Shown piece after piece: positions 1 to 64,000 of a stretch of 64,000 nt of DNA (positions are counted from its first letter, which is position 1; each line of letters starts with the position of its first letter). The position numbers and the translations under genes were made by a program. The stretch comes from Chloroflexota bacterium (GTDB lineage Bacteria > Chloroflexota > Anaerolineae > UBA1429), in assembly GCA_012729455.1 (NCBI GenBank), contig JAAYDC010000016.1, positions 62,001 through 126,000 of the forward strand. The letters run 5' to 3'. Under the pieces are notes generated by a model, which saw only the letters and a list, made by a program, of their open reading frames with translations, made no database searches and was not told the DNA's origin.

Positions 1-390
1 CCCGAACCGGTTGAGTTCGTGCCGCTTAACTTTAACTTTCAGCCTGCCTGGATGAAGGCGCACCTGCGTGAAGCCGGTTTTGACCTGCACGAGACCCTTT
101 CGGTAAGCCTTTACCGCTCGCGCAGCCTGAAAAAGCTGCTTGGTGCGGGCCTGCTCAGCCGCCTGGATGGTTTGCAACAACGCATTCTAGCACCGTCGGA
201 GATCTCGCCGAGCCTGTTTACACACCTCACCTCGCCCAGCGCACCCAACCCGGTACTGGCTCCCATCGATAAGCTCTTTATCTGCCCGGAATGCCAATCT
301 GGAGCGTTGGAGCGGTACCCCGAGTGTCTGCATTGTCAAACCTGCGGCCGCGACTGGCCGATCGTTGATGGCGTATACGTCTTCAAGTGA
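1..390 (+). CDS. SAM-dependent methyltransferase, C-terminal part (5' end outside window)
   Basis: The reading frame is open from base 1, so the gene starts upstream of the window and only its last 129 residues are visible. The final ~35 residues form a small zinc-ribbon-like segment with two Cys pairs (CPEC and CQTC) and the ending WPIVDGVYVF, typical of the Trm112-like domain found fused to class I SAM methyltransferases. The segment before it (PLNFNFQPAWMKAHLREAGF) resembles the end of a methyltransferase fold. The catalytic core is not visible, so the substrate cannot be stated. It ends just before the dnaN promoter. Confidence 0.6.
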   Translation, partial: PEPVEFVPLNFNFQPAWMKAHLREAGFDLHETLSVSLYRSRSLKKLLGAGLLSRLDGLQQRILAPSEISPSLFTHLTSPSAPNPVLAPIDKLFICPECQSGALERYPECLHCQTCGRDWPIVDGVYVFK

Positions 391-391
391 C

Positions 392-419
392 TTGCGCACC
401 GGTGCCGGATTCGTATAAT
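392..419 (+). promoter_or_regulatory. Promoter of dnaN-recF
   Basis: TTGCGC, a 16-base spacer and a perfect TATAAT lie in the short gap after the methyltransferase gene, with the -10 box 36 bases before the dnaN start codon. This is a sequence match only. I see no DnaA boxes around it. Confidence 0.6.
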
Positions 420-455
420 GGTACTACTCGAAAAAGAACCACGACGGGGGTTTCC

Positions 456-1589
456 ATGCGCATCTCCTGTATGCAAGAAAGTTTGGCACGCGGACTCTCG
501 ATCGTAGGGCGTGCTGTCTCAACCCGCAGCAGCCTGCCGGTCCTCTTGAACGTGCTGATGACCACTGATAACGGCCGCCTAAAGCTCTCTGCCACCAACC
601 TAGAGATCGGTATCAACTGCTGGGTGGGCGCGCAGGTGGAGCAGGAAGGCGCCATTACCGTGCCGGCGCGTATTCTGGCGGACCTGGTCAACTCGCTGCC
701 GCCCGAACGCATCGATATGCAGCTGAACGCGCGCACCAACACCCTTAATCTGCGCTGCGGCCGCCAGGAAGCCAACATCAAGGGCTTGGATGCGCAGGAT
801 TTTCCACCTCTCATCATCATTCCCGACGACGAAACGCCGGTAGAGGTCAATGCTGGCACCTTTTTCCAGATGATTGACCAGGTGGCCTTTGCAGCCGCCC
901 AGGATGAGAACCGCCCGATCCTGACGGGCGTGCTGGCCGAAATCCGCGAAGACACCCTGACCCTCGCCGCCGCCGATGGCTACCGCCTGTCGGTACGCAA
1001 GGAACCGATCGTGAGCGACGCGCGCCAGTCCAGCGTGGTGATCCCGGCACGTGCTCTGCAGGAGCTGCGCCGTGTGGCGATCGCCGATGACCAGCCGGTC
1101 TCGATGCTGATCTCGCGCAACCGCAACCAGGCGTTTTTCCACCTCGACGACGTGGATGTGATCTCACAGCTGGTCGAAGGCAACTTTCCGGATTACCGCG
1201 CCCTGGTGCCCACCCATCACAACACCGAGGTAACCCTGTCAACGACTGATTTCCTCAGTGCGGTGCGCGTGGCATTTATTTTTGCGCGCGATGCCTCTAA
1301 TATGACCAGGCTGCAGATTGTGCCCGACGAGGGGGACGGCCCCGGTAAGGTAGTGGTGACGGCCACATCGTCCGAGCATGGCGACAACGTCTCTGAGATT
1401 GATGCTACCGTCAAAGGCGCGCAAATGGAGATCGCCTTTAACGCGCGCTTTTTGATCGACGTTTTGCAGGCCATTAACACGCCGCTGGTGTCATTCTCCA
1501 CCCGAGATGCTTCCAGCCCCGGTGTTTTCCGCCCTGTAAATGGTCCAACTTTTGAGCATGTGCTGATGCCCATGCACATCGGCCGATAA
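456..1589 (+). CDS. dnaN: DNA polymerase III subunit beta (sliding clamp)
   Basis: The 377-residue protein matches the beta clamp, which as a dimeric ring tethers the replicative polymerase to DNA. The length fits the family (366-380). Recognisable pieces are the start MRISCMQESLARGLSIVGRA, the segment QDENRPILTGVLAEI, the LAAADGYRLSVRK region, and the C-terminal GPTFEHVLMPMHI tail. The frame is open upstream to base 387, but the ATG at 456 aligns with the family N terminus and follows a G-rich ribosome site. recF starts 4 bases after its stop, so the two are probably co-transcribed. dnaA is not adjacent, which differs from the common dnaA-dnaN-recF order. Confidence 0.95.
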   Translation: MRISCMQESLARGLSIVGRAVSTRSSLPVLLNVLMTTDNGRLKLSATNLEIGINCWVGAQVEQEGAITVPARILADLVNSLPPERIDMQLNARTNTLNLRCGRQEANIKGLDAQDFPPLIIIPDDETPVEVNAGTFFQMIDQVAFAAAQDENRPILTGVLAEIREDTLTLAAADGYRLSVRKEPIVSDARQSSVVIPARALQELRRVAIADDQPVSMLISRNRNQAFFHLDDVDVISQLVEGNFPDYRALVPTHHNTEVTLSTTDFLSAVRVAFIFARDASNMTRLQIVPDEGDGPGKVVVTATSSEHGDNVSEIDATVKGAQMEIAFNARFLIDVLQAINTPLVSFSTRDASSPGVFRPVNGPTFEHVLMPMHIGR

Positions 1590-1593
1590 GTGC

Positions 1594-2808
1594 ATGCACC
1601 TACGGCGCCTTGAACTAGGCAACTATCGCAACTATGCCCGTCTGGAACTGCCGCTCCAGTCGGGCCTTGTTGTCTTTATGGGCAGCAATGCCCAAGGCAA
1701 GACCAATCTGCTCGAGGCGATCAACTATCTGGCGACGCTCAAATCACCCATCACCTCCGCCGAACGTCAATTGATCGGGCTGGCGCCTGATGATAGTTTG
1801 CTGCCGTATACCGCTATTGTGGGCGATTTTACCCGCGGCAACGAAAACCACACCCTCGAACTGACCCTTATGAACACGCCAGAGTCGGATGCAGACGGTT
1901 CCCGGGGCATAGTGCGCAAACAGGCGCGGCTGGATGGCCAGGTACAGCGCCTGATCGATTGTGTCGGCTGCTTTATGGCCGTGCTGTTTCTGCCCAAGGA
2001 CGTGAACCTGATCACAGGCTCGCCCGGCGAACGACGCCGCTACCTCGATATCAGCCTGTGCCAGCAGAGCCGCCGCTACTGCCGTGCGCTGAGCCAGTAC
2101 AACCGCATCCTGGGGCAGCGCAACGCCCTGCTGCATCAGATTCGTGAACGGCGCGCGTCGGCGCATGAGCTCGAGTTCTGGGACGAGCAGATCGTCGAGC
2201 TGGGGGCATTTCTGAGCGCTGCACGAGTATGGTTGTGCGCGGGGCTGGACGCGAGGTTGCAGGATATCTATCCCGGGCTCTCGGAGGGGCGCGAAACGCT
2301 TCAGCTGCGTTACGCGGCACGCGTGCTGGATGATACCGAGGCACACTGGAATATGGCTGGCTCGCTCGATGAGGCCACCACGCCTTCCGCGCTCGCAGAG
2401 ATCACCCAGCAACTGAGACAGGCGCTACAGTCTGCTCAGGCAGAAGAGATCGCACGCGGAATGACGGTTGTCGGGCCGCATCGCGACGACCTGCGCTTTA
2501 CGTTGAATGATGCGGATGCCGCCGAGATGAGCTCGCGCGGACAGCAGCGCTCGATCGTAGTCGCGCTCAAGCTGGCTGAGGCCCACTTGATCCATGCCCA
2601 CAGCGGGGAATCGCCCGTGGTGTTGCTGGATGACATCTTTTCCGAACTGGATCATGACCGCGCACGGCTGCTGGTATCACAACTGCGCGGCATCGAGCAG
2701 GTGCTGATCAGCACCACCGACCTGAACGCCTGCGATCTCTCGCTCTTGGAGCATGCACACGTATATGAAGTGGTCGCAGGTCATGTGATCGCCCTTGCGG
2801 GGCACTAA
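1594..2808 (+). CDS. recF: DNA replication and repair protein RecF
   Basis: RecF is an SMC/ABC-type ATPase that helps load RecA at single-strand gaps. The 404-residue product starts MHLRRLELGNYRNYARLEL, has a Walker A motif GSNAQGKT at residues 30-37, an ABC-like signature segment MSSRGQQRSIVVALKLAEA and a Walker B VVLLDDIFSELD near the C terminus. It is about 40 residues longer than many RecF proteins. The start lies 4 bases after dnaN, and the last 4 bases overlap the end of the convergent rsmG. No gyrB follows it, unlike many genomes. Confidence 0.95.
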   Translation: MHLRRLELGNYRNYARLELPLQSGLVVFMGSNAQGKTNLLEAINYLATLKSPITSAERQLIGLAPDDSLLPYTAIVGDFTRGNENHTLELTLMNTPESDADGSRGIVRKQARLDGQVQRLIDCVGCFMAVLFLPKDVNLITGSPGERRRYLDISLCQQSRRYCRALSQYNRILGQRNALLHQIRERRASAHELEFWDEQIVELGAFLSAARVWLCAGLDARLQDIYPGLSEGRETLQLRYAARVLDDTEAHWNMAGSLDEATTPSALAEITQQLRQALQSAQAEEIARGMTVVGPHRDDLRFTLNDADAAEMSSRGQQRSIVVALKLAEAHLIHAHSGESPVVLLDDIFSELDHDRARLLVSQLRGIEQVLISTTDLNACDLSLLEHAHVYEVVAGHVIALAGH

Positions 2809-3527
2809 CCAGCCTGGAGCGGGCGCTTGGCGGGCATCCCTGGCCGGCGTGGATACTGCGGTGGGGTCGGACGTACTTTTCGGAACACGAGCAGGTTGCG
2901 CGGCGTTGCCGTGCGCGGCAGTTGGTAGGGGATCACCTCAGATAGCTCAGCCCCCAGCACATCCAAGGCATGCGCAGCGTCGCTCAATTCGTCGGTATAA
3001 TCGGCGCCCTTTTGAGCCAGCCAGTGCCCTCCGACGGATACCAGTGGTAGGCACAGTTCTGCCAGAATCGGCAGGCGCGCCACTGCGCGCGCTGTCACCA
3101 GCTCGAATGATTCGCGCATACCCAGTTGGCGGCCGCTCTCTTCGGCGCGCTGCGCCAGCACCGTAGTGGCCTCCAGCTGCAACTCGCTGACCATCTGGCG
3201 GATGAAATCGGCTTTTTTGCTGGTGGCCTCAATGAGGGTGACGTCCAGCTGCGGTCGGGCGATCTTGATCACCAGGCCTGGGAAGCCAGCCCCACTGCCC
3301 ACATCGGCCAGGCGCTGGATAGACGGCAACTGCTCGATCACCCGCAGGCAGTAGAGCGAATCGAGCAGGTGCTTGATGGCAATCTCGTCCGACGCGGTGA
3401 TAGCTGTCAGGTTGACATGCTGGTTCAAGGCGATCAGCCCGTCGGCCAGCTGCTGCAAGGCATCCAGCTGCGGCTGGCCAAGCGTAAAGCCAGCCCGCTC
3501 AGCCGCTCTCTGCAGCAGCTCGCGCAT
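2805..3527 (-). CDS. rsmG: 16S rRNA (guanine-N7) methyltransferase RsmG
   Basis: RsmG (GidB) methylates G527 of 16S rRNA using S-adenosylmethionine. The 240-residue protein shows the SAM-binding motif LADVGSGAGFPGLVIKIA, the downstream LIEATSKKADFI and the VTARAVARLPILAEL segment typical of the family. The last ~20 residues are a Pro/Arg-rich tail with no match I recognise. It is the last gene of a minus-strand run ftsK, GlcD-like, rsmG; its start is 2 bases after the stop of the GlcD-like gene, so translation is probably coupled. Confidence 0.93.
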   Translation of the reverse strand: MRELLQRAAERAGFTLGQPQLDALQQLADGLIALNQHVNLTAITASDEIAIKHLLDSLYCLRVIEQLPSIQRLADVGSGAGFPGLVIKIARPQLDVTLIEATSKKADFIRQMVSELQLEATTVLAQRAEESGRQLGMRESFELVTARAVARLPILAELCLPLVSVGGHWLAQKGADYTDELSDAAHALDVLGAELSEVIPYQLPRTATPRNLLVFRKVRPTPPQYPRRPGMPAKRPLQAG

Positions 3528-3529
3528 GA

Positions 3530-4927
3530 TCAGGCGCCGAGGGAATCCGGAAAGATCTTGCCTGGGTTCAGGATACCATTCGGATCGAGGGTCTGCTTGA
3601 TGATACGCATCACCGCCAGGCTGTCGCCATGTTCGGTGAGCATAAACTGGCGCTTGCCCAGTCCCACGCCGTGCTCGCCTGAGGCCGTGCCGCCCACTTC
3701 AAGAGCATGGTTGACGATCTCGTCTGTGGCGGCCAAGCCAAGCTCGTATTCGCCCTCGACCTGGCGATCGACAATCGCCTCGGTGTGAAGGTTGCCGTCG
3801 CCGGCATGCCCAAAGACATAGATGATCAGCCCAGTCCGCTCAGAAACCTGATGCACAAAGTGCACCATCTCGCCAAAGCACGACATCGGCACACACACAT
3901 CCCCCGAGATCATGGTTTTACCCGGGTGGCTCTCTTTGATCGAATCATGGGCTTCCTTGCGAGCTACCCACAGCTTGTTGCGCGCTTCGGTGTTGGTAGC
4001 CTGGTCAAACGCCAGACAGCCGTGATCCTCGCACAGCTCGCGCAGGAACTCGAGCTGCTCTTCGATAGCCGCCTCGTTGCCATGGAACTCGACAAAAAGG
4101 GTCGGTTCCTCACGCAGGGCCAGACCCTGGCGCTGGTTGGTGACGGCAATGGTGGTTTCGTCCAGAATTTCGATCGCAGAGGGATCCAGCCCGCCGCTGA
4201 TGGCATCATACACCACGCCGGTGGCATCTTCCATGGCTTCAAAAGAGGCCACCACTGCGGCAGTCTGCTCGGGCAAGCCCATCAGGCGCAGTGTCACCTC
4301 GGTCACGATCCCCAGCGTCCCCTCAGAGCCAACAAACAGGCTCACCAGATCATAGCCGCTGGCCGACTTTTTGGCGTTGCTGCCTACGGTGATCACGCTG
4401 CCGTCTGCCAAAACGACCTTGAGTTTGAGCACATAGTGACGTGTAACGCCATACTTGACGGCTCGCATACCACTCGAGTTGTTGGCGACCATGCCGCCGA
4501 TCGTAGCCACATCGGCGCTGCCGGGAGCGGGCGGGAAAAAGAGCCCTTTCTTGCCCAGCGCGGTATTGAGGTCGTCATAGATGATGCCGGGCTGCACCAC
4601 CACCTGAAGGTCCTGTTCGCGGATATCGAGAATCGCCTTCATGCGGTACATCGCCAACAGGATGCCGCCCACCACCGGCACCGGGTTGCCCTCTAGGCTC
4701 GAGCCGCCACTCCAGGCTACCACCGGCAGCTTCCGTTGGTTAGCGTACCCCACAATGGCCGCCACCTGTTCAGTACTGGAAGGCCATACGATCACATCGG
4801 CAGGGTGCGGAGGGAACCACGACTCGTCAATAGAATGCGCATCTAGATCGGCAGTGCGCGTCGATACGTTTTCTTCGCCGGCGATCTCGATCAGCTTGGC
4901 AACATCCGCTTCGGTTACACTATTCAC
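3530..4927 (-). CDS. FAD-linked oxidase, GlcD / D-lactate dehydrogenase type
   Basis: This 465-residue protein belongs to the FAD-binding-4 / FAD-oxidase-C family, which oxidises 2-hydroxy acids such as D-lactate or glycolate. The N-terminal half has the PCMH-type FAD site (AWSGGSSLEGNP and IGGMVANNSSGMRAVKYG). The C-terminal half has FGHAGDGNLH, ASGEHGVG and the closing LDPNGILNPGKIF. No Fe-S domain is fused and no glcE/glcF partner is adjacent, so D-lactate dehydrogenase (cytochrome type) is somewhat more likely than glycolate oxidase. The start overlaps the end of ftsK by 8 bases. The physiological electron acceptor is unknown. Confidence 0.88.
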   Translation of the reverse strand: MNSVTEADVAKLIEIAGEENVSTRTADLDAHSIDESWFPPHPADVIVWPSSTEQVAAIVGYANQRKLPVVAWSGGSSLEGNPVPVVGGILLAMYRMKAILDIREQDLQVVVQPGIIYDDLNTALGKKGLFFPPAPGSADVATIGGMVANNSSGMRAVKYGVTRHYVLKLKVVLADGSVITVGSNAKKSASGYDLVSLFVGSEGTLGIVTEVTLRLMGLPEQTAAVVASFEAMEDATGVVYDAISGGLDPSAIEILDETTIAVTNQRQGLALREEPTLFVEFHGNEAAIEEQLEFLRELCEDHGCLAFDQATNTEARNKLWVARKEAHDSIKESHPGKTMISGDVCVPMSCFGEMVHFVHQVSERTGLIIYVFGHAGDGNLHTEAIVDRQVEGEYELGLAATDEIVNHALEVGGTASGEHGVGLGKRQFMLTEHGDSLAVMRIIKQTLDPNGILNPGKIFPDSLGA

Positions 4928-7169
4928 TATTTTCTTCCTCTTTATTTTGGTCGTTATCCCTTGCGATTACTTCTCGCGGCTTGCTGGTGCCAGTGGCTGG
5001 CCCGATTATGCCTTCTCGCTCGAGTTGTTCCACCAAGCGGGCAGCCCGAGTATAGCCGATGCCCAGGTTGCGCTGCAAAAACGAAACCGAGGCTTTACCG
5101 CTGCGCTGCACCACCTCGCGGGCGCGCACCAACATGGCCGAATCGGGAGGCTCTTCATCGCGGGCATCCAACTCGAGGAGGGGCGGTTGGGTAGCTGTGG
5201 TGCCGGTTTGGTCGAACACTAGCGCCGGCGATGTCGGCGCTGCCTGAGCGCACCAGAACTCAACCAGGCTGCTCAGTTCGCCATCAGATACAAAACAGCC
5301 CTGGATGCGCGTCAGCCCGGGGCTATTAGGCGCCATCACCAGGCCATCACCGCGGCCGAGCAGCTTCTCTGCGCCGGGGGTATCCAGGATGACCCGTGAG
5401 TCGACCTGCGAGGTGACTGCAAAGGCAATGCGCGCCGGAAAGTTAGCCTTGATCAGACCGGTCACCACATCCACCGACGGCCGTTGGGTGGCCAAGATCA
5501 GGTGGATACCGGTGGCGCGTGCCATCTGCGCCAGGCGGCATACCGCACGCTCGACCTCGTCGGGAGCCACGATCATCAAATCGGCCAACTCGTCCATGAT
5601 CAGCACGATAAAGGGCAGCTTTTGCTCTCCGCGTCGCGCCGCCGACTCGTTATATGCCTCGATATTGCGCGCACCGGCAGCTGAAAAGTTACGGTAGCGC
5701 GAATCCATCTCGCGCATCAGCCAGTTGAGCACCCCCAAAACGCGATCCGGCTCGACCACCACCGGCGAGAGCAGGTGCGGGATACCGCCGTAAGGGGTCA
5801 GCTCAACGCGTTTTGGGTCGACCAGGATCAGCTTGAGCTGATCGGGGGTATTGTTCAGGAGCAGGCTGACGATAATAGCATTCAGGCAGACGCTCTTACC
5901 CGATCCGGTGGCGCCGGCGATCAACAGATGCGGCAGCTTGACCAGATCGGCCACCACTGCCGTACCGGAGACGTCGCGCCCTAACCCCATGGCTAGGCGC
6001 GAATCCAGTGCGGCGAACTCGGGCGATTCCAGTACGCCGCGCAGACCTACTGTAGCCAGTCTGCCGTTGGGCACCTCAAGCCCCACAATGCTCTTGCCCG
6101 GCACCGGTGCCTCAATGCGGATCGGCGAAGCGGCCAGCGCCAGCGCCAGGTCGTTGGAAAGCGCCGCTATGCGGCTGATCTTGACCTTGGAGCGCGTCAG
6201 CTTGCCATCGCGATCATAGCGTTCGATGTAGCCCGGCTCAATGCCAAACTGGGTGACAACCGGACCGGGGTTGACCTCAGTGACGGCTGCCGGCACACCC
6301 AGGCTGCCCAGGGTCGTTTCGATGATACGCGCCTTGTCGCGGATATCGGCCAGGGACATCTGCGAATCCTGGCGTACCATCAGCATCTGCTGCATGACGG
6401 GTAAGACCCAGTTCCGTGTTGGCGCGCTGCCCTCCGGCTGAATGAGCGGTTCTTCGGGCGTCGCTGATCGTTTCACCGGAGTTGCCGCCGGTTTGGGCGC
6501 CGGTACGATCTTGGGTTGGTGAATAACCAGCGCCTCGGTGGCAGGCGGGAGTACCGTCGGCTTGTTGGCGCGAGACTGCTTCAGCTTGGCCACCTGTACA
6601 GCCACCCAGCCCGCCAGGCGCCGGCCAGCAGAACCGCCCCAGGTGATCAGCCTGCCGGCCAGGCTGGTAACGCTGGCAAGGGGAATGCGCAGTATCATCA
6701 ATACGCCGGCTATCGCCACCACCAGATAGATGATGACCGCTACCACCTTGCCGATCAGCACCTGCAAGCCCTGTCCCAGCAGACAGCCGATCACGCCGCC
6801 TTTGCTGGTAGTGCAATGCACCGTCTGGACATCAGCCAGCAAGTGGGTAAGCGCCAGCGCTGCCAGAATCACCATAAAGACACCGGTAAGTGCCAGCCAA
6901 GGCCAGCGCCAGGGACGTTTGCTGGTCTGCTGCAATAGCAGACCGCCCAAAACTCCCAGCACGACCGGCACCAGATACATGGCCCAGCCGAACGTGCTGC
7001 GCATAAATGCCAGCAAGCGCATCACGCCGGTGGTTTGCGAGGTGCCAAAGTAGGCCCACAGGATGATCGCGCCGGCAAATAAGAGCAGCCCCCCGCCTGA
7101 AGACAGCAGGACGCGCCGGTCATTGACGGGGCTGTAGGTGCGCGGCCGACGAATGCTTCGCTTCGCCAT
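4920..7169 (-). CDS. ftsK: DNA translocase FtsK/SpoIIIE
   Basis: FtsK is a septum-anchored hexameric motor that pumps chromosomal DNA during division. The 749-residue protein has about four membrane segments in residues ~20-160, a linker rich in Pro and Ala, then the motor: Walker A GATGSGKS near residue 418, Walker B LIMDELADLMIV near 526 and the ATQRPSVDVVTGLIKANFP segment. The last ~70 residues (SVSFLQRNLGIGYTRAARLVEQLE) are the winged-helix gamma domain that reads KOPS-like sites. The short N terminus fits the SpoIIIE form. It heads the minus run with the GlcD-like gene and rsmG. Confidence 0.95.
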   Translation of the reverse strand: MAKRSIRRPRTYSPVNDRRVLLSSGGGLLLFAGAIILWAYFGTSQTTGVMRLLAFMRSTFGWAMYLVPVVLGVLGGLLLQQTSKRPWRWPWLALTGVFMVILAALALTHLLADVQTVHCTTSKGGVIGCLLGQGLQVLIGKVVAVIIYLVVAIAGVLMILRIPLASVTSLAGRLITWGGSAGRRLAGWVAVQVAKLKQSRANKPTVLPPATEALVIHQPKIVPAPKPAATPVKRSATPEEPLIQPEGSAPTRNWVLPVMQQMLMVRQDSQMSLADIRDKARIIETTLGSLGVPAAVTEVNPGPVVTQFGIEPGYIERYDRDGKLTRSKVKISRIAALSNDLALALAASPIRIEAPVPGKSIVGLEVPNGRLATVGLRGVLESPEFAALDSRLAMGLGRDVSGTAVVADLVKLPHLLIAGATGSGKSVCLNAIIVSLLLNNTPDQLKLILVDPKRVELTPYGGIPHLLSPVVVEPDRVLGVLNWLMREMDSRYRNFSAAGARNIEAYNESAARRGEQKLPFIVLIMDELADLMIVAPDEVERAVCRLAQMARATGIHLILATQRPSVDVVTGLIKANFPARIAFAVTSQVDSRVILDTPGAEKLLGRGDGLVMAPNSPGLTRIQGCFVSDGELSSLVEFWCAQAAPTSPALVFDQTGTTATQPPLLELDARDEEPPDSAMLVRAREVVQRSGKASVSFLQRNLGIGYTRAARLVEQLEREGIIGPATGTSKPREVIARDNDQNKEEENSE

Positions 7170-7178
7170 CTTGCCTCA

Positions 7179-7206
7179 AGTATACATAATCGTGCGCTAC
7201 GATCAA
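7179..7206 (-). promoter_or_regulatory. Promoter of the ftsK operon
   Basis: On the minus strand TTGATC and TATACT are separated by 16 bases, just 9 bases upstream of the ftsK ATG. This is a good sigma-70 match between rnj and ftsK. A short leader with a GAGG-like ribosome site would remain. Confidence 0.55.
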
Positions 7207-7218
7207 CTGCTCTGGATC

Positions 7219-8871
7219 CTAGACTTTGAGTACCTGCACGACAATGACAGGTCGCCGCCCGGTGAGGTCTTCGACCAAGCGCGCAACCAGGTAATCCAGC
7301 CGTTTGGTGAGTTCGTTCTTGCTGCCGCCCAGGTTAACGGCAGTAGCCACCGGCTCGCGCAGCTGTTTGTAGAGCGCCTCAGCATCTGCCGAGGTAAGCA
7401 TCCCGCGCGACATAAAGTGCGCCGTACCGACCAAGCCACCGGTATACTTATCCAGGTTGACCGTCACCACCAGGATGCCGTCCTGCGAGAGCATGCTGCG
7501 CTCGGCCAGGGTTTCAGCGCCGATGGTAGTCTTGCCGGAGCGATCCACATAAACCGTCTCGACCCCGATGCGCTCGCCCAGCACTGCGCCCGAGTTCGTG
7601 ATCTCGAGCACGTCGCCGCTTTCCAGCACAAAGATATTTTCAGGCAGCATACCGAAGCTTTCGGCCAACCGGCGGTGCCATACCAGGTGGCGGTATTCGC
7701 CGTGGATTGGCATGAGGTAGCGCGGCCGCACCAGGCGGATGAGCTCCTTGAGCTCTTCCTGGCTGGCATGCCCCGAGACGTGCACGTCATAGACATCGTC
7801 ATAGTAGACCTGCGCGCCCAGACGAAAGAGGTTATCGAGGGTACGGTTGACGCTTTCCTCGTTGCCCGGGATAGGGGCAGCCGAGACGATCACCGTATCG
7901 CCGGGCTGCAGTGAGAGGGCGCTCGAATCGCCCATCCCCATACGCACCAGGGCAGAAGCTGATTCCCCCTGGCTGCCGGTACATATGATAGCCGCCTCGC
8001 GGTCGGGCAGGCTGTGCAGCTGGCTGGCGGGAATAAAGAGGGTCGGATCGATATTGACATAACCGAGTTCGCTGGCAATGCGCACATTGTTGACCATGCT
8101 CTTACCCACCAGGGCAATGCGCCGGCCCGTGGCGCGGGCGATGTCGGCCACCTGCTGCACCCGCGAGATGTTCGAGGCAAACATGGCAATCACCACCCGC
8201 CCCGGCGCCGTCTCAAAGAGGTTGCGCAGGTTGACTCCTAGGGCTTGCTCGGAGGCGGTGGTGCCCGGCGATTCGGCGTTGGTGCTGTCGGAGAGGAGCA
8301 ATAGGGTGCCACGCTCGCCATAACTCGTCAGGCGCTCTATGTCGCTGGGCAGACCGTCTGCCGGCGAGGCATCCAGCTTAAAGTCTCCCGAGTGCACCAC
8401 CAGCCCCAGCGGTGTCTCAATCGCCAGTCCCAGGGTATCGGGGATCGAGTGGCTCATATGAAAGCACTCGATGGTAAAGGGCCCCAGCTGAAAGCGATCG
8501 CGCGGCTTGATGTCGATCATCTGCGTGGCAACACCGCGGGCATCACGCACACGGGATTGGATCAGGGCACGCGTGAGCGGCGTGGCATATACCGGCACGG
8601 GCACCTGCCGCAGAAGGTGCTGCAGGGCGCCGATGTGATCCTCATGGCCATGGGTGACGACGATTCCAAGCACTTGTTCAACGCGTTCAACCACATACGT
8701 AAAGTCTGGTATGATATACTCGACTCCGTACATATCGGCATCCGGGAACATTAACCCGGCGTCGACGATCAGGAGCTGTTCGTCATACTCGAGCACCAGC
8801 ATATTACGGCCAATTTCGCCCAGGCCGCCCAGTGGAATTACCCTCAATACTTGCTGTATCATTGCCGGCAT
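7219..8871 (-). CDS. rnj: Ribonuclease J
   Basis: RNase J is a metallo-beta-lactamase/beta-CASP RNase with endo- and 5'-3' exonuclease activity in mRNA decay and RNA maturation. The 550-residue protein begins MPAMIQQVLRVIPLGGLGEI and has the zinc motif HGHEDHIGAL near residue 72, the beta-CASP segments LLSDSTNAESPG and ICTGSQGE, and HVSGHASQEEL followed by the MPIHGEYRHL motif. The frame is open far upstream through the glycosylase gene, but only this start matches the family. Its ATG shares one base with the uracil-DNA glycosylase stop (TGATG), so the two are translationally coupled. Confidence 0.95.
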   Translation of the reverse strand: MPAMIQQVLRVIPLGGLGEIGRNMLVLEYDEQLLIVDAGLMFPDADMYGVEYIIPDFTYVVERVEQVLGIVVTHGHEDHIGALQHLLRQVPVPVYATPLTRALIQSRVRDARGVATQMIDIKPRDRFQLGPFTIECFHMSHSIPDTLGLAIETPLGLVVHSGDFKLDASPADGLPSDIERLTSYGERGTLLLLSDSTNAESPGTTASEQALGVNLRNLFETAPGRVVIAMFASNISRVQQVADIARATGRRIALVGKSMVNNVRIASELGYVNIDPTLFIPASQLHSLPDREAAIICTGSQGESASALVRMGMGDSSALSLQPGDTVIVSAAPIPGNEESVNRTLDNLFRLGAQVYYDDVYDVHVSGHASQEELKELIRLVRPRYLMPIHGEYRHLVWHRRLAESFGMLPENIFVLESGDVLEITNSGAVLGERIGVETVYVDRSGKTTIGAETLAERSMLSQDGILVVTVNLDKYTGGLVGTAHFMSRGMLTSADAEALYKQLREPVATAVNLGGSKNELTKRLDYLVARLVEDLTGRRPVIVVQVLKV

Positions 8872-9503
8872 CAGAAAAAGGAGAGCTGTTCGGGCGGCGC
8901 CGGCTCGGGCGGCGGCGGAGACGCGTTGCGTCGGTCGAGCTCCTGAAGGATGTCTGGCACGCGGTCGAAATCGGCTTCGATCAGGCTGCGGTAACGCGGC
9001 TGGTGCAGCGCCGCCGCGGGGTGAAACATGGGGATATAGGTCACGCCATCGATGGTGCGGGTGGTGCCATGGATCTTGCTGATCGAGGAGCCCTTGAAAA
9101 CCAGTTCCATCGAGTAGCGCCCAAGGGTGATAACCACCTCCGGTTTGACCAGGCCGAGCTGGCGAATCAGGTAAGGACGGCACAGCTCCAGCTCATCCGG
9201 CATGGGGGCGCGGTTTTCGGGCGGACGGCACTTGATCACGTTGCAGATAAACACATCACGCCGCGTGAGCCCGATACGCGCCAGGAGACTTTCTAGGAAC
9301 TGGCCAGCCGCGCCTACAAAGGGGCGCCCCTGCTGGTCTTCGTGGTAGCCGGGCGCCTCACCGATCAGCATGATGCGGGCATGTTCGGGGCCCTCGCCGG
9401 GCACCGCTAGCTTGCGCGTGCTGGCCAGCCGGCACAGCCGGCAACTGCGCACTTCACGGTTGAGTCGCTCTAGTTCTTCCACTTTACCTCCGCACACGCT
9501 CAT
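8871..9503 (-). CDS. udg: Uracil-DNA glycosylase, family 4 (4Fe-4S)
   Basis: This enzyme removes uracil from DNA at the first step of base excision repair. The 210-residue protein has the family 4 cluster ligands Cys21, Cys24, Cys92 and Cys108 (C-x2-C and C-x15-C), the active-site motif GEAPGYHEDQQGRPFVG and the second motif FHPAAALH. The last 25 residues are Pro-rich and end QLSFF. It is transcribed with RNase J. The promoter -10 box ends 8 bases before this ATG, so the mRNA may have essentially no leader. Confidence 0.92.
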   Translation of the reverse strand: MSVCGGKVEELERLNREVRSCRLCRLASTRKLAVPGEGPEHARIMLIGEAPGYHEDQQGRPFVGAAGQFLESLLARIGLTRRDVFICNVIKCRPPENRAPMPDELELCRPYLIRQLGLVKPEVVITLGRYSMELVFKGSSISKIHGTTRTIDGVTYIPMFHPAAALHQPRYRSLIEADFDRVPDILQELDRRNASPPPPEPAPPEQLSFF

Positions 9504-9511
9504 AGTTTCCT

Positions 9512-9540
9512 ATTATAGGCATGAACCTATCTGCTACCAA
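9512..9540 (-). promoter_or_regulatory. Promoter of udg-rnj
   Basis: Minus-strand TTGGTA, 17-base spacer, perfect TATAAT. Only 8 bases separate the -10 box from the udg ATG, so transcription should begin at or next to the start codon. Confidence 0.65.
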
Positions 9541-9549
9541 GGCTGCCGA

Positions 9550-9578
9550 TTGACGCAAGACCATTCTGACCATAAACT
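9550..9578 (+). promoter_or_regulatory. Promoter of the inositol-monophosphatase-family gene
   Basis: TTGACG, 17-base spacer, TAAACT on the plus strand, divergent from the udg promoter. The start codon is 28 bases further on, with a GGAGA ribosome site. Confidence 0.55.
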
Positions 9579-9606
9579 GCTCCCTAGCTATCCGTGGAGA
9601 CTGCCA

Positions 9607-10407
9607 ATGCTCGAGCTAGCCAAAATCGCCGCGCGTGTTGCCGGAGCAATCCTGCGCGAGCGCCACGGCCAACCGCACACCATCCATTACAAGGGCCTGC
9701 GCGATATCACCACCGAGGCCGATCTGGCTGCTGAGCGCGCTATCATCGAGATCATCTCTTTGGGCTGCCCCGGTGCCAAATTTATCACCGAAGAGAGCCA
9801 CCAGGCGCACCAGGATCTGTCGGGCGGGCCGGTATGGATTATCGACCCATTGGATGGCACGTCGAACTTTAAACACGGCTTGCCCGAGTTTTCCGTCTCG
9901 ATCGGCATGGCTGCCGGCGGCGAGCTTCAGGTCGGGGCAGTCTATGAGCCTATGACCGACCAGCTCTTTTGGGCAGAGCGCTCTCAGGGCGCCTTTATGA
10001 ACGGTACCCGGCTGCAGGTGAGTAACCTTGGCCTGGAAGGTGCCATGATCCAGCAGGATTGGCCGCGCCAGCCAGGCCCGCGCGAACGCATGCTGCGGTA
10101 TGCACAAGCCCTCTCGGTGCCAGCCGAGTGTCTGCGCTCGTGCGGATCAGCCGCGCTGGCTTTTTGCGCGGTGGCGGCTGGCTGGGCGGAGGCTTATATC
10201 CAGTTGACGCTGCAGCCCTGGGATGTCGCCGCGGGCATGTTGATCATCCAGGAGGCTGGCGGCGTTGCCACCAGCTTGGACGGTGTCAGCACCGACCTCT
10301 TTCAGCCCGACTGGCTGGCCAGCAACGGGGTGATCCACGACCAGTTGGTAGCGCTCTTACAAGCGGCTACAGATCGACCCGATCATCGGGCAAGTATGGG
10401 GTCTTGA
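9607..10407 (+). CDS. Inositol monophosphatase family protein
   Basis: A 266-residue lithium-sensitive phosphatase-fold protein. It has the metal-binding motifs EESH, WIIDPLDGTSNFKHG and, near the C terminus, LQPWDVAAGMLIIQEAGG. The likely substrate is myo-inositol-1-phosphate or a related sugar phosphate. Members of this fold also act as fructose-1,6-bisphosphatase or histidinol-phosphatase in some lineages, so the substrate is open. The ATG at 9607 is preceded by GGAGA and starts at the family N terminus; the longer open frame upstream is not used. The tail overlaps the 3' part of the broken cupin gene by 41 bases on the opposite strand. Confidence 0.87.
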   Translation: MLELAKIAARVAGAILRERHGQPHTIHYKGLRDITTEADLAAERAIIEIISLGCPGAKFITEESHQAHQDLSGGPVWIIDPLDGTSNFKHGLPEFSVSIGMAAGGELQVGAVYEPMTDQLFWAERSQGAFMNGTRLQVSNLGLEGAMIQQDWPRQPGPRERMLRYAQALSVPAECLRSCGSAALAFCAVAAGWAEAYIQLTLQPWDVAAGMLIIQEAGGVATSLDGVSTDLFQPDWLASNGVIHDQLVALLQAATDRPDHRASMGS

Positions 10408-10701
10408 TAAAGATCAGCTTCAGGTCAGACTGACCGGTGTTGTGGATGGAATGCTGGTCGGCGGGCTCGATGCGCAACGCATCGCCGGGCTGCACTGGAT
10501 ATTCAGTGCCGTTCACCACCATGCACCCCTGGCCTTGAGGATGTAAAAGGTCTCTTCAACCTCGCGGTGACAGTGTCCGCTGAGCTGCTCGCCGTTCAGC
10601 AGCAGGATAATGCCCCAATCCAGCAGCGGCCCGCGCATCAGATACTTGACGCCGCTCACCCCGTTACGAAACGGCTGGTCAGATTCACGCACGAATTGCA
10701 T
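10367..10701 (-). pseudogene. Cupin-domain protein with a one-base frameshift
   Basis: The first ~58 residues read as the first half of a small cupin (HCHREVEETFYILK contains the metal-binding His/Glu motif), then the frame hits a stop. One base over, the frame continues as MVVNGTEYPVQPGDALRIEP and then HSIHNTG, the second cupin motif, to a stop at 10367. The break is near 10529-10536, where one G appears to be missing from an AAGGGCC-like run. Restoring it gives a 111-residue single-cupin protein, the normal size. It follows the damaged alcohol dehydrogenase with an AAGGAG ribosome site. Cupins like this often bind or protect small carbonyl or sugar compounds; the role is unknown. Confidence 0.75.
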
Positions 10702-10712
10702 GTTACTCTCCT

Positions 10713-11857
10713 TTACAGGGCTGCCAGCAACACCTGGCGGATATCCTCGTGCTGCATTTTACGCGGATTGTGCGCGGTCGCGCCGGAAAGCATCGCCTCA
10801 GCGGCGATGTCATCGAGGTGCTCGATGCGCACACCATGGGCGACAGGTGAGCGGGCAAGCCCGCCTCTGCCAGCATTTCAGCGATGTGATCGATCGCGCG
10901 TTGGGCATTGCCATGCGCGTCATCCGCCAGCTCTGCCACGCCCAGCAGGCTCGCAACCTCCGCATACTTGAAATACGCATACGGCAGGTTGTGGCGCATG
11001 GTAGGGGCAAGCAGGATGGCACATACCGTGCCATGCGGGATGTGGTAGTGCGCCCTAAGCGGATGCGCCATGCCGTGCACCGCTCCCAGACGCGCGTTCG
11101 ACATAGCCATGCCGGCCAGCAGGCTGCCCATGCTCATCGCCTCGCGCGCCCTCTCGTCGCTGCCATCGCGGCAGACCCACAACAGGTGCGGGCCGATCAG
11201 CGCAATGGCCTGCTCGGCCAGGCCATCGGTGATGGCGCTGGCGGCGATCGAGGTATAGGCTTCAATCGCCTGGCACAGGGCATCGGCGCCAACCCGCGCG
11301 CTCACCTCGGCGTTGAGTGTGTGGGTCAGGCGTGGGTCGACGAGCGCCACCTGCGGAAACCAGTCGTTGACGTGGATGCTCTGCTTGAATGCCGTGCGCG
11401 GATCGGTCAGCACTGCGTTACGCGTGACCTCTGCGCCCGTGCCGGCGGTAGTTGGCACCGCCAGCATCGGCAGGGAGGGATTTTCGGGGGGGTATCCGGC
11501 ATGGTATATGCGGATATCCTGCGACTGGCGCGCCAGCCCGGCGATGGCTTTGGCCGTATCGAGCACGCTTCTCCCGCCGATACCCACCACACAGTCGCAG
11601 CCATGCGCGCGCACGAACTCCAGGCCGGCAGCAACGGTATCAAGGTCGGCCTCGCCGTGTACCTCGCTAAAGGTCGTCACCTCCAACCCGCCTCCCCTGA
11701 GCAGCTCGAACGGCGGCTGCTCGCTCATGCGCTGGCCGAGGCTCCTGCCACTCACCAGCAGGGCATGCTAGCCAAGGTTACGCGCCAGTTCGCCCAGGCG
11801 TGCGAACACGCCCGCGCCAAAGATAATCCGTGTCGGCAGATAAAAATCAGTTGCCAT
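10713..11857 (-). pseudogene. Iron-containing alcohol dehydrogenase, disrupted by a stop codon and a frameshift
   Basis: The gene should start at the ATG at 11857 (MATDFYLPTRIIFGAGVFAR). An in-frame TAG at 11768-11770 replaces the residue between LARNLG and HALLVSGRS, where the family usually has Lys or Arg. The body is otherwise typical: NAD-site GGRSVLDTAK, AVPTTAGTGAEVT, and the metal-binding GADALCQAIEAY and VHGMAHPL/IPHGTVCA segments. A second lesion near 10837-10840 (a C lost from CCCC) shifts the last ~40 residues; in the other frame they read VRIEHLDDIAAEAM and NPRKMQHEDI, ending at 10713. With two lesions a functional full-length enzyme is unlikely unless the sequence is in error. 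Its start overlaps the Nudix gene. Confidence 0.8.
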
Positions 11858-12374
11858 CCAGCCCCCTTACCGCCATGTAGCGAAACACCACCTCGCCGTT
11901 TTCCCCCTGAGTATAGTGCCCATAGAGGAGTTCATCAGGCGCCAGGTTCAGCACCTGCGGCACCAGACTGGGCATATCTGCTACCATTTCATCCCAGGGC
12001 AGGGCATCCAGAGCATGCCACTCGAGTGTACCCTCGCCCGAGGGTGTCACCTCACAGGTGGGAGCCTCACCGAGATACACAAACACCATGATCCCGCTTG
12101 GGTCACGCCTGTCAGCCACGTGGATGATCCCGCACAGCCTCAGTGCGGGCAGCTGCAATCCCGTCTCCTCGCTCACCTCGCGCAGGGCGCCTTCCAGCGG
12201 CGTCTCGTCGGGCTCAATGTGCCCGCCGATGCCGTTGAGTTTGCCGGCCCAAAGGCGCTTGTGCGGTGCCGCACGGATCAGCAGCAGCTTGCCGCCGTGG
12301 GTGATCAGACACAGCGCCCGCGGGATCACGCGGTGCCGGTCGGTGAGGTGGGTGCCCTGATCTTGCCAGCGCAT
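11847..12374 (-). CDS. Nudix hydrolase
   Basis: This 175-residue protein carries a complete Nudix box (GHIEPDETPLEGALREVSEE followed by TGL), the Mg-binding helix that hydrolyses nucleoside diphosphates linked to another group. The PRALCLITHGGKLLLIR start is the usual first strand. Specificity cannot be read from sequence; a MutT-like or ADP-sugar role is possible. I chose the ATG at 12374 because AAGGAGA precedes it; an in-frame ATG 24 bases upstream lacks a ribosome site. It heads the minus-strand module with the damaged dehydrogenase and cupin genes and appears intact. Confidence 0.85.
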   Translation of the reverse strand: MRWQDQGTHLTDRHRVIPRALCLITHGGKLLLIRAAPHKRLWAGKLNGIGGHIEPDETPLEGALREVSEETGLQLPALRLCGIIHVADRRDPSGIMVFVYLGEAPTCEVTPSGEGTLEWHALDALPWDEMVADMPSLVPQVLNLAPDELLYGHYTQGENGEVVFRYMAVRGLDGN

Positions 12375-12399
12375 GGCGCATCTCCTTGTCAGCCGCATG

Positions 12400-12429
12400 A
12401 TAGTAAAGCCTGTCGGGCCTGTCCATCAA
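12400..12429 (-). promoter_or_regulatory. Probable promoter of the Nudix module
   Basis: Minus-strand TTGATG, 18-base spacer, TACTAT, 25 bases upstream of the Nudix start. The match is moderate. Confidence 0.4.
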
Positions 12430-12447
12430 ATTGACCGTTGGGCCTGA

Positions 12448-12476
12448 ATGACTTAAGGTAGAACGAATTCTATCAT
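12448..12476 (+). promoter_or_regulatory. Possible promoter of the PLP enzyme gene
   Basis: ATGACT, 17-base spacer, TATCAT, with the start codon 21 bases downstream. The -10 box is good and the -35 box moderate. It is divergent from the Nudix promoter. Confidence 0.4.
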
Positions 12477-12497
12477 AACGACCGTAAGGTGTGCCCG

Positions 12498-13637
12498 ATG
12501 AAACCCAACACTGCGCTCTTGCACTATGCCGAAGACCCGTCCGACTGGCAGGGGGCCGTGAACCCGCCGATCTACCGCACATCGCTCTTTTGCTACGACT
12601 CGTGCCAGCAGATGATCGACGCCGGTGAGGGCAAGATCACACACTATTCTTATACTCGGTCCGGCAACCCCACCACGCATGTGCTTGAGGAAAAGATCGC
12701 CCTGCTTGAGCATGCCGATGGCGCGGTCGCCTTTGGCTCGGGAATGGCGGCTATCAGCACTTGCCTGTTGGCCATGGTGCGCAGCGGTGACCATGTGCTG
12801 CTGACGAACAACGCCTATGGGCCGGTGCATCGCCTCTGCAACCATACTTTGGCGCGCTTTGGAGTTACCACCAGCTATTACAAGCCCGGCGATGCCGCTG
12901 ACCTGGACGCCAATATCCCCGAGCACACGCGCGTGATTTACCTCGAATCGCCCGGCTCAATGACCTTTGAGATCACCGACCTGCGCGCCGTGAGTGCGGT
13001 GGCGCGCCGCCGCGGCATTGTCACGATTATCGATAACTCATGGGCCACACCCCTGTATCAGAACCCGATCGATCTGGGCATCGACCTGGTGGTGCACACC
13101 GGTTCCAAGTACCTTGGCGGACACTCTGACCTGGTCTTTGGTGTTGCAGCTGGCTCGCGTGAGCTGATCGAGCAGGTACATCGTCAGGCCTGCGAGCTGG
13201 GCGGGATCATCTCGCCCGAAGATGCTTACCTGGCGATCCGAGGGTTGCGCACCCTGCCGGTGCGTCTGGCACAGCACCAGCGCTCCGCCATGCAGATCGC
13301 CGCCTGGCTGAGCGAGCAGCCCCTGGTGACGGACGTGCTCTATCCGGGACTGGAGTCCTTCCCCGGGCATGCCCTGGCAGCTAGCCAGATGAGCGGTTAT
13401 TCGGGGGTCTTTACATTCAAGCTGCAGCCCAAGAGCCGCGAAGCCAATATGGCCTTTGTGGATGCACTATTGCCGCTCTTCCGGCTGGGATGCAGCTGGG
13501 GAGGATTTGAGAGCCTGGTGATCCCGGCCTTTGGCCTGGATGGCAGCGCCTACCGCGTCAGCATCGGGCTGGAGGATGTTGAAGACCTGCAAAACGTTCT
13601 GGCGGGCGCTCTGGACGCCTACGATGCGCACAGCTAG
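12498..13637 (+). CDS. Cys/Met metabolism PLP-dependent enzyme (cystathionine beta-lyase type)
   Basis: This 379-residue fold-type I PLP enzyme acts on sulfur amino acids. Signature parts are the N-terminal NPPIYRTSLF, YSYTRSGNPT, the FGSGMAAISTCLLAM segment, and the PLP lysine Lys204 in SKYLGGHSDLVFG. The C-terminal VSIGLEDVEDL is typical. The SKYLGGHSD form and length favour the cystathionine beta-lyase (MetC) branch, but beta-lyase, gamma-lyase and gamma-synthase cannot be separated with certainty by eye. The ATG at 12498 follows an AAGGTG site; a GTG 9 bases earlier is possible. The lytic transglycosylase gene starts inside its last 14 bases. Confidence 0.85.
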   Translation: MKPNTALLHYAEDPSDWQGAVNPPIYRTSLFCYDSCQQMIDAGEGKITHYSYTRSGNPTTHVLEEKIALLEHADGAVAFGSGMAAISTCLLAMVRSGDHVLLTNNAYGPVHRLCNHTLARFGVTTSYYKPGDAADLDANIPEHTRVIYLESPGSMTFEITDLRAVSAVARRRGIVTIIDNSWATPLYQNPIDLGIDLVVHTGSKYLGGHSDLVFGVAAGSRELIEQVHRQACELGGIISPEDAYLAIRGLRTLPVRLAQHQRSAMQIAAWLSEQPLVTDVLYPGLESFPGHALAASQMSGYSGVFTFKLQPKSREANMAFVDALLPLFRLGCSWGGFESLVIPAFGLDGSAYRVSIGLEDVEDLQNVLAGALDAYDAHS

Positions 13638-16104
13638 TCTCGCCCGGCAGCTCTCCAGCCTGCTGCTCGCATTGTGCCTGCTGTTGGCTGGCTGCAAGGG
13701 GCGCTCACCCGCCGAACTGCCACCCGATGACGGCGCCTCTGAGGTGATGCCCGAGGCAACCCTCGACCCCAACGACAGCGGTAGTTTTGTGCCGGCGGTC
13801 GTCGAGGATATCCCTGCTGCGCTTGCCGAGTTGCAGCGCGCAGAGTTGGATAACGACCCTCGCCGCAGCGTCGAACTGTACTATGGCTTGCTCAAGCTCC
13901 CCGAGGTGCCCGAGCGCGCCGAGCTGCAGATCAGGTTGGCGCGCACCCTGCTGGAACTCGATGAGCCCCTTTTGGCACTGGCGCAGGTGCTGCCGTTGGC
14001 AAGGGCAGATCCGCCCTTGCCGCAAAGCGGGCTGGCATATGGACTGGCAGGACGTGCCTATGACCTGCAGGGGGCCCGTGAATCGGCCATCAGCGCCTAC
14101 CGCAACTATCTGCGGCTGGTGCCAGCCGTCGAGCCCGACATACGCTGGCATATCGGGCAGATCCTCTCCAACATCGGCGACTACCGCGGCGCTCTAGCCG
14201 AATACGACGCCGTCGCGCCGGAACTGTTCAACGACTCGCAACGCGCCAGCCTGCTGGAGGAAAAAGCCAGCCTGCGGCAGCTCAATGGCGACCTGCAGGG
14301 GGCGCTGGCGCTGTATGACGAGATCCTGAGCTTTGCACAGCAGCCGACCTATCAGGCGCTGGTGCTGTATTGGAAGGGCACCGCGCTGATGAGCTCGGAT
14401 CAGGCCACCGGCATCGAGCTCCTGAAGCAGGCTTACCAGCGCTCCCCGAACAGCTATGCCGCCTACCTGGTGATGGGCATGCTCGAGGGTTCTGAGCATC
14501 AGTTCCTGAGCCAGCTGCAGCAATCTCGCATCTGCTACGACAACGCCCTGTATGAACGCAGCGCCGAACTGCTGTCAAGCTACCTGGCCGGCAACAGCGC
14601 GACGGCGGAATCCCTGTTACTGAGCGGCCTGCTGGCCGAAAAGCAGGCCCTGCTGCCGGAGGCTCTGGGCTACCTGGAACAGGCCATCCAGCTCGACAGC
14701 CTGGGGCCGTTCGCCAGCGAAGCCCGTTTTGCACGCGCCCGGGTGCTGGCCGCCAACGGAGAAAGCCCCAGTGAGGCTTACCGCGAGATTGTTGCACTGA
14801 CACCCGCCTGGCCGCGAGCCGCCGAGGCGTTGTGGCTTTCGGCGCTCTATCAGCAAGCGCGCGGCGACTGGCCACAGGCTCAGCAAGACTATCTGGCCAT
14901 CATGCAGAACTACCCCCAGAGCGAATATGGCGCCGATGCCGGCTTTCGCGCCGGGCTGGTGGCTTATGCCGCCACCGATGTCAGCCGGGCCGAGATCATC
15001 TGGGACAACCTGAACAGTGCCGCACCAGCCGACCCCAAGGTGCGCGTCAGGCTGCTCTATTGGTTGGGGGTAGCCACCATGCGTCTGGGCGATATGCAGC
15101 GTGCCAGCGACTACTGGCAGCAGGCAGCTGCTTTGTCTCCAGACAGCTACTATGGCCTGCGCGCATATGACCAGCTCAACGGGCGTGATCTGCTAATCGC
15201 CAACCAGCCTCAGCTGGCACTGATCGGGCAGCCGATCAGCGATGCCGAGTTCGAGGCCATGGATGCCTGGCTGGCGGCTGATCCGCGCACCGCCGCCGAC
15301 CCGACCGATCCAGCCGCCGACGCGAACTACCAGCGCGCAGCCGCACTGTGGGAACTGGGCTGGCCGCTGGCCAGTATGGCGGCTTACCGGCATTATGGCG
15401 AGCAGACCAAGGCATCGCCGCGCAGCCTGTTGCGGGCAGTGCGCCTGACAGAAAGTATCGGGGCATACCCGGCCAGCATCGCGCTGGGCGAGATTCTCAC
15501 CGCTGCCGTGGTCGCCCAAGGCCACAGCGATATTCCTGAGCTGTTGTGGCGCGTGGAAAACCCGGAACCTTACCGTGAGCAGGTCGCCGCATCGGTGGAG
15601 CTGCACGGCGGCGATGAGCTGCTGCTCGAAGCACTCCTCAAGCAGGAGAGCGCCTTCAGGCCGGGGGTTGCATCCTCCGCCGGTGCGGTGGGATTGGCGC
15701 AGATCATGCCAGGCACGGCCGAACAGATCGCCACACGTCTGGGGGAGACTTATGACCCGCAGGCGCTGCTGCGCAGCGGTACCAGCATCCGCTACGGTGC
15801 TTTTTACCTGAACCAGGCGCTCGCCAATTTTAATGGGGCGATCATGCCAGCCCTGTCAGCCTATAATGCTGGCACCGGGGCTACCCTTACCTGGCTGCAG
15901 ACCATGCAATTCACCGACGATGACCTGTTTTTTGAGCTGGTACCCTACGCCGAGACGCGCGCTTATCTGCGGCTGGTATATCGCAACTACCGGCTCTATC
16001 AGCACTACCATAGCGCCCAAACAACAACCTCCGCAACTGAACGGCGGAGATTGTCAGCCGGCTGGCAACTAGAAAACGAGGGTGGCGCTGGAGCGGTCGG
16101 CTGA
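13624..16104 (+). CDS. Lytic transglycosylase lipoprotein with TPR-type N-terminal domain
   Basis: The 826-residue protein begins with a lipoprotein signal (charged start, hydrophobic LLLALCLLLAGC with the lipobox Cys at about residue 24), so it should be anchored outside the cytoplasmic membrane. Residues ~50-640 are helical repeats of TPR/superhelical type (many A-x-x-x-L-x-x-A blocks). The C-terminal ~170 residues are an SLT domain: KQESAFRPGVASSAGAVGLA, QIMPGTAEQIA, and YNAGTGATLTWL, with the Glu of QES as the catalytic acid. The architecture resembles Slt70. It likely cleaves peptidoglycan glycan strands. Its last 36 bases overlap the convergent CoA-disulfide reductase gene. Confidence 0.9.
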   Translation: MRTASLARQLSSLLLALCLLLAGCKGRSPAELPPDDGASEVMPEATLDPNDSGSFVPAVVEDIPAALAELQRAELDNDPRRSVELYYGLLKLPEVPERAELQIRLARTLLELDEPLLALAQVLPLARADPPLPQSGLAYGLAGRAYDLQGARESAISAYRNYLRLVPAVEPDIRWHIGQILSNIGDYRGALAEYDAVAPELFNDSQRASLLEEKASLRQLNGDLQGALALYDEILSFAQQPTYQALVLYWKGTALMSSDQATGIELLKQAYQRSPNSYAAYLVMGMLEGSEHQFLSQLQQSRICYDNALYERSAELLSSYLAGNSATAESLLLSGLLAEKQALLPEALGYLEQAIQLDSLGPFASEARFARARVLAANGESPSEAYREIVALTPAWPRAAEALWLSALYQQARGDWPQAQQDYLAIMQNYPQSEYGADAGFRAGLVAYAATDVSRAEIIWDNLNSAAPADPKVRVRLLYWLGVATMRLGDMQRASDYWQQAAALSPDSYYGLRAYDQLNGRDLLIANQPQLALIGQPISDAEFEAMDAWLAADPRTAADPTDPAADANYQRAAALWELGWPLASMAAYRHYGEQTKASPRSLLRAVRLTESIGAYPASIALGEILTAAVVAQGHSDIPELLWRVENPEPYREQVAASVELHGGDELLLEALLKQESAFRPGVASSAGAVGLAQIMPGTAEQIATRLGETYDPQALLRSGTSIRYGAFYLNQALANFNGAIMPALSAYNAGTGATLTWLQTMQFTDDDLFFELVPYAETRAYLRLVYRNYRLYQHYHSAQTTTSATERRRLSAGWQLENEGGAGAVG

Positions 16105-18540
16105 GTTGATAAAGGTTGCCACACCGCCCAGTTCGACGCCGGGGATCAGCTCTTCCTGCTTGAACCCCATCATATCCATGGTCATCTGGCAGGCGATCAG
16201 GCGCGCCCCGCCCATCTGAGTCTGGTTGACCAGCGAAGACAGCGAATCGATCTGCTTTTGCTTCATCACGTTCTTCATCAGAGCCGTGCCGATGCCCAGC
16301 ATATTCAGTTTAGAGAGGCGCAGGGCATTCAGGCCTTTGGGCATCATCATGCCAAACATGCGCTCGATAAAGGTCTTTTGGGTGGCCACGTACTGGGTGC
16401 GGCGCAGCGCGTTGAGCCCCCAGAAGGTAAAGAACATGGTCACTTTTTGGCCGGTCGCCAGGGCGCCGTTTGCCACCACAAAGGCAGCCATCACCTTGTC
16501 AAAGTCGGAAGAGAACACCAGGATGGTCTTGTCGGTATCAGCCGGGCGGGAGTCGCTCGAACGCGGCAGCACATTTCCCTTGACAAACAGAGCCCGGATT
16601 GTGCCATCCGCCTCGTCACGGATGCTCATCAGGCGGTTGCCCGTGCTCTGTGCCCAGGCTTCGGCATCGCGCTTAAAACCCGGGTCAGAAGCCAACACCT
16701 CGAGCACGTCGCCGGGCTGCATGGTCTGCATCTGCTGAAAGACCTGTACGATCGGCCCGGGGCACTGCAAGCCGCGCGCGTCAACGCGGGCGTTGATCAC
16801 CTCAGAAATCAGGGAATCGGAATCGTCCGTGTTCATGGTGGAAGCCTCCGTTTGATCGCCTGGTACGGCGAGGGGAGCATCAGGCGAGCTCTGCGGCTCT
16901 ACGGCGGGCTCATAGGTCGTCCATCCGCCGGTGATATTGACGACATCAAAGCCGTGCTGGCGCAGCAGGCGCTCTACCACATAAGCGCGCCGCCCCACAC
17001 GGCAGTAGATTGCATAGGGCTTGGTACGATCGAGCTCATCCAGGCGCGAACGTATCTTGATATTTTCAATGTGAACCGCACCCGGGATATGCCCGAGATC
17101 CCATTCCGGGTCGGTGCGCACATCCAGGATGACATACTTATCGGAGTTGTCGACCACCTCTTTATAGCTGACCAGTTTGCTATCGCCGCGCAGGGCGTTG
17201 CTAGCCACAAATCCGGCGATGTTGACGGGGTCTTTGGCAGCCCCAAAAGGCGGCGCATAAGCCAGTTCGAGGTGTTCGAGATCATAGACGGTCATGCCCG
17301 CCTGCAAAGCCACCGCGAGCACATCAATCGTGCGGTCGACCGCGTTGGTGCCCACTACCTGCGCCCCGAGCAATTTTCCACTATCTGGTGCATAGAGCAG
17401 TTTGATGCTCTGCACGGTAGCCCCGGGATAGTAGGATACGTGGTCGTTGCTGTGGTTGATGCTCGTCATAAAGGGGATGCCGGCCTGTTGCAAACCACGG
17501 CTGTTGACCCCGACGCTGGCGACAGCCAGGTCAAAGACCTTGACGATCGACGTGCCCACCGTGCCGCGGTAGGCTACCTCCTTGCCGGCGATGGCGTCGG
17601 CGGCGATGCGCCCCTGGCGGTTGGCAGGTCCCGCGAGCGGAACTGCACAGGGTTGCTGCGTAACAGGGTTGAGCACCTGAACTACGTCGCCCACGGCATA
17701 GATATCCGGGTCGCTGGTCTGCATCTGCGGGTTTACCACGATGTGTCCGCGCGGGCCGATCTCCAAACCGGCCTCCCTGGCCAGGGTGCTCCCGGGGGTC
17801 ACGCCGATAGCCAGCACCATGAAATCAGCCGCCACTTCACGGCCGCTGGCAAGCGTCGAGACCAGCTGTCCCTCGCGCTGTTGAATCATGCGCAAGCCGT
17901 CGCCCAGGATCAGGCGCACGCCCTTGTCCCGCAGGTGGCGATGTACTATGGCGGCCATTTCGGAATCGATCAGCGCCATGACTTGCGGGAGCATCTCGAC
18001 CACCGTCACCTGCAAACCGCGATGGATCAGGTTCTCGGCCACTTCCAGGCCAATAAAGCCGCCGCCGATGACTGTGGCGTTGCGGCTGGTGCCGTTATCG
18101 ACCTCAGCCTTGACGAAATCCATGTCCACCAGGTCGCGCAGGCGGTAAACGCGCGGCAGATCCACCCCGATGATGGGAGGTACGAGCGGCATGGCACCAG
18201 GCGCCAGAACCAGTTTGTCATAAGATAACTGATACAGGCTGCCGCCCTCGGCCAAGTTGCGCACCTCGACGGTTTTTGCAACCGGATCGATGCGAGTGAC
18301 TTCCTGTTGGGTGCGTACGTCAAGGTTAAACTCGTCGCGCAGTTTCTCCGGGGTTGAGACCAACAGCGCGTTGCGTTCCGGGATCACCCCGCCGATATGG
18401 TAGGGCAGACCGCAGGTGGCGAATGAGACATACTTGCCGCGCTCGAGGAGGATGATCTCGGCGCTTTCATCGTTGCGCCTCAGGCGCGCTGCTGCGCTGG
18501 CTCCCCCCGCAACCCCACCGATAACGACGATCTTGGACAT
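16069..18540 (-). CDS. CoA-disulfide reductase fused to rhodanese, TusA and DsrE-like domains
   Basis: An 823-residue multidomain sulfur-handling flavoprotein. Residues 1-~450 are a pyridine nucleotide-disulfide oxidoreductase of the CoADR/Npsr class, with GGVAGGASAAARLRR at the N terminus and the single active-site Cys43 in SFATCGLPYHIGG. Residues ~458-545 are a rhodanese domain with active Cys in YCRVGRRAY. Residues ~585-650 are a TusA domain (ARGLQCPGPIVQVFQQM), and ~665-823 a DsrE/F-like domain with Cys in LIACQMTMDMMG. Together they could move a persulfide from domain to domain and reduce CoA persulfide or disulfide with NAD(P)H. It has its own near-consensus promoter and no operon partner. 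Confidence 0.9.
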   Translation of the reverse strand: MSKIVVIGGVAGGASAAARLRRNDESAEIILLERGKYVSFATCGLPYHIGGVIPERNALLVSTPEKLRDEFNLDVRTQQEVTRIDPVAKTVEVRNLAEGGSLYQLSYDKLVLAPGAMPLVPPIIGVDLPRVYRLRDLVDMDFVKAEVDNGTSRNATVIGGGFIGLEVAENLIHRGLQVTVVEMLPQVMALIDSEMAAIVHRHLRDKGVRLILGDGLRMIQQREGQLVSTLASGREVAADFMVLAIGVTPGSTLAREAGLEIGPRGHIVVNPQMQTSDPDIYAVGDVVQVLNPVTQQPCAVPLAGPANRQGRIAADAIAGKEVAYRGTVGTSIVKVFDLAVASVGVNSRGLQQAGIPFMTSINHSNDHVSYYPGATVQSIKLLYAPDSGKLLGAQVVGTNAVDRTIDVLAVALQAGMTVYDLEHLELAYAPPFGAAKDPVNIAGFVASNALRGDSKLVSYKEVVDNSDKYVILDVRTDPEWDLGHIPGAVHIENIKIRSRLDELDRTKPYAIYCRVGRRAYVVERLLRQHGFDVVNITGGWTTYEPAVEPQSSPDAPLAVPGDQTEASTMNTDDSDSLISEVINARVDARGLQCPGPIVQVFQQMQTMQPGDVLEVLASDPGFKRDAEAWAQSTGNRLMSIRDEADGTIRALFVKGNVLPRSSDSRPADTDKTILVFSSDFDKVMAAFVVANGALATGQKVTMFFTFWGLNALRRTQYVATQKTFIERMFGMMMPKGLNALRLSKLNMLGIGTALMKNVMKQKQIDSLSSLVNQTQMGGARLIACQMTMDMMGFKQEELIPGVELGGVATFINSADRSSATLVF

Positions 18541-18573
18541 ATTGCTCCCTATTTGCGTCCAGATTCGCGCACC

Positions 18574-18602
18574 AGTATACGATGCGGGGGTATGGTTGTC
18601 AA
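18574..18602 (-). promoter_or_regulatory. Strong promoter of the CoA-disulfide reductase gene
   Basis: Minus-strand TTGACA, 17-base spacer, TATACT: consensus -35 and a 5/6 -10 box, 33 bases before the ATG, which has an AGGGAG ribosome site. One of the best promoters in the window. Confidence 0.75.
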
Positions 18603-18620
18603 ACCACTTCTATACTCTGG

Positions 18621-21233
18621 CTAGCTGCGCGCCAGGTGTACCTCCAGGACACTCTCCGCGCCAATGTCCACGGGCGGGTCAAAAACCAGTTCCACGGCGC
18701 CGTCACGAGCCTGCGTGCAGACCGCGGCTGTCTGGCCGTCGACCGCCGCCACCGCGTCTGATACGATGCCGCAGTTCCCCAGCTTGAGGCTGGCCAGCTG
18801 GAGCTTGCCGGCGTTGACACTCAGGTGGATATGGGCCTCCTGGCCATACAGTTCCTGTTCGTAGCTGCCCCAGGCGCTGTCAACGCTCCAAAGGCACTTA
18901 AACATATCGGGCCATACCCGCGGACTAAAGCCCAGGCGCTTGTTGGGAATGTCGAACTCGTAGCCCGAAAGCGCCGTCAGCACTGACCAGGATGCCAGCG
19001 AGCGGGCATAGTGGCTGCCGCACTCGAACTCGTTCCACGGGTTGCGGCGGATGCCATCGTGGCGCGCACGCACCCCCTGTACGATCGAGAGCCCTTCCTG
19101 CACCATCCCTTCCATGATCAGATGGCTGGCAACCTGATACTCGATGCCGCACCACACCTCATCCGAGTAGGGGAAGGGCAAGGTGGGGCGCTCGCCGCGC
19201 GGCCACGAACAAAGCACCAGGCCCTGCTCGTCGTTGAGGGCATAAATGCGCTGTGGGTTGGCGTGCTCCCAAAAGTTGGTGCGCCAGTTGTGTGTAAAGA
19301 TAGCCCGCAGGGCACTAAGCACATGCTGCGGATCCAGCAGATCTCCCAGCCCCACCAGCTTGGCCAGCCACTGGCCGATCAGCTGGTCTGAAAGACACCC
19401 CTCGCCGTACTGGTATTTGTGCTCGTTAAGAGGCACCTGCTGGCGATAATAAGAGCCGTTGTAGATCTCGGAATCGAGACGAGCACGACCGCTCTCAAAC
19501 ATACGGCGATAGGTCGCTGCCAACTCCGCATCGCCTACTGCTATGGCCATTTCCTCGGCAGCCCGCAGGGCACCCAGATAAAAGGTGCCGATCATGCTGT
19601 TGGGGCCATAAAACTCGATGTCGTACGTGTTGTGCTGCACGCCATCGATCACGCCATCCTGGTCGACATCCCACTGCTGCCAGGCATATTCGAGCGCCTG
19701 CCTGGCCTTGGGCCACCACCTGGCCAGCCAAGCCTGGTCGCCATAAAGCTTCCAGTCACGATAGAGTTTGATAATACCGCCCAACTGGCCATCGGCGGCG
19801 GCGTGAAAGTCCCAGAGCGGTGAACCGAGCGGTAGCTGCAGGCGAAAGCACATATAGCCGTCTTCGGCCATGTTGTAGGTATAGTCAGCTTCGCGCATCG
19901 AGCGCTCCAGCGAGGGAAACAGGAACGCAACTGTCTGGGCATAGTTCCAAACGTGCGTGCAGGAGCCTTCGCAACTGCCTTCCGCAGGCGAGCAGCCCTC
20001 AAAGCCGTAAAAAGTGCCGTCTTCCAGACGGATTACGGTGGGCGAGTGCAAGATCGAGGCCTGGCTGGAGACGGCATCCAGCACACAAGTCGGCAGGGTG
20101 CTGCCGAAAAGGGCGTCGTGGAAGCTGCGCGTCTCGGCAAGCAGGCGCTCTTCGTGATCGGCATAGTAGGCCACCGCAGCGGTGGCATCCTCAAAGCGGG
20201 TGGCATAATAGTTGCGCCACTGCGCACGCGGCTTTTCGGCACCGCTGACCGGGTCGCGCGGCGGATCTCCCCAGTATTTGGTAAAGTTAGGGAAGCTCCA
20301 GCCCAGCATGATCGGCAAGGTAACAGATTCATCGGGGCCAAGCTCAGCCAGCAATCCCAGGGTGCTGATATCGCTAGTTCCATCCGGCGAAGGCCCCTGC
20401 GAGCGCTCGGGCAGGCGGCCGGTAGCGGAAAAGTGGTCCCAATAGTCGTGCATGGCGTCGAACCAGCCGCTGCGCAACCAGTTATCCTGGCTGTAAACGT
20501 CGCCCCAACTGGTGCCCAAGTAGAGGCTGCCATAGGCCGGGTCGTCGGCTGCGAGACGATCGCTGTCGAGGAGCAGTCCGCGGGTGGCACCCCGTTCGAT
20601 AAAGGTGCAGCGGTTTTGCCCGAGGTGGTTGCCGGTAAAAGGCCCGATGCCCGGGTAACCAACCGGGTTGAACAGGTTAGCCGCCAGGCTGACGGATACA
20701 GGCACGTCGCCCAGGTTGCGGATGTGGTAGCGAAGGATAGCGACAGGCAAGCCGGAATCGTCCGGGTTGAGCGGGATAAATGGGTTGTAGGCCTCAAGGC
20801 GCACCTGCACCGTCAAGGAGGGTTCCTCAAAGAGCACATTGGCAAAAGGAAACTCGCCGCGAAAGCTGGCAGCGCGCATGTGCGGCAGCCCAGCACCGGT
20901 CTCGCGCGGCAGTGAGTGGCCAAAGCTGTGATAGTCGCTGCCCAGTGCCCCGCTGTAGGGCGGCGAGGGCGGAGCCTGCAGGACGCGCGCTTTGGGTGCC
21001 TGGCCGCGCGGTTGCACCCACAGCGCCACAAAACTATAAGGCAAGATGGTACCTTTGTTAGGACGGTTAAAGATCTCCCAGTCGGCCAAGCCGCCATGGC
21101 CAGTGAGCGAGACACAGCCCGTGCCGATGCCTCCCAGCGGGAAGCGAATTTCGTTGAGCTGATCACCGCGATAGGGGGGCGGCGCACCAAGAGTAAAGAG
21201 GTCGTCGAGCGCATAGAAATTGTTTTTTGCCAT
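18621..21233 (-). CDS. GH116 family glycosidase (GBA2-type glucosylceramidase/beta-glucosidase)
   Basis: The 870-residue protein matches the GH116 family (GBA2-type), retaining beta-glycosidases with an N-terminal beta-sandwich and a C-terminal (alpha/alpha)6 barrel. The opening IRFPLGGIGTGCVSLTGHGG and WEIFNRPNKG segments are characteristic. The barrel carries FYGFEG near residue 411, with the probable nucleophile Glu, and HNTYDIEFYGPNSM near 537, with the probable acid/base Asp. I see no signal peptide, so it is probably cytoplasmic and acts on an imported glucoside or xyloside. The ATG at 21233 follows AAGGAG by 10 bases; a GTG directly before it is closer to that site. It stands alone. 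Confidence 0.88.
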   Translation of the reverse strand: MAKNNFYALDDLFTLGAPPPYRGDQLNEIRFPLGGIGTGCVSLTGHGGLADWEIFNRPNKGTILPYSFVALWVQPRGQAPKARVLQAPPSPPYSGALGSDYHSFGHSLPRETGAGLPHMRAASFRGEFPFANVLFEEPSLTVQVRLEAYNPFIPLNPDDSGLPVAILRYHIRNLGDVPVSVSLAANLFNPVGYPGIGPFTGNHLGQNRCTFIERGATRGLLLDSDRLAADDPAYGSLYLGTSWGDVYSQDNWLRSGWFDAMHDYWDHFSATGRLPERSQGPSPDGTSDISTLGLLAELGPDESVTLPIMLGWSFPNFTKYWGDPPRDPVSGAEKPRAQWRNYYATRFEDATAAVAYYADHEERLLAETRSFHDALFGSTLPTCVLDAVSSQASILHSPTVIRLEDGTFYGFEGCSPAEGSCEGSCTHVWNYAQTVAFLFPSLERSMREADYTYNMAEDGYMCFRLQLPLGSPLWDFHAAADGQLGGIIKLYRDWKLYGDQAWLARWWPKARQALEYAWQQWDVDQDGVIDGVQHNTYDIEFYGPNSMIGTFYLGALRAAEEMAIAVGDAELAATYRRMFESGRARLDSEIYNGSYYRQQVPLNEHKYQYGEGCLSDQLIGQWLAKLVGLGDLLDPQHVLSALRAIFTHNWRTNFWEHANPQRIYALNDEQGLVLCSWPRGERPTLPFPYSDEVWCGIEYQVASHLIMEGMVQEGLSIVQGVRARHDGIRRNPWNEFECGSHYARSLASWSVLTALSGYEFDIPNKRLGFSPRVWPDMFKCLWSVDSAWGSYEQELYGQEAHIHLSVNAGKLQLASLKLGNCGIVSDAVAAVDGQTAAVCTQARDGAVELVFDPPVDIGAESVLEVHLARS

Positions 21234-21301
21234 CACCGTCTTACTCCTTATTTTGACGGCAGCTTAAACGCAGGTGGGGATATTTGTCAAGCGGGGTTGT
21301 T

Positions 21302-21330
21302 TTGACAAGTGCGCATCGCTTGAGTATTAT
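21302..21330 (+). promoter_or_regulatory. Promoter of tRNA-Leu(CAG)
   Basis: TTGACA, 17-base spacer, TATTAT, ending 11 bases before the tRNA. On the opposite strand another TTGACA (21285-21290) points toward the GH116 gene, giving back-to-back -35 boxes. Confidence 0.75.
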
Positions 21331-21341
21331 ATGCAGCGTCA

Positions 21342-21426
21342 GCCGAGGTGGCGGAACTGGCAGACGCGCCACGTTCAGGGCGTGGTGGATATTAGATCTA
21401 TAAGGGTTCAAATCCCTTCCTCGGCA
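21342..21426 (+). tRNA. tRNA-Leu (anticodon CAG)
   Basis: The 7-bp acceptor stem GCCGAGG/CCTCGGC with discriminator A closes an 85-base class II tRNA. The anticodon arm CCACG-TTCAGGG-CGTGG places CAG at positions 34-36, reading CUG codons. The long variable arm is expected for Leu, and the T arm AAGGG-TTCAAAT-CCCTT is standard. CCA is not encoded. A near-consensus promoter lies directly upstream. Confidence 0.95.
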
Positions 21427-21533
21427 CAAGGTCAGATTCGTTTCATTGAGCGGCTCTGATTTCTTTCTTTATCTGGCAGGCTCACCGATGAACACCATTG
21501 AGACCCCCACACCAGTTATCGGAGCATGTGCCC

Positions 21534-21989
21534 ATGGAACCCTCCTATTGTGGGATTGACTGCGACGCTTGTACACTAAACACTGCCTGCCACGGTTGCG
21601 TGGCTTCGGGTGGCCACCCCTTTGGCGGCGATTGCATAGTAGCGTCTTGCTGTCAGCAAAGAGGGCTCACCGACCCCGCTGACTGCATTGCGGCGATCGA
21701 TGAGCTCAAGGCTCAGCTGCTGGCCGAGTTCAACGCTCTAGCCACTACCGGTATGCCCGTAGTTACCGACCTCAACACCCTCCGCGGGGCGTATGTGAAC
21801 CTGGTCTATGCGCTCCCCAGCGGTCCGGTGCAGCTACTGGATGATACCAAGGTCTACCTGGGTAACCAGCTCGAAAAAACAGGCACGGAACGCTGCTATG
21901 GCCTGGCGGCCGACGCGCAGGTGCTGCTGGTGTGCGAGTATGGCGATGGCGGGAGCGATCCGGAAATCGTGGTGTTCAAGCGGCGCTAG
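21534..21989 (+). CDS. DUF3795 family Cys-rich protein
   Basis: A 151-residue protein whose first ~45 residues are rich in cysteine (MEPSYCGIDCDACTLN, ACHGC, then DCIVASCC), the pattern of DUF3795 proteins, thought to bind metal through Cys. The remaining part is a soluble alpha/beta-looking segment without a motif I know. No function is established for the family. The start at 21534 has a GGAG site and begins at the family N terminus; the open frame extends 12 codons further upstream from a TTG. Confidence 0.65.
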   Translation: MEPSYCGIDCDACTLNTACHGCVASGGHPFGGDCIVASCCQQRGLTDPADCIAAIDELKAQLLAEFNALATTGMPVVTDLNTLRGAYVNLVYALPSGPVQLLDDTKVYLGNQLEKTGTERCYGLAADAQVLLVCEYGDGGSDPEIVVFKRR

Positions 21990-22061
21990 CCGGGAACGGC
22001 AGGAACCCGTTCCTGGTAGGCAAGCATTCAGCATACCGAACCACCAACCTGCGATCTCTCC

Positions 22062-22090
22062 TTCACCCTGCAGCCCGATTCAGCTACAAT
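22062..22090 (+). promoter_or_regulatory. Possible promoter of the YgjP-like peptidase gene
   Basis: TTCACC, 17-base spacer, TACAAT, 30 bases before the ATG at 22121. Good -10 box, moderate -35 box. Confidence 0.4.
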
Positions 22091-22120
22091 ATCCCTACCA
22101 GCGAGTTAACCCGTGAACTG

Positions 22121-22726
22121 ATGCGATTCCTGCGTCCAAAAAACAAACCAACATCGCCGACGAGCCTCAGCGTGAGCGCTCAGACCAGCGAATTCACCGC
22201 CGAGGGGTTTACCGTGCGCGTGATTCGTTCAGCACGCCGCAAGCGCACCGTATCGGCGCGCCTGATCAACTGGCGCACCATCGAGGTGCGCGCGCCCTCA
22301 GATTTGCCCGCCGACGAGCTGGAGCGCGTCGTGACCCGCCTGGTGAGCCAGGTACGCGCCAAACAGGCTCATCAGCGCGCCCGTCTGGACGAACCCGCCC
22401 TGCTGGAGCGCGCCCGCGAGCTCAATCGGCGCTATTTCGGCGGCAAACTGCAATGGCGCTCGATCTCATATGTAGCCAACCAGCACAAGCGCTGGGGCAG
22501 CTGTTCGCCGCAGCAGGGCACCCTGCGCCTTTCCGAGCGCCTGCGCGAGGTACCGCTGTGGGTGCTGGATTACGTGCTGATGCACGAACTCGCCCACCTG
22601 CTCGAGCCGCGCCACAACGCTGCCTTCTGGGTGTTGGTCAACCGCTACCCCAAAAGCGAGCGCGCGCGCGGTTACCTGATGGCCCTGCAACTCGACGACT
22701 CTGAAGCCCCCGAGGATAACGCATAG
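22121..22726 (+). CDS. YgjP-like metal-dependent hydrolase (M48-like, DUF45)
   Basis: This 201-residue protein has the DUF45/YgjP signature: RRKRTVSARLINWRTIEVRA in the first half, YVANQHKRWGSC in the middle and a zinc-peptidase motif HELAHLLEPRHNAAFW near residue 160. The HExxH with a downstream His points to a metallopeptidase-like active site, but substrates of this family are not known. The frame is open further upstream; the ATG at 22121 is the first that starts near the conserved region. The lyase gene follows 13 bases after its stop, so they may be co-transcribed. Confidence 0.75.
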   Translation: MRFLRPKNKPTSPTSLSVSAQTSEFTAEGFTVRVIRSARRKRTVSARLINWRTIEVRAPSDLPADELERVVTRLVSQVRAKQAHQRARLDEPALLERARELNRRYFGGKLQWRSISYVANQHKRWGSCSPQQGTLRLSERLREVPLWVLDYVLMHELAHLLEPRHNAAFWVLVNRYPKSERARGYLMALQLDDSEAPEDNA

Positions 22727-22739
22727 ACAGGAGTACAGC

Positions 22740-24131
22740 ATGCGTATTGAAACCGATTCACTTGGCCCTGTAGAGGTTCCCGACCAGGCCCTGTGGGGCG
22801 CGCAAACTCAGCGCGCCATCGCTAACTTTTGCTTCAGCGGGCTTGTGCCTTTTAGCAGTTATGTGCAGGCCACTGCGCTCGTTAAACAGGCGGCTGCTAA
22901 TGTCAACACGCGTTTGGGGCTGCTCGATCCGCAACTCGGCGGCGCAATAGCCGAGACGGCCTCGGCTATTGCGCGCGGAGAGTATGCTGACCAGTTCGTG
23001 GTCGATCCGTACCAAGCGGGTGCCGGCACCTCGCACAACATGAACCTCAACGAGGTGATCGCCAACCTGGCCAATCGCGAACTGGGAGCTGCTCTGGGCA
23101 GCTACAAACCCATCCATCCCAACGACCATGTCAACATGGCGCAATCGACCAACGATGTGATCCCAACCGCCACCCGTATCGCCCTCGCTCTGCAGCTGCC
23201 GCAGCTGCTACTGGCTATTGATGAGATGACCCATGGGCTGGAGGCCAAAGCCGCCGAGTTTGACGACGTGCTCAAGGCCGGACGCACCCATCTGCAGGAT
23301 GCCGTGCCGGTGCGTCTGGGCCAGGAGTTTGGCGCCTACGCAGCGGCCCTGCGCCACGACCGTGAGCGGCTGAACAATGCCCTCGCGCATGTGCGGCGCC
23401 TGGGGATCGGCGGCACGGCCACCGGCACGGGCCTCAACAGCCATCCGCGCTACCACTCCGAGATGATTACCGAGCTCTCTGCCATCACCGGCGTGCCTTT
23501 CAAAAGCGCTGGCAACCTGTTTGAAGCCATGCAGAACGCCGCGGGCGATCTGTTGGAAGTTTCGACCTCGTTGCGCAGCCTGGCGGTGAGCCTGACGCGC
23601 ATCAACAACGACCTGCGGTTGCTTAGCTCGGGGCCTTCGAACGGATTGGCTGAGATCACCCTGCCGGCCCTGCAGCCGGGTTCTTCGATCATGCCGGGCA
23701 AGGTCAACCCTGTCATGCCCGAGGCGATCACAATGGTGTGTTTCCGCGTGATCGGCAACGACCAGACTGCCCTGATGGCTGCCCAAGCCGGTCAGCTCGA
23801 ACTGAACGTGTTTGTGCCCGTACTGGCGCATGTCACGCTCGAATCGCTGCAGCTGCTCACCAACGGGGTGCGCTCTTTCACCGCGCTGTGTCTGTTGGGC
23901 ATCGGCGTTAACCGCGCGCACTGCCAGAGTTATGCCGAGCGTACCAGCAGCCTTGTCACAGCACTGAACCCCTACATCGGCTATGCAGCGGCAGCCAAGG
24001 TCGCGCAGGAATCGCTCAGCCGCGGGGTATCGATCCGCCAGGTGGTGTTCGAACACCACCTGATGACACCCGACCAGCTCGACGAGGTGCTCAACCTGCG
24101 CGACATGACCGAGCCGGGCATCCCGGGTTAA
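22740..24131 (+). CDS. Class II fumarase/aspartase superfamily lyase
   Basis: The 463-residue protein has the superfamily signature GSSIMPGKVNPVMPE and the three conserved regions GRTHLQDAVP, TGTGLNSHP and the signature loop. It belongs to the homotetrameric enzymes that reversibly add water or ammonia to fumarate. Segments QAGAGTSHNMNLNEV and HPNDHVNMAQSTNDV look more like aspartate ammonia-lyase (AspA) than FumC, whereas NSHPRYHSEM is FumC-like. I therefore leave the choice between fumarate hydratase and aspartase open. It ends in a 4-base overlap with the convergent mutY gene. Confidence 0.88.
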   Translation: MRIETDSLGPVEVPDQALWGAQTQRAIANFCFSGLVPFSSYVQATALVKQAAANVNTRLGLLDPQLGGAIAETASAIARGEYADQFVVDPYQAGAGTSHNMNLNEVIANLANRELGAALGSYKPIHPNDHVNMAQSTNDVIPTATRIALALQLPQLLLAIDEMTHGLEAKAAEFDDVLKAGRTHLQDAVPVRLGQEFGAYAAALRHDRERLNNALAHVRRLGIGGTATGTGLNSHPRYHSEMITELSAITGVPFKSAGNLFEAMQNAAGDLLEVSTSLRSLAVSLTRINNDLRLLSSGPSNGLAEITLPALQPGSSIMPGKVNPVMPEAITMVCFRVIGNDQTALMAAQAGQLELNVFVPVLAHVTLESLQLLTNGVRSFTALCLLGIGVNRAHCQSYAERTSSLVTALNPYIGYAAAAKVAQESLSRGVSIRQVVFEHHLMTPDQLDEVLNLRDMTEPGIPG

Positions 24132-25210
24132 TTGTGCGCCACCACGATGTCCGCCAATGCCAAAGCTCTGGTGGCCACGCCCGTTAGGCCATAGCTGGGC
24201 AAATCGTGTTCTGAGGCACGCACCCAGGCATCCCACCCGCCGGCTGGTTGGGGTGTGCCGCGTGCCTCGCCGCGCAGCACCGCCACTTCAACGGTAAAAT
24301 GAGTATACCCATGGCGCACCTCGCCCAGCACCTCGGCGCCGGACAAGCTCATGCTCAAGTCATCCGCCAGGATGCGCGCCATACCGACTCGAGCGTCTTC
24401 ATCGGATAGCAACTCGCCGCCGGGCAGTTCCCACAAGCCGCCCAGCAGGCCGTGCGCCAGTCTGCGTACCAGCAAGACCCGCCCGTCGGCCTGATCGAGC
24501 AGGCATACATACTGGCGCGTAGGGCGTTCCTTTTTAGAACTGGTGACGAGCCGCTGAGCGATAGTGCCGTGCTCGAGTGCCAGGCAATCGCCCGCCAACG
24601 GACACAGCTCGCAGCGCGGTGCGGCAGAGCTGCACACCAGTGCGCCCAGCTCCATCATGGCCTCGTTAAAAGCCCCGGTACGCCCGAGCGGTAATAACGC
24701 TCTGGCCAGCTCCACCAGGCGGCGTTTGCCGGCGGGAGTGCGCGGATCGCTCGGGTCGTCGCACAGCCGGCTCAGCACGCGCGCGACGTTGGCATCCACA
24801 GCCGGCACATCCTGCCCAAAGGCGATCGAGAGGATCGCACCGGCGGTATATTCGCCAATGCCCGGCAGCGTCCGCAGAATGGCCGGATCGTCGGGCAGCA
24901 CCCCTTCATATTCGTCACACAGGATAATGGCCGCACGATGCAGGCTGCGGGCGCGCGCGTAATAGCCCAAGCCCCTCCACTGCGCCAGCACGCGATCGAG
25001 CGGGGCTGCCGCCAGGGCGCACAGGTCGGGAAAAGCCTCCATAAAGCGCAGATAGTAGGGGATTACGGTGCTGACCTGGGTCTGCTGCAACATGATTTCC
25101 GAGACCAGCACGCTGTAGGGGCTGCGATCACGCCGCCAGGGCAGGTCGCGCTGATTGCTCGCAAACCACGCGAGCAGGCGCTCGATAGCCTGCTGAGGCT
25201 CAGCCAGCAT
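24128..25210 (-). CDS. mutY: A/G-specific adenine glycosylase MutY
   Basis: MutY removes adenine mispaired with 8-oxoguanine. The 360-residue protein shows the catalytic Glu38 in SEIMLQQTQV, the helix-hairpin-helix LPGIGEYTAGAILSIAFG, catalytic Asp139 in VPAVDANVARVL, and the 4Fe-4S ligands in C-x6-C-x2-C-x5-C form within the CELCPLAGDC segment. The C-terminal ~130 residues form the Nudix-like domain that recognises 8-oxoG. It is transcribed away from the small membrane-protein gene and converges on the lyase gene. Confidence 0.93.
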   Translation of the reverse strand: MLAEPQQAIERLLAWFASNQRDLPWRRDRSPYSVLVSEIMLQQTQVSTVIPYYLRFMEAFPDLCALAAAPLDRVLAQWRGLGYYARARSLHRAAIILCDEYEGVLPDDPAILRTLPGIGEYTAGAILSIAFGQDVPAVDANVARVLSRLCDDPSDPRTPAGKRRLVELARALLPLGRTGAFNEAMMELGALVCSSAAPRCELCPLAGDCLALEHGTIAQRLVTSSKKERPTRQYVCLLDQADGRVLLVRRLAHGLLGGLWELPGGELLSDEDARVGMARILADDLSMSLSGAEVLGEVRHGYTHFTVEVAVLRGEARGTPQPAGGWDAWVRASEHDLPSYGLTGVATRALALADIVVAHN

Positions 25211-25219
25211 GGCGGCTGC

Positions 25220-25247
25220 TTGTCTGCCACGGCGGGGCGGGTATAAT
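25220..25247 (+). promoter_or_regulatory. Promoter of the 49-residue membrane protein gene
   Basis: TTGTCT, 16-base spacer, perfect TATAAT, in the gap between the divergent mutY and the small gene, with a GAGG ribosome site and ATG 28 bases downstream. Confidence 0.5.
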
Positions 25248-25275
25248 CCGCTTACTGAACCTTGCGAGGATTGGC

Positions 25276-25425
25276 ATGTATATCTCGATGCTGCGGCTCT
25301 TGATGGACGCTTCGGGCAGCCCGGTGCTCTTTATCGGCGTGCTGCTCCTGATCATGGCTTCCTGGACGCTGATCGTCAGCGCCATAGCCGATATTGCAAT
25401 CCGGCTGTTTGACCGTCACCCCTGA
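25276..25425 (+). CDS. Small single-span membrane protein, 49 residues, unknown
   Basis: A 49-codon frame with a good ribosome site (GCGAGGA) and a TATAAT promoter upstream. Residues ~16-40 (SPVLFIGVLLLIMASWTLIV onward) are strongly hydrophobic, so one membrane helix is predicted. The end is charged (RLFDRHP). It sits alone between mutY and the convergent hom gene, ending 5 bases from the hom stop. I do not recognise a family. Support comes from the promoter, ribosome site and clean coding composition rather than homology. Confidence 0.5.
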   Translation: MYISMLRLLMDASGSPVLFIGVLLLIMASWTLIVSAIADIAIRLFDRHP

Positions 25426-25430
25426 TCCGC

Positions 25431-26465
25431 TTAATCGCGATAAATATTGATCATATCGCGCAGTACGGCGGCTGATGTGGGCACCGGCCCCTTTTCTTCG
25501 ATCACCGCGCTGATCACACCCATATAATCCGTCTCGTAGACGACCCCCATATCCCACAAGCCCGTTCGAGCCAGAATATGCTCCTGTGGAAGAGCCGTCG
25601 GCCGCACACTCAGGGCATAGCCATCGCCGCGTGCCTCAGCCAATGCCAGCAGCTTGATCACCTTGCCCTGGGCACGCGCGGCTGCCAGATCCTGCTGAGT
25701 AAGCTCACGGATGCCCGTCACCTGCAGATCGTTCAGGCGGGTGGGCTGCTGCAGGACGCTGTTGGCAATGATCACCAGCTTGCTGGCGGCATCCCAGCCA
25801 TCTACGTCCAAGCTCGGGTCGGGTTCGACGATGCCGGCCTCCTGAGCGCCGCGCAGGGCCTCTTCGTAGGTCAGCCCTTCGCCTTCCATGCGTGTGAGGA
25901 TATAGTTAGTCGTGCCGTTAAAGATGCCCTCGACGCGGATGACGCCAGAGCCGGCAAGGTCGCGCACTCCCAGATTAACAGTCGGCAGGCCACCAGCTAC
26001 AGTACCGGAAAAGAACAGTTTGGTATTATGCGCCGCTGCCAGCCGGGTTAGCTCGTTATAGGCGAGTACCAGCGGCCCCTTGTTGGCCAGGACGGCGTGC
26101 TTGCCGGCGGTAAGCGCATCCCTCAGGCAGCTCAGGCCGGGTTCGCCATCCTGCAGGTTGGTGGGGGAGGCATCCACCACCAGATCGTATGCGGCGCGCT
26201 GCAGCACCTCGCGTGCACGCATGCCCGCCAAACCGATGCCTGGCAACTCCGCCGCACCACGGCGGGCCAACTTCAAGTCGCGCAAGGCTGCGAGGTCGAG
26301 CCCGCTATCACTCAGCGCCGCGCCCGACGAATCACAGGCAGCCGTGAGGATGAAATCGAGCCCGTAGCGCGAATAGATCTTGTCGCGGCGATGCTCCAGG
26401 ACGTTGAGCAGGTTGCGGCCGATATTTCCCAGGCCCAACAGGGCAAAGCGGATTGTTTGTGTCAT
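25431..26465 (-). CDS. hom: Homoserine dehydrogenase (short form, no ACT domain)
   Basis: Reduces aspartate semialdehyde to homoserine on the way to threonine and methionine. The 344-residue protein has the N-terminal NAD(P) fold LLGLGNIGRNLLNVL, the catalytic-region ANKGPLVLAYNEL segment, the hallmark EGIFNGTTNYILTRME and the LDVDGWDAASKLVI segment. It ends at the catalytic domain, so the C-terminal ACT regulatory domain present in many homologues is absent, suggesting weaker threonine feedback. A terminator hairpin lies between this gene and the SelW-like gene upstream, and no separate promoter is visible, so how it is transcribed is unclear. Confidence 0.9.
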   Translation of the reverse strand: MTQTIRFALLGLGNIGRNLLNVLEHRRDKIYSRYGLDFILTAACDSSGAALSDSGLDLAALRDLKLARRGAAELPGIGLAGMRAREVLQRAAYDLVVDASPTNLQDGEPGLSCLRDALTAGKHAVLANKGPLVLAYNELTRLAAAHNTKLFFSGTVAGGLPTVNLGVRDLAGSGVIRVEGIFNGTTNYILTRMEGEGLTYEEALRGAQEAGIVEPDPSLDVDGWDAASKLVIIANSVLQQPTRLNDLQVTGIRELTQQDLAAARAQGKVIKLLALAEARGDGYALSVRPTALPQEHILARTGLWDMGVVYETDYMGVISAVIEEKGPVPTSAAVLRDMINIYRD

Positions 26466-26478
26466 TTTTCTCTCCGGT

Positions 26479-26517
26479 AAAAAAGGGGTCTGGAGCCCGC
26501 ATGAGCACCCAGATCCC
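26479..26517 (-). terminator. Intrinsic terminator between the SelW-like gene and hom
   Basis: On the minus strand GGG-A-TCTGG pairs with CCAGACCC (8 bp with one bulged A), topped by a smaller GCTC/GGGC stem and followed by six T. It should end the SelW-like transcript before hom, or act as an attenuator in front of hom. Confidence 0.65.
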
Positions 26518-26537
26518 TTGTGATAAGCCGGCGCAGT

Positions 26538-26774
26538 TTAGAGCTTGGCTGCAATCTCCTTGAGCAGACGATCTTCCACCGGGAACTCGCCGGTTTTGAT
26601 CTTGGAATACATTTCGACCCCGTTCAGGCTGACTTCAAAGACACCTCCGCTGGAGGGCTTTAAGACGACTTCGCTGTAGGCATTTCTGTGGGTTTCGAGT
26701 GCTTTTTCCGCCAAACTGACGGCTCTTGCGAGATATCCTCAAGCAGTGCAGTAACGGATTTCTAACTTGACCAT
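26538..26774 (-). CDS. SelW-like (Rdx family) protein with in-frame UGA, probable selenoprotein
   Basis: Read through one in-frame TGA at 26739-26741, this gene encodes a 78-residue thioredoxin-like Rdx (SelW/SelT/SelH) protein: MVKLEIRYCTA, then UGA, then GYLARAVSLAEKAL, and later LKPSSGGVFEVSLNG and FPVEDRLLKEI. The UGA falls exactly on the second position of the redox motif (C-x-x-U; C-x-x-C in Cys homologues), the place where SelW-type selenoproteins carry selenocysteine. AGGAG precedes the ATG, and a promoter and a terminator bracket it. A short hairpin with a GU-containing loop lies 16-29 bases after the UGA but is too weak to count as proof of a SECIS. The alternative is a nonsense change of a Cys codon. 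Function: probable thiol/selenol oxidoreductase. Confidence 0.75.
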
Positions 26775-26803
26775 GGTTCAACTCCTCATGGGTATGATGC
26801 TTT

Positions 26804-26832
26804 ATCGTAACTGCTTTCAGGCACCGATGCAA
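26804..26832 (-). promoter_or_regulatory. Promoter of the SelW-like gene
   Basis: Minus-strand TTGCAT, 17-base spacer, TACGAT, 29 bases before the ATG, immediately downstream of the comEC stop. Confidence 0.45.
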
Positions 26833-26837
26833 ACCAT

Positions 26838-29171
26838 CTAGCGCGCTGCGCGCACCTGCAAGCGCTCCCCGTCGGTCACCATCTCGATGGTGCCCTGCTG
26901 GTCGGTGCGCCAGATGTAGCAGCCCTGCTGTGCCAGGCGTTCCAGCAGCGCAGGTGCCGGATGCCCAAAGCGATTGTCGGCGCCCACGCTGATAACCGCC
27001 ACCAGCGGATCGACCTGCTCCAGAAAAGCCGCCGAGGTGCTGCCCTCGGAACCGTGATGGGCAACCTTTAATACCATCGCCGAAAGTGGCGCTCCGCTGG
27101 CTGTCAGGACCTGCTCAGCCTCCATATTAGCGTCACCGGTCAGGAGCAGGCTAAAGCGCCCCTGAACCAGGCGCAACACCAGCGACTCGGCATTGCCGCC
27201 CTCACCGGCATCTGCGGGCGGATGCAGCACCTCCAGGATCAGCCCGTCTGCGAGGTTGAGAATATAGCCGCGACTGAGCACCTGATAGTCGATGGCGTGC
27301 TCTTCCATGTGGCGCGTGAGCACCTCCGCCGCCGGCGTATCCCCCAGGACGGGCGGCCCGGCCAGCGTAGCCACCTGATAGTATTCCGCCAGGTCCGCCA
27401 GGCCGCCGATGTGGTCGGTATCGCCATGAGTAGCCACCACCAAGTCGAGCCGGCGCTCGGTCAGCGGCAGCGCCCCGGAGAGGCGTTCACGCAGCACCAG
27501 GCCGTCGGCTCCGCCGTCGATGAGGATCTGAGCACCGCTCGGAGTGGTGATGAGCACGGCGTCGCCTTGGCCGACATCTAGAAAACGCACATGCGTTTTA
27601 CCATCCGGCAAACGCACCAACACGCTATACAGGCTAAAGACCAGCACCGTTATCAGGGCAGGACCCAACCATCCGCGCACGGAAACGGGTTTGCTGTTGC
27701 GTTCAGAGGGCGGCGCCTGGTAGCGCGATGCCAACTTAACCCCGAGGGCGATCAGCCCGTATAACACGAATACCTTTGGGGTGCTGAGACGTGTAGTCTG
27801 GATAGCTGCCCATCCAAAATGGCTGAAAAAGCCCGGCACGAGTGTGCTAATGCGCAGGAGCGGCCAGATCAGCATAGCAGCTGCACGACCGGCTGGCAGC
27901 CATATCGTGCCCAGGGCAGTCGCTGCGGCACCTCCCGCCAGAATGGGCGTCTGCAACGGCAGTACCAGCAGATTGGTGAGTAATGCTACCAGGGATAGTT
28001 CGCCGAAATAGTGCCAGATAATCGGCAAGGTCAGCAGCTGCGCTGCCAGGGTAGCCCCCAGCAACTCGCCCACCAGGGCGATGGCTCGGCCGGGCAGGCG
28101 CTGCAACAGACATTGGAAGAGGGGCTGTATCAGGATCAGTGAAAGGGTCGCCACAAATGAAAGCTGAAAACTGACGCTCCACAGCTCGAGGGGATTAACG
28201 GCCGTCATGATCAACGAGGCTACCGCCAGGCTGGTGAGGGCATGAGCACGCCGGCCTGTGAGGATCGCCAGGATGGTGAGGGCACCCATCAGCCAGGCGC
28301 GCACCACCGGCGCGCTAAAGCCTGCCAACATTCCGAACAGGATAATACCGCCGAGCGCTGCTAGCAGCGCCAGCTGACGGCGCACGGCACGCTGCGCCAG
28401 GCTTAGGATCAGCTGCATGAGGATCGAGATGTTAAAACCGGAGACCACCAGGATGTGCGTCAGGCCGGAGCGCCGGAACGACGCCTGCGTCTCGGCGGTC
28501 ATGCCATCGCTGACCCCCAGCAGCACGCCTTGTAACAACCCTGCCTCGGGCTGCGGCAGGATACGCTCGATGATCGCCCGTAAACGGTGGTTGAACGCCA
28601 TTAGCCGGGCTGTGACGGCGCTCCCGGATTCGCCCGGCAGCAGCTCCACCTGAGCGCGCCGCATAACCGAACGGATGCCGCGCGCAGCCAAATACTCGCG
28701 ATAGTCAAAATCGTCAAAGATGGGCGGTTCTTTGAGAATCCCGCTGACCTTCAGGCGCTGCCCATAACGATAGCCCTCAAAGGCGCTGGCGTTCACCACC
28801 AACCGCCCGGCGACGCTGTGCTCGCCTGCCTCGTCCTGCAGTGATTCGGCACAGACCTGCAGCTGCACCGAGGCACCCCGCACCCGCGGGTCGTCGCAGA
28901 TGTAGCCCATCACCGTCAGCGGTGTATCGGCATGGTAGTAAGCTAATTGGGTGTCGTCATAAAGAGGGATCGTCAGGCTAAAGCGCCAGGCGCCCAGTAC
29001 CAGCATCACCAGACAGGCAGCCGTCAGGCGCGCTCGCGGGTTGCGCCAGCCAAAGGCGGCGACGACAAGCGCGGCGATCAGCGGAGCAACCAGCCAAATA
29101 CCGGCGCCACAGCTGCGTCCCAGGACGAGGCCGGCGATCCAGCTGCCAGCCATAAACACGAGCACGAGCAT
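26838..29171 (-). CDS. comEC: ComEC/Rec2 DNA-uptake channel protein
   Basis: ComEC forms the inner-membrane channel for single-stranded DNA in natural transformation. The 777-residue protein has an N-terminal membrane plus OB-like DUF4131 region, a central polytopic competence domain (from about residue 215, LLQGVLLGVSDGM and HILVVSGFNISIL) and a C-terminal metallo-beta-lactamase domain (LDVGQGDAVLI, THGDTDHIGG near residue 580, VAHHGSEGST). All domains of a full-length ComEC are present. The ATG at 29171 is preceded by a GGCAGG site; an upstream TTG would add five residues. It is divergent from mtaB. Confidence 0.92.
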   Translation of the reverse strand: MLVLVFMAGSWIAGLVLGRSCGAGIWLVAPLIAALVVAAFGWRNPRARLTAACLVMLVLGAWRFSLTIPLYDDTQLAYYHADTPLTVMGYICDDPRVRGASVQLQVCAESLQDEAGEHSVAGRLVVNASAFEGYRYGQRLKVSGILKEPPIFDDFDYREYLAARGIRSVMRRAQVELLPGESGSAVTARLMAFNHRLRAIIERILPQPEAGLLQGVLLGVSDGMTAETQASFRRSGLTHILVVSGFNISILMQLILSLAQRAVRRQLALLAALGGIILFGMLAGFSAPVVRAWLMGALTILAILTGRRAHALTSLAVASLIMTAVNPLELWSVSFQLSFVATLSLILIQPLFQCLLQRLPGRAIALVGELLGATLAAQLLTLPIIWHYFGELSLVALLTNLLVLPLQTPILAGGAAATALGTIWLPAGRAAAMLIWPLLRISTLVPGFFSHFGWAAIQTTRLSTPKVFVLYGLIALGVKLASRYQAPPSERNSKPVSVRGWLGPALITVLVFSLYSVLVRLPDGKTHVRFLDVGQGDAVLITTPSGAQILIDGGADGLVLRERLSGALPLTERRLDLVVATHGDTDHIGGLADLAEYYQVATLAGPPVLGDTPAAEVLTRHMEEHAIDYQVLSRGYILNLADGLILEVLHPPADAGEGGNAESLVLRLVQGRFSLLLTGDANMEAEQVLTASGAPLSAMVLKVAHHGSEGSTSAAFLEQVDPLVAVISVGADNRFGHPAPALLERLAQQGCYIWRTDQQGTIEMVTDGERLQVRAAR

Positions 29172-29188
29172 ACTGTTGCCTGCCAATC

Positions 29189-29217
29189 TTGTCGGAAACA
29201 GGGCATCGCTCTATTAT
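29189..29217 (+). promoter_or_regulatory. Promoter of the mtaB operon
   Basis: TTGTCG, 17-base spacer, TATTAT. Only 6 bases separate the -10 box from the mtaB ATG, so the transcript would start at or beside the start codon. Confidence 0.6.
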
Positions 29218-29223
29218 GGAAGG

Positions 29224-30498
29224 ATGACTGCCATATATTGTACTGCATTGGGCTGCAAACTAAACCAGGCCGAAGTTGAGGCACTCCAGCGACGCGCTGC
29301 CAGCCGGGGCTGGACGCTCGCTTCCAGCCCCGCCGAAGCCAATTGGGCGCTGGTGAATACCTGCGCCGTGACCCACACCGCCGAGCAAAAGTCGCGTCAG
29401 GCAATCCGCCGGCTGCAGCGCCTCAACCCAGCGATCCGCATCGCCCTGACGGGCTGCTATGCTACCCTCAGCCCCGATGTGCTGCAAGGCTTGCCGGGGG
29501 TCGAGCTGGTGCTCGACAATGCCGGCAAAGCCAGTGCGCTTGATGCGATCGCCCGCTACGCTGCCCCCGTCCTGGCACCCGCCTCCGCCCCCAGGCTGAC
29601 AGCGCACACGCGTGCATTAGTCAAGATCCAGGATGGCTGCGACAACCGATGCAGCTATTGCACCGTCTGTCTGGCGCGCGGGCCGCAGCGCAGCACTGCC
29701 CCTGAGAAGGTGCTGGCTGAAGTGCGCGAGCGCCTGGCCGAGGGCTACCGCGAGGTGGTGCTAACGGGCGTGCATATCGGCGCCTATGGACGTGACGCCC
29801 AGCCCGGAGATGCCGATGGCTGGAGCCTGGCGCGGCTGGTTAATCATCTGCTGAAAAAAACCGATGGTGCGCGCTTGCGCCTGAGTTCGATCGAGCCATG
29901 GGATGTAACCGATGAACTGCTGGCGTTATGGCCCAACCCGAGGTTATGCCGCCATCTGCACGTGCCCATTCAGAGCGGTTCGGATGCGGTGCTGGCGCGC
30001 ATGCAGCGCCATTATACCGCCAGCTATCTGCGCGAGATGGCCGCACGCATCCGCCTTTTGGTGCCGGGCATGGCCCTCACCAGCGACCTGATCTGCGGTT
30101 TCCCCGGAGAGAGCGAGGCCGACCACCAGGCCACCCTCGAACTCATCAGCGGGACGGAACTTGCGCGTGTGCACGTTTTCACCTATTCGGCGCGCCCCGG
30201 CACACCTGCTGCACGGATGCCCGAGAGCGTGCCCGAACCCGTTGCCCAAGCTCGCAGCCAGGAGCTGATCGCCCTGGGCAGGCAGTTCAGCGAGCATTTT
30301 ACGGAAAGCCTGGTCGGCCAGATGGCTGAGGTGCTCTTTGAGAGCCGCACCCCTGCGCTTACCGGCGATTTTTGGAGTGGTCTTACCGACAACTATGTGC
30401 GCGTCTACACCACGAGCGACGTCCCGTTGCGCAACGTCACGGCCCAAGTGCGCTGTGAGGATATCCAGCAGGGCCGCCTGATGGGGGTGCTCTTGTGA
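29224..30498 (+). CDS. mtaB: tRNA threonylcarbamoyladenosine methylthiotransferase MtaB
   Basis: MtaB adds a methylthio group to t6A37 of ANN-decoding tRNAs. The 424-residue protein has the N-terminal UPF0004 domain with Cys6, Cys11, VNTCAVTH and TGCYA, and a radical SAM domain with Cys139, Cys143 and Cys146 in CDNRCSYC. A short TRAM-like C-terminal region follows. The TALGCKLNQAEVE start is typical of MtaB rather than MiaB. The ABC transporter gene starts inside its last 4 bases (GTGA). The promoter position suggests a leaderless mRNA, although GGAAGG also precedes the ATG in the DNA. Confidence 0.92.
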   Translation: MTAIYCTALGCKLNQAEVEALQRRAASRGWTLASSPAEANWALVNTCAVTHTAEQKSRQAIRRLQRLNPAIRIALTGCYATLSPDVLQGLPGVELVLDNAGKASALDAIARYAAPVLAPASAPRLTAHTRALVKIQDGCDNRCSYCTVCLARGPQRSTAPEKVLAEVRERLAEGYREVVLTGVHIGAYGRDAQPGDADGWSLARLVNHLLKKTDGARLRLSSIEPWDVTDELLALWPNPRLCRHLHVPIQSGSDAVLARMQRHYTASYLREMAARIRLLVPGMALTSDLICGFPGESEADHQATLELISGTELARVHVFTYSARPGTPAARMPESVPEPVAQARSQELIALGRQFSEHFTESLVGQMAEVLFESRTPALTGDFWSGLTDNYVRVYTTSDVPLRNVTAQVRCEDIQQGRLMGVLL

Positions 30499-31451
30499 GT
30501 AATGTCATCATCCAGACGGATGCCCTGACGCGCAGGTTCGGCACGCGCGTCGCGGTGGATGCGCTCACTCTCGAAGTGCATCGGGGCGAGGTGTTTGGCC
30601 TTTTAGGCCCTAACGGAGCTGGCAAAAGTACTACGGTGCGCCTCTTGAACGGCGTGCTGGCCAGCCACGGCGGCAGCGCGCGGGTGTTTGGACAGGATGT
30701 GGCCGCCCAGGCGGCTCAGATCCGGCGGCGTGTGGGAGTGCTCACCGAGACGCCCACCGTTTACGATGGCCTGACCGCCCGGCAGAACCTCGAGTTGGTC
30801 GGAGAGGTCTACGGGTTGGAGCCCGCTCAGCTGCCGGCGCGCATTGCAGAGGTGCTGGCTGAATTCGAGCTGCAAACGCGCGCCGACGACAAGGTTGCCA
30901 CCTATTCCAAGGGCATGCGCCAGCGCCTGGCGATCGCGCGTACCTTTATCCACGGCCCTGAACTCGTATACCTCGACGAGCCAACCTCCGGGTTGGACCC
31001 CGAGGCAGCCCGTATGGTGGTAGAACTGGTACAGCAGCAGGCGCACCGCGAAGGCCGCACCATCTTTATCTGCACCCACAACCTCGACGAGGCCGAACGC
31101 CTGTGTGACCGCGTGGGAGTGATCGACCAAGGGAGGATGCTCGCGATCGGTTCCCCCGCCGAGTTGGCCCACCAGCTCTGGCAGGGCTATCGCGTCGTCA
31201 TCAAGCTGGCAGAACCGCTCAGCGACCAGCAGTTACAGTCCCTCGGCGAGGTAACTTCACGCGGCGATGCCAACAATCCGCCCACGCTACTCGAGTTCAG
31301 CCTGCCAGGCCTTCAGGCAGTTCCCGACCTGGTAAGCGCGTTGTGCGGGGTCGGGGCGCGCATCGTGCGCGTCGACCCGCAGCATCACTCGCTGCGCGAT
31401 ATCTATTTTGCCGTCCGCCAGCGTCATCAGCGGTCAGGAGAAGGACAATGA
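30495..31451 (+). CDS. ABC transporter ATP-binding protein
   Basis: The 318-residue protein is a complete ABC ATPase: Walker A GPNGAGKST near residue 37, signature YSKGMRQRLAIAR, Walker B LVYLDEPTSGLDPEA and the switch His in FICTHNLDEAE. The ~90 residues after the ATPase domain are an accessory tail, as in DrrA/NatA-type exporters. It pairs with the ABC-2 type permease that starts in its last 4 bases. The cargo is unknown. GTG is the start codon, overlapping the mtaB stop. Confidence 0.9.
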   Translation: MSNVIIQTDALTRRFGTRVAVDALTLEVHRGEVFGLLGPNGAGKSTTVRLLNGVLASHGGSARVFGQDVAAQAAQIRRRVGVLTETPTVYDGLTARQNLELVGEVYGLEPAQLPARIAEVLAEFELQTRADDKVATYSKGMRQRLAIARTFIHGPELVYLDEPTSGLDPEAARMVVELVQQQAHREGRTIFICTHNLDEAERLCDRVGVIDQGRMLAIGSPAELAHQLWQGYRVVIKLAEPLSDQQLQSLGEVTSRGDANNPPTLLEFSLPGLQAVPDLVSALCGVGARIVRVDPQHHSLRDIYFAVRQRHQRSGEGQ

Positions 31452-32263
31452 ACTGGCGCGCCATTCGGGCAGTTATCCGCAAAGACCTGCTCCAGGCAGC
31501 CTCCAACAGGATCATCTGGGTCTCGTTCATCGGTGTGCCCGTCATGCTGTTGGTGATCATGCCGGTGGGCATGGTGCTGATGCCCCAGCTGGTACCTGAA
31601 CAGATCGACCTGCGGGAGTTAGAGACTATGCTGCGCAGCGTCCCGCCTGGACTCAAAGCGCGCCTCGGGGCGTTTTTGGCCGACCAGATGTGGGTGATGC
31701 TGGCAGCCAACTATATGTTTATGCCCTTCTTCCTGCTGGTGCCGATGATGATCTCCAGCATTATTGCTGCGGATGGAATTGCAGGCGAAAAGGAGCGCAA
31801 AACGCTGGAGGGGCTGCTCTACATGCCGATCTCGGATGCCGAGCTCTTTATCTCCAAAGTGCTGGCAGCCTGGATCCCCGCCCTGGCGATTACCTTGGTA
31901 TCGTTTATCGTCTACGGTCTGGCCGTCAACCTGGCAGGATATGGTACCATGCAGCGCCTCTTTTTCCCCGAGCCTGCCTGGTGGCCGCTGGTGTTCCTGG
32001 TGGCGCCAGCCGTCTCGCTGGCCAGCCTGGCCGTTACCGTGATCATCTCGGCCAAAGCCAAGAGCTTTATGGCAGCGCAACAGGCCTCGGGGTTCATCGT
32101 GCTGCCAGTGATAGCACTGATGGTGGGCCAGGTCAGCGGCTTGTTCTTTCTGAGCACCTGGGTGGTGCTGCTGATCGGCGTCCTGTTTTGGGCGATTGCG
32201 CTGATGCTGGCTAAAATCGCTACCAACAAGATCAGCCGCGACGAGTTGGTAACTCAAGTGTAG
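31448..32263 (+). CDS. ABC-2 type transporter permease
   Basis: The 271-residue membrane protein has about six hydrophobic spans: one near residues 20-45 followed by a ~50-residue extracytoplasmic loop, then five more between about 80 and 260. The GIAGEKERKTLEGLLYMPIS segment is the conserved cytoplasmic coupling region of NatB/ABC-2 permeases. Together with the preceding ATPase it should form an exporter; sodium, drug or peptide export are all possible. The start overlaps the ATPase stop as ATGA. Confidence 0.85.
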   Translation: MNWRAIRAVIRKDLLQAASNRIIWVSFIGVPVMLLVIMPVGMVLMPQLVPEQIDLRELETMLRSVPPGLKARLGAFLADQMWVMLAANYMFMPFFLLVPMMISSIIAADGIAGEKERKTLEGLLYMPISDAELFISKVLAAWIPALAITLVSFIVYGLAVNLAGYGTMQRLFFPEPAWWPLVFLVAPAVSLASLAVTVIISAKAKSFMAAQQASGFIVLPVIALMVGQVSGLFFLSTWVVLLIGVLFWAIALMLAKIATNKISRDELVTQV

Positions 32264-32273
32264 AGGTCAACCC

Positions 32274-33683
32274 ATGAAACCTATTAACCTGGATCATTAT
32301 GACACCCTCTATGAGAATCTGCAGACTGAATACACCGCGCGCTTTCCCCGCTCGGGCGCTGCGCAGCAGCGTGCTGTCGAACACCTGCTGGACGGCGGAT
32401 CCCACACCGCCCGCCAATGGGCACCCTATGCGCTGCGCATCACCAGCGCCAGCGGTGCCTGGGCTGAGGATCTTGACGGCTACCGCTTTGTCGATTTTTG
32501 GCAGGGTCATTACGCCAATATCCTGGGGCACAACCCGACGCTGATCCGCGAGTGCATGATCGAGGATCTGCAACGCGGCTATGGCATGCATACCGGTCTG
32601 CTCGAAGAGCGCGAGGCGGAATATACCTGTCAGCTGGCTAAGGCGGTCTGCGCCGACCAGGTGCGCCTGACGACAGCCGGCACGCTGGCTACCATGTATG
32701 CCATCATGCTGGCACGCGCCTATACCGGGCGGACGCTGGTGCTCAAGATCTCGGGCGGATGGCACGGCGCCAATCCGTTGGCGCTCAAAGGGGTCGGTAA
32801 AAACAGCCGCGGCTATGACCGTGTTGATTCTGCGGGCGTGCCCGATTCGACCGGTGAAGAGCTGATCGTGACCCCCTTTAACGATTGCGATAACCTGCGC
32901 AAAATCTTTCGTTCGCTGGGCGACCGCATCGCCGCCTTTATCTTTGAACCCTGTCTGGGCGCGGCCGGCTTTGTGCCTGCCAACCCCGAGTTCATGCAGA
33001 CCGCGCGCGAGCTCACCGCTCAATATGGCACGCTGCTCATTCTGGATGAGGTCATCACGGGTTTTCGTTTTTGTGCGGGCGCCATGCACAGCCTGTACGG
33101 CGTCAAGCCGGACCTGGCTACCTATGGCAAGATCATCGGCGGCGGCATGCCCATCTCGGCCGTAGCCGGCCACAACGACATCATGCAATTGGCCAGCAAC
33201 CGTGCCGGCACTAAAAAGGTGATGTTTAACGGCGGTACATTCTCTTCACTGCCGCTGGCGCTCCTGGCCGGCAGCACCATGCTGAGCTATCTGAGTGAAC
33301 ACGAAAAAGAGATCTACCCACGCCTGAAAGCCAAAGGCCAGACCCTCTTTGCCGGCATCGAGGATGCCTTTACTCGGCAGGGCGTATTGGCCTACTGCAT
33401 GGGGCGGCGCCAGCCAGCCGAACTGCAGGGCTCGCTGGGGGCGATCTACTTTCCCAGCCAGGCCGACTACTACCCCGCCAGCGCTGAGGAATTTAACGAT
33501 CCCATACTGGCCGGCGCTACCCTGCGCGAACAAGCCCTCAAGCTGGGTCTGCTGCTGGGCGGCGTAAATGTGGTGCACGGGCTGGGAGCCATTTCGGATG
33601 CTCACGAGAGAGCCGAGTTCGAGGTGGTCTATCAGGCCTGCGCGGCCTTTGCCGAACAGCTGCGCCGCGCCGGGATGGCCTAA
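32274..33683 (+). CDS. Class III aminotransferase, glutamate-1-semialdehyde mutase-like
   Basis: A 469-residue PLP enzyme of the class III aminotransferase family. It shows ILGHNPTLI, the AGTLATMYAIMLARAYTGR segment that in glutamate-1-semialdehyde aminomutase reads SGTEA, the LILDEVITGFR motif and the PLP lysine Lys286 in YGKIIGGGMPISAVAG. The replacement of SGTEA by AGTLA and the absence of other heme genes argue against a housekeeping HemL, so it is better called GSA-like with unknown substrate. It follows the ABC exporter by 10 bases and ends in a one-base overlap (TAATG) with the nitrilase remnant. Confidence 0.8.
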   Translation: MKPINLDHYDTLYENLQTEYTARFPRSGAAQQRAVEHLLDGGSHTARQWAPYALRITSASGAWAEDLDGYRFVDFWQGHYANILGHNPTLIRECMIEDLQRGYGMHTGLLEEREAEYTCQLAKAVCADQVRLTTAGTLATMYAIMLARAYTGRTLVLKISGGWHGANPLALKGVGKNSRGYDRVDSAGVPDSTGEELIVTPFNDCDNLRKIFRSLGDRIAAFIFEPCLGAAGFVPANPEFMQTARELTAQYGTLLILDEVITGFRFCAGAMHSLYGVKPDLATYGKIIGGGMPISAVAGHNDIMQLASNRAGTKKVMFNGGTFSSLPLALLAGSTMLSYLSEHEKEIYPRLKAKGQTLFAGIEDAFTRQGVLAYCMGRRQPAELQGSLGAIYFPSQADYYPASAEEFNDPILAGATLREQALKLGLLLGGVNVVHGLGAISDAHERAEFEVVYQACAAFAEQLRRAGMA

Positions 33684-33845
33684 TGAGCGGCAGATTGCGT
33701 ATCGCCGGGGTGCAGATGCAAGTCAGCGTCCGCACTGCCGAGAATCTGCCCAAAACATGGCTATCCGCACTCGGCGGATGGCAACTGGCTGGTACGCGTC
33801 GATCCCGTCGGTGAGCACGCCTATGTGGCTGGTCTGGAGCTGTAG
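33683..33845 (+). pseudogene. Remnant of a carbon-nitrogen hydrolase (nitrilase family)
   Basis: The ATG overlaps the aminotransferase stop and the first ~23 codons read LRIAGVQMQVSVRTAENLPK, the standard start of nitrilase-family amidases. About 60 bases later another frame reads DGNWLVRVDPVGEHAYVAGL and then stops at 33845, resembling the end of such a protein. The ~220-240 residues between, including the Glu-Lys-Cys catalytic triad, are missing. The gene has therefore lost its core through an internal deletion plus a frame change. Confidence 0.6.
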
Positions 33846-33848
33846 CGC

Positions 33849-35243
33849 TCAGTAGGCGTTGCGGTCTCCGCGCAGCATGTTAAATATGGTGCGCAGAATG
33901 ATCTTGATGTCGAAAAGGATCGACCAGTTCTCAATATAGTACAGGTCGTATTTGGTGCGTTCCTCGATCGAGGTGTTGCCGCGCAACCCGTTCACCTGCG
34001 CCCAGCCGGTCAGCCCGGCTTTTTCACGGTGCCGCTCGGCATAGCGCGGCACGAGCTGTTTGAACTGTTCCACAAACACCGGCCGCTCGGGGCGCGGCCC
34101 CACTACGCTCATATCGCCCACCAGCACATTGATGAACTGGGGCAGCTCGTCCAATGACGACTTGCGCAAAAAAGTGCCAAAGCGCGTACGGCGCGGATCA
34201 TTCTGCTTGGCCCACACTGGCCCCGTCTCGCTCTCGGCGTCGCTGCGCATTGAGCGGAACTTGATCATCTGAAAGGGCTTGCCATCCAGCCCCACCCTTG
34301 TCTGCGAATAGAATACCGGCCCCTTGGATTCCATCTTGATGATGGCGGCGATTATCAGCATCAGAGGTGAGAAAAAGATCAGCGCTCCGGACGAAAAGAC
34401 GATGTCAAAGATGCGCTTGGTGGTCAACCGCCAGCCGCGCAGAGAGATATCGCGGATGCTGATCAGCGGCAGGCCATCCAAGTCGTCGATCGAAAGATCA
34501 GAGGCCACGATCTGGTACAGATCGGGGAAGAGGCGCACGGTGGCGTGCTCGCTGGTGCAGTCGGCGATCATCTGCAGCTGCACATCGTGCCCCAGGTTGG
34601 TGAGCGTGATCACCACTTCCGCCACCTGGTGCTCGCGGATGATCCAGCGCAGATCGTGATACGAGCCTAGGATTGGCACCCCATCGATGGCTTGTTCGGA
34701 CGAATCGCCATCGACAAAGCCCACCACAGTATAACCCAGCTGCGCCGAACGGCGCGTGCGGGTCAGGATGCCGCGCGCCACTTCGTCGGTGCCCACCAGC
34801 AGCATACGGTCTGGCACGTGGCTGTGGTATTGGCGGTGGATCCCCCGGGTGATGATGCGCCCCAAACCCACCAGGATGATCGTCAGCAGCCAGGCATACA
34901 TGATAATGCCGCGCGTCATGTCAGAGCCAGCCGGATAGAAAAAGTAGGTGATGGTGTTGGCCAGCAACGAGGCGATCGAGGTGGCGGCCACAATCTGGTA
35001 CAACAGATCGATGCGCGACTGTCCACGGCGCATATGATACAGACGCATCATAAAAAAGATGACCAGCACACTGGCAATCTGAATAGCCAGGAGCTGCCAG
35101 TAAATGCGAAACGACCCAAGGTTGAGCGGTGTGGGGACCGGGATGGTCGCGCGCAGCCAGTAGGCCAGGTAGATCGCCAAGCCGACCATCAGCGCGTCTA
35201 CCAGGGCTGTCTGAACGGTGAACCAGATTGTATGACGGCGCAT
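33849..35243 (-). CDS. Polyprenyl glycosylphosphotransferase for exopolysaccharide biosynthesis
   Basis: A WbaP/WcaJ-type initiating enzyme of 464 residues that transfers a sugar-1-phosphate to undecaprenyl phosphate at the membrane. The N-terminal ~130 residues hold four to five membrane helices, followed by a nucleotide-binding-like domain ([13 protein letters not shown]). The C-terminal ~190 residues are the catalytic sugar transferase domain: [51 protein letters not shown] and [15 protein letters not shown]. Its sugar specificity cannot be told. It follows a glycosyltransferase gene 11 bases upstream on the same strand. Confidence 0.92.
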
Positions 35244-35254
35244 TGCCCCTCTTA

Positions 35255-36169
35255 TCAGGCGGAAGCGACCCGCTTCTTGTCGGGCGGCGCAAGCCGCTCG
35301 CGCAGCAGCGCACGTGCCCGCAGTAGCTTGATGCCGGCATCAACCGCCAGGTTCACGAGCCCCGGGGTTGAGCTGCGGTAATGCTTGTCATGAAAGATGC
35401 GCATTGCATCGTAAAACGCCAAGTTTGCACGCAGGCTGGACTTGCGGCTGGCGGCGCCCTTGATGTGTAGCACGGTGACCTGCGGATAATACATCACCCG
35501 CCAGCCCTGCTGCTTGATGCGATAACACAGGTCAATATCTTCGCCATACATGAAAAAGGCCTCGTCCAGCAACCCGGACTGCTGGAGCGCCTCGGCGCGC
35601 ATCATCATAAAGGCGCCCACGATGGCATCCACCTCGGCCGGCTGGGCGGGATCCAGATAGGTCAGATTGTAGCATGCCAGACGTTTGCTGTGCGGAAATA
35701 GCTTGCCCAGACCGCTAAAGTGGTAAAACGAAACCTTGGGGCTGGGGAAGGAACGCCGGCAGGCTTTGTCGAGCGAACCATCCTGGCGTACCAGACGCGG
35801 GCCGGCAGCGCCCACCTGCGGATTGGCATCCATCAGGGCGGCCATCTCTGCTAGGGCGTTGGGCGGCAGCACCGTATCTGGGTTTAGCAGCAAAAAGTAG
35901 CGCGCACCGCGCTCCAGCGCACCGGCCGCCCTGAGCCCGATGTTGTTGGCATAGGCATAACCGCCATTGTGGGGAGTTTCGATCACGTCAGATACCCAAG
36001 GATGCTCGCGGCGCACCATCTCGGCACTGTCGTCCGACGAGTGGTTATCAACCACTACCACGCGCATGGATAGCGTTCCAGCGGCAGCCTGCAGCGATGC
36101 CAGACAGGTGTTCAGCTCGCTGGCCGTGTTATAGTTGACGATGATGATGACGAGATCAGGTACGCTCAT
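35255..36169 (-). CDS. Glycosyltransferase family 2, rhamnosyltransferase-like
   Basis: The 304-residue protein is a GT-A fold inverting glycosyltransferase: VIIIVNYNTASELNTCLASL at the N terminus, the VVVDNHSSDDSAEMV segment, then FLLLNPDTVLPPNAL with the metal-binding DxD-like site, and FFMYGEDIDLCYRIKQQGW. This pattern matches the WcaE/rhamnosyltransferase-like group that extends cell-surface glycans. The real start is the ATG at 36169; a TTG 33 bases upstream lies in the promoter region. It is transcribed with the glycosylphosphotransferase gene. Confidence 0.87.
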   Translation of the reverse strand: MSVPDLVIIIVNYNTASELNTCLASLQAAAGTLSMRVVVVDNHSSDDSAEMVRREHPWVSDVIETPHNGGYAYANNIGLRAAGALERGARYFLLLNPDTVLPPNALAEMAALMDANPQVGAAGPRLVRQDGSLDKACRRSFPSPKVSFYHFSGLGKLFPHSKRLACYNLTYLDPAQPAEVDAIVGAFMMMRAEALQQSGLLDEAFFMYGEDIDLCYRIKQQGWRVMYYPQVTVLHIKGAASRKSSLRANLAFYDAMRIFHDKHYRSSTPGLVNLAVDAGIKLLRARALLRERLAPPDKKRVASA

Positions 36170-36186
36170 CGAATGGCCTCTGCAGG

Positions 36187-36215
36187 ATTGTACCCCAAAC
36201 AAGGACCTTTACCAA
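36187..36215 (-). promoter_or_regulatory. Promoter of the glycosyltransferase-glycosylphosphotransferase pair
   Basis: Minus-strand TTGGTA, 17-base spacer, TACAAT, 17 bases upstream of the ATG at 36169. Confidence 0.55.
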
Positions 36216-36256
36216 GGTGCCTGGTGGTATAACGTGTGCCTGACGTGTGTAGTTCC

Positions 36257-37249
36257 TCAGAGGTGCCGTTTGCGTGTATCCAGAGGTGGCTTGTGTTTGC
36301 ACCGCCAGACAACCCCTACCGGGTAACCGAGCATTTTGGCCACATCGCCCGTCACACAGATGACCGGCAGCCACGCCAGCGCGTGCAGACGCCCGCCCCA
36401 GCCAAGCGTGCACAGCTCGGGCAGTAGGCGCTTGAACGCGCGCCACAGAATCGCCGTCAGGGAAGGGATCAGTAATAACCAAAAGAGCGGATGCACCGCC
36501 ACCGCCAATGCAATAGTGGCCGGGATCAAGCCCAGATAGACGCCATAGCGCAGCAGATGGCGCCCGAAATACAGGTCTGCCTTGCCATCGCCGCGCGCAT
36601 AACGATAGTACTGTTTAAAAAAGGCCTTCAGGTTCTTGCGTGAGCGGAACCCCACCATCGCCTGGGGGCTAAAGCTAAAGCGGAAACCGGCATCGCGCAG
36701 CCTAAAGTCATAAATCAGGTCTTCGCAGTAATCGAGCCACTCGGGATAACCACCCACCGCCTGCCAAGCCGCCTTGCGAAAGGCCACCGAACGCGACGAG
36801 GGGGCAAAGGTGGCGGGGTCGATCTCGTCCACACGCGGCAGGGTAATGGCGCCCAGCACCCACTCAAAAAAGGAATGCGGCTCGGATTCAAAAAAGCCGC
36901 AGGAGACGTCCGGCGCTTGTGGCTGATCAAAGGGCGCCACGAGGGACTCCAGCCAGCCCGGATGCAGCCGCACCCCGGCATCCGTCACCGCGATCACCTC
37001 GCCGCTGGCATTATTGATCGCCAGGTTGCGCCCTTCGGAGATGTTACAGCCTGGCGCTTGCGATGCACGAAGCGGAAAGGGCAACTCGCTCGATTGACTT
37101 GTGAGGAATTCATAAGTGCCGTCGCTGGAACCGCCATCGACGATGACCACCTCATCGGGCGGGCGCAACTGGCCGCGCAGGCTTTCGAGCAGGGTGCGGA
37201 TCGATTGGCCTTCGTTGAGTACGGTCGCGATAAGGCTGACAGTCGGCAT
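36257..37249 (-). CDS. Glycosyltransferase family 2 with C-terminal membrane segment
   Basis: A 330-residue GT2 protein: MPTVSLIATVLNEGQSIRTL start, VVIVDGGSSDGTYEFL, and AVTDAGVRLHPGWLE at the metal site. A hydrophobic stretch near residues 240-270 (YGVYLGLIPATIALAVAVHP and following) suggests membrane attachment. The frame is open upstream, but the ATG at 37249 matches the family N terminus and has an AAGG site. A TTGACA on the minus strand at 37282-37287 could be its -35 box but no good -10 box follows. It probably contributes to the same surface polysaccharide. Confidence 0.85.
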   Translation of the reverse strand: MPTVSLIATVLNEGQSIRTLLESLRGQLRPPDEVVIVDGGSSDGTYEFLTSQSSELPFPLRASQAPGCNISEGRNLAINNASGEVIAVTDAGVRLHPGWLESLVAPFDQPQAPDVSCGFFESEPHSFFEWVLGAITLPRVDEIDPATFAPSSRSVAFRKAAWQAVGGYPEWLDYCEDLIYDFRLRDAGFRFSFSPQAMVGFRSRKNLKAFFKQYYRYARGDGKADLYFGRHLLRYGVYLGLIPATIALAVAVHPLFWLLLIPSLTAILWRAFKRLLPELCTLGWGGRLHALAWLPVICVTGDVAKMLGYPVGVVWRCKHKPPLDTRKRHL

Positions 37250-37297
37250 CGCCTGCCTTTCAATGTTAATGATTCGGCACATTGTCAAGTGTTTTAA

Positions 37298-37325
37298 TTG
37301 ACAATTAGCCAGCCAGCTTTATAAT
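37298..37325 (+). promoter_or_regulatory. Consensus promoter of def
   Basis: TTGACA, 16-base spacer, TATAAT: both hexamers perfect. The def ATG follows 37 bases later with a GTGAGGA ribosome site. It is the closest match to consensus in the window. Confidence 0.8.
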
Positions 37326-37362
37326 ACCAGTATAGCCTTTTATGTGAGGAATTGGTACCCAG

Positions 37363-37899
37363 ATGGCCATCCGACTGATCCTGACCGCCGAAAACCCGCT
37401 GCTGCGGCATAAATCAAAAAAGGTAACCCGCTTTGGCGATGCCCTGCGCCTGCTGGTGGACGATATGTACGCCACCCTGGTGGAGGCTGAAGGGTTGGGC
37501 CTGGCAGCACCGCAGATCGGTGTTCTGCAGCGCGTGTTTGTGATCATCATGCCCGCCGAATATGACGATGAGGGGCGCCTGGTTACCCCCGAAGAGCGCT
37601 ACACGCTCGTCAACCCCGAGTTTATCCGCATGCGCGGCGAGGCCGAGATGATCGAGGGCTGTCTTTCGGTACCGGGCTTTCGCGGCAAGGTCAAACGCTC
37701 GACCGAAGTGACTATCAAAGCCCAGGATATCCACGGCAAACCGATCCGCTACCGCGCCGATGGGCTGTTTGCGCATGCCCTGCAGCACGAATACGACCAT
37801 CTGGACGGCGTGCTCTATCTCGACCGCCTAGAACGCCCCGAAAATGTCTGGTCGATCCAAAATGAGCCCGACGAGGACTCAGAGCCCCTCACCATCTAG
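37363..37899 (+). CDS. def: Peptide deformylase
   Basis: Removes the formyl group from the first Met of new proteins. The 178-residue protein has all three motifs: GLAAPQIG (motif 1), EGCLSVPG with the metal Cys (motif 2) and QHEYDHLDG with the HExxH pair in the form HEYDH (motif 3). The length is normal. It has a consensus promoter of its own and no fmt partner nearby. Its last 21 bases overlap the convergent HAD phosphatase gene. Confidence 0.95.
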   Translation: MAIRLILTAENPLLRHKSKKVTRFGDALRLLVDDMYATLVEAEGLGLAAPQIGVLQRVFVIIMPAEYDDEGRLVTPEERYTLVNPEFIRMRGEAEMIEGCLSVPGFRGKVKRSTEVTIKAQDIHGKPIRYRADGLFAHALQHEYDHLDGVLYLDRLERPENVWSIQNEPDEDSEPLTI

Positions 37900-38577
37900 C
37901 CCGGCGAGGTAAACCGGCAGTTCCAGCACACTGCCCAGCACCGCCTCGGCGCCGGCGCGTTCCAGTTCGCTGCGTGTGTCATAACCCGTCAGCACACCCA
38001 CCGCGCGCACACCTGCGCGGCGCGCTGAACGGATATCCAGCGTCGTATCTCCCACCATCATGCACGCTGTTGGCGCCAGCCCCAACCGCTTGACGGCCAG
38101 ACGCACCGGCCCGGGATGCGGCTTGATCTGCCAGCCATCGCTGCGCGTTACCACTGTTTCGAAATGGCGCCTGATCTGGGCCGCCTCGATAAAGGCATTG
38201 CCCTCTTTGGCCTGACGCGTCGTCACCACCGCCAGGCGATAGTGCTTTACCAGTTCATCCAGCAGCTGCGGCACACCAGGGATGATGCGCGAGGCAGCGC
38301 TGGTAGCCAACCCTTTGCTGCGGCGGATGCGGTCGGAGAGACCCCAAAAACCGCTGTCGATTCCCAAGCGCTCCATCCAGAGCATGCCGTATGTCACCGC
38401 AAGCTCGGTTGACCCTACCAAACCCTTGGCCAGTGCAGCAGTATTCAGCCAGGGAAGGACGCGGTTGAGCGGGGCAAGCCTGTGCGCCAGTCGGGCGCTC
38501 CAGCGGTTAGAGGTCACCACCAGGGTGCCGTCCAGGTCGAAAAGGATCGCCTGCAGGGCAGGATACGCGCCGCTCAT
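37879..38577 (-). CDS. HAD-family phosphatase at the end of the his operon, candidate histidinol-phosphatase
   Basis: A 232-residue haloacid dehalogenase-like hydrolase with motif I ILFDLDGTLV, motif II AVVTT, motif III Lys in IKPHPGPV and motif IV GDTTLDI, plus an alpha-helical cap after motif I like phosphoglycolate phosphatase. Its ATG overlaps the hisE stop by 4 bases, so it is translationally coupled to the his operon. Every other step of histidine synthesis is encoded here except histidinol-phosphate phosphatase, and HisB lacks the phosphatase domain. By position it is the best candidate for that step; the sequence alone does not prove the substrate. Confidence 0.75.
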   Translation of the reverse strand: MSGAYPALQAILFDLDGTLVVTSNRWSARLAHRLAPLNRVLPWLNTAALAKGLVGSTELAVTYGMLWMERLGIDSGFWGLSDRIRRSKGLATSAASRIIPGVPQLLDELVKHYRLAVVTTRQAKEGNAFIEAAQIRRHFETVVTRSDGWQIKPHPGPVRLAVKRLGLAPTACMMVGDTTLDIRSARRAGVRAVGVLTGYDTRSELERAGAEAVLGSVLELPVYLAGLDGEGL

Positions 38578-38852
38578 TTAAAGCGCCGCGCGAGCTCGGC
38601 CTCGATATCCGCCCAGCTGAGCTCCTGGGAGTTGAGCAGCACCAGCAGATGATAGATCAGGTCAGCGCCCTCATAAATCAGCCGGTCTTGCGGCTGCAGC
38701 GCGCCTGCCACCAGCACTTCTGCAGCTTCTTCGCCGATCTTTTTAAGCATCTCGACCTTGCCAGCCGCCAGCAGCTTGCAGGTGTAGGATCCCTCCCGCG
38801 GATGAGCGATGCGCTCCTGAATGGTGGCTTCAAGTTGTTCAATCACAGTCAT
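38574..38852 (-). CDS. hisE: Phosphoribosyl-ATP pyrophosphohydrolase
   Basis: Second step of histidine synthesis, cleaving PRPP-derived phosphoribosyl-ATP to phosphoribosyl-AMP. The 92-residue all-helical protein has the MazG-like metal site [12 protein letters not shown] and [14 protein letters not shown], and the usual [12 protein letters not shown] beginning. HisE is separate from HisI here, unlike the fused HisIE of enterobacteria. Its start lies inside the end of hisI (14 bases), and AGGAGG precedes the ATG by 9 bases; a GTG six bases upstream is closer to that site and possible. Confidence 0.93.
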
Positions 38853-39210
38853 GATCACAAGCCTCCTGGGGGGATAATGTGCGGAAAAAGCAGCTGACCG
38901 CGCCGGTATGGCACGCAGGGCCGGCGGGCGTTACCAGAAACAGCAGGGTATCGGCGTCGCAATCGATGCAGATGCGCTCGATGTGCTGCACATTGCCAGA
39001 GGTAGCACCCTTGTGCCACAGTTCCTGGCGGCTGCGGCTCCAGAACCAAGCCTCGCCACTGGCCAATGAGCGCTCCAGCGACGCCCGATTCGAATAGGCC
39101 AACATCAGCACCTGGCGGGTCTGCGCGTCTTGCACGATGGTTGGGATTAACCCAGCCGAGTCGAACTTGATTGCGTCCAGGCTGAGGGACGCTGCGTTGA
39201 TACCCGCCAT
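38839..39210 (-). CDS. hisI: Phosphoribosyl-AMP cyclohydrolase
   Basis: Third step of histidine synthesis, opening the adenine ring of phosphoribosyl-AMP. The 123-residue protein contains [20 protein letters not shown], the zinc/magnesium-binding [14 protein letters not shown] segment and [11 protein letters not shown], with the conserved Cys residues of the family. The size is typical of a single-domain HisI. The ATG shares one base with the hisF stop (TAATG). Confidence 0.94.
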
Positions 39211-39968
39211 TATGGGCGCACCGGCACGCCGCGCTCAGCCAGGTATGCCTTAACCTCGGCGACGGTGACTGTATGAAAGTGAAACAGCGAGGCCGCCAGC
39301 ACCGCACTGGCATGCCCGGTGACGATTCCCTGGTACATATCTTCAAGCGAGCCGGCGCCCCCCGAAGCGATCACCGGGATCGAGACCGCATCTGCGACCG
39401 CTCTGGTCACTTCCAGGTCGTAGCCATCCTTGGTGCCGTCACGATCCATGCTGGTGAGCAGGATTTCGCCAGCCCCGCGCGTTTCGACCTCGTGCGCCCA
39501 GGCAACGGCGTCCAACCCGGTGGGCACACGTCCGCCGTTGATCAGCACCTCCCAGCCGTCGTTCTGCCGCACGGCTACATCGATCGCCACCACTAGGCAT
39601 TGCGAACCCAAGTGCTGCGAGGCTTGGTTGATCAGATCGGGGTTGCGCACCGCGATCGAGTTGATCGAGACCTTGTCGGCCCCCGCCAGCAATAACGCCT
39701 GCATATCCTCGAGCGTGCGCAAGCCGCCCCCCACGGTAAAGGGGATGTTGATCAAATCTGCCACACGGCGTACCATGTCGATGGTAATGTCGCGACCCTC
39801 GTTGGTGGCGGTAATATCCAGAAACACAAGCTCATCGGCGCGCTCACGGCTATAGATGGCCGCCTGTTCGACGGGATCGCCTGCATCGCACAGGTTCACA
39901 AACTGCACGCCTTTAACGACGCGCCCGTTCATCACATCCAGACAAGGGATTACCCGTTTTGCCAGCAT
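39210..39968 (-). CDS. hisF: Imidazole glycerol phosphate synthase cyclase subunit
   Basis: HisF uses ammonia from HisH to close the imidazole ring, releasing imidazole glycerol phosphate and AICAR. The 252-residue TIM barrel starts [20 protein letters not shown], with catalytic Asp in CLDV and the second Asp in [14 protein letters not shown], and phosphate loops FTVGGGLRT and [10 protein letters not shown]. The ATG at 39968 follows a GAGGAG site; the longer upstream open frame is not used. It starts 1 base after the hisA stop. Confidence 0.96.
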
Positions 39969-39969
39969 G

Positions 39970-40704
39970 CTAGTCTCCTCGTGCAATCTGCAGGGCCTGC
40001 GACAGATCGACCGTGCCGCGATAGAGCGCCATCCCAATAATCACGCCTTCAACCCCGCGCCCCGTGACGGCAACCAGATTGCGGATATCCTCGAGCCCTC
40101 CTACTCCGCCCGAAGCAATCACCCCCAAGCCGGCAGCCTCGGCCAGCTCAGCCATGGCGTCGGCGTCCACGCCGGTCTGCATGCCGTCGCGGGCGATATC
40201 GGTATAGATGACCCTGGTCACGCCTTTGCGCGCGTAGCGCTGCGCCAGTTCGACAGCACGCACAGCAGTGGTGTGGGTCCAGCCCTGAGTAGCGACAAAG
40301 CCGCCGCGTGCGTCAATGCCCAGCGCGACACGTTCGGCACCCCAGCGTGCCAGCAGGTCTTTCACCAGCTCGGGATGATCGATCGCGGCAGTGCCCAATA
40401 CCACCCTGGTGACGCCCATTTCAAACACCTGTTCAACCTGTTCAACGCTGCGCAAGCCGCCGCCGAACTGTATCGGCACGTTTACTGCGTTTATTATGCG
40501 CTGCAGGGCCGCCAGGTTGGCGCTGCCGGAAAGGGAGAAAGCGCCGTCCAAGTTGACGACATGCAGCCACTCGGCTCCCAGGCCCACCCAGTGACGCGCC
40601 ATCTCTTCGGGAGCATACGAAAAGACGGTTTGCGCCTCCAGCTCGCCTCGCATCAAGCGCACGCAGTTGCCCGCGCGCAGATCAATAGCCGGATAAAGAA
40701 TCAT
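39970..40704 (-). CDS. hisA: ProFAR isomerase
   Basis: HisA isomerises the aminoaldose ProFAR to the aminoketose PRFAR. The 244-residue TIM barrel has the catalytic Asp in [15 protein letters not shown], the second in [12 protein letters not shown], and the phosphate loops QFGGGLRS and [10 protein letters not shown]. It contains [19 protein letters not shown] as expected. The ATG overlaps the hisH stop by 4 bases (ATGA). No fusion or PriA-specific feature is evident by eye, so a dual HisA/TrpF role cannot be judged. Confidence 0.94.
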
Positions 40705-41306
40705 GCGCACATCCTGACAAAATTCCGCAGCACAGCCTCTCCAGTATCCTGGCTCTTTTCGGGATGAAACTGGATGCCCAGCATGGTGCCGCGCGCTACT
40801 GCGCTGACATACGTGCAGCCATATTCGGTGGTTCCAATGACATCTCCTGACAAAGCCGGCTGAGCGTAGTAGGAATGCACAAAGTAAAAATAGCTATCCT
40901 CAGCCAGGTTATCCCACAGGGGGTGAGAGCATTCCTGATGCACCTGGTTCCAACCGATCTGTGGCACCGTCAGCCCGTCGCCAAAGCGCACGATCCTGCC
41001 GGGCAGCAGGCCCAACCCGAGGATGCCAGGCTGCTCGTCGCTTGCCTCAAAGAGCAGCTGCAACCCCAGACAGATCCCCAGATAGGGGATGCCAGCTTGC
41101 AGGGCCTCAACCAGCGGCTCAATCAGCCCGAGGGCCTGCAGGTCGGCCATGGCATCGCCAAAGGCGCCCTGCCCGGGCAGCACCAGCGCCGAGGCGCGTC
41201 GAATATCCGCTGGCACGTTGGATACTTTCACTTGGCAGTCCAGGCGTACAAGCGCCATATAGATGCTGCGCAGGTTGCCCATGCCATAGTCGATCAGGAT
41301 GATCAC
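40701..41306 (-). CDS. hisH: Imidazole glycerol phosphate synthase glutaminase subunit
   Basis: HisH hydrolyses glutamine and channels ammonia to HisF. This 201-residue class I amidotransferase has LIDYGMGNLRSI at the start, the oxyanion strand LPGQGAFGDAM, the nucleophile Cys in YLGICLGLQLLFEAS and the His-Glu pair in GIQFHPEKSQ. The start codon is GTG, overlapping the hisB stop (GTGA). Confidence 0.95.
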   Translation of the reverse strand: MIILIDYGMGNLRSIYMALVRLDCQVKVSNVPADIRRASALVLPGQGAFGDAMADLQALGLIEPLVEALQAGIPYLGICLGLQLLFEASDEQPGILGLGLLPGRIVRFGDGLTVPQIGWNQVHQECSHPLWDNLAEDSYFYFVHSYYAQPALSGDVIGTTEYGCTYVSAVARGTMLGIQFHPEKSQDTGEAVLRNFVRMCA

Positions 41307-41899
41307 GCCAGCATGCCCTTGGTAGAAGGCACACCTGCCTGACGCGGGTCGAGCTCGACCGCCGCCTCGAGCGCACGGCCAAGCGCTTTAAAGGCCGCTT
41401 CGATCACGTGGTGGCTGTTACGGCCGTGCATGAGCTTGATGTGCAGCGTCAGCCCGGCGTTTGCCGCCAAAGCCTGCATGAATTCGCGCACCAGACAGGT
41501 CTCAAAGTCGCTGACGCGCTCGCTGAGTAACTCGACATCGTAAACCAGCATGCCGCGCCCCGAAAAGTCCAGCGCCACCAGCACGAGGGCCTCGTCCATG
41601 GGGATGAACTGGCTGCCGTAGCGCGTCATGCCGGCCTTGTCGCCGACAGCCTCTTTAAGTGCCAGCCCCAGGCTGATGCCCAGGTCTTCGATGGTGTGGT
41701 GATCGTCAATTTCGGTATCGCCCTGGCAATCTACCGACAGGTCGATATGGCTGTGCACCGCCAGATGCTGGAGCATGTGGTCCATAAAAGGCACGCTGCT
41801 CGAGCCCTGCCAGACGCCGCGGCCATCCAGGTCCAGCTCCAAGTGAATCTGTGTCTCACGGGTCTTGCGGTCAACTGTACCGATGCGCGGAGCGTTCAT
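41303..41899 (-). CDS. hisB: Imidazoleglycerol-phosphate dehydratase (monofunctional)
   Basis: Dehydrates imidazole glycerol phosphate to imidazole acetol phosphate. The 198-residue protein has the two manganese-binding His clusters, DHMLQHLAVHSHID and DDHHTIEDLGISLG in the first half and HGRNSHHVIEAAFKALG in the second. It starts directly at the dehydratase domain (RIGTVDRKTRETQIHLELDL); the N-terminal histidinol-phosphatase domain of enterobacterial HisB is absent. The start overlaps hisC by 4 bases. Confidence 0.95.
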   Translation of the reverse strand: MNAPRIGTVDRKTRETQIHLELDLDGRGVWQGSSSVPFMDHMLQHLAVHSHIDLSVDCQGDTEIDDHHTIEDLGISLGLALKEAVGDKAGMTRYGSQFIPMDEALVLVALDFSGRGMLVYDVELLSERVSDFETCLVREFMQALAANAGLTLHIKLMHGRNSHHVIEAAFKALGRALEAAVELDPRQAGVPSTKGMLA

Positions 41900-43020
41900 C
41901 GCACCTCCTGATTTGCCAACTCTCTCAGAGTCACCCACACCGCGTCGTTCTGGCTCGGTGTGCCGATGGTAATACGCACGCAGTCATCCAACGCGCTGTC
42001 CGGATAATAGCGCAGGATGATCCCGCGCGCTTCCATGGCCTTGCGCAAGGTAGGCATCGGGATGCCCACCACCTTGCAAAACAGATAGTTAGCCTGGCTG
42101 GGATACAGCCGCAGAAACGGCAGTGTCTCAAGGCGTTCGCGTGCCTTTTCGCGCTCGGCGATAATACGCTGCACGGTCGCCATAGCGCCCGGCAGGTCCT
42201 CCAGGGTCGCCAGTGCCGCGGCTTGCGCCAGACCATTTACATTATAGGGCGATTTGATGCGTTCGAGTGCCGACATCAGGTCGGGCGGGAAAACGCCATA
42301 GCCGACCCGCAACCCTGCCAGACCCGCCCATTTACTGAACGTGCGCAGCACGATCAGGTTATCGTAGCTCTTGGTCAGCGCGACGGCTGAGCGCTCGCTG
42401 AACTCGACATAGGCCTCATCCAGCACCACCAGGAGCGGCAGCTCAAGCAGCCTCGTCAGGGTGCTTTTGGGCAGCAGCTGACCATCAGGATTGTTGGGGC
42501 TGGCCACAAAGCACAACCTGGGTTGGCCGTCGCTGCAGAGGCGTTCGATCGCCGCCATATCCAGCTGGAAGGCTGAGTCGCGCGGAATCTCGACCAGCTG
42601 CATATCGTTGACGGCAGTATAGTGCTTGTACATACCAAAGGTAGGCGGAAAGCTGAGCACCTCGCGGATACCGCCCACACCGGCCTCGGGCCGGAAAAGG
42701 GTCACGATCTGGTCGATCAGCTCGTCCGAGCCGTTCCCCACCATCACGCGCGCGGCGTCCACCCTCAGGTAGCTGCCGATGGCGCTGCGCAGTTGGCGCG
42801 AGATCGGGTCGGGATATTCCTGCCAGGCGTTGTAGCCGATGATGGCCTGTAACGCGCGCCGGGAGGGCCCGAACGGGTTTTCGTTGGCGTCCAGCTTGAT
42901 CAGCTGGCCCACCAGCATGCCCAGATGCGCCGCTACCACTTCGAGCGGATCGGGGGCATATTCGGCCATCGACGCAGCGCGTTTGCCGAGATAGCGGCTG
43001 AACTGAACGCCCTCAGCCAT
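41896..43020 (-). CDS. hisC: Histidinol-phosphate aminotransferase
   Basis: A PLP enzyme of 374 residues that transaminates imidazole acetol phosphate with glutamate. It carries LDANENPFGPS, VGNGSDELIDQIV, the FVASPNNPDG segment, LDEAYVEFS and the PLP lysine in RTFSKWAGLAGLRVGYG. The class I/II fold and length are typical. The ATG at 43020 has a very strong AGGAGG ribosome site inside the end of hisD, overlapping it by 8 bases. Confidence 0.95.
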   Translation of the reverse strand: MAEGVQFSRYLGKRAASMAEYAPDPLEVVAAHLGMLVGQLIKLDANENPFGPSRRALQAIIGYNAWQEYPDPISRQLRSAIGSYLRVDAARVMVGNGSDELIDQIVTLFRPEAGVGGIREVLSFPPTFGMYKHYTAVNDMQLVEIPRDSAFQLDMAAIERLCSDGQPRLCFVASPNNPDGQLLPKSTLTRLLELPLLVVLDEAYVEFSERSAVALTKSYDNLIVLRTFSKWAGLAGLRVGYGVFPPDLMSALERIKSPYNVNGLAQAAALATLEDLPGAMATVQRIIAEREKARERLETLPFLRLYPSQANYLFCKVVGIPMPTLRKAMEARGIILRYYPDSALDDCVRITIGTPSQNDAVWVTLRELANQEVR

Positions 43021-44377
43021 GTCTGACCTCCTGGTCACATGCTTGCAATCTCACCCGCACAGCCTGGGCATGCGCCGTTAGACCCTCTTCTTCCGCCAGG
43101 GTGATGGCGGTAGCCGAGAGCGCCGGCAGGGCGTCGGGGTTGATATTGAACACCGAGGTGATCTTTACAAAATCCCAGATGTTTACCGGAGACGAAAAGC
43201 GCGCTGTGCGGTTGGTGGGCATGATGTGGCTGGGGCCGATAGCATAGTCGCCCAGAGCCTCAGAAGCCCACTCGCCCACGAACACTCCGCCGGCATTGCG
43301 CACCTGGCCGAGGCGCTCCCAGGCATCCGCCAGCAGCAGACAAAGGTGCTCGGGGGCATACTCGTTGGCGAGCTGGATTGCCTCATCCACATCCTCTGCC
43401 AGCACGATCGCCCCGTTGGACTCCAGCGACGCGCGGATGGTCTCCGCACGGCTCAGGCTGGTCAGCTGGCGGCCGATCTCGGCCTGCACGCGCTCAGCCA
43501 GCTGACACGATGGGGTAATCAGGATAGCCGAAGCCAGCGGATCATGCTCGGCCTGCGCCAGCATATCGGCAGCTGCAAAGACGGGGTTGGCGCTTTCATC
43601 TGCCACCAGCAGCGTCTCGGTGGGTCCGGGCAGCTGGTCAATATCGACACTGCCATATACACGGCGTTTGGCCAGCACCACAAAGATGTTGCCGGGGCCG
43701 AGAATTTTATCAACCCGCGGGATCGACGCCGTGCCATAAGCCAGCGCGCCGATCGCCTGCGCGCCGCCGACGGCGTAGACCTCGTCCACACCGGCAGCGT
43801 AGGCAGCCGCCAGGATCGTCTGGCTGAGTTGGCCGCCGCGCGGCGGTGTGGCGACCACGACGTGCGGCACTCCTGCCACCTTGGCTGGCACTGCCGCCAT
43901 CAGGAGCGAACTGGGATAAGGCACCCTTCCGTTAGGGGCATAGATGCCCACGCGCTCGAGCGGCCGCACCATCTGTCCCAGGGTCCCCTCATCGCCCCAG
44001 TTGAGCCAGGAACCCGCCTTCTGCAGCTGGTGAAAGGCGGCAATGCGTTCGGCAGCATGCGTCAGGGCGTCGCGCAGCGGCTGGGGAGTGGATTGCCAGG
44101 CACGTTCGATCTCTTCTGCACTGACCCGCAGCGGCTCGACCGCCCCTCCATCTAGCAGAGTGCTATAGTGTTGAACGGCCGTGTCACCATCATTGCGCAC
44201 GTCGTTCAGAATGGTGGCGACCACCTGATCGAGCGTCATGGGTTTGCCAAAGAGCCGCTCGATACTCGATTGCAGCTCAGGCGAGCCCGTAATTTCATCC
44301 AGCGGTTTGCGTGCCAGCACGCTCGCACGTGCCGCTTGGGCGCCTCTTACAATGCGGATCGCCTCACGTGTTGTCAT
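43013..44377 (-). CDS. hisD: Histidinol dehydrogenase
   Basis: HisD oxidises L-histidinol to histidine in two NAD-dependent steps. The 454-residue protein has YAPNGRVPYPSSLLMAAVPA, VGGAQAIGALAYGT, VDKILGPGNIFV, and the zinc-site region AEHDPLASAIL with NEYAPEHLCLLL, plus GDYAIGPSHIMPTNRTARF near the end. The first ~45 residues are somewhat longer than in enterobacterial HisD. The ATG at 44377 follows an AGGAG site and overlaps the hisG end by 14 bases. Confidence 0.95.
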   Translation of the reverse strand: MTTREAIRIVRGAQAARASVLARKPLDEITGSPELQSSIERLFGKPMTLDQVVATILNDVRNDGDTAVQHYSTLLDGGAVEPLRVSAEEIERAWQSTPQPLRDALTHAAERIAAFHQLQKAGSWLNWGDEGTLGQMVRPLERVGIYAPNGRVPYPSSLLMAAVPAKVAGVPHVVVATPPRGGQLSQTILAAAYAAGVDEVYAVGGAQAIGALAYGTASIPRVDKILGPGNIFVVLAKRRVYGSVDIDQLPGPTETLLVADESANPVFAAADMLAQAEHDPLASAILITPSCQLAERVQAEIGRQLTSLSRAETIRASLESNGAIVLAEDVDEAIQLANEYAPEHLCLLLADAWERLGQVRNAGGVFVGEWASEALGDYAIGPSHIMPTNRTARFSSPVNIWDFVKITSVFNINPDALPALSATAITLAEEEGLTAHAQAVRVRLQACDQEVRHG

Positions 44378-45035
44378 CGGCCTGTTCTCCTGCGTTGCGC
44401 TGTGCAACAGCGCTGCTCAGTTGGTTGACCAACGCCTGGATACGCTCAAGGTGCAGCTTGTGGCTGGCGCGGTTGACCACCAGCACCGCCTCAGACTCAA
44501 GCAGCGTGTCCAGCTCCACCAGGCCGTTATCGCGCAGGGTGATGCCCGTCTCCACCAGGTCGACCAAAACTTCGGCCAGGCCGACACCGGGGGCCAGCTC
44601 GACAGAGCCGCTCAACGGGATGATCTCGGCAGAAATGCCCTGCTGGTTAAAGTAATCGAGCGTCAGGTTGGGGTATTTGGTTGCCACCCGCAGATGCGGC
44701 ATCAGGCGGAGGTTGCGCCCCTGCACCTCGGGCGGACCCGCCAGCACCAGGCGGCACCTGCCAAAACCGAGGCGTAAGGGTTCCAGCAGGTCGCGCTTGC
44801 CCTCGCGCAGCACGTCCAGGCCCACTACGCCCAAATCGGAGGCGCCATACTCGACATAGGTCGGCACATCCACCGGCTTGGCCAGGATAAAACGCAGGGT
44901 ATCGGATTGGTCGTTAAAGATCAACTTGCGCCCCGCTAAAGCCCCCAGCGGGAACTGGTAGCCCAGCCAGGTGAGCATGTCCATCACCTGGTCTTGCAGA
45001 CGCCCCTTTGGCAGGGCGATAGTTAACGTGTCCAT
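44364..45035 (-). CDS. hisG: ATP phosphoribosyltransferase, short form
   Basis: HisG starts the pathway by joining ATP and PRPP. The 223-residue length marks the short form, which lacks the C-terminal histidine-binding domain and needs HisZ, encoded just upstream, for activity and feedback inhibition. It has ALPKGRLQDQVMDML, the GASDLGVVGLDVL segment and the PRPP-binding loop in VDLVETGITLRDNGL. Its start lies 13 bases inside the end of hisZ. Confidence 0.95.
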   Translation of the reverse strand: MDTLTIALPKGRLQDQVMDMLTWLGYQFPLGALAGRKLIFNDQSDTLRFILAKPVDVPTYVEYGASDLGVVGLDVLREGKRDLLEPLRLGFGRCRLVLAGPPEVQGRNLRLMPHLRVATKYPNLTLDYFNQQGISAEIIPLSGSVELAPGVGLAEVLVDLVETGITLRDNGLVELDTLLESEAVLVVNRASHKLHLERIQALVNQLSSAVAQRNAGEQADDNT

Positions 45036-46276
45036 ACAGATAACTCCTTTTCCAGTTCGGCGCGTAATAGATCGCGAGTCGTGTTATCTCGGATAATCCG
45101 GTAGCCCTCGCCGGCTGTCAGCAGCAGCATGCTGATGCCGCGGCTGGCCGCTTGCTCGATCAGGGCGGCCTCATCCAGCTCGAGCACATCGCTCTGGATA
45201 CACCAACCGCTCTGGCGCAGGCTGCCCAACAGGTCGCCCAGCTCGAGCGCCGCCGGCGCGCTTACCAGCATATCGGGTGCAGCTGAGACCTCGGGCTTGG
45301 TCAACACCAGGGCACGCTCGAGGCTGATGGCAAATCCGACGGCTGGCAGGTCGTTGCCAAAGTTGGCCAGCAACTGGTCGTAGCGTCCGCCGCCGCATAC
45401 GGGAAAACCGAGCCCCTTGATATAGCCGCGAAAGGCGATGCCGGTGTAATAAGCCATGTTGCGGGTCTCGCCCAGATCCAAAATGATGTAGCGCGCATAG
45501 CCCCACTGCTCCAGACGGTCATAGACAGCCTCGAGGCGCGCCAGGGCTTGTTCGGCATCCTCTCCGGTGCTCAGCTGGCGGGCTGCGGCCAGGATCGGCC
45601 GCCCACCGCTCAGGCTGGGCAACGTGCGCAGCGCTTGGGCGGTAGCGCCCTCTACGCCGTATTCGGCCAGAACCTGGTCGAGTTCGAGCGGATTGCGTCG
45701 GTCAATGGCCAGCTCCAGGCGGCGCCGCGGAGCGTCGTCCAGCTCAGACTGCCTGAGCAAGGCAGCCATAAAGCCCACATGCCCGAGGTTGATCTGGAAG
45801 TCAGCCAGACCAAGCGTACGCAGCGTCTCGATGGCAAGGGCCAGCACTTCGGCATCCGCCTGCACGGTATCGGCGCCCAGCAGCTCAATGCCGGCTTGAG
45901 TAAATTCACGTTGGCGGCCGGCCTGCGGCTCTTCGTAGCGAAACACTCTGCCGATGTAATAAAAGCGCAGCGGCATGGGTTGGTCATAGAGTTTGCTGGC
46001 GGCAATGCGCGCTGTAGGCACCGTCATATCGGGACGCAAAGCCAACAGCTGACCCTCGCGGTCGACAAAGCGAAAGACACGGTCCTGCAGGGCTTCGTTC
46101 GAGCCCGTCACCAGCATATTGTAAAACTCAAAGGTGGGCGGGATAATGCGCCCATATCCCCAACTCAGGAACTGCTCGTGCAGCCGGCGTTCGCATTCGG
46201 TAATTTCGGCCGCCCCCTCAAAAAAGAGGTCTGCCACGCCATGCGGGATCCTTCCCGCCTTGATTGCTGTTCCCAT
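45023..46276 (-). CDS. hisZ: ATP phosphoribosyltransferase regulatory subunit
   Basis: HisZ is a histidyl-tRNA-synthetase paralogue that assembles with short HisG as a hetero-octamer and mediates histidine feedback. The 417-residue protein has the class II aaRS-like pieces LRPDMTVPTARIA (motif 2 region), FRYEEPQAGRQREFTQAGIE and GGGRYDQLLANFG, but the C-terminal anticodon-binding domain of HisRS is replaced by a shorter segment. The ATG at 46276 follows AGGAGG by 9 bases, directly after the attenuator hairpin. It is the first enzyme gene of the operon. Confidence 0.93.
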   Translation of the reverse strand: MGTAIKAGRIPHGVADLFFEGAAEITECERRLHEQFLSWGYGRIIPPTFEFYNMLVTGSNEALQDRVFRFVDREGQLLALRPDMTVPTARIAASKLYDQPMPLRFYYIGRVFRYEEPQAGRQREFTQAGIELLGADTVQADAEVLALAIETLRTLGLADFQINLGHVGFMAALLRQSELDDAPRRRLELAIDRRNPLELDQVLAEYGVEGATAQALRTLPSLSGGRPILAAARQLSTGEDAEQALARLEAVYDRLEQWGYARYIILDLGETRNMAYYTGIAFRGYIKGLGFPVCGGGRYDQLLANFGNDLPAVGFAISLERALVLTKPEVSAAPDMLVSAPAALELGDLLGSLRQSGWCIQSDVLELDEAALIEQAASRGISMLLLTAGEGYRIIRDNTTRDLLRAELEKELSVWTR

Positions 46277-46297
46277 CTCGTTGTGCCTCCTAGAATG

Positions 46298-46328
46298 AAA
46301 AAAGACCAGCTCTCGCGAGCCAGTCTTT
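46298..46328 (-). terminator. Attenuator-type intrinsic terminator before hisZ
   Basis: On the minus strand a perfect 12-bp stem (two G-U pairs) with a GCGA loop, beginning AAAGAC and closing GTCTTT, runs into six T in a row. It sits between the leader peptide and the hisZ ribosome site, so the operon is transcribed only if this hairpin is prevented or read through. Confidence 0.85.
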
Positions 46329-46330
46329 GC

Positions 46331-46371
46331 GGGTGAGCCCAACTGCTGCTTTGCAGCCGGATAGCTCACCC
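46331..46371 (-). promoter_or_regulatory. Leader hairpin containing the hisL stop codon
   Basis: On the minus strand GGGTGAGC (46364-46371) pairs with GCTCACCC (46331-46338), 8 bp, with an inner GCTGC/GCAGC stem and an AAA loop. The leader peptide TGA lies in the 5' arm, so a ribosome stalled on the His codons or ending at the stop would block this hairpin. It is probably the pausing or competing structure of the attenuator; I could not draw a clear antiterminator. Confidence 0.65.
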
Positions 46372-46464
46372 AGTGTTATGATGATGGAGGAGCGTTCCGG
46401 AGCAGGCAACTAAACGAGCAGATCGCTCTGCCCGAACAAGACCCGGTGTGCCGTTGCGTTTCAT
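46366..46464 (-). CDS. hisL: his operon leader peptide
   Basis: A 32-codon frame from ATG (46464) to TGA beginning MKRNGTPGLVRAERS and ending LLHHHNTG. Three consecutive CAT His codons at 46378-46386 lie 9 bases before the stop, followed by a hairpin and a strong terminator in front of hisZ, the arrangement of his attenuation in enterobacteria (where the leader has seven His). Low charged tRNA-His should stall the ribosome at the CAT run and change folding so that RNA polymerase continues. The ATG is only 7 bases downstream of the -10 box, so translation would be leaderless. The leader is longer and has fewer His codons than in E. coli. Confidence 0.75.
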   Translation of the reverse strand: MKRNGTPGLVRAERSARLVACSGTLLHHHNTG

Positions 46465-46471
46465 ACCAAAG

Positions 46472-46500
46472 ATCATATCACGCCCGTAATAAACTGTCAA
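46472..46500 (-). promoter_or_regulatory. Promoter of the his operon
   Basis: Minus-strand TTGACA, 17-base spacer, TATGAT: perfect -35, 5/6 -10, ideal spacing. Transcription should start at about 46464-46466, at the leader-peptide ATG. Confidence 0.8.
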
Positions 46501-46621
46501 TTTGTATGCCTTGAGGGCAAGCCCTAGAATGGGAGCGTGTTCTTTGATGTAACCTCGGCATTGAAGAAGCGGTGCGCTCCGCCGGCGGCCATCCGAGTGC
46601 GGGTCGAGCCTCTGCCTTGAT
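46501..46621 (+). other. Intergenic stretch between the his promoter and the amidohydrolase promoter
   Basis: I see no gene, RNA, repeat or clear hairpin here. It separates two divergent transcription units. An open minus-strand frame runs through it in the hisL frame but has no support as a gene. Confidence 0.4.
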
Positions 46622-46649
46622 TTGACGTCCGAGAGCCGAAGGTGACAAT
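46622..46649 (+). promoter_or_regulatory. Possible promoter of the amidohydrolase-thpR pair
   Basis: TTGACG, 16-base spacer, GACAAT. The -10 box is only a 4/6 match, but it lies 7 bases before the ATG at 46657, the same spacing as the other leaderless candidates in the window. Confidence 0.4.
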
Positions 46650-46656
46650 AGGGTCT

Positions 46657-47511
46657 ATGAGAATGATCGACGCCCATTGCCACATCTTTCCCCCGGAACT
46701 CATTACCAACCGCAGCACCTATGCCGAACGCGAAATCTGGTTCGGCGAGCTTTATGCTGACCCGCGCCATCACCTGGCCAGCGCCGAAGAGCTGGTCGCT
46801 TCCATGGATGCCGCCCAGATAGAAGCGTCGGTCGCGATCGGTTTTGCCTTTAACGACCCGGGTCTTTGTGCGCTGTGCAACGACTATGTCCTGGATGCCG
46901 CCGCACGCTTCCCGGAGCGGTTGCTGCCCTTTGCAGTAGTCCAGCCGGCCTCGGGAGAGGTTGCCCTGCGCGAGGCGGAAAGATGCCTGGAGCACGGCGC
47001 CTTTGGCATCGGTGAGCTGCAGCCGGATGGCCAGGGCTACTCGCTCGAAGAGCAGGCCCTGCTTGATCCGCTGATGGCGCTGCTGAAAAGCCGTGAAAAG
47101 CCCGTCATGTTCCATGTCAATGAGCAGCTCGGGCATGCTTACCCGGGTAAAGGCGCCAACGGCGTGGTGGCCGGCTATGCATTGTGCAGCCGCTATCCCG
47201 AAAACAAAATTATCCTCTCGCACTGGGGCGGCGGGTTGCTCTTTTACGAGCTGATGCCCGAGGTACGCCGTACCCTCCAGAACGTCTATTACGACACCGC
47301 TGCCTCCACGCTTTTGTATGACGAGCGCATCTTTAGCGCGGCAATGAGCTGGATGCCGAACAAGATCCTGTGGGGCTCAGATTACCCGCTGCTGCGGCAA
47401 AAGCGCTTTCGCGACTATGTCCTCAACCTGCCCCTCACCGATGATCAGCAGCAAGCCCTCTGCGGCGGCAACGTCTTCGCCTTGCTGGGGCTGAGCGAGG
47501 CAACGCCATGA
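46657..47511 (+). CDS. Amidohydrolase family 2 protein (TIM-barrel metal-dependent hydrolase)
   Basis: The 284-residue protein starts MRMIDAHCHIFPPEL, the metal-binding HxH of amidohydrolase-2 (PF04909) enzymes. Other metal-site parts are VMFHVNEQLGH, LSHWGGGLLFYEL and the final WGSDYPLL with its catalytic Asp. Members hydrolyse or decarboxylate aromatic and other carboxylic acids; the substrate here is unknown. It is not the PHP-type histidinol-phosphatase despite lying next to the his operon. An in-frame GTG at 46642 and an ATG at 46663 are alternative starts. thpR begins in its last 4 bases. Confidence 0.83.
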   Translation: MRMIDAHCHIFPPELITNRSTYAEREIWFGELYADPRHHLASAEELVASMDAAQIEASVAIGFAFNDPGLCALCNDYVLDAAARFPERLLPFAVVQPASGEVALREAERCLEHGAFGIGELQPDGQGYSLEEQALLDPLMALLKSREKPVMFHVNEQLGHAYPGKGANGVVAGYALCSRYPENKIILSHWGGGLLFYELMPEVRRTLQNVYYDTAASTLLYDERIFSAAMSWMPNKILWGSDYPLLRQKRFRDYVLNLPLTDDQQQALCGGNVFALLGLSEATP

Positions 47512-48143
47512 GCCGCGTAAGGGTGTTCGTGGCAGCTCAGCTGCCCGATGGCATTCTACAAGAGGTCGGCAAGCTGCAGACGGCCATGCAAAAGATACCC
47601 GGCAACCGCTCGGTGCGCTGGGTCAATTCGAGCGGCATCCACATTACCTTTAAATTCATTGGCGATACGGACGCCGACGAACTGCCAGCTCTCGCGCGCG
47701 CCATCGATAGCGCCGCCCTGCGGATCTCGCCGATTTTCACTGCCACCGGCTCGTTAGGGTGCTTTCCCAACCAAACGCGTCCGCGGGTCATCTGGCTGGG
47801 TCTGCAGGATGAGCAGCACGGATTGCGGCGTGCCTTCCAGGTACTGGACGACGAAATGGCCAACGCCGGCATCGCGCGCGATACACGCCCCTTTCAACCG
47901 CACCTGACGCTTGGGCGAGTGCGTAATGGCGCGATGAGCGCCGAGGTAGAGGCTTTGGGGCGCAGCATCGCCAGCTGGCCGGCATTACCGCCGCAGCCGT
48001 TCGAGATAAACGAGGTGGCGCTAATCTCGAGTACACTCAAACCCTCCGGTGCGGAATACACCGTGTTGCATCATGTCCGCTTAGCCGCCAGGCCTGACCA
48101 GTGGCGTCCCAACACCATCCAGAGCCCCAGCATCCGCAATTGA
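47508..48143 (+). CDS. thpR: RNA 2',3'-cyclic phosphodiesterase (2'-5' RNA ligase family)
   Basis: A 211-residue 2H phosphoesterase. Both catalytic HxTx motifs are visible: HITF at residues 45-48 and HLTL at 132-135, the second followed by GRVRNG as in ThpR. Family members open 2',3'-cyclic phosphates on RNA and can join 2'-5' ends in vitro. The start overlaps the amidohydrolase stop as ATGA. The C-terminal ~20 residues are an unremarkable polar tail. Confidence 0.9.
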   Translation: MSRVRVFVAAQLPDGILQEVGKLQTAMQKIPGNRSVRWVNSSGIHITFKFIGDTDADELPALARAIDSAALRISPIFTATGSLGCFPNQTRPRVIWLGLQDEQHGLRRAFQVLDDEMANAGIARDTRPFQPHLTLGRVRNGAMSAEVEALGRSIASWPALPPQPFEINEVALISSTLKPSGAEYTVLHHVRLAARPDQWRPNTIQSPSIRN

Positions 48144-48169
48144 CATGATTACTGCTCCCCCTTTATACT
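48140..48169 (+). promoter_or_regulatory. Promoter of the hypothetical gene and DUF4139 gene
   Basis: TTGACA, 18-base spacer, TATACT, overlapping the thpR stop codon and 27 bases before the ATG at 48197. Confidence 0.6.
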
Positions 48170-48196
48170 CACATCTAGCTCACGATTGGAGATTGA

Positions 48197-48594
48197 ATGA
48201 GCCGCGTTGTAAACCTTTCGACCACCGGCAAGACGCGTAATCAGCAGCGCCGTACGATTGCCGAAGCCCTCAGGTTGTTGATGTTCAAGCGCGCGACCTG
48301 GCTGCCACGATCGTCTTTAGCCTGCGCGCCATCGCCGAGACCATCGAAGTGACCACCCGCGCCTGGGAAGACCGCGACTATTTTTTAAAGGCAGATCGCT
48401 TTCGCCTCGATTGGGAATGGGTAACCCCTGCCGCGCAACAGCTGAGTAAAGTAATCCTGAATGAGCGCTGGAACGAACTGCCAGAGGTGCTGGCCGAGCT
48501 GGCGCCGCGTTTCGCCGATATCAGTATCGCCAAGATGACGCGCCCGCCCGAGACCTGGGCCGGTGCCTACCGTGAGCTTACACAGAAAGGCTAA
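48197..48594 (+). pseudogene. Hypothetical protein gene with an apparent one-base frameshift
   Basis: The ATG has a GGAG site and a good promoter. The first frame reads MSRVVNLSTTGKTRNQQRRT and continues through EALRLLMFKR, then leaves any sensible sequence. From about 48290 the next frame reads DLAATIVFSLRAIAETIEVT and continues with TRAWEDRDYFLKADRFRLDW to the stop at 48594. One base appears to be missing in a CGCGCG stretch near 48289-48295. Joined, the protein would have about 132 residues, helical, with no motif I recognise. It is directly followed by the DUF4139 gene 2 bases later, so the two are likely one operon. Confidence 0.65.
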
Positions 48595-48596
48595 CC

Positions 48597-50156
48597 ATGA
48601 ACCTACCTACCCAAATTACTTCCGTTGCGGTGTATCAGCAGAGCGCGCGCATCGAGCGCAGCGGCATGGCGGATGTATCCGCCGGCCTTAACGACTTGCT
48701 TGTCTCCGACCTGCCCAGCACGCTCGATCCCTCCAGCGTACGCGCGCGGGTGCTCAGCCAAGGCGGCGTTAGCCTGATGGGACTGGATGTGCGAACCAGC
48801 TACTATCAGGTGCCCGTGCAGGAACAGATCAGGGACCTGACCCAACAGCTCGAGGCACTCACAGCACGCAAACGTGCGCTCACCCTCGAGCTCGAACTAC
48901 TGGCGAACCAAAAGTCATATCTGCTCAGCGCCCTGGAGACCGGCGCACAACAGCTGCCGCGCGGGATCGCCTTTGGCAAGCGCGAGGGCGAAGCCATGCA
49001 GAGCTTTTTGGTGGCCAGCTCGGAAAAGATCGCCCAGATCGATGCGCAGCTGCCCGAACGCGAACAAGCCCTGCGCAACTTGGAGCTAGAGATCTCCCAT
49101 GTCGAACGGCAGTTAGCCGAGACGGGCCGCCAGCCCGCCACCACCGGCTATAGCGTGCTGGTGAGCATCGACGCGCGTGAGGCGGCCCAGGCAGAGGTCA
49201 GGCTGAGCTACCGGGTGGCGAATGCCTCCTGGTCGCCGTTGTATGATATCCGCCTGAGCGGAGATGCCGCACCGCAGATGACGCTTACATATCTGGCAGA
49301 GGTCAGCCAGAACAGTGGGGAGGCATGGGATAACGTCTCTCTGACACTCTCGACCATGCGCGAGCACTCCCTCAGCGAGGTGCCCGAGATGGACCCCTGG
49401 TACCTCACGCCCATCGAAGCCATCGCCCGCCGGGCTCCGGCTTTGATGATGGCCCGCGCGTCTGAGCCGATGCCGGAGGAATCCGCCCAAGTCTGGAACA
49501 AAGAAGAGGTTCAAGTGGCCGAGGTGATTACCTCTGGCCCGGCGATCGCCTACCAGGCGACCCAGGCCGTCAGCATCCCGCCAGATGGCACCCCGCACAA
49601 GACGACCATCGCGGTGATCTCACTCGAGCCGGCGGTCGATTATGTGGCAGCACCCAAGCTCGACCAGGCCGCTTACCGCCGCGCCAAGGTCACCAACCGC
49701 AGCCCCTACCATTTGCTGGAGGGCGAGGCCAACCTGTTCTGGGGCGACGAATTCCTGGGCCAGGTGCACCTGGAAGCCGTGGCACCCGAAGCCAAGTTTG
49801 AGCTCTCGCTGGGGGTGGATGAGCGCATAGCAGTAGAGCGCAAGCGTACCCTGCACGAGGTCGACAAGGTGCTGCTGCGTGATCTGCGCAAGGTGACGAC
49901 CGGCTATACCACTACCCTGACGAACCACACCAGTGCACCGCAGCAGCTTGTGCTGCGCGACCATATCCCTGTCGCCAACAGCGAAAAGGTGTCGGTGCAG
50001 CTGGAATCCAGCAGCCCGGCCGCGAAACCCGACGACATGGGCCTGCTCGAGTGGCAGCTGGAACTGCCACCGCAAGTGCCGGTAGAGGTGACGTTCCAGT
50101 TCAGCATCCAGCACCCGCGCGGGGTGCGTCTACATGGCATGCCCGAGCTGGACTAG
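48597..50156 (+). CDS. DUF4139 / mucoidy inhibitor A (MuiA) family protein
   Basis: A 519-residue protein with an N-terminal DUF4140-like segment (ITSVAVYQQSARIERSG and DLPSTLDPSSVRARVL), a coiled-coil region at about residues 75-185 (repeated Leu, Glu, Gln) and the C-terminal DUF4139 beta-rich domain (LSYRVANASWSPLYDIRL, LTYLAEVSQNSGEAWDNVSL). The end HPRGVRLHGMPELD is typical. No signal peptide is visible. The family name comes from an mucoidy phenotype in enterobacteria and no biochemical activity is established. Its end overlaps the convergent deacetylase gene by 4 bases. Confidence 0.82.
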   Translation: MNLPTQITSVAVYQQSARIERSGMADVSAGLNDLLVSDLPSTLDPSSVRARVLSQGGVSLMGLDVRTSYYQVPVQEQIRDLTQQLEALTARKRALTLELELLANQKSYLLSALETGAQQLPRGIAFGKREGEAMQSFLVASSEKIAQIDAQLPEREQALRNLELEISHVERQLAETGRQPATTGYSVLVSIDAREAAQAEVRLSYRVANASWSPLYDIRLSGDAAPQMTLTYLAEVSQNSGEAWDNVSLTLSTMREHSLSEVPEMDPWYLTPIEAIARRAPALMMARASEPMPEESAQVWNKEEVQVAEVITSGPAIAYQATQAVSIPPDGTPHKTTIAVISLEPAVDYVAAPKLDQAAYRRAKVTNRSPYHLLEGEANLFWGDEFLGQVHLEAVAPEAKFELSLGVDERIAVERKRTLHEVDKVLLRDLRKVTTGYTTTLTNHTSAPQQLVLRDHIPVANSEKVSVQLESSSPAAKPDDMGLLEWQLELPPQVPVEVTFQFSIQHPRGVRLHGMPELD

Positions 50157-51049
50157 ACGGGGTGCTCGCTTAGCCAGTGCTCGGCGTAGCCTTCGAGCGT
50201 CTCAAAGCGGGCGCCCATATCCTGCAGCGCCGCGATTACCTGATCGAGCGCCTGCAGGGCAAACTCGCCGGTGTTGCGGTGTAGAAACGGCTTAAAGGTG
50301 ATGCGCGCCTCGTCGGTTTGAATCGTCTCGGGCGTCGCGACAAATTCCCATGGGTGCAGGTAGAGCACCAGGGGTGCCTCGAGCCTTTGCGCGCAGAGGT
50401 ACGCGTCCATGCGCCGGCACAGGTCGATAAACCACTTGCCCCCTTTGAGGCGCAGCATGGGCCACTGGTCGCGCGAGCGCTGCTTTTCCTCACCTGCGGT
50501 GACTTCAACATCATAGAACACCGGCACCTCGGCCAGGGGCAGATTGCCAGGCGCCGTCCAGTCGTCAGCCGCTGGGCGATAAGGCACGAACGATCGCCCC
50601 ACGAAATAGGCCGGCAACGATGAATCTGCGATATAGCCCTGATCTGCCAGGGCTTGAATCAGGGTGCTAGAGCCAAACAAGCGCGGCGCGCGAAACGAAC
50701 GCGGCCGGCGGCCAGCCACGCGCGTGACGGTCTCGGTTGCCAGGGCGATGCGCCCGGGGATCTCACTATCCAGGATGAGGGCGTCGCCCGGCATACTGAA
50801 TACCGCGTCGCCGAGGGTTTCGTGGTACATGGTGTGGCAGCCAATCTCGTGGCCAGCCGCAGAGATCTGCTCGACCAGCCCCGGAAAGGCGAGCGCCTCG
50901 CGCCCAGTGAACATGAAACTGGCCGGGATGCCGCGCGCCGCCAGGATCTCGAGGATGCGCGGGGTTCCCTCGCGCATCCCATGATAGTCGCTGGTCCATG
51001 AGCCGGTGTCGGGCTCCATATCGAACGAAACGATTACGCTGCGCTGCAT
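50153..51049 (-). CDS. Polysaccharide deacetylase (NodB) family protein
   Basis: The 298-residue protein shows the NodB-type fold: SFDMEPDTGSW with the first metal-site Asp, IPASFMFTG, AAGHEIGCHTMYHE with the His pair, and RSFRAPRLF. Members remove N- or O-acetyl groups from glycans or hydrolyse related amide bonds such as in allantoinase-like PuuE. No signal peptide is seen, so an intracellular substrate is possible. It is the last gene of a minus run after a FAH-family and an M24-family gene, starting 13 bases after the M24 stop. Confidence 0.85.
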   Translation of the reverse strand: MQRSVIVSFDMEPDTGSWTSDYHGMREGTPRILEILAARGIPASFMFTGREALAFPGLVEQISAAGHEIGCHTMYHETLGDAVFSMPGDALILDSEIPGRIALATETVTRVAGRRPRSFRAPRLFGSSTLIQALADQGYIADSSLPAYFVGRSFVPYRPAADDWTAPGNLPLAEVPVFYDVEVTAGEEKQRSRDQWPMLRLKGGKWFIDLCRRMDAYLCAQRLEAPLVLYLHPWEFVATPETIQTDEARITFKPFLHRNTGEFALQALDQVIAALQDMGARFETLEGYAEHWLSEHPV

Positions 51050-51062
51050 CGGCTGACCTCGC

Positions 51063-52229
51063 TTAACGGCTGAAATACTCGTCCATCATCGGGCTAAAGG
51101 GTACCGGGCCGCTTTCGGTGATCTCATAGCCCGTCTCGATGCGTGCGCCGTGCAGCTCGGGATGCCCGAAAAAGCTCACGTCGACACACACCGCCATGCC
51201 GGGCTTTAGCACATCGTTGCTGTTGGGCCCAAAGAAGGGCTCTTCGGCCTCGTGCAGGCCAATGGTGTGTGCAAAGGGGCATACCAGGTACTTCCAAAAG
51301 CCGTGCTTGACAAAATAGTCGCGCCCGGGAGCGTCGATCTCACGCCCAACCTTGCCCACCACCAGCCGTTCCTTGGTGAGGTGCATCACTTCTTTGAGGT
51401 GCTTGAAAGCCTCCTGCTGGGCGGGCGAATAAGTGCCATCGACGGGCAAAAAGTCGCCCACCACGCCGGCATAACCTCTGACCTTGGGAGCAATGCCGAT
51501 CATCACCGTTTCGCCAGCCTGCATGATACGGCTGGTAGCCGTCGGCACCACCGCGCTGGAGCGCTCACCCGACCCGACGATCGGGCTAAAGCCGAATCCG
51601 CTGGCACCGCGGCTGCGCGCGGCGTATTCTCCCACGGCAGCCACCTCAATCTCGCTGACGCCGGGAGCGATTTTCTCTTTCATCGCCAGGTAGCAGGCAT
51701 CCGACAGTTTAAAGGCCGCCCGAATTTGCTCGAGCTCCCAGAGTGACTTGTCATAACGTAAAGCGACGTACTGCGGGGTGATATCCACCAGCGCTGCACC
51801 GCTAAAGCCCTCGACGATCTGGCCATAACAATCGGCCGGCATGCGTCCACCGCCCACCAATCCCACCCGGCGCACATCGCCAAACATGACATGCAGCTCG
51901 TCAAAGAGGGCGGGGAAATCGGTGATGGTGGCGTTGGGATATTCCTCGTTGGGCACCATAAAGACGGTAAAGTTGCGCGTCTCGGTGATGGCACTATCCA
52001 ACTTGGCAAACGGCTCGCTTTCGGGGCCGCCCAACAGCATGGGAGTGCCGCTGCGCGGGATCAGCACAGCACCGCTTTCGAACTGCGGGCACCAGCCCGT
52101 CAGGTACCAGCCATTGCCAATGTTGAACTCGTCGTAATACACCAGCACGATATCCAGGCCCTGCTGTGCCATCAGAGCGCGCACGTTGGCGATGCGTCTG
52201 TCACGTTCCTTCAGCGTCAGATATGCCAT
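51063..52229 (-). CDS. M24 family protein (creatinase/Xaa-Pro peptidase-like) with altered metal site
   Basis: A 388-residue two-domain pita-bread protein: an N-terminal creatinase-like domain (RRIANVRALMAQQGLDIVLV) and a C-terminal catalytic domain. In true aminopeptidases the metal ligands are Asp, Asp, His, Glu, Glu. Here the first Asp region reads VMIGIAPKVRGYAGVVGD, the His is present in HTIGLHEAEEP, the first Glu region reads AVCVDVSFFG and the last Glu is kept in ARIETGYEIT. Three of five ligands thus look changed, so it may be a creatinase-like hydrolase that works without two metals. The ATG at 52229 follows AAGGAG. Confidence 0.8.
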   Translation of the reverse strand: MAYLTLKERDRRIANVRALMAQQGLDIVLVYYDEFNIGNGWYLTGWCPQFESGAVLIPRSGTPMLLGGPESEPFAKLDSAITETRNFTVFMVPNEEYPNATITDFPALFDELHVMFGDVRRVGLVGGGRMPADCYGQIVEGFSGAALVDITPQYVALRYDKSLWELEQIRAAFKLSDACYLAMKEKIAPGVSEIEVAAVGEYAARSRGASGFGFSPIVGSGERSSAVVPTATSRIMQAGETVMIGIAPKVRGYAGVVGDFLPVDGTYSPAQQEAFKHLKEVMHLTKERLVVGKVGREIDAPGRDYFVKHGFWKYLVCPFAHTIGLHEAEEPFFGPNSNDVLKPGMAVCVDVSFFGHPELHGARIETGYEITESGPVPFSPMMDEYFSR

Positions 52230-53139
52230 GTTTAACTCCTTGTTGTGGTGTAATGCTGATGACTGGGTTAACCAGCGCTCCCAGTCCGGCCATGCGGATC
52301 TCGATGATATCCCCTTCAGCCAGCGTAAAGATGTCTGGCGGGACAATGCCGGTGCCGGTCATGGCAAAAACCCCTTGCGGGTATTCGTTGCAACGTCCCA
52401 GCCAGTCGGCCAGCTCGCTCAGGCGACGATGTATGCGGCTGGTGTAAGTGCTGCCGGCAAACGCCTCGCCGCCCGCGCGCAGGATGCGGCAGTCGACCTG
52501 GATATCTACCGGATTAAAGCTCGCCTCCGCCAGCACGATAAAGGGTCCCAGCGCGCAGCTGCGCGTATATACCTTGGCCTGCGGCAAATAGAGCGGATTT
52601 TGCCCCTCGATGTCGCGCGAGCTCATGTCGTTGCCGATAGTATAGCCAATGATCTCGAGTGCGGGGGTTAGCAGCAGCGTCAGCTCAGCCTCGGGCACGT
52701 TCCAGGTGGAGTCGGCCCGAATCGCCACGGCATCGCCGCTGGCGACCACACGCGGACCGGTGGCTTTGAAAAAGATCTCCGGGCGTTCGGCGCTATAGAC
52801 TTGGCCGTAGATAGTGGGCGCATTGGATTCGCGCATACGCGCTTCGCGGCTCATCTCATAAGTCACGCCAAAAGCCCACACCTCCTGGGCATCGATGGGT
52901 GCCAGATAGCGGATGCCGGCGTCAGGGTCATTGAGCTGTGCAGCCGGGCCGATCAGGCGGTAACTTTCGGTACCATCCAGCAGATCAGTAATCGCCGCCG
53001 AGGGGCGTCCCGCAGCAGCCTGCAGCCAGTCCGCTAGGCTGGTAAAGTGATCCAGGGCATAGAGTTGGCCGTTGACGACAAGGCACCAGGCGGCTTGTTG
53101 GTCGAGCATCAGGTGGCAGAGGGCGTTGTTGGGGATCAA
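52201..53139 (-). CDS. Fumarylacetoacetate hydrolase family protein, 2-dehydro-3-deoxy-arabinonate dehydratase-like
   Basis: The 312-residue protein has the FAH fold with GVTYEMSREARMRE, PEIFFKATGPRVV, NVPEAELTLLLTP and IGNDMSSRDIEGQNPLYLPQ plus AKVYTRSCALGP. The last two pieces resemble 2-dehydro-3-deoxy-D-arabinonate dehydratase more than FAA hydrolase. I place the start at the TTG at 53139 because AGGAGG lies 7 bases upstream and the earlier ATG codons overlap the -10 box. Its last 29 bases overlap the start of the M24 gene, so both belong to one operon. Confidence 0.8.
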   Translation of the reverse strand: MIPNNALCHLMLDQQAAWCLVVNGQLYALDHFTSLADWLQAAAGRPSAAITDLLDGTESYRLIGPAAQLNDPDAGIRYLAPIDAQEVWAFGVTYEMSREARMRESNAPTIYGQVYSAERPEIFFKATGPRVVASGDAVAIRADSTWNVPEAELTLLLTPALEIIGYTIGNDMSSRDIEGQNPLYLPQAKVYTRSCALGPFIVLAEASFNPVDIQVDCRILRAGGEAFAGSTYTSRIHRRLSELADWLGRCNEYPQGVFAMTGTGIVPPDIFTLAEGDIIEIRMAGLGALVNPVISITPQQGVKHGISDAEGT

Positions 53140-53167
53140 GCGCTGGCCTCCTGTGTTTGTTGGGGGC

Positions 53168-53196
53168 ATTGTAACCATGGCGCGGGATATCGTCCA
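53168..53196 (-). promoter_or_regulatory. Promoter of the FAH-M24-deacetylase operon
   Basis: Minus-strand TGGACG, 17-base spacer, TACAAT. Predicted transcription starts near 53161, which excludes the ATG codons at 53168-53180 as starts and supports the TTG at 53139. Confidence 0.5.
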
Positions 53197-53205
53197 GCCG
53201 TAAAC

Positions 53206-53233
53206 GAAAACAGCGACCTTTGCAAGCCGCTGT
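53206..53233 (-). terminator. Intrinsic terminator after tRNA-His
   Basis: On the minus strand ACAGCGGC pairs with GTCGCTGT (8 bp, one G-T) across an 8-base loop, followed by four T. It lies 7 bases after the tRNA. Confidence 0.65.
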
Positions 53234-53239
53234 CGTTGG

Positions 53240-53313
53240 GGTGAGCGGTGGGATTCGAACCCACGGTCTTCTGGGCCACAACCAGATGCCTTAACCACTC
53301 GGCTACGCCCACC
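53240..53313 (-). tRNA. tRNA-His (anticodon GTG)
   Basis: The 7-bp acceptor stem GTGGGCG/CGCTCAC, anticodon loop TTGTGGC giving GTG, T arm GTGGG-TTCGAAT-CCCAC and a D arm with TAGCCGAGTGGTTAAGGCA form a complete tRNA. The His identity features are present: an encoded G at -1 (53313) opposite discriminator C73 (53240). A promoter and a terminator bracket it. Confidence 0.95.
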
Positions 53314-53327
53314 ATAGAGCGGGGTCC

Positions 53328-53356
53328 ATTCTAGCTGAGGTTGTCGTTTTTGCCAA
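53328..53356 (-). promoter_or_regulatory. Promoter of tRNA-His
   Basis: Minus-strand TTGGCA, 17-base spacer, TAGAAT, 14 bases before the tRNA, located in the last bases of the phosphatidyltransferase gene. Confidence 0.65.
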
Positions 53357-53948
53357 CTTTAGCTGCCGACATCTTGCTGGATTGCAGATAGACATAGATC
53401 ATGCGCTGCGCACTGGTCAGCAGCGTACCGATCGCCAGGATCCACAGCATCGGCACCACCAGTCCGCTGACGAGGCCGATCAGTATCAGGATGCCGCGTT
53501 CAACGCGTGACAGCAGCCCCACATGGCAGCGCACGCCGATGCCCTCAGCACGCGCTCTCGCATAGCTGACCATCATCGAGCCAAAGGTGGCGACGAGGGC
53601 CAGCAGGGCATTGCGCGGCTCGGTGGATTGCAGGCAACGCCAGGCGAGCGCCAGCAGTACCGAGAACTCGCTGACACGGTCGAGGGAAGAATCCAAAAAG
53701 CCGCCAAAAGCCGTCACGCGGTTCATCTCGCGCGCAACCGCGCCGTCAAAGGCGTCAAAAAACATCGCGACTGCCAGCACCAGGGCGCCCCAGCGCAGAT
53801 CCACCAGGGCGATTATCACCGCCGCCGCCAGGTTGATTAGGCAGCCCAGGATGGTAAGCAGGTTGGGCGATGCCCCCAGCCGGATCAATACGCGCGCAAT
53901 CGGCTGAACGATGCCTCTGGTGACCTTTCGCAGCCAGTTGGTTAACAT
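53331..53948 (-). CDS. CDP-alcohol phosphatidyltransferase
   Basis: A 205-residue integral membrane enzyme with about six hydrophobic spans that transfers a phosphatidyl group from CDP-diacylglycerol to an alcohol. The full family motif D-G-x2-A-R-x8-G-x3-D-x3-D is present in FDGAVAREMNRVTAFGGFLD continuing to SSLDR. The sequence looks more like phosphatidylinositol-phosphate synthase or archaetidylinositol-phosphate-type enzymes than PgsA, but the acceptor is not certain. The ATG at 53948 has a GGAG site; an upstream in-frame GTG is possible. The tRNA-His promoter overlaps its 3' end. Confidence 0.87.
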   Translation of the reverse strand: MLTNWLRKVTRGIVQPIARVLIRLGASPNLLTILGCLINLAAAVIIALVDLRWGALVLAVAMFFDAFDGAVAREMNRVTAFGGFLDSSLDRVSEFSVLLALAWRCLQSTEPRNALLALVATFGSMMVSYARARAEGIGVRCHVGLLSRVERGILILIGLVSGLVVPMLWILAIGTLLTSAQRMIYVYLQSSKMSAAKVGKNDNLS

Positions 53949-54009
53949 AGGCACTCCACCTACAAGAATACCGCCATACTAGCCCAACAGCGCAGGCTGT
54001 CAACGTCTG

Positions 54010-54038
54010 TTGACGAGTGCGAGTGCCACTCGTACACT
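54010..54038 (+). promoter_or_regulatory. Promoter of the YprB-like exonuclease gene, with embedded palindrome
   Basis: TTGACG, 17-base spacer, TACACT, 24 bases before the ATG. The spacer and box edges carry the inverted repeat ACGAGTG (54013-54019) and CACTCGT (54027-54033), 7-base arms with a 7-base gap, a plausible repressor site. Confidence 0.6.
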
Positions 54039-54062
54039 TGTTCTAGTAGTCAGGATGAGAGC

Positions 54063-55322
54063 ATGAGCAGCAACCGCATTGCAGAGCTGCGCGCACGTCT
54101 GCAGCAGATGGGTCTGATCAAGCCGGCCAGCAAAGTCGTTGCTCGCCCTGCAAAGCGCACCATCGAACAGCTGGTACCGGGCGTGTGGCGCGAGGCTGCC
54201 GGCATGCGCTGTTATTATCACGTGGAAGCATATCCCCTCGAGCACGCGCATGGCTGCCGAGCCCTGCGCGAGGCGCTGGAGGTTGCCCCTGACGAGTGGA
54301 CGCCCTTCCTGGTCAACCTCGAAGAGGCTCCGCTCGACCTGCGCCAGGCGGTATTCATCGATACCGAGACCTCTGGCCTGGGGCAGAATCCCTCGACCTA
54401 TGTCTTTATGGTGGGGGCAGGGCGCTTTATCGGCAACCAGTTCATTGTTGGGCAGTACCTGATGCCCGATTTTGTCTCCGAAGAGGCCCTGCTCGAGCTG
54501 CTGGCTGCCGACCTGGATGGCCGCCGGGGGCTGGTGACCTTTAACGGCCGCACATTCGACTGGCCTCTAATCGAGATGCGCTACATGCTCAACCGGCGCA
54601 TCCCCCCGGATGTGGCCTCTCCGCACCTCGACCTGTTACCTCTGGCGCGGCGACTGTGGCGGCGCCGGCTGGTCTCGTGCGCGTTGGGATCGCTCGAAAA
54701 CAACCTGCTGGGTCTGCAGCGCAGCGGCGCGGATGTGCCAGGGTATCTCATCCCTCAACTGTATCGCGAATATGTCGATTACGGCCTGGCCGAACCGATG
54801 GCCGGCGTTTTTTACCACAATGTCCAGGACGTGCTCAGCATGGTCTCACTGTCAGCCATAGCTGGCCAAACCCTCTCTGCGCTGGGAAACCCCGACATGG
54901 CGCCGGCAGCTGATTTTCTGGCGTTGGGCAAGCTCTTTACCCGCCTGGGCCGGCACGACGACGCCCTGCGCGCCATGGAGCTGGCGGCGGGCAGCGGCCC
55001 CGATCGCGACGAGCAGGCACTGGCGCTCAGGCAGTGGTCGATGCTGCTCAAGCGCCTCGGCAAATGGCAGGAAGCCGCCGATATCTGGGAGGCGCAGCTG
55101 GGGCCCGACAGCTTGTATGCCTACGAGGAGCTGGCCAAGTATCACGAACACCAGCGGCGTGACCCGTACGCCGCCGCCGTGGTGGTGCGCCAGGCGCTCG
55201 AGCAGCTGGCCGCACAGGGGGCCGTGCTCTCGCGTCTTGAGGCTCAGCTGTACGAGAACAGTTTCAGGCACCGTCTGGAACGTCTGGAACGCCGAACAGC
55301 CCGCCAGGACGGGACGCGCTGA
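54063..55322 (+). CDS. YprB-like ribonuclease H-fold exonuclease with C-terminal helical repeats
   Basis: The 419-residue protein contains a DEDD-type 3'-5' exonuclease domain (residues ~90-265): VFIDTETSGLGQNPSTYVFM with the first acidic pair, VTFNGRTFDWPLIEMR with the second Asp, and FYHNVQDVLSMV with the last. It is the PF13482 family typified by Bacillus YprB. The C-terminal ~130 residues are TPR-like helices (LFTRLGRHDDALRAMELA, WSMLLKRLGKWQEAADIW). Its nucleic acid target is unknown. In Bacillus the gene partners a helicase (YprA); none is seen here. The last 59 bases overlap the convergent GNAT gene. Confidence 0.82.
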   Translation: MSSNRIAELRARLQQMGLIKPASKVVARPAKRTIEQLVPGVWREAAGMRCYYHVEAYPLEHAHGCRALREALEVAPDEWTPFLVNLEEAPLDLRQAVFIDTETSGLGQNPSTYVFMVGAGRFIGNQFIVGQYLMPDFVSEEALLELLAADLDGRRGLVTFNGRTFDWPLIEMRYMLNRRIPPDVASPHLDLLPLARRLWRRRLVSCALGSLENNLLGLQRSGADVPGYLIPQLYREYVDYGLAEPMAGVFYHNVQDVLSMVSLSAIAGQTLSALGNPDMAPAADFLALGKLFTRLGRHDDALRAMELAAGSGPDRDEQALALRQWSMLLKRLGKWQEAADIWEAQLGPDSLYAYEELAKYHEHQRRDPYAAAVVVRQALEQLAAQGAVLSRLEAQLYENSFRHRLERLERRTARQDGTR

Positions 55323-56112
55323 ACTGGTAGTAGCTGCCCAACTCGATAAAGCCCGCCCGCCAAAGGGCAGCGGGCAGTTCGGGATCTGCCATGCAGTGCA
55401 CGCCCACTTCGTCGAGCCGCTCCTGGGCTGCCCATACCAGCAGAGCGCGTAAGAGGTGTATAATGGGCTCCTCGTCGCCGCGCAGGGATTCGATCCACAC
55501 GCCGGCATAGACGAGGGTTTGCACGCGCACAAGCTGCGCTTCGGCGAGCGTTTCGCTGGCATGCAGCAGCTGGGCGCGTTGCGTGCGGATGGCGCCGTTT
55601 GGCAGTGGGTATGGCGCTTTTGCGACCTGAAGTCGCAAACCATCCGGCAGAGAATGCTGCGGCAACGTGCCATCCAGGCGGTAGACCATCAGCGAGGAGG
55701 CCTCTGCGCTCTTGGCCAGGCCAGCCCGCATAAAAGCACGTTGAGAGGCGAGGTTATCCTGCGCGACGACGGCGCGAAAGCACTGGATGCCGTCAGCGGC
55801 TGCCCGGCTGAGCGCCAGACTGATCAGGCGCGTGGCAATGCCACGGCCGCGATACGCTGACTGCACACCGAGCAGGTCGAGTTCAAGGCGCGATCCGCAC
55901 GTGTCGGCGGTCAGCAGGCAGCTGCACAAGCCCGCCGGAGCGCCGTCAGGCTCAGCCAGCGCCAGGTAGCAGCGCTGCTCGGGGCGCGCCAGGATCTCGG
56001 CTATCTCGGCAGCGGTGTATGACGAGTCGCCCAGCGAGGTGTGCTCGGCTTGGCGCACCAGTTCAGCATCCGCAAATGTGGCATCGGCCAGGCGAAACGT
56101 GATCTCGTTCAT
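55264..56112 (-). CDS. GNAT family acetyltransferase
   Basis: A 282-residue protein with an N-terminal GNAT domain: LELDLLGVQSAYRGRGIATR is the acetyl-CoA-binding strand-loop-helix, followed by FRAVVAQDNLASQRAFMRAG. The C-terminal ~130 residues look like a second, degenerate acetyltransferase-like domain without the R/Q-x-x-G-x-G/A loop. The acceptor is not known. The ATG lies 6 bases after a near-consensus -10 box with no ribosome site between, so leaderless translation is likely. Confidence 0.78.
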   Translation of the reverse strand: MNEITFRLADATFADAELVRQAEHTSLGDSSYTAAEIAEILARPEQRCYLALAEPDGAPAGLCSCLLTADTCGSRLELDLLGVQSAYRGRGIATRLISLALSRAAADGIQCFRAVVAQDNLASQRAFMRAGLAKSAEASSLMVYRLDGTLPQHSLPDGLRLQVAKAPYPLPNGAIRTQRAQLLHASETLAEAQLVRVQTLVYAGVWIESLRGDEEPIIHLLRALLVWAAQERLDEVGVHCMADPELPAALWRAGFIELGSYYQFSASRPGGLFGVPDVPDGA

Positions 56113-56118
56113 CGCGAC

Positions 56119-56147
56119 AGTATAAAAGGAGTCAGCACGCATGCCAA
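56119..56147 (-). promoter_or_regulatory. Promoter of the GNAT gene
   Basis: Minus-strand TTGGCA, 17-base spacer, TATACT, both 5/6 matches. The -10 box ends 6 bases before the ATG at 56112. Confidence 0.7.
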
Positions 56148-56902
56148 TCTATCAGGATTACGCCCACGTCTACGACCGCTCCGGCCAGCTGAGGTTCAGC
56201 ATGCGCATGCTGCGCTACCTTGACGAGCTGCTGGAGCGCTTTGCGGTGCCGGGTACCCGTATGATCGACTTGGCCTGCGGTACGGGCACGGTGGCGATCG
56301 GAATGGCTCTGCACGGCTTTACGGTGGAGGGCATCGACGGCTCGGCCGAAATGCTGGCCGAGGCTGCCCTCAAGACCCCCGCCGGCACCGCAATCTGCTG
56401 GAGCCAGCAGGATATGCGCACCTTTAGCGCCCAGCCGGCCCATCTGCTCACCTGCCTGTACGACAGCCTCAACTATATCCTCACCAACGACGAATTACTG
56501 GCGGTCTTTCGCCGAGTGCGCGCAGCCCTCGAGCCGCACGGCCTTTTTATCTTTGATATGAACACCCCCTGGGTGTTGGCCAACCACTGGGATGACGCCA
56601 CCCTGGTTCTCGACACCCCAGACCTGACCACCATCCTGCAGAGCGTCTATGACCCGCACCAGCAGCGCGCCGGTGTAACCGTGACCTGCTTTGAGCGCCA
56701 GGGGGAGCTGTACCGCAAAATCCAGGAGAACCACCAGGAGCAAGCCTACCCGCTGGAGCAGATCTCGGATAACCTGGTGCGCTGCGGATTTCAGATCGAG
56801 GCGCTCTACGAGTGCTTTACGTTCGACCCCGCCGACGATTCTACCCAGCGCGCCCTGTGGGTGGCGCGCCGCCGGCCTGTTGACGGCTTGCATCTCTTGT
56901 GA
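56141..56902 (+). CDS. Class I SAM-dependent methyltransferase
   Basis: The 253-residue protein has the SAM-binding motif I MIDLACGTGTVAIGMALHG, the acidic end of strand 2 in VEGIDGSAEMLAEA, CLYDSLNYILTNDELLAVF, and FIFDMNTPWVLANHW. The pattern with Y-x-x-Y-A-H-V-Y-D at the start (PIYQDYAHVYDRS) is common in small-molecule methyltransferases of this type. Substrate unknown. AAAGGAG precedes the ATG, and a TATAAA on the plus strand near 56121 may serve as a -10 box, opposite the GNAT promoter. Confidence 0.82.
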   Translation: MPIYQDYAHVYDRSGQLRFSMRMLRYLDELLERFAVPGTRMIDLACGTGTVAIGMALHGFTVEGIDGSAEMLAEAALKTPAGTAICWSQQDMRTFSAQPAHLLTCLYDSLNYILTNDELLAVFRRVRAALEPHGLFIFDMNTPWVLANHWDDATLVLDTPDLTTILQSVYDPHQQRAGVTVTCFERQGELYRKIQENHQEQAYPLEQISDNLVRCGFQIEALYECFTFDPADDSTQRALWVARRRPVDGLHLL

Positions 56903-56908
56903 TAGAAT
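56880..56908 (+). promoter_or_regulatory. Promoter of the DeoR-led sugar operon
   Basis: TTGACG, 17-base spacer, TAGAAT, overlapping the end of the methyltransferase gene and 36 bases before the regulator ATG. I see no clear palindromic operator in the leader. Confidence 0.6.
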
Positions 56909-56944
56909 AGGATACGTAAGATAAGCGTGCTAATTCGAAAGTAA

Positions 56945-57730
56945 ATGAAAGCTGATTTGGTCCGTAAACCGTTCCGTCATGAGAGGCTGGAGCTGATCCT
57001 GCAGCAGCTCGGCAAAGATGGATATGTCTCGGTTTCGGAACTGGCTGAGCGCACCAATGTCACCACGGCTACCATTCGCACCGACCTGGAATGGCTGGAA
57101 CAAAACGGCCGGCTGCTGCGCACCCACGGCGGGGCAGTGCCCTACCAATCCGGCGAGGGTGCGCTTTCATTTGCAGCGCGTCAGCGCGAAAACATCGCCG
57201 AGAAAGAGCGCATCGGCGCGGCGGCCGCCGAACTGGTGCAGGATGGCGAGGGCATCGTGCTGGATGCCAGCACTACAGCCTGGCACATGGCACGCCATCT
57301 GATCACGCGGCGCGACCTGACGGTGGTGACCACCGGCCTGTATGTGGCGCTCGAGTTGCTGCGCGCCCCAGGCATCAGCGTGATCCTGCCGGGCGGTTCA
57401 GTCTGGCGCGAAGCCGCCTCAGTGACGGGCCCCCTCAGGCTCGAAACGCTCAACCATGGCAACCTGCAGGCGGGCTATTTTTCGGGACGTGGTCTTTCGC
57501 TGGCAGAAGGTCTGACAGATGCTAACCTGGCCGAGGTCGAGCTTAAAAAAGAGCTGATCGCGGCCGTACGGCGTGTCAACGTGATCATCGATGCCAGCAA
57601 ACTCGGCAAAGTTGCTTTTGCCTCGTGTGCCGAGGTCAGCCAGGTTCAGTGCGTCATCACCGACTCTGCTGCACCGGCTGAGATCGTCTCCGCATTGCGC
57701 GAACGCGGAATCGATGTCATACTAGCCTAA
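56945..57730 (+). CDS. DeoR/GlpR family transcriptional regulator
   Basis: A 261-residue regulator. The N-terminal winged helix-turn-helix reads [20 protein letters not shown] followed by [18 protein letters not shown], the classic DeoR signature. The rest is the sugar-phosphate sensing domain ([48 protein letters not shown]). DeoR proteins usually repress a sugar pathway and are released by a phosphorylated sugar intermediate. It is the first gene of the operon and probably controls it and itself. Its ribosome site is weak. Confidence 0.9.
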
Positions 57731-57752
57731 AGAAAAACAACGGAGGTCTCGC

Positions 57753-58985
57753 ATGGCAGATTGGAAGGTTTCGTATAAGGCTCTGGCAGACAGATTGAGC
57801 GCCCGTGGGGTGGATCTCGAAGCCGTCAAAAAGGCATTAAAAGCCCAGTGGATCGAGACCCCTTCGTGGGGTTATGCGGATTCGGGCACGCGCTTCAAGG
57901 TCTTTCGTCAGGCCGGTGCCGCCCGCACCACCGTCGAAAAGCTGCAGGATGCCGCTCAGGTGCATAAATACACCGGTGTGGCGCCCTCGGTGGCGTTGCA
58001 CATCCCCTGGGACAAGGTCGATGACTATGCCGCGTTGAATAACTATGCCAAGTCGCTGAATTTAAAGCTGGGGGCTATTAACCCCAACCTCTTCCAGGAT
58101 AACAATTATATGCTCGGCAGCCTGTGCAACCCGGATGCGACCATCCGCCGCCAGGCGCTCGATCACTGCCTCGAGTGTGTTGAAATAGCCAAGACCGTCG
58201 GCTCCAACAACATCTCGCTGTGGCTGGCGGATGGCACCAGCTCGCCCGGCCAGGATGACTTTCGCGATCGCAAGCATCGCCTGCAGGACACCCTGCAAGA
58301 GCTCTACGCGGCTATGCCCGAGCCGATGCGGCTGCTGATCGAGTACAAGTTCTTTGAGCCGGCTTTTTACTCTACCGACCTGGGCGACTGGGGTTCTGCC
58401 ATCCTGCAAGCCCAGCGGCTTGGCCCGCGCGCCATGGTGCTGGTCGACCTGGGGCATCATCCCCTGGGCACCAACATCGAGCAGATCGTCGCTTTCCTGA
58501 TCGACGAAAAGCGCCTGGGCGGCTTTCACTTTAACAACAAAAAGTTCGCCGATGACGACCTCACCACCGGGTCGATCAACCCCTACGAGCTGTTCCTGAT
58601 CTATAACGAGCTGGTTGCCGGCGCTGCCGACCCGGCCAACGAGATGGACGTGGCTTATATGATCGACGAGTCGATCAACATCAAGCCAAAAGTTGCCTCG
58701 ATGATTCAGTCGGTCGTCAACTGCCAGGAGGCCTATGCTCGCGCGCTGGTGGTCGATCGTGCCGCCCTCAAAGAGGCGCAGGCCAGCGGCAACGTAGTCA
58801 AGGCTGAAGAGACCGTGCTGGATGCTTACCGCACCGACGTGCGCCCGCTATTGGCGGCCGTACGCGATGAGATGGGTCTGGCACCCGATCCGTTGGCGGC
58901 ATACGAGGCCAGCGGCTATTACCAAAAAGTTTGCGCCGAACGCAAGGGCTCCGCTGCCGGCGGCTACGGCTTTGATGGACAGTAA
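57753..58985 (+). CDS. L-rhamnose isomerase, Pseudomonas stutzeri type
   Basis: A 410-residue xylose-isomerase-like TIM barrel matching the broad-specificity L-rhamnose isomerase of P. stutzeri rather than E. coli RhaA. Metal-site segments visible are [43 protein letters not shown] and [12 protein letters not shown]. These enzymes interconvert L-rhamnose and L-rhamnulose but also act on L-lyxose, L-mannose, D-allose and D-ribose. Since the operon otherwise holds hexitol and ketose-phosphate enzymes and no rhamnulokinase is visible, another aldose/ketose pair may be the true substrate. It follows deoR by 22 bases with a GGAGG site. Confidence 0.83.
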
Positions 58986-58989
58986 TCCA

Positions 58990-59757
58990 ATGGCCAACAC
59001 CGAAGCAACCCTGCAGGCGCTCGTGAACCTTTCGCACGATCTGGGCCGCCCCGAACGCGACCTGGTGATCCTTGGGGAGGGCAACACCTCGGCGCTGTGC
59101 GACGACGGTATCATGTATGTCAAAGCCAGCGGCACCGAGCTGCGCACCATCAGCGCCGAAGGCTTTGTCGCCGTCAGGCGCGAGGCCGTCGCAGCGATCG
59201 CTGAAGAGGCGCAGCTGACGGATGCCCAGGTCAAGGACGCTTTGGAGGCCTGCAAGGTCAACACAGGCGATAAGCGCCGCCCATCTGTCGAGACGGTGCT
59301 GCACGCCCTCGCTCTGGGTGAGCCGGGGGTTAAGTTTGTCGGCCACACCCACCCGATCGCGGTGAACGCGCTCTCTTGTTCGGTAAATGTGCTCGAGGCC
59401 ATCGCTGGCCGGCTCTTCCCGGACGAGATTGTGGTGTGCGGCCCGGCGCCGCTCTACATCCCCTATACCGACCCGGGGTTGCCCCTGGCACGCGCCGTGC
59501 GCGACGGGTTAAAGACCTATGGTGAGCGCTATGGTCAGACCACCAAAGTGATCCTGATGCAGAACCACGGGCTGATCGCCCTGGGCAGCTCGGCCACCGA
59601 GGTCGACAACATTACTTCTATGTATGTGAAAACCTGCAAGGTGCTGGCGGGCACCTATGCCTTTGGCGGACCTAACTTTCTCACCCCCGCCAATGTACGC
59701 CGCATTCATACCCGGCCGGACGAGCTGTATCGCCGGCAGCAGTTAAAGGTTAGTTAG
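58990..59757 (+). CDS. Class II aldolase/adducin family protein
   Basis: The 255-residue protein has the zinc-dependent class II aldolase fold: LGEGNTSAL near the start, FVGHTHPIAV with the first two metal His, and LMQNHGLIALGSSATEV with the third. Family members are aldolases for ketose-1-phosphates (rhamnulose-1-P, fuculose-1-P), epimerases or dehydratases. With a rhamnose-type isomerase upstream, a ketose-1-phosphate aldolase is likely, but the kinase needed is not in the window. Start at 58990; an ATG at 58975 overlapping the isomerase gene is an alternative. Confidence 0.83.
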   Translation: MANTEATLQALVNLSHDLGRPERDLVILGEGNTSALCDDGIMYVKASGTELRTISAEGFVAVRREAVAAIAEEAQLTDAQVKDALEACKVNTGDKRRPSVETVLHALALGEPGVKFVGHTHPIAVNALSCSVNVLEAIAGRLFPDEIVVCGPAPLYIPYTDPGLPLARAVRDGLKTYGERYGQTTKVILMQNHGLIALGSSATEVDNITSMYVKTCKVLAGTYAFGGPNFLTPANVRRIHTRPDELYRRQQLKVS

Positions 59758-59799
59758 CGTTTATCGATATTCAGTGGTGCAAAATACAAGGAGCCAGAC

Positions 59800-61551
59800 A
59801 TGTCCAAAGTAGCTGATTACACTGCGGGGACGCAACCGATCCCCGACAAGTACTGGTTATGGCCGCTGTATGGCGCCGGCATTGAGAACCTGGGGCGCGA
59901 TGGTCAGCCAATTTTAGTGGATACCCCAAAAATAACGGCCGATCAGATCCTGGTGCGCCACGATGCCGTGGGCCTGTGCTTTTCGGATATCAAGGTGATT
60001 AATACCGGCGAGACCCATCCGCGCCTGCAAGGCCGCAACATGCAGACCGACCCGGTGGTGCTGGGGCACGAAGTGGCCATGACGGTGGTGGAAGTGGGGG
60101 CTAACCTTGCCGACCGGTTCAAAGTCGGCGACCGCTTTATCATCCAGGCAGATATCATTTACAAGGGCGTTGCTACGGCTTATGGTTATGCCCTGCAGGG
60201 CGGGTTGTCGCAATACAACGCCATCGGCCGCAATATCCTCGATGGCGATGAGGGCTGCTACCTCCTGCCGGTACATCCCGACATCGGCTACGCCCAAGCA
60301 GCGCTGACCGAGCCGTGGGCCTGCGTGACTGCCTCTTACGATGTGGTGTACCGCGCCGGATGGTTGGCCGGCGGCGATGTGCTGATCGTGGCCGGTCCTG
60401 GCGCCAAGTGCGACTATAGCCTTTCGACCCCCTACGCCGGCGGACAGCCGCCTGCGACGGTGTTTACCTTGGGCGTCGAGGGCAAGCTGGCGCAAGAGCT
60501 TGAGCAGCGTGCCAAAGAAGACGGCTTCAAGCTGGTCAAGCTGGGGACCCTGAGCGATGAGACCCTCGCCAAGGCAGTCGCTTCCACCAAGACTGGCAAG
60601 GGCTTTGACGACCTGGTGTTCCTTGGGGCTGATTCTGCCACCTATGAAAAACTCGAGCCCTACGCCCGCAAGGGCGCAGTGCTCAACCTGGTAGGCGCAC
60701 AGGCGCTGACGGGCACCACCCAGGTGGATGTGGGCCGCGTGCACTATGATAACCTCAGCCTGACGGGCACGGCCTCCTGTACAATCGCCGATGCTTATAA
60801 ACCGATCCGCACCGAGCTAAAAACCGGTGGCTATACCGTCATGATCGGCGCGGCTGGACCAATGGGCCAGATGCATGTGCAGCGCGTGATGGAAGGCAAT
60901 GAGGGACCGCGCCTGGTCGTGGCGACCGACCTCTTGCCCGAGCGCCTCGGGGTGATCACCGAAAAGTTCGCCTCGATGCTGCGCGATAAAAAAGGCCAGA
61001 CCGACCTGGTGCTCAAAACACCGGAAGGCAAGTCGTCGGCCGAGTTCAACGCCAGCCTGGTCGAAATGACGGACGGACATGGCTTTGATGATATCGTCGT
61101 GCTGGCTCCCAGCGCTGGCGTGGTTACCGGTGCCATCGCGATGATGGCCGACAACGCCGTGATGAACATTTTTGCCGGGTTGCCGGTCGGAACCAAAGCC
61201 GCCCTCGACCTGGCGGGTGTAGCCGAAAAGGGGCACCGCTACACCGGTACCTCTGGCTCAGCCATCCGAGACCTGCGCGGTATGCTCAACCTGAACGAGT
61301 CGGGGCGCATCAACCCCAACCTGTCGGTAGCAGCCATCGGTGGGCTCTCGGATGTCGTCACTGGGCTTGATGGTGTGATGCATCAGGCCTTTACCGGCAA
61401 GTGCGTCATCTACCCAATGGTACGCGAGTTCCCTGTGACCCTGCTCAATGACCTGAAAGAAAAGCTGCCGAGTGTGTATGCCAAGCTGGGGCCCAACGAG
61501 TCGTGGACCAAGGAAGCTGAAGAAGAGTTCCTGAAGGAGATGCTTCCATGA
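59800..61551 (+). CDS. Zinc-type (MDR) dehydrogenase, SorE-like, with an extra Rossmann-like domain
   Basis: A 583-residue medium-chain dehydrogenase, about 170 residues longer than L-sorbose-1-phosphate reductase (SorE). The N-terminal GroES-like domain carries HDAVGLCFSDIKVI and VLGHEVAMTVVEVG with the catalytic Cys and His-Glu. Then comes one nucleotide-fold segment at ~190-330 (GDVLIVAGPGAK, FDDLVFLGADSATYEKLEPY) and a second at ~333-490 (YTVMIGAAGPMGQMHVQRV, GFDDIVVLAPSAGVV), the second having the better glycine motif and closely resembling SorE, as does YTGTSGSAIRDLR. The first may be a duplicated, degenerate cofactor domain. It likely oxidises or reduces a ketose- or hexitol-phosphate. 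The SDR gene starts in its last 4 bases. Confidence 0.8.
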   Translation: MSKVADYTAGTQPIPDKYWLWPLYGAGIENLGRDGQPILVDTPKITADQILVRHDAVGLCFSDIKVINTGETHPRLQGRNMQTDPVVLGHEVAMTVVEVGANLADRFKVGDRFIIQADIIYKGVATAYGYALQGGLSQYNAIGRNILDGDEGCYLLPVHPDIGYAQAALTEPWACVTASYDVVYRAGWLAGGDVLIVAGPGAKCDYSLSTPYAGGQPPATVFTLGVEGKLAQELEQRAKEDGFKLVKLGTLSDETLAKAVASTKTGKGFDDLVFLGADSATYEKLEPYARKGAVLNLVGAQALTGTTQVDVGRVHYDNLSLTGTASCTIADAYKPIRTELKTGGYTVMIGAAGPMGQMHVQRVMEGNEGPRLVVATDLLPERLGVITEKFASMLRDKKGQTDLVLKTPEGKSSAEFNASLVEMTDGHGFDDIVVLAPSAGVVTGAIAMMADNAVMNIFAGLPVGTKAALDLAGVAEKGHRYTGTSGSAIRDLRGMLNLNESGRINPNLSVAAIGGLSDVVTGLDGVMHQAFTGKCVIYPMVREFPVTLLNDLKEKLPSVYAKLGPNESWTKEAEEEFLKEMLP

Positions 61552-62345
61552 GTGCAATGAAGCGTTTGGCTGGAAAATCCGTCCTGATAACGGGTGCTGC
61601 GCAAGGATTGGGTGAGGCGCTCTCAGAGCGCCTCGCTCAGGAAGGCGCCGATGTCGCCATCTGCGACATCATGGACGAGCCGGCCAGCCAACTGGCCGAG
61701 CGCCTCGCGCGCGAATACGGCGTCAAGGCTATCTGGCAGCACATGGATGTCACCGACCTGGCGCAGTGCGATGCCGCTGTCGATGCCGCCGTGGCAGCCT
61801 TTGGCAAGCTTGATATCGTCGTCTCGAACGCCGGCATCCTCTTTTCGGGGCCGCTGCTCGAGCTGGATCCTGGGCGTTGGAAGAAAGTAATCGACGTCAA
61901 CGTGGTCGGCTACTATAACACAGCGCGCGCGGCTGTGCGTGTGATGCTGCCCAACCGGCGCGGTACCGTGGTGCAGATCAACAGCAAGTCGGGCAAAAAG
62001 GGCAGTGCCAAGAACTCGGCCTATGCCACCAGCAAGTTTGCTGGCATCGGCCTGACCCAGAGCTTGGCACTTGAGTTCGCCGAGGTGCCGATCCGCTTTA
62101 ACGCCATCTGCCCGGGCAACCTGCTGGATTCTCCGCTGTGGGTCAACAGCTTGTTCAAGCAGTATGCCGCCAACCAGGGCATCACCGAAGCACAGGTGCG
62201 CCAAAAGTACATCGACCAGGTGCCGATGAAGCGCGGCTGCACCTATGAAGACATCGCCAACATGGCGGTCTTTCTCGCGTCGGACGAATCGGCTTATATG
62301 ACTGGTCAGGCCATCAACGTAACCGGTGGCCAGGAGATGCGCTAG
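61548..62345 (+). CDS. srlD: Sorbitol-6-phosphate 2-dehydrogenase (SDR family)
   Basis: A 265-residue short-chain dehydrogenase. It has the NAD motif VLITGAAQGLGEALSERL, the NAG in VVSNAGILFSG, and the catalytic Ser/Tyr/Lys in INSKSGKKG and SAYATSKFAG. The segments INSKSGKKGSAKNSAYATSK, VPMKRGCTYEDIANM and YMTGQAINVTGGQ closely follow E. coli SrlD, which oxidises glucitol-6-phosphate to fructose-6-phosphate. No sorbitol PTS is visible in the window. It starts by ATGA overlap with the dehydrogenase upstream. Confidence 0.85.
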   Translation: MSAMKRLAGKSVLITGAAQGLGEALSERLAQEGADVAICDIMDEPASQLAERLAREYGVKAIWQHMDVTDLAQCDAAVDAAVAAFGKLDIVVSNAGILFSGPLLELDPGRWKKVIDVNVVGYYNTARAAVRVMLPNRRGTVVQINSKSGKKGSAKNSAYATSKFAGIGLTQSLALEFAEVPIRFNAICPGNLLDSPLWVNSLFKQYAANQGITEAQVRQKYIDQVPMKRGCTYEDIANMAVFLASDESAYMTGQAINVTGGQEMR

Positions 62346-62407
62346 GCACTGACAACTTTTCGGCGCAGAGGGTGACCTCTGCGCCGCAGGCAAGGGGTGA
62401 TAATCTT

Positions 62408-63589
62408 TTGAACCAGGCGATCATGTTTGGGGCGGGCAATATCGGCCGCGGCTTTTTGGGGCAGCTCTTTTCCGAATCGGGATATCGGGTGACCTTTATC
62501 GATATCGATGAGCCCCTCATCTCGGCGCTGGCCCGTCAGCAAGCCTATACCCTGCGCCTGGTAACCAACCAGGAAACCCGCGACCTGCGCATTACGCCGG
62601 TGACGGGCATCCTCTCAGGCGACCTGGCCAGTGTGGCACAGGTTGTCAGCCAGGCTCAGATCGGCGCCACTGCGGTGGGCGCCCGCGCGCTGCCCTACAT
62701 CGCCCCAGCTGTGGCGGCCGGCATTCAGGCGCGCCGCCAGGCCGGTAACCAGGCGCCACTGAACCTGATCATCTGCGAGAATCTCAAAGGTGCTGCAGCG
62801 CATTTTCGCGCCCTAGTACGTGAGCGCCTCGATGCCGATGACCAGTCTTTTCTCGATCGCCAGGTGGGCTTTGTGGATACTGTGATCGGACGCATGGTGC
62901 CCGAGCTGACACCCGAGCTCAAGGCTCAGGACCGCACCCTGGTGGTAGCCGAACCTTACAAGGAGCTGCCAGTCGACCACAATGGTTTTATCGGCGAGAT
63001 TCCCGCAATCGTCGGCATGCAGGCACACGACTCTTTCGAGCTCTTTACCGCGCGCAAACTCTATCTGCACAACGCCGGACACGCCGTGCTGGCGTATCTG
63101 GGGTATCTGCGCGGCTATCAGCTCGGATATGAAGCCCTGGAGGATGCATGGATCCGTCCGATCCTCGAGGCGGCCCTGGATGAGTCGATGCGCGGCATCG
63201 CCAAGGTATATGGCGCCGACCATACCTGGCTGAGCGCCCACGTGTCTGACCTGCTGGGGCGCTTTGCCAACCGCATCCTGGCCGACCCGGTGTTGCGCCT
63301 CGGACGAGACCCTTTACGCAAGCTGGCTCCGGATGACCGCCTGGTCGGCGCAGCCCGCGCCGCCGAGACGACCGGCCAAACGCCTCTGAATCTAGCCTAT
63401 GGGATTGCTGGCGGGCTCCTGTTTGACCCGCCCGGCGATGAGCGGGCGGCTGAGCTGCAGCAGCTGATCGCCCATCAGGGCGTAGAGGCGGCCTTGCTGC
63501 AGGTATGCGGTATCCGCGCCGACGAACCGCTGGGGCAAGCGATTTTGGAGCGCTACCAGTGCTTATTAAGCGAACGGCGCGAGGGATGA
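62408..63589 (+). CDS. mtlD: Mannitol-1-phosphate 5-dehydrogenase
   Basis: Oxidises mannitol-1-phosphate to fructose-6-phosphate with NAD. The 393-residue protein begins MNQAIMFGAGNIGRGFLG (NAD site) and contains the family motif IGRMVPELTP and KLYLHNAGHAVLAYLGYLRG. I place the start at the TTG at 62408: AAGGGGTGA lies 7 bases upstream, and the next ATG would cut off the first beta strand. A GTG 12 codons earlier is less likely. It ends by ATGA overlap with the kinase gene. Confidence 0.9.
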   Translation: MNQAIMFGAGNIGRGFLGQLFSESGYRVTFIDIDEPLISALARQQAYTLRLVTNQETRDLRITPVTGILSGDLASVAQVVSQAQIGATAVGARALPYIAPAVAAGIQARRQAGNQAPLNLIICENLKGAAAHFRALVRERLDADDQSFLDRQVGFVDTVIGRMVPELTPELKAQDRTLVVAEPYKELPVDHNGFIGEIPAIVGMQAHDSFELFTARKLYLHNAGHAVLAYLGYLRGYQLGYEALEDAWIRPILEAALDESMRGIAKVYGADHTWLSAHVSDLLGRFANRILADPVLRLGRDPLRKLAPDDRLVGAARAAETTGQTPLNLAYGIAGGLLFDPPGDERAAELQQLIAHQGVEAALLQVCGIRADEPLGQAILERYQCLLSERREG

Positions 63590-64000
63590 TCTATAGCGTC
63601 ACGCTGAACCCATCGCTCGACCGCACGCTGACCTTTAACAACCTTACACTGGGGACTGTGAACCGCGCCATCGCCACTCGCATCGATTTAGGGGGCAAGG
63701 GTATCAATGTGGCGCGAGCCCTGTGTGCTCTGGGGGTAGAATGCCGCGTATGCGGCCTGCTCGGCAGCGGCTCGGGGGATGCCTTTCTCGAACAGCTGCA
63801 GGCCGAGGGCCTTGGTTGCCTGTTTGTGCGCCACGCCGGAGAGGTGCGCGTCAACATCACTGCGGTGGATCAGGAACGTGCCGAGACGACCAAGCTGAAC
63901 GAGCCCGGGGCACAGGTCGATGCGGCGGTAGTGGACCAGCTGCAAGTGCTGCTCCTGGAGCAGCTGCTCCCTGGCGATGCGGTACTGCTTTCGGGGAGCC
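63586..64000 (+). CDS. 1-phosphofructokinase / tagatose-6-phosphate kinase family protein (3' end outside window)
   Basis: The first 138 residues of a PfkB-family sugar kinase are visible before the window ends. It starts MIYSVTLNPSLDRTLTFNNL and has GGKGINVARALCALGV (the GGKG substrate-binding motif) and LGSGSGDAFLEQL. This is the FruK/LacC subgroup, which phosphorylates fructose-1-phosphate or tagatose-6-phosphate to the bisphosphate. The ATP-binding site and catalytic Asp lie beyond the edge, so completeness cannot be judged. Confidence 0.85.
   Translation, partial: MIYSVTLNPSLDRTLTFNNLTLGTVNRAIATRIDLGGKGINVARALCALGVECRVCGLLGSGSGDAFLEQLQAEGLGCLFVRHAGEVRVNITAVDQERAETTKLNEPGAQVDAAVVDQLQVLLLEQLLPGDAVLLSGS

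Follow-up and report, generated by a model that had tools for sequence, protein, structure and literature searches.

A SelW-like gene in a Chloroflexota genome predicted to decode an in-frame UGA as selenocysteine through a covarying SECIS hairpin

The DNA analysed here (the window) is a stretch of 64,000 nucleotides from the Chloroflexota bacterium assembly GCA_012729455.1 (contig JAAYDC010000016.1, positions 62,001 to 126,000). Its minus strand holds, at 26774-26538, one frame whose sole interruption is a TGA at 26741-26739; the translation is MVKLEIRYCTA*GYLARAVSLAEKALETHRNAYSEVVLKPSSGGVFEVSLNGVEMYSKIKTGEFPVEDRLLKEIAAKL*, and the frame closes with a TAA stop at 26540-26538. Translation and family profiles together assign the gene (26538-26774, minus strand) to the SelW-like group of the Rdx / SelT-SelW-SelH family, with a predicted product of 78 residues in which selenocysteine (Sec) would be residue 12. 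The Pfam Rdx profile (PF10262) aligns across the TGA, here taken as Cys, along positions 1-73 of its 74 (E 1.1e-19) and scores 70.8 bits against a cut-off of 22.6; the TIGR02174 profile (CXXU_selWTH) reaches 63.2 bits (cut-off 34.2). These matches bear out the original prediction that the frame, read through a single TGA, encodes a complete 78-residue Rdx protein. It is the sole Rdx gene detected in the host genome, which is 99.2% complete. Upstream it is flanked by a ComEC-like competence gene and downstream by one for homoserine dehydrogenase.

The gene had also been credited with a ribosome site, a promoter and a terminator of its own, and two of these stand. A ribosome-binding site, GAGGAG, is visible in the sequence at 26782-26787 (minus strand), upstream of the ATG that starts at 26774. 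A stem-loop followed by a T run at 26483-26519 (minus strand) is a probable intrinsic terminator, with a folding energy of -21.1 kcal/mol and a z-score of -3.94. The promoter lacks support: a consensus scan found no sigma-70-like promoter for the Rdx gene.

The TGA (26739-26741, minus strand) completes a redox motif near the N-terminus, C-T-A-UGA at residues 9-12 (C9-T-A-U12 when the TGA is read as Sec), where Cys homologues carry CxxC. Both TGA-containing and stop-free Rdx forms occur in the phylum, as seen in a sample of 400 genomes, and in all 20 stop-free same-phylum homologues that were read, the codon at the Sec site is TGC or TGT, which confirms the earlier placement of the TGA at the second Cys of C-x-x-C. 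Five genomes of the sample (G219, G264, G309, G317 and G348) carry two to four Rdx genes each, with TGA and stop-free forms in one genome. Among 120 related genomes, every one of the 51 Rdx matches contains exactly one TGA; it occupies the same CxxU-motif codon in all 50 sequences read, the 51st match being a fragment at a contig end. Six distant relatives that the motif filter had missed were recovered by a looser search and also contain the TGA; they are absent from the pair counts given below. The UGA is thus both aligned with Cys in homologues and conserved in orthologues, and its reading as Sec draws on the translation, on the TGA of the relatives and on the codon of the Cys homologues.

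Only a single base separates TGA from TGC or TGT, which would suit a pseudogene or a sequencing or assembly error at a Cys codon. Such an origin is exceedingly improbable and is refuted by the recurrence of the TGA in 51 of 51 matches from independent related genomes, together with the conservation of the frame past the TGA and a covarying hairpin downstream of it. The original prediction had likewise considered a random nonsense change at that codon improbable, and the relatives agree.

The distribution of selenocysteine synthase among the same relatives is consistent with decoding as Sec. SelA scores over its cut-off in 47 of the 51 relatives with a TGA-containing Rdx gene; in two of the remaining four (G016 and G060) a fragment of SelA is present at a contig end, and the assemblies of the other two (G004 and G013) are incomplete. 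Conversely, Rdx was found in none of the nine relatives that are at least 90% complete and have no credible SelA. Because SelA is so common in the class (over cut-off in 102 of 120 relatives), this association serves as supporting evidence only.

The original prediction named absence of selA, selB or selC from the genome as the observation that would count against it; all three are present, as is selD. SelA is found at 568.7 bits with SelA domains, and SelB is full-length, at 633 aa, and carries the beta-barrel and winged-helix domains that are specific to SelB. The tRNA-Sec gene (selC) has the anticodon TCA (UCA in the RNA) and scores 71.3 bits; it directly precedes a tRNA-Glu gene of the same orientation (L012:1376-1595). 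A second tRNA-Sec candidate above the gathering score (L013) proved to be a tRNA-Leu, a cross-match. The selD gene (L020, G000:C9:75735-76670) itself contains an in-frame TGA at its active site, APGAG-U-GSK, with an 8-bp hairpin (loop GGU) behind it, and it is therefore probably a selenoprotein gene as well. By inference, at least two genes of the host genome would have a UGA decoded as Sec.

UGA is evidently read as sense in the Rdx gene, as would also be expected if the codon were reassigned throughout the genome to one of the standard amino acids (Trp, Gly or Cys), with no need for a SECIS element. Yet the neighbouring genes that were read, selA and selB are all complete under translation table 11 with no internal TGA, the genome has a genuine tRNA-Sec along with SelA and SelB, and a conserved hairpin is tied to the TGA form of the gene. 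On the strength of the SECIS hairpin and the sel genes we reject genome-wide reassignment, which has next to no chance of being correct.

The hairpin on which this argument draws lies directly after the UGA, as described for bacterial SECIS elements, which have a small, G-containing apical loop (PMC1088965). Sixteen nucleotides past the UGA, the minus strand forms the stem-loop CCGUCA-GUU-UGGCGG (26722-26708), with six base pairs and a three-base loop that begins 23 nt past the UGA (22 nt between). Across 43 distinct sequences of the same class, 96.5% of the cells in the six stem pairs are paired, and all six pairs are formed in 34 of the 43. The spacing is kept, with compensatory changes, and the first loop base is G in every one of the 43. 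Pair 18-30 is mostly C-G but is G-C in three sequences (L034, L037 and L042) and T-A in a further two; pair 21-27 is likewise mostly C-G, with G-C in two sequences and T-A in one.

The controls all fell below these values. Sliding one stem arm by 1-3 positions left 25-52% of cells paired and no full stems. Shuffling synonymous codons within columns gave at most 93% paired cells and 28 full stems, and recoding according to the codon usage of the genes themselves gave at most 72% and six. Since synonymous shuffles ignore relatedness, these values are indicative and should not be taken as probabilities. Codon choice points the same way: wherever codon 8 past the UGA encodes Ser, it is AGT or AGC (34 of 34), whereas the Ser at codon 29 is mostly encoded by TCN. 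The Cys homologues of the same phylum form the full stem in 0 of 20 cases, with 47.5% of cells paired.

Viewed singly, the hairpin has no exceptional thermodynamic stability (z -1.32, and z +0.89 for a longer stretch), and about 4.7% of the window's synonymous recodings would form it too. Single-sequence folding being uninformative, the case for a SECIS element rests on the comparison, by which we identify the hairpin at 26722-26708 as a bacterial SECIS element. The original prediction had noticed a SECIS-compatible hairpin here, which does exist, but had placed it at 26710-26723 and called it weak and not convincing, as it is unremarkable on its own; covariation and synonymous-codon constraint make it a stronger candidate than that. 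A scan of the whole window turned up just two more TGA-plus-hairpin sites, both in low-complexity frames and judged to be chance occurrences.

Beyond the class, four of seven named distant records (two from Alteribacillus, one from Verrucomicrobiia and one from Neomarinimicrobiota) retain a complete stem and a loop starting with G; in the other three, two Clostridia-like and one from Campylobacteraceae, the stem is incomplete in the exact register. The two Clostridia-like SelW genes (L057:3001-3186 and L058:993-1178) have their TGA at the same site, and their SECIS geometry probably differs.

Taken together, the sel genes, the conserved TGA and the covarying hairpin that Cys homologues lack uphold the original prediction of a likely selenoprotein at the CxxU site of a SelW/Rdx-like gene. 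We consider it almost certain that the gene encodes a SelW-like selenoprotein, in which the UGA at codon 12 would be read as Sec by means of SelB and the downstream hairpin. Sec insertion by SelB, Sec-tRNA-Sec and a SECIS element is an established bacterial mechanism. Based on it, we propose the following course of events. As the ribosome arrives at the UGA of codon 12, Sec-tRNA-Sec, made by SelA with selenophosphate supplied by SelD, would be bound in a complex with SelB and GTP to the hairpin just downstream, and selenocysteine would be inserted in place of termination. We expect the product to be a small protein with a thioredoxin fold and a CxxU redox pair. What the sequence itself shows is the frame, the Sec machinery, the conservation of the UGA and the SECIS hairpin; from these we infer Sec insertion and a redox role.

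Bacteria insert Sec inefficiently and in a selenium-dependent manner, and one could accordingly imagine that translation usually stops at the UGA, so that an 11-residue product or a selenium-dependent readthrough switch would be regulatory. There is no sign of function for an 11-residue peptide, however, and the larger part of the conserved Rdx domain is encoded past the UGA; we regard regulatory termination as very unlikely. For the full-length selenoprotein, the CxxU pair of SelW-like proteins suggests a redox function (PMC1088965), and the product is probably a thiol/selenol oxidoreductase. A more tentative idea, which we think rather unlikely, is that the strict 6-bp SECIS with its G-first three-base loop and the almost Sec-only SelW-like protein of this class (51 of 51) mark a lineage-specific rule of SelB recognition that is shared with selD.

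SelW-like selenoproteins of bacteria have been described since 2005-2006, with 48 genes in the Sargasso Sea set (PMC1088965) and 10 Sec forms in complete bacterial genomes (PMC1794560), and the authors of the latter study remarked that the Sec form may be ancestral in the family. The gene described here adds one to their number. It shares with these proteins (PF10262; TIGR02174) the CxxU motif, the size, the Rdx domain, the in-frame UGA and a SECIS element within the coding sequence directly after it; nothing essential differs apart from the lineage and the fact that Sec is here the only form found among 120 relatives. The Sec-containing selenophosphate synthetase SelD of the same genome likewise combines an in-frame TGA with a geometrically similar hairpin but belongs to a different protein family. 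By sequence, the structures 2fa8, 2oka, 2obk, 2ojl and 2p0g, deposited as hypothetical or selenoprotein W-related proteins, are of the same family as the Rdx gene product (E 1e-11 to 1e-9).

What is known of selenoproteins is left unchanged, and the value of the finding lies mainly in annotation: a gene seemingly disrupted by a stop codon, which would be lost to standard gene calling, is corrected. Genomes that mix both Rdx forms could serve for the study of Sec/Cys exchange. The finding also adds a well-supported, Sec-only SelW-like group, whose clean covarying SECIS could help to train SECIS detection.
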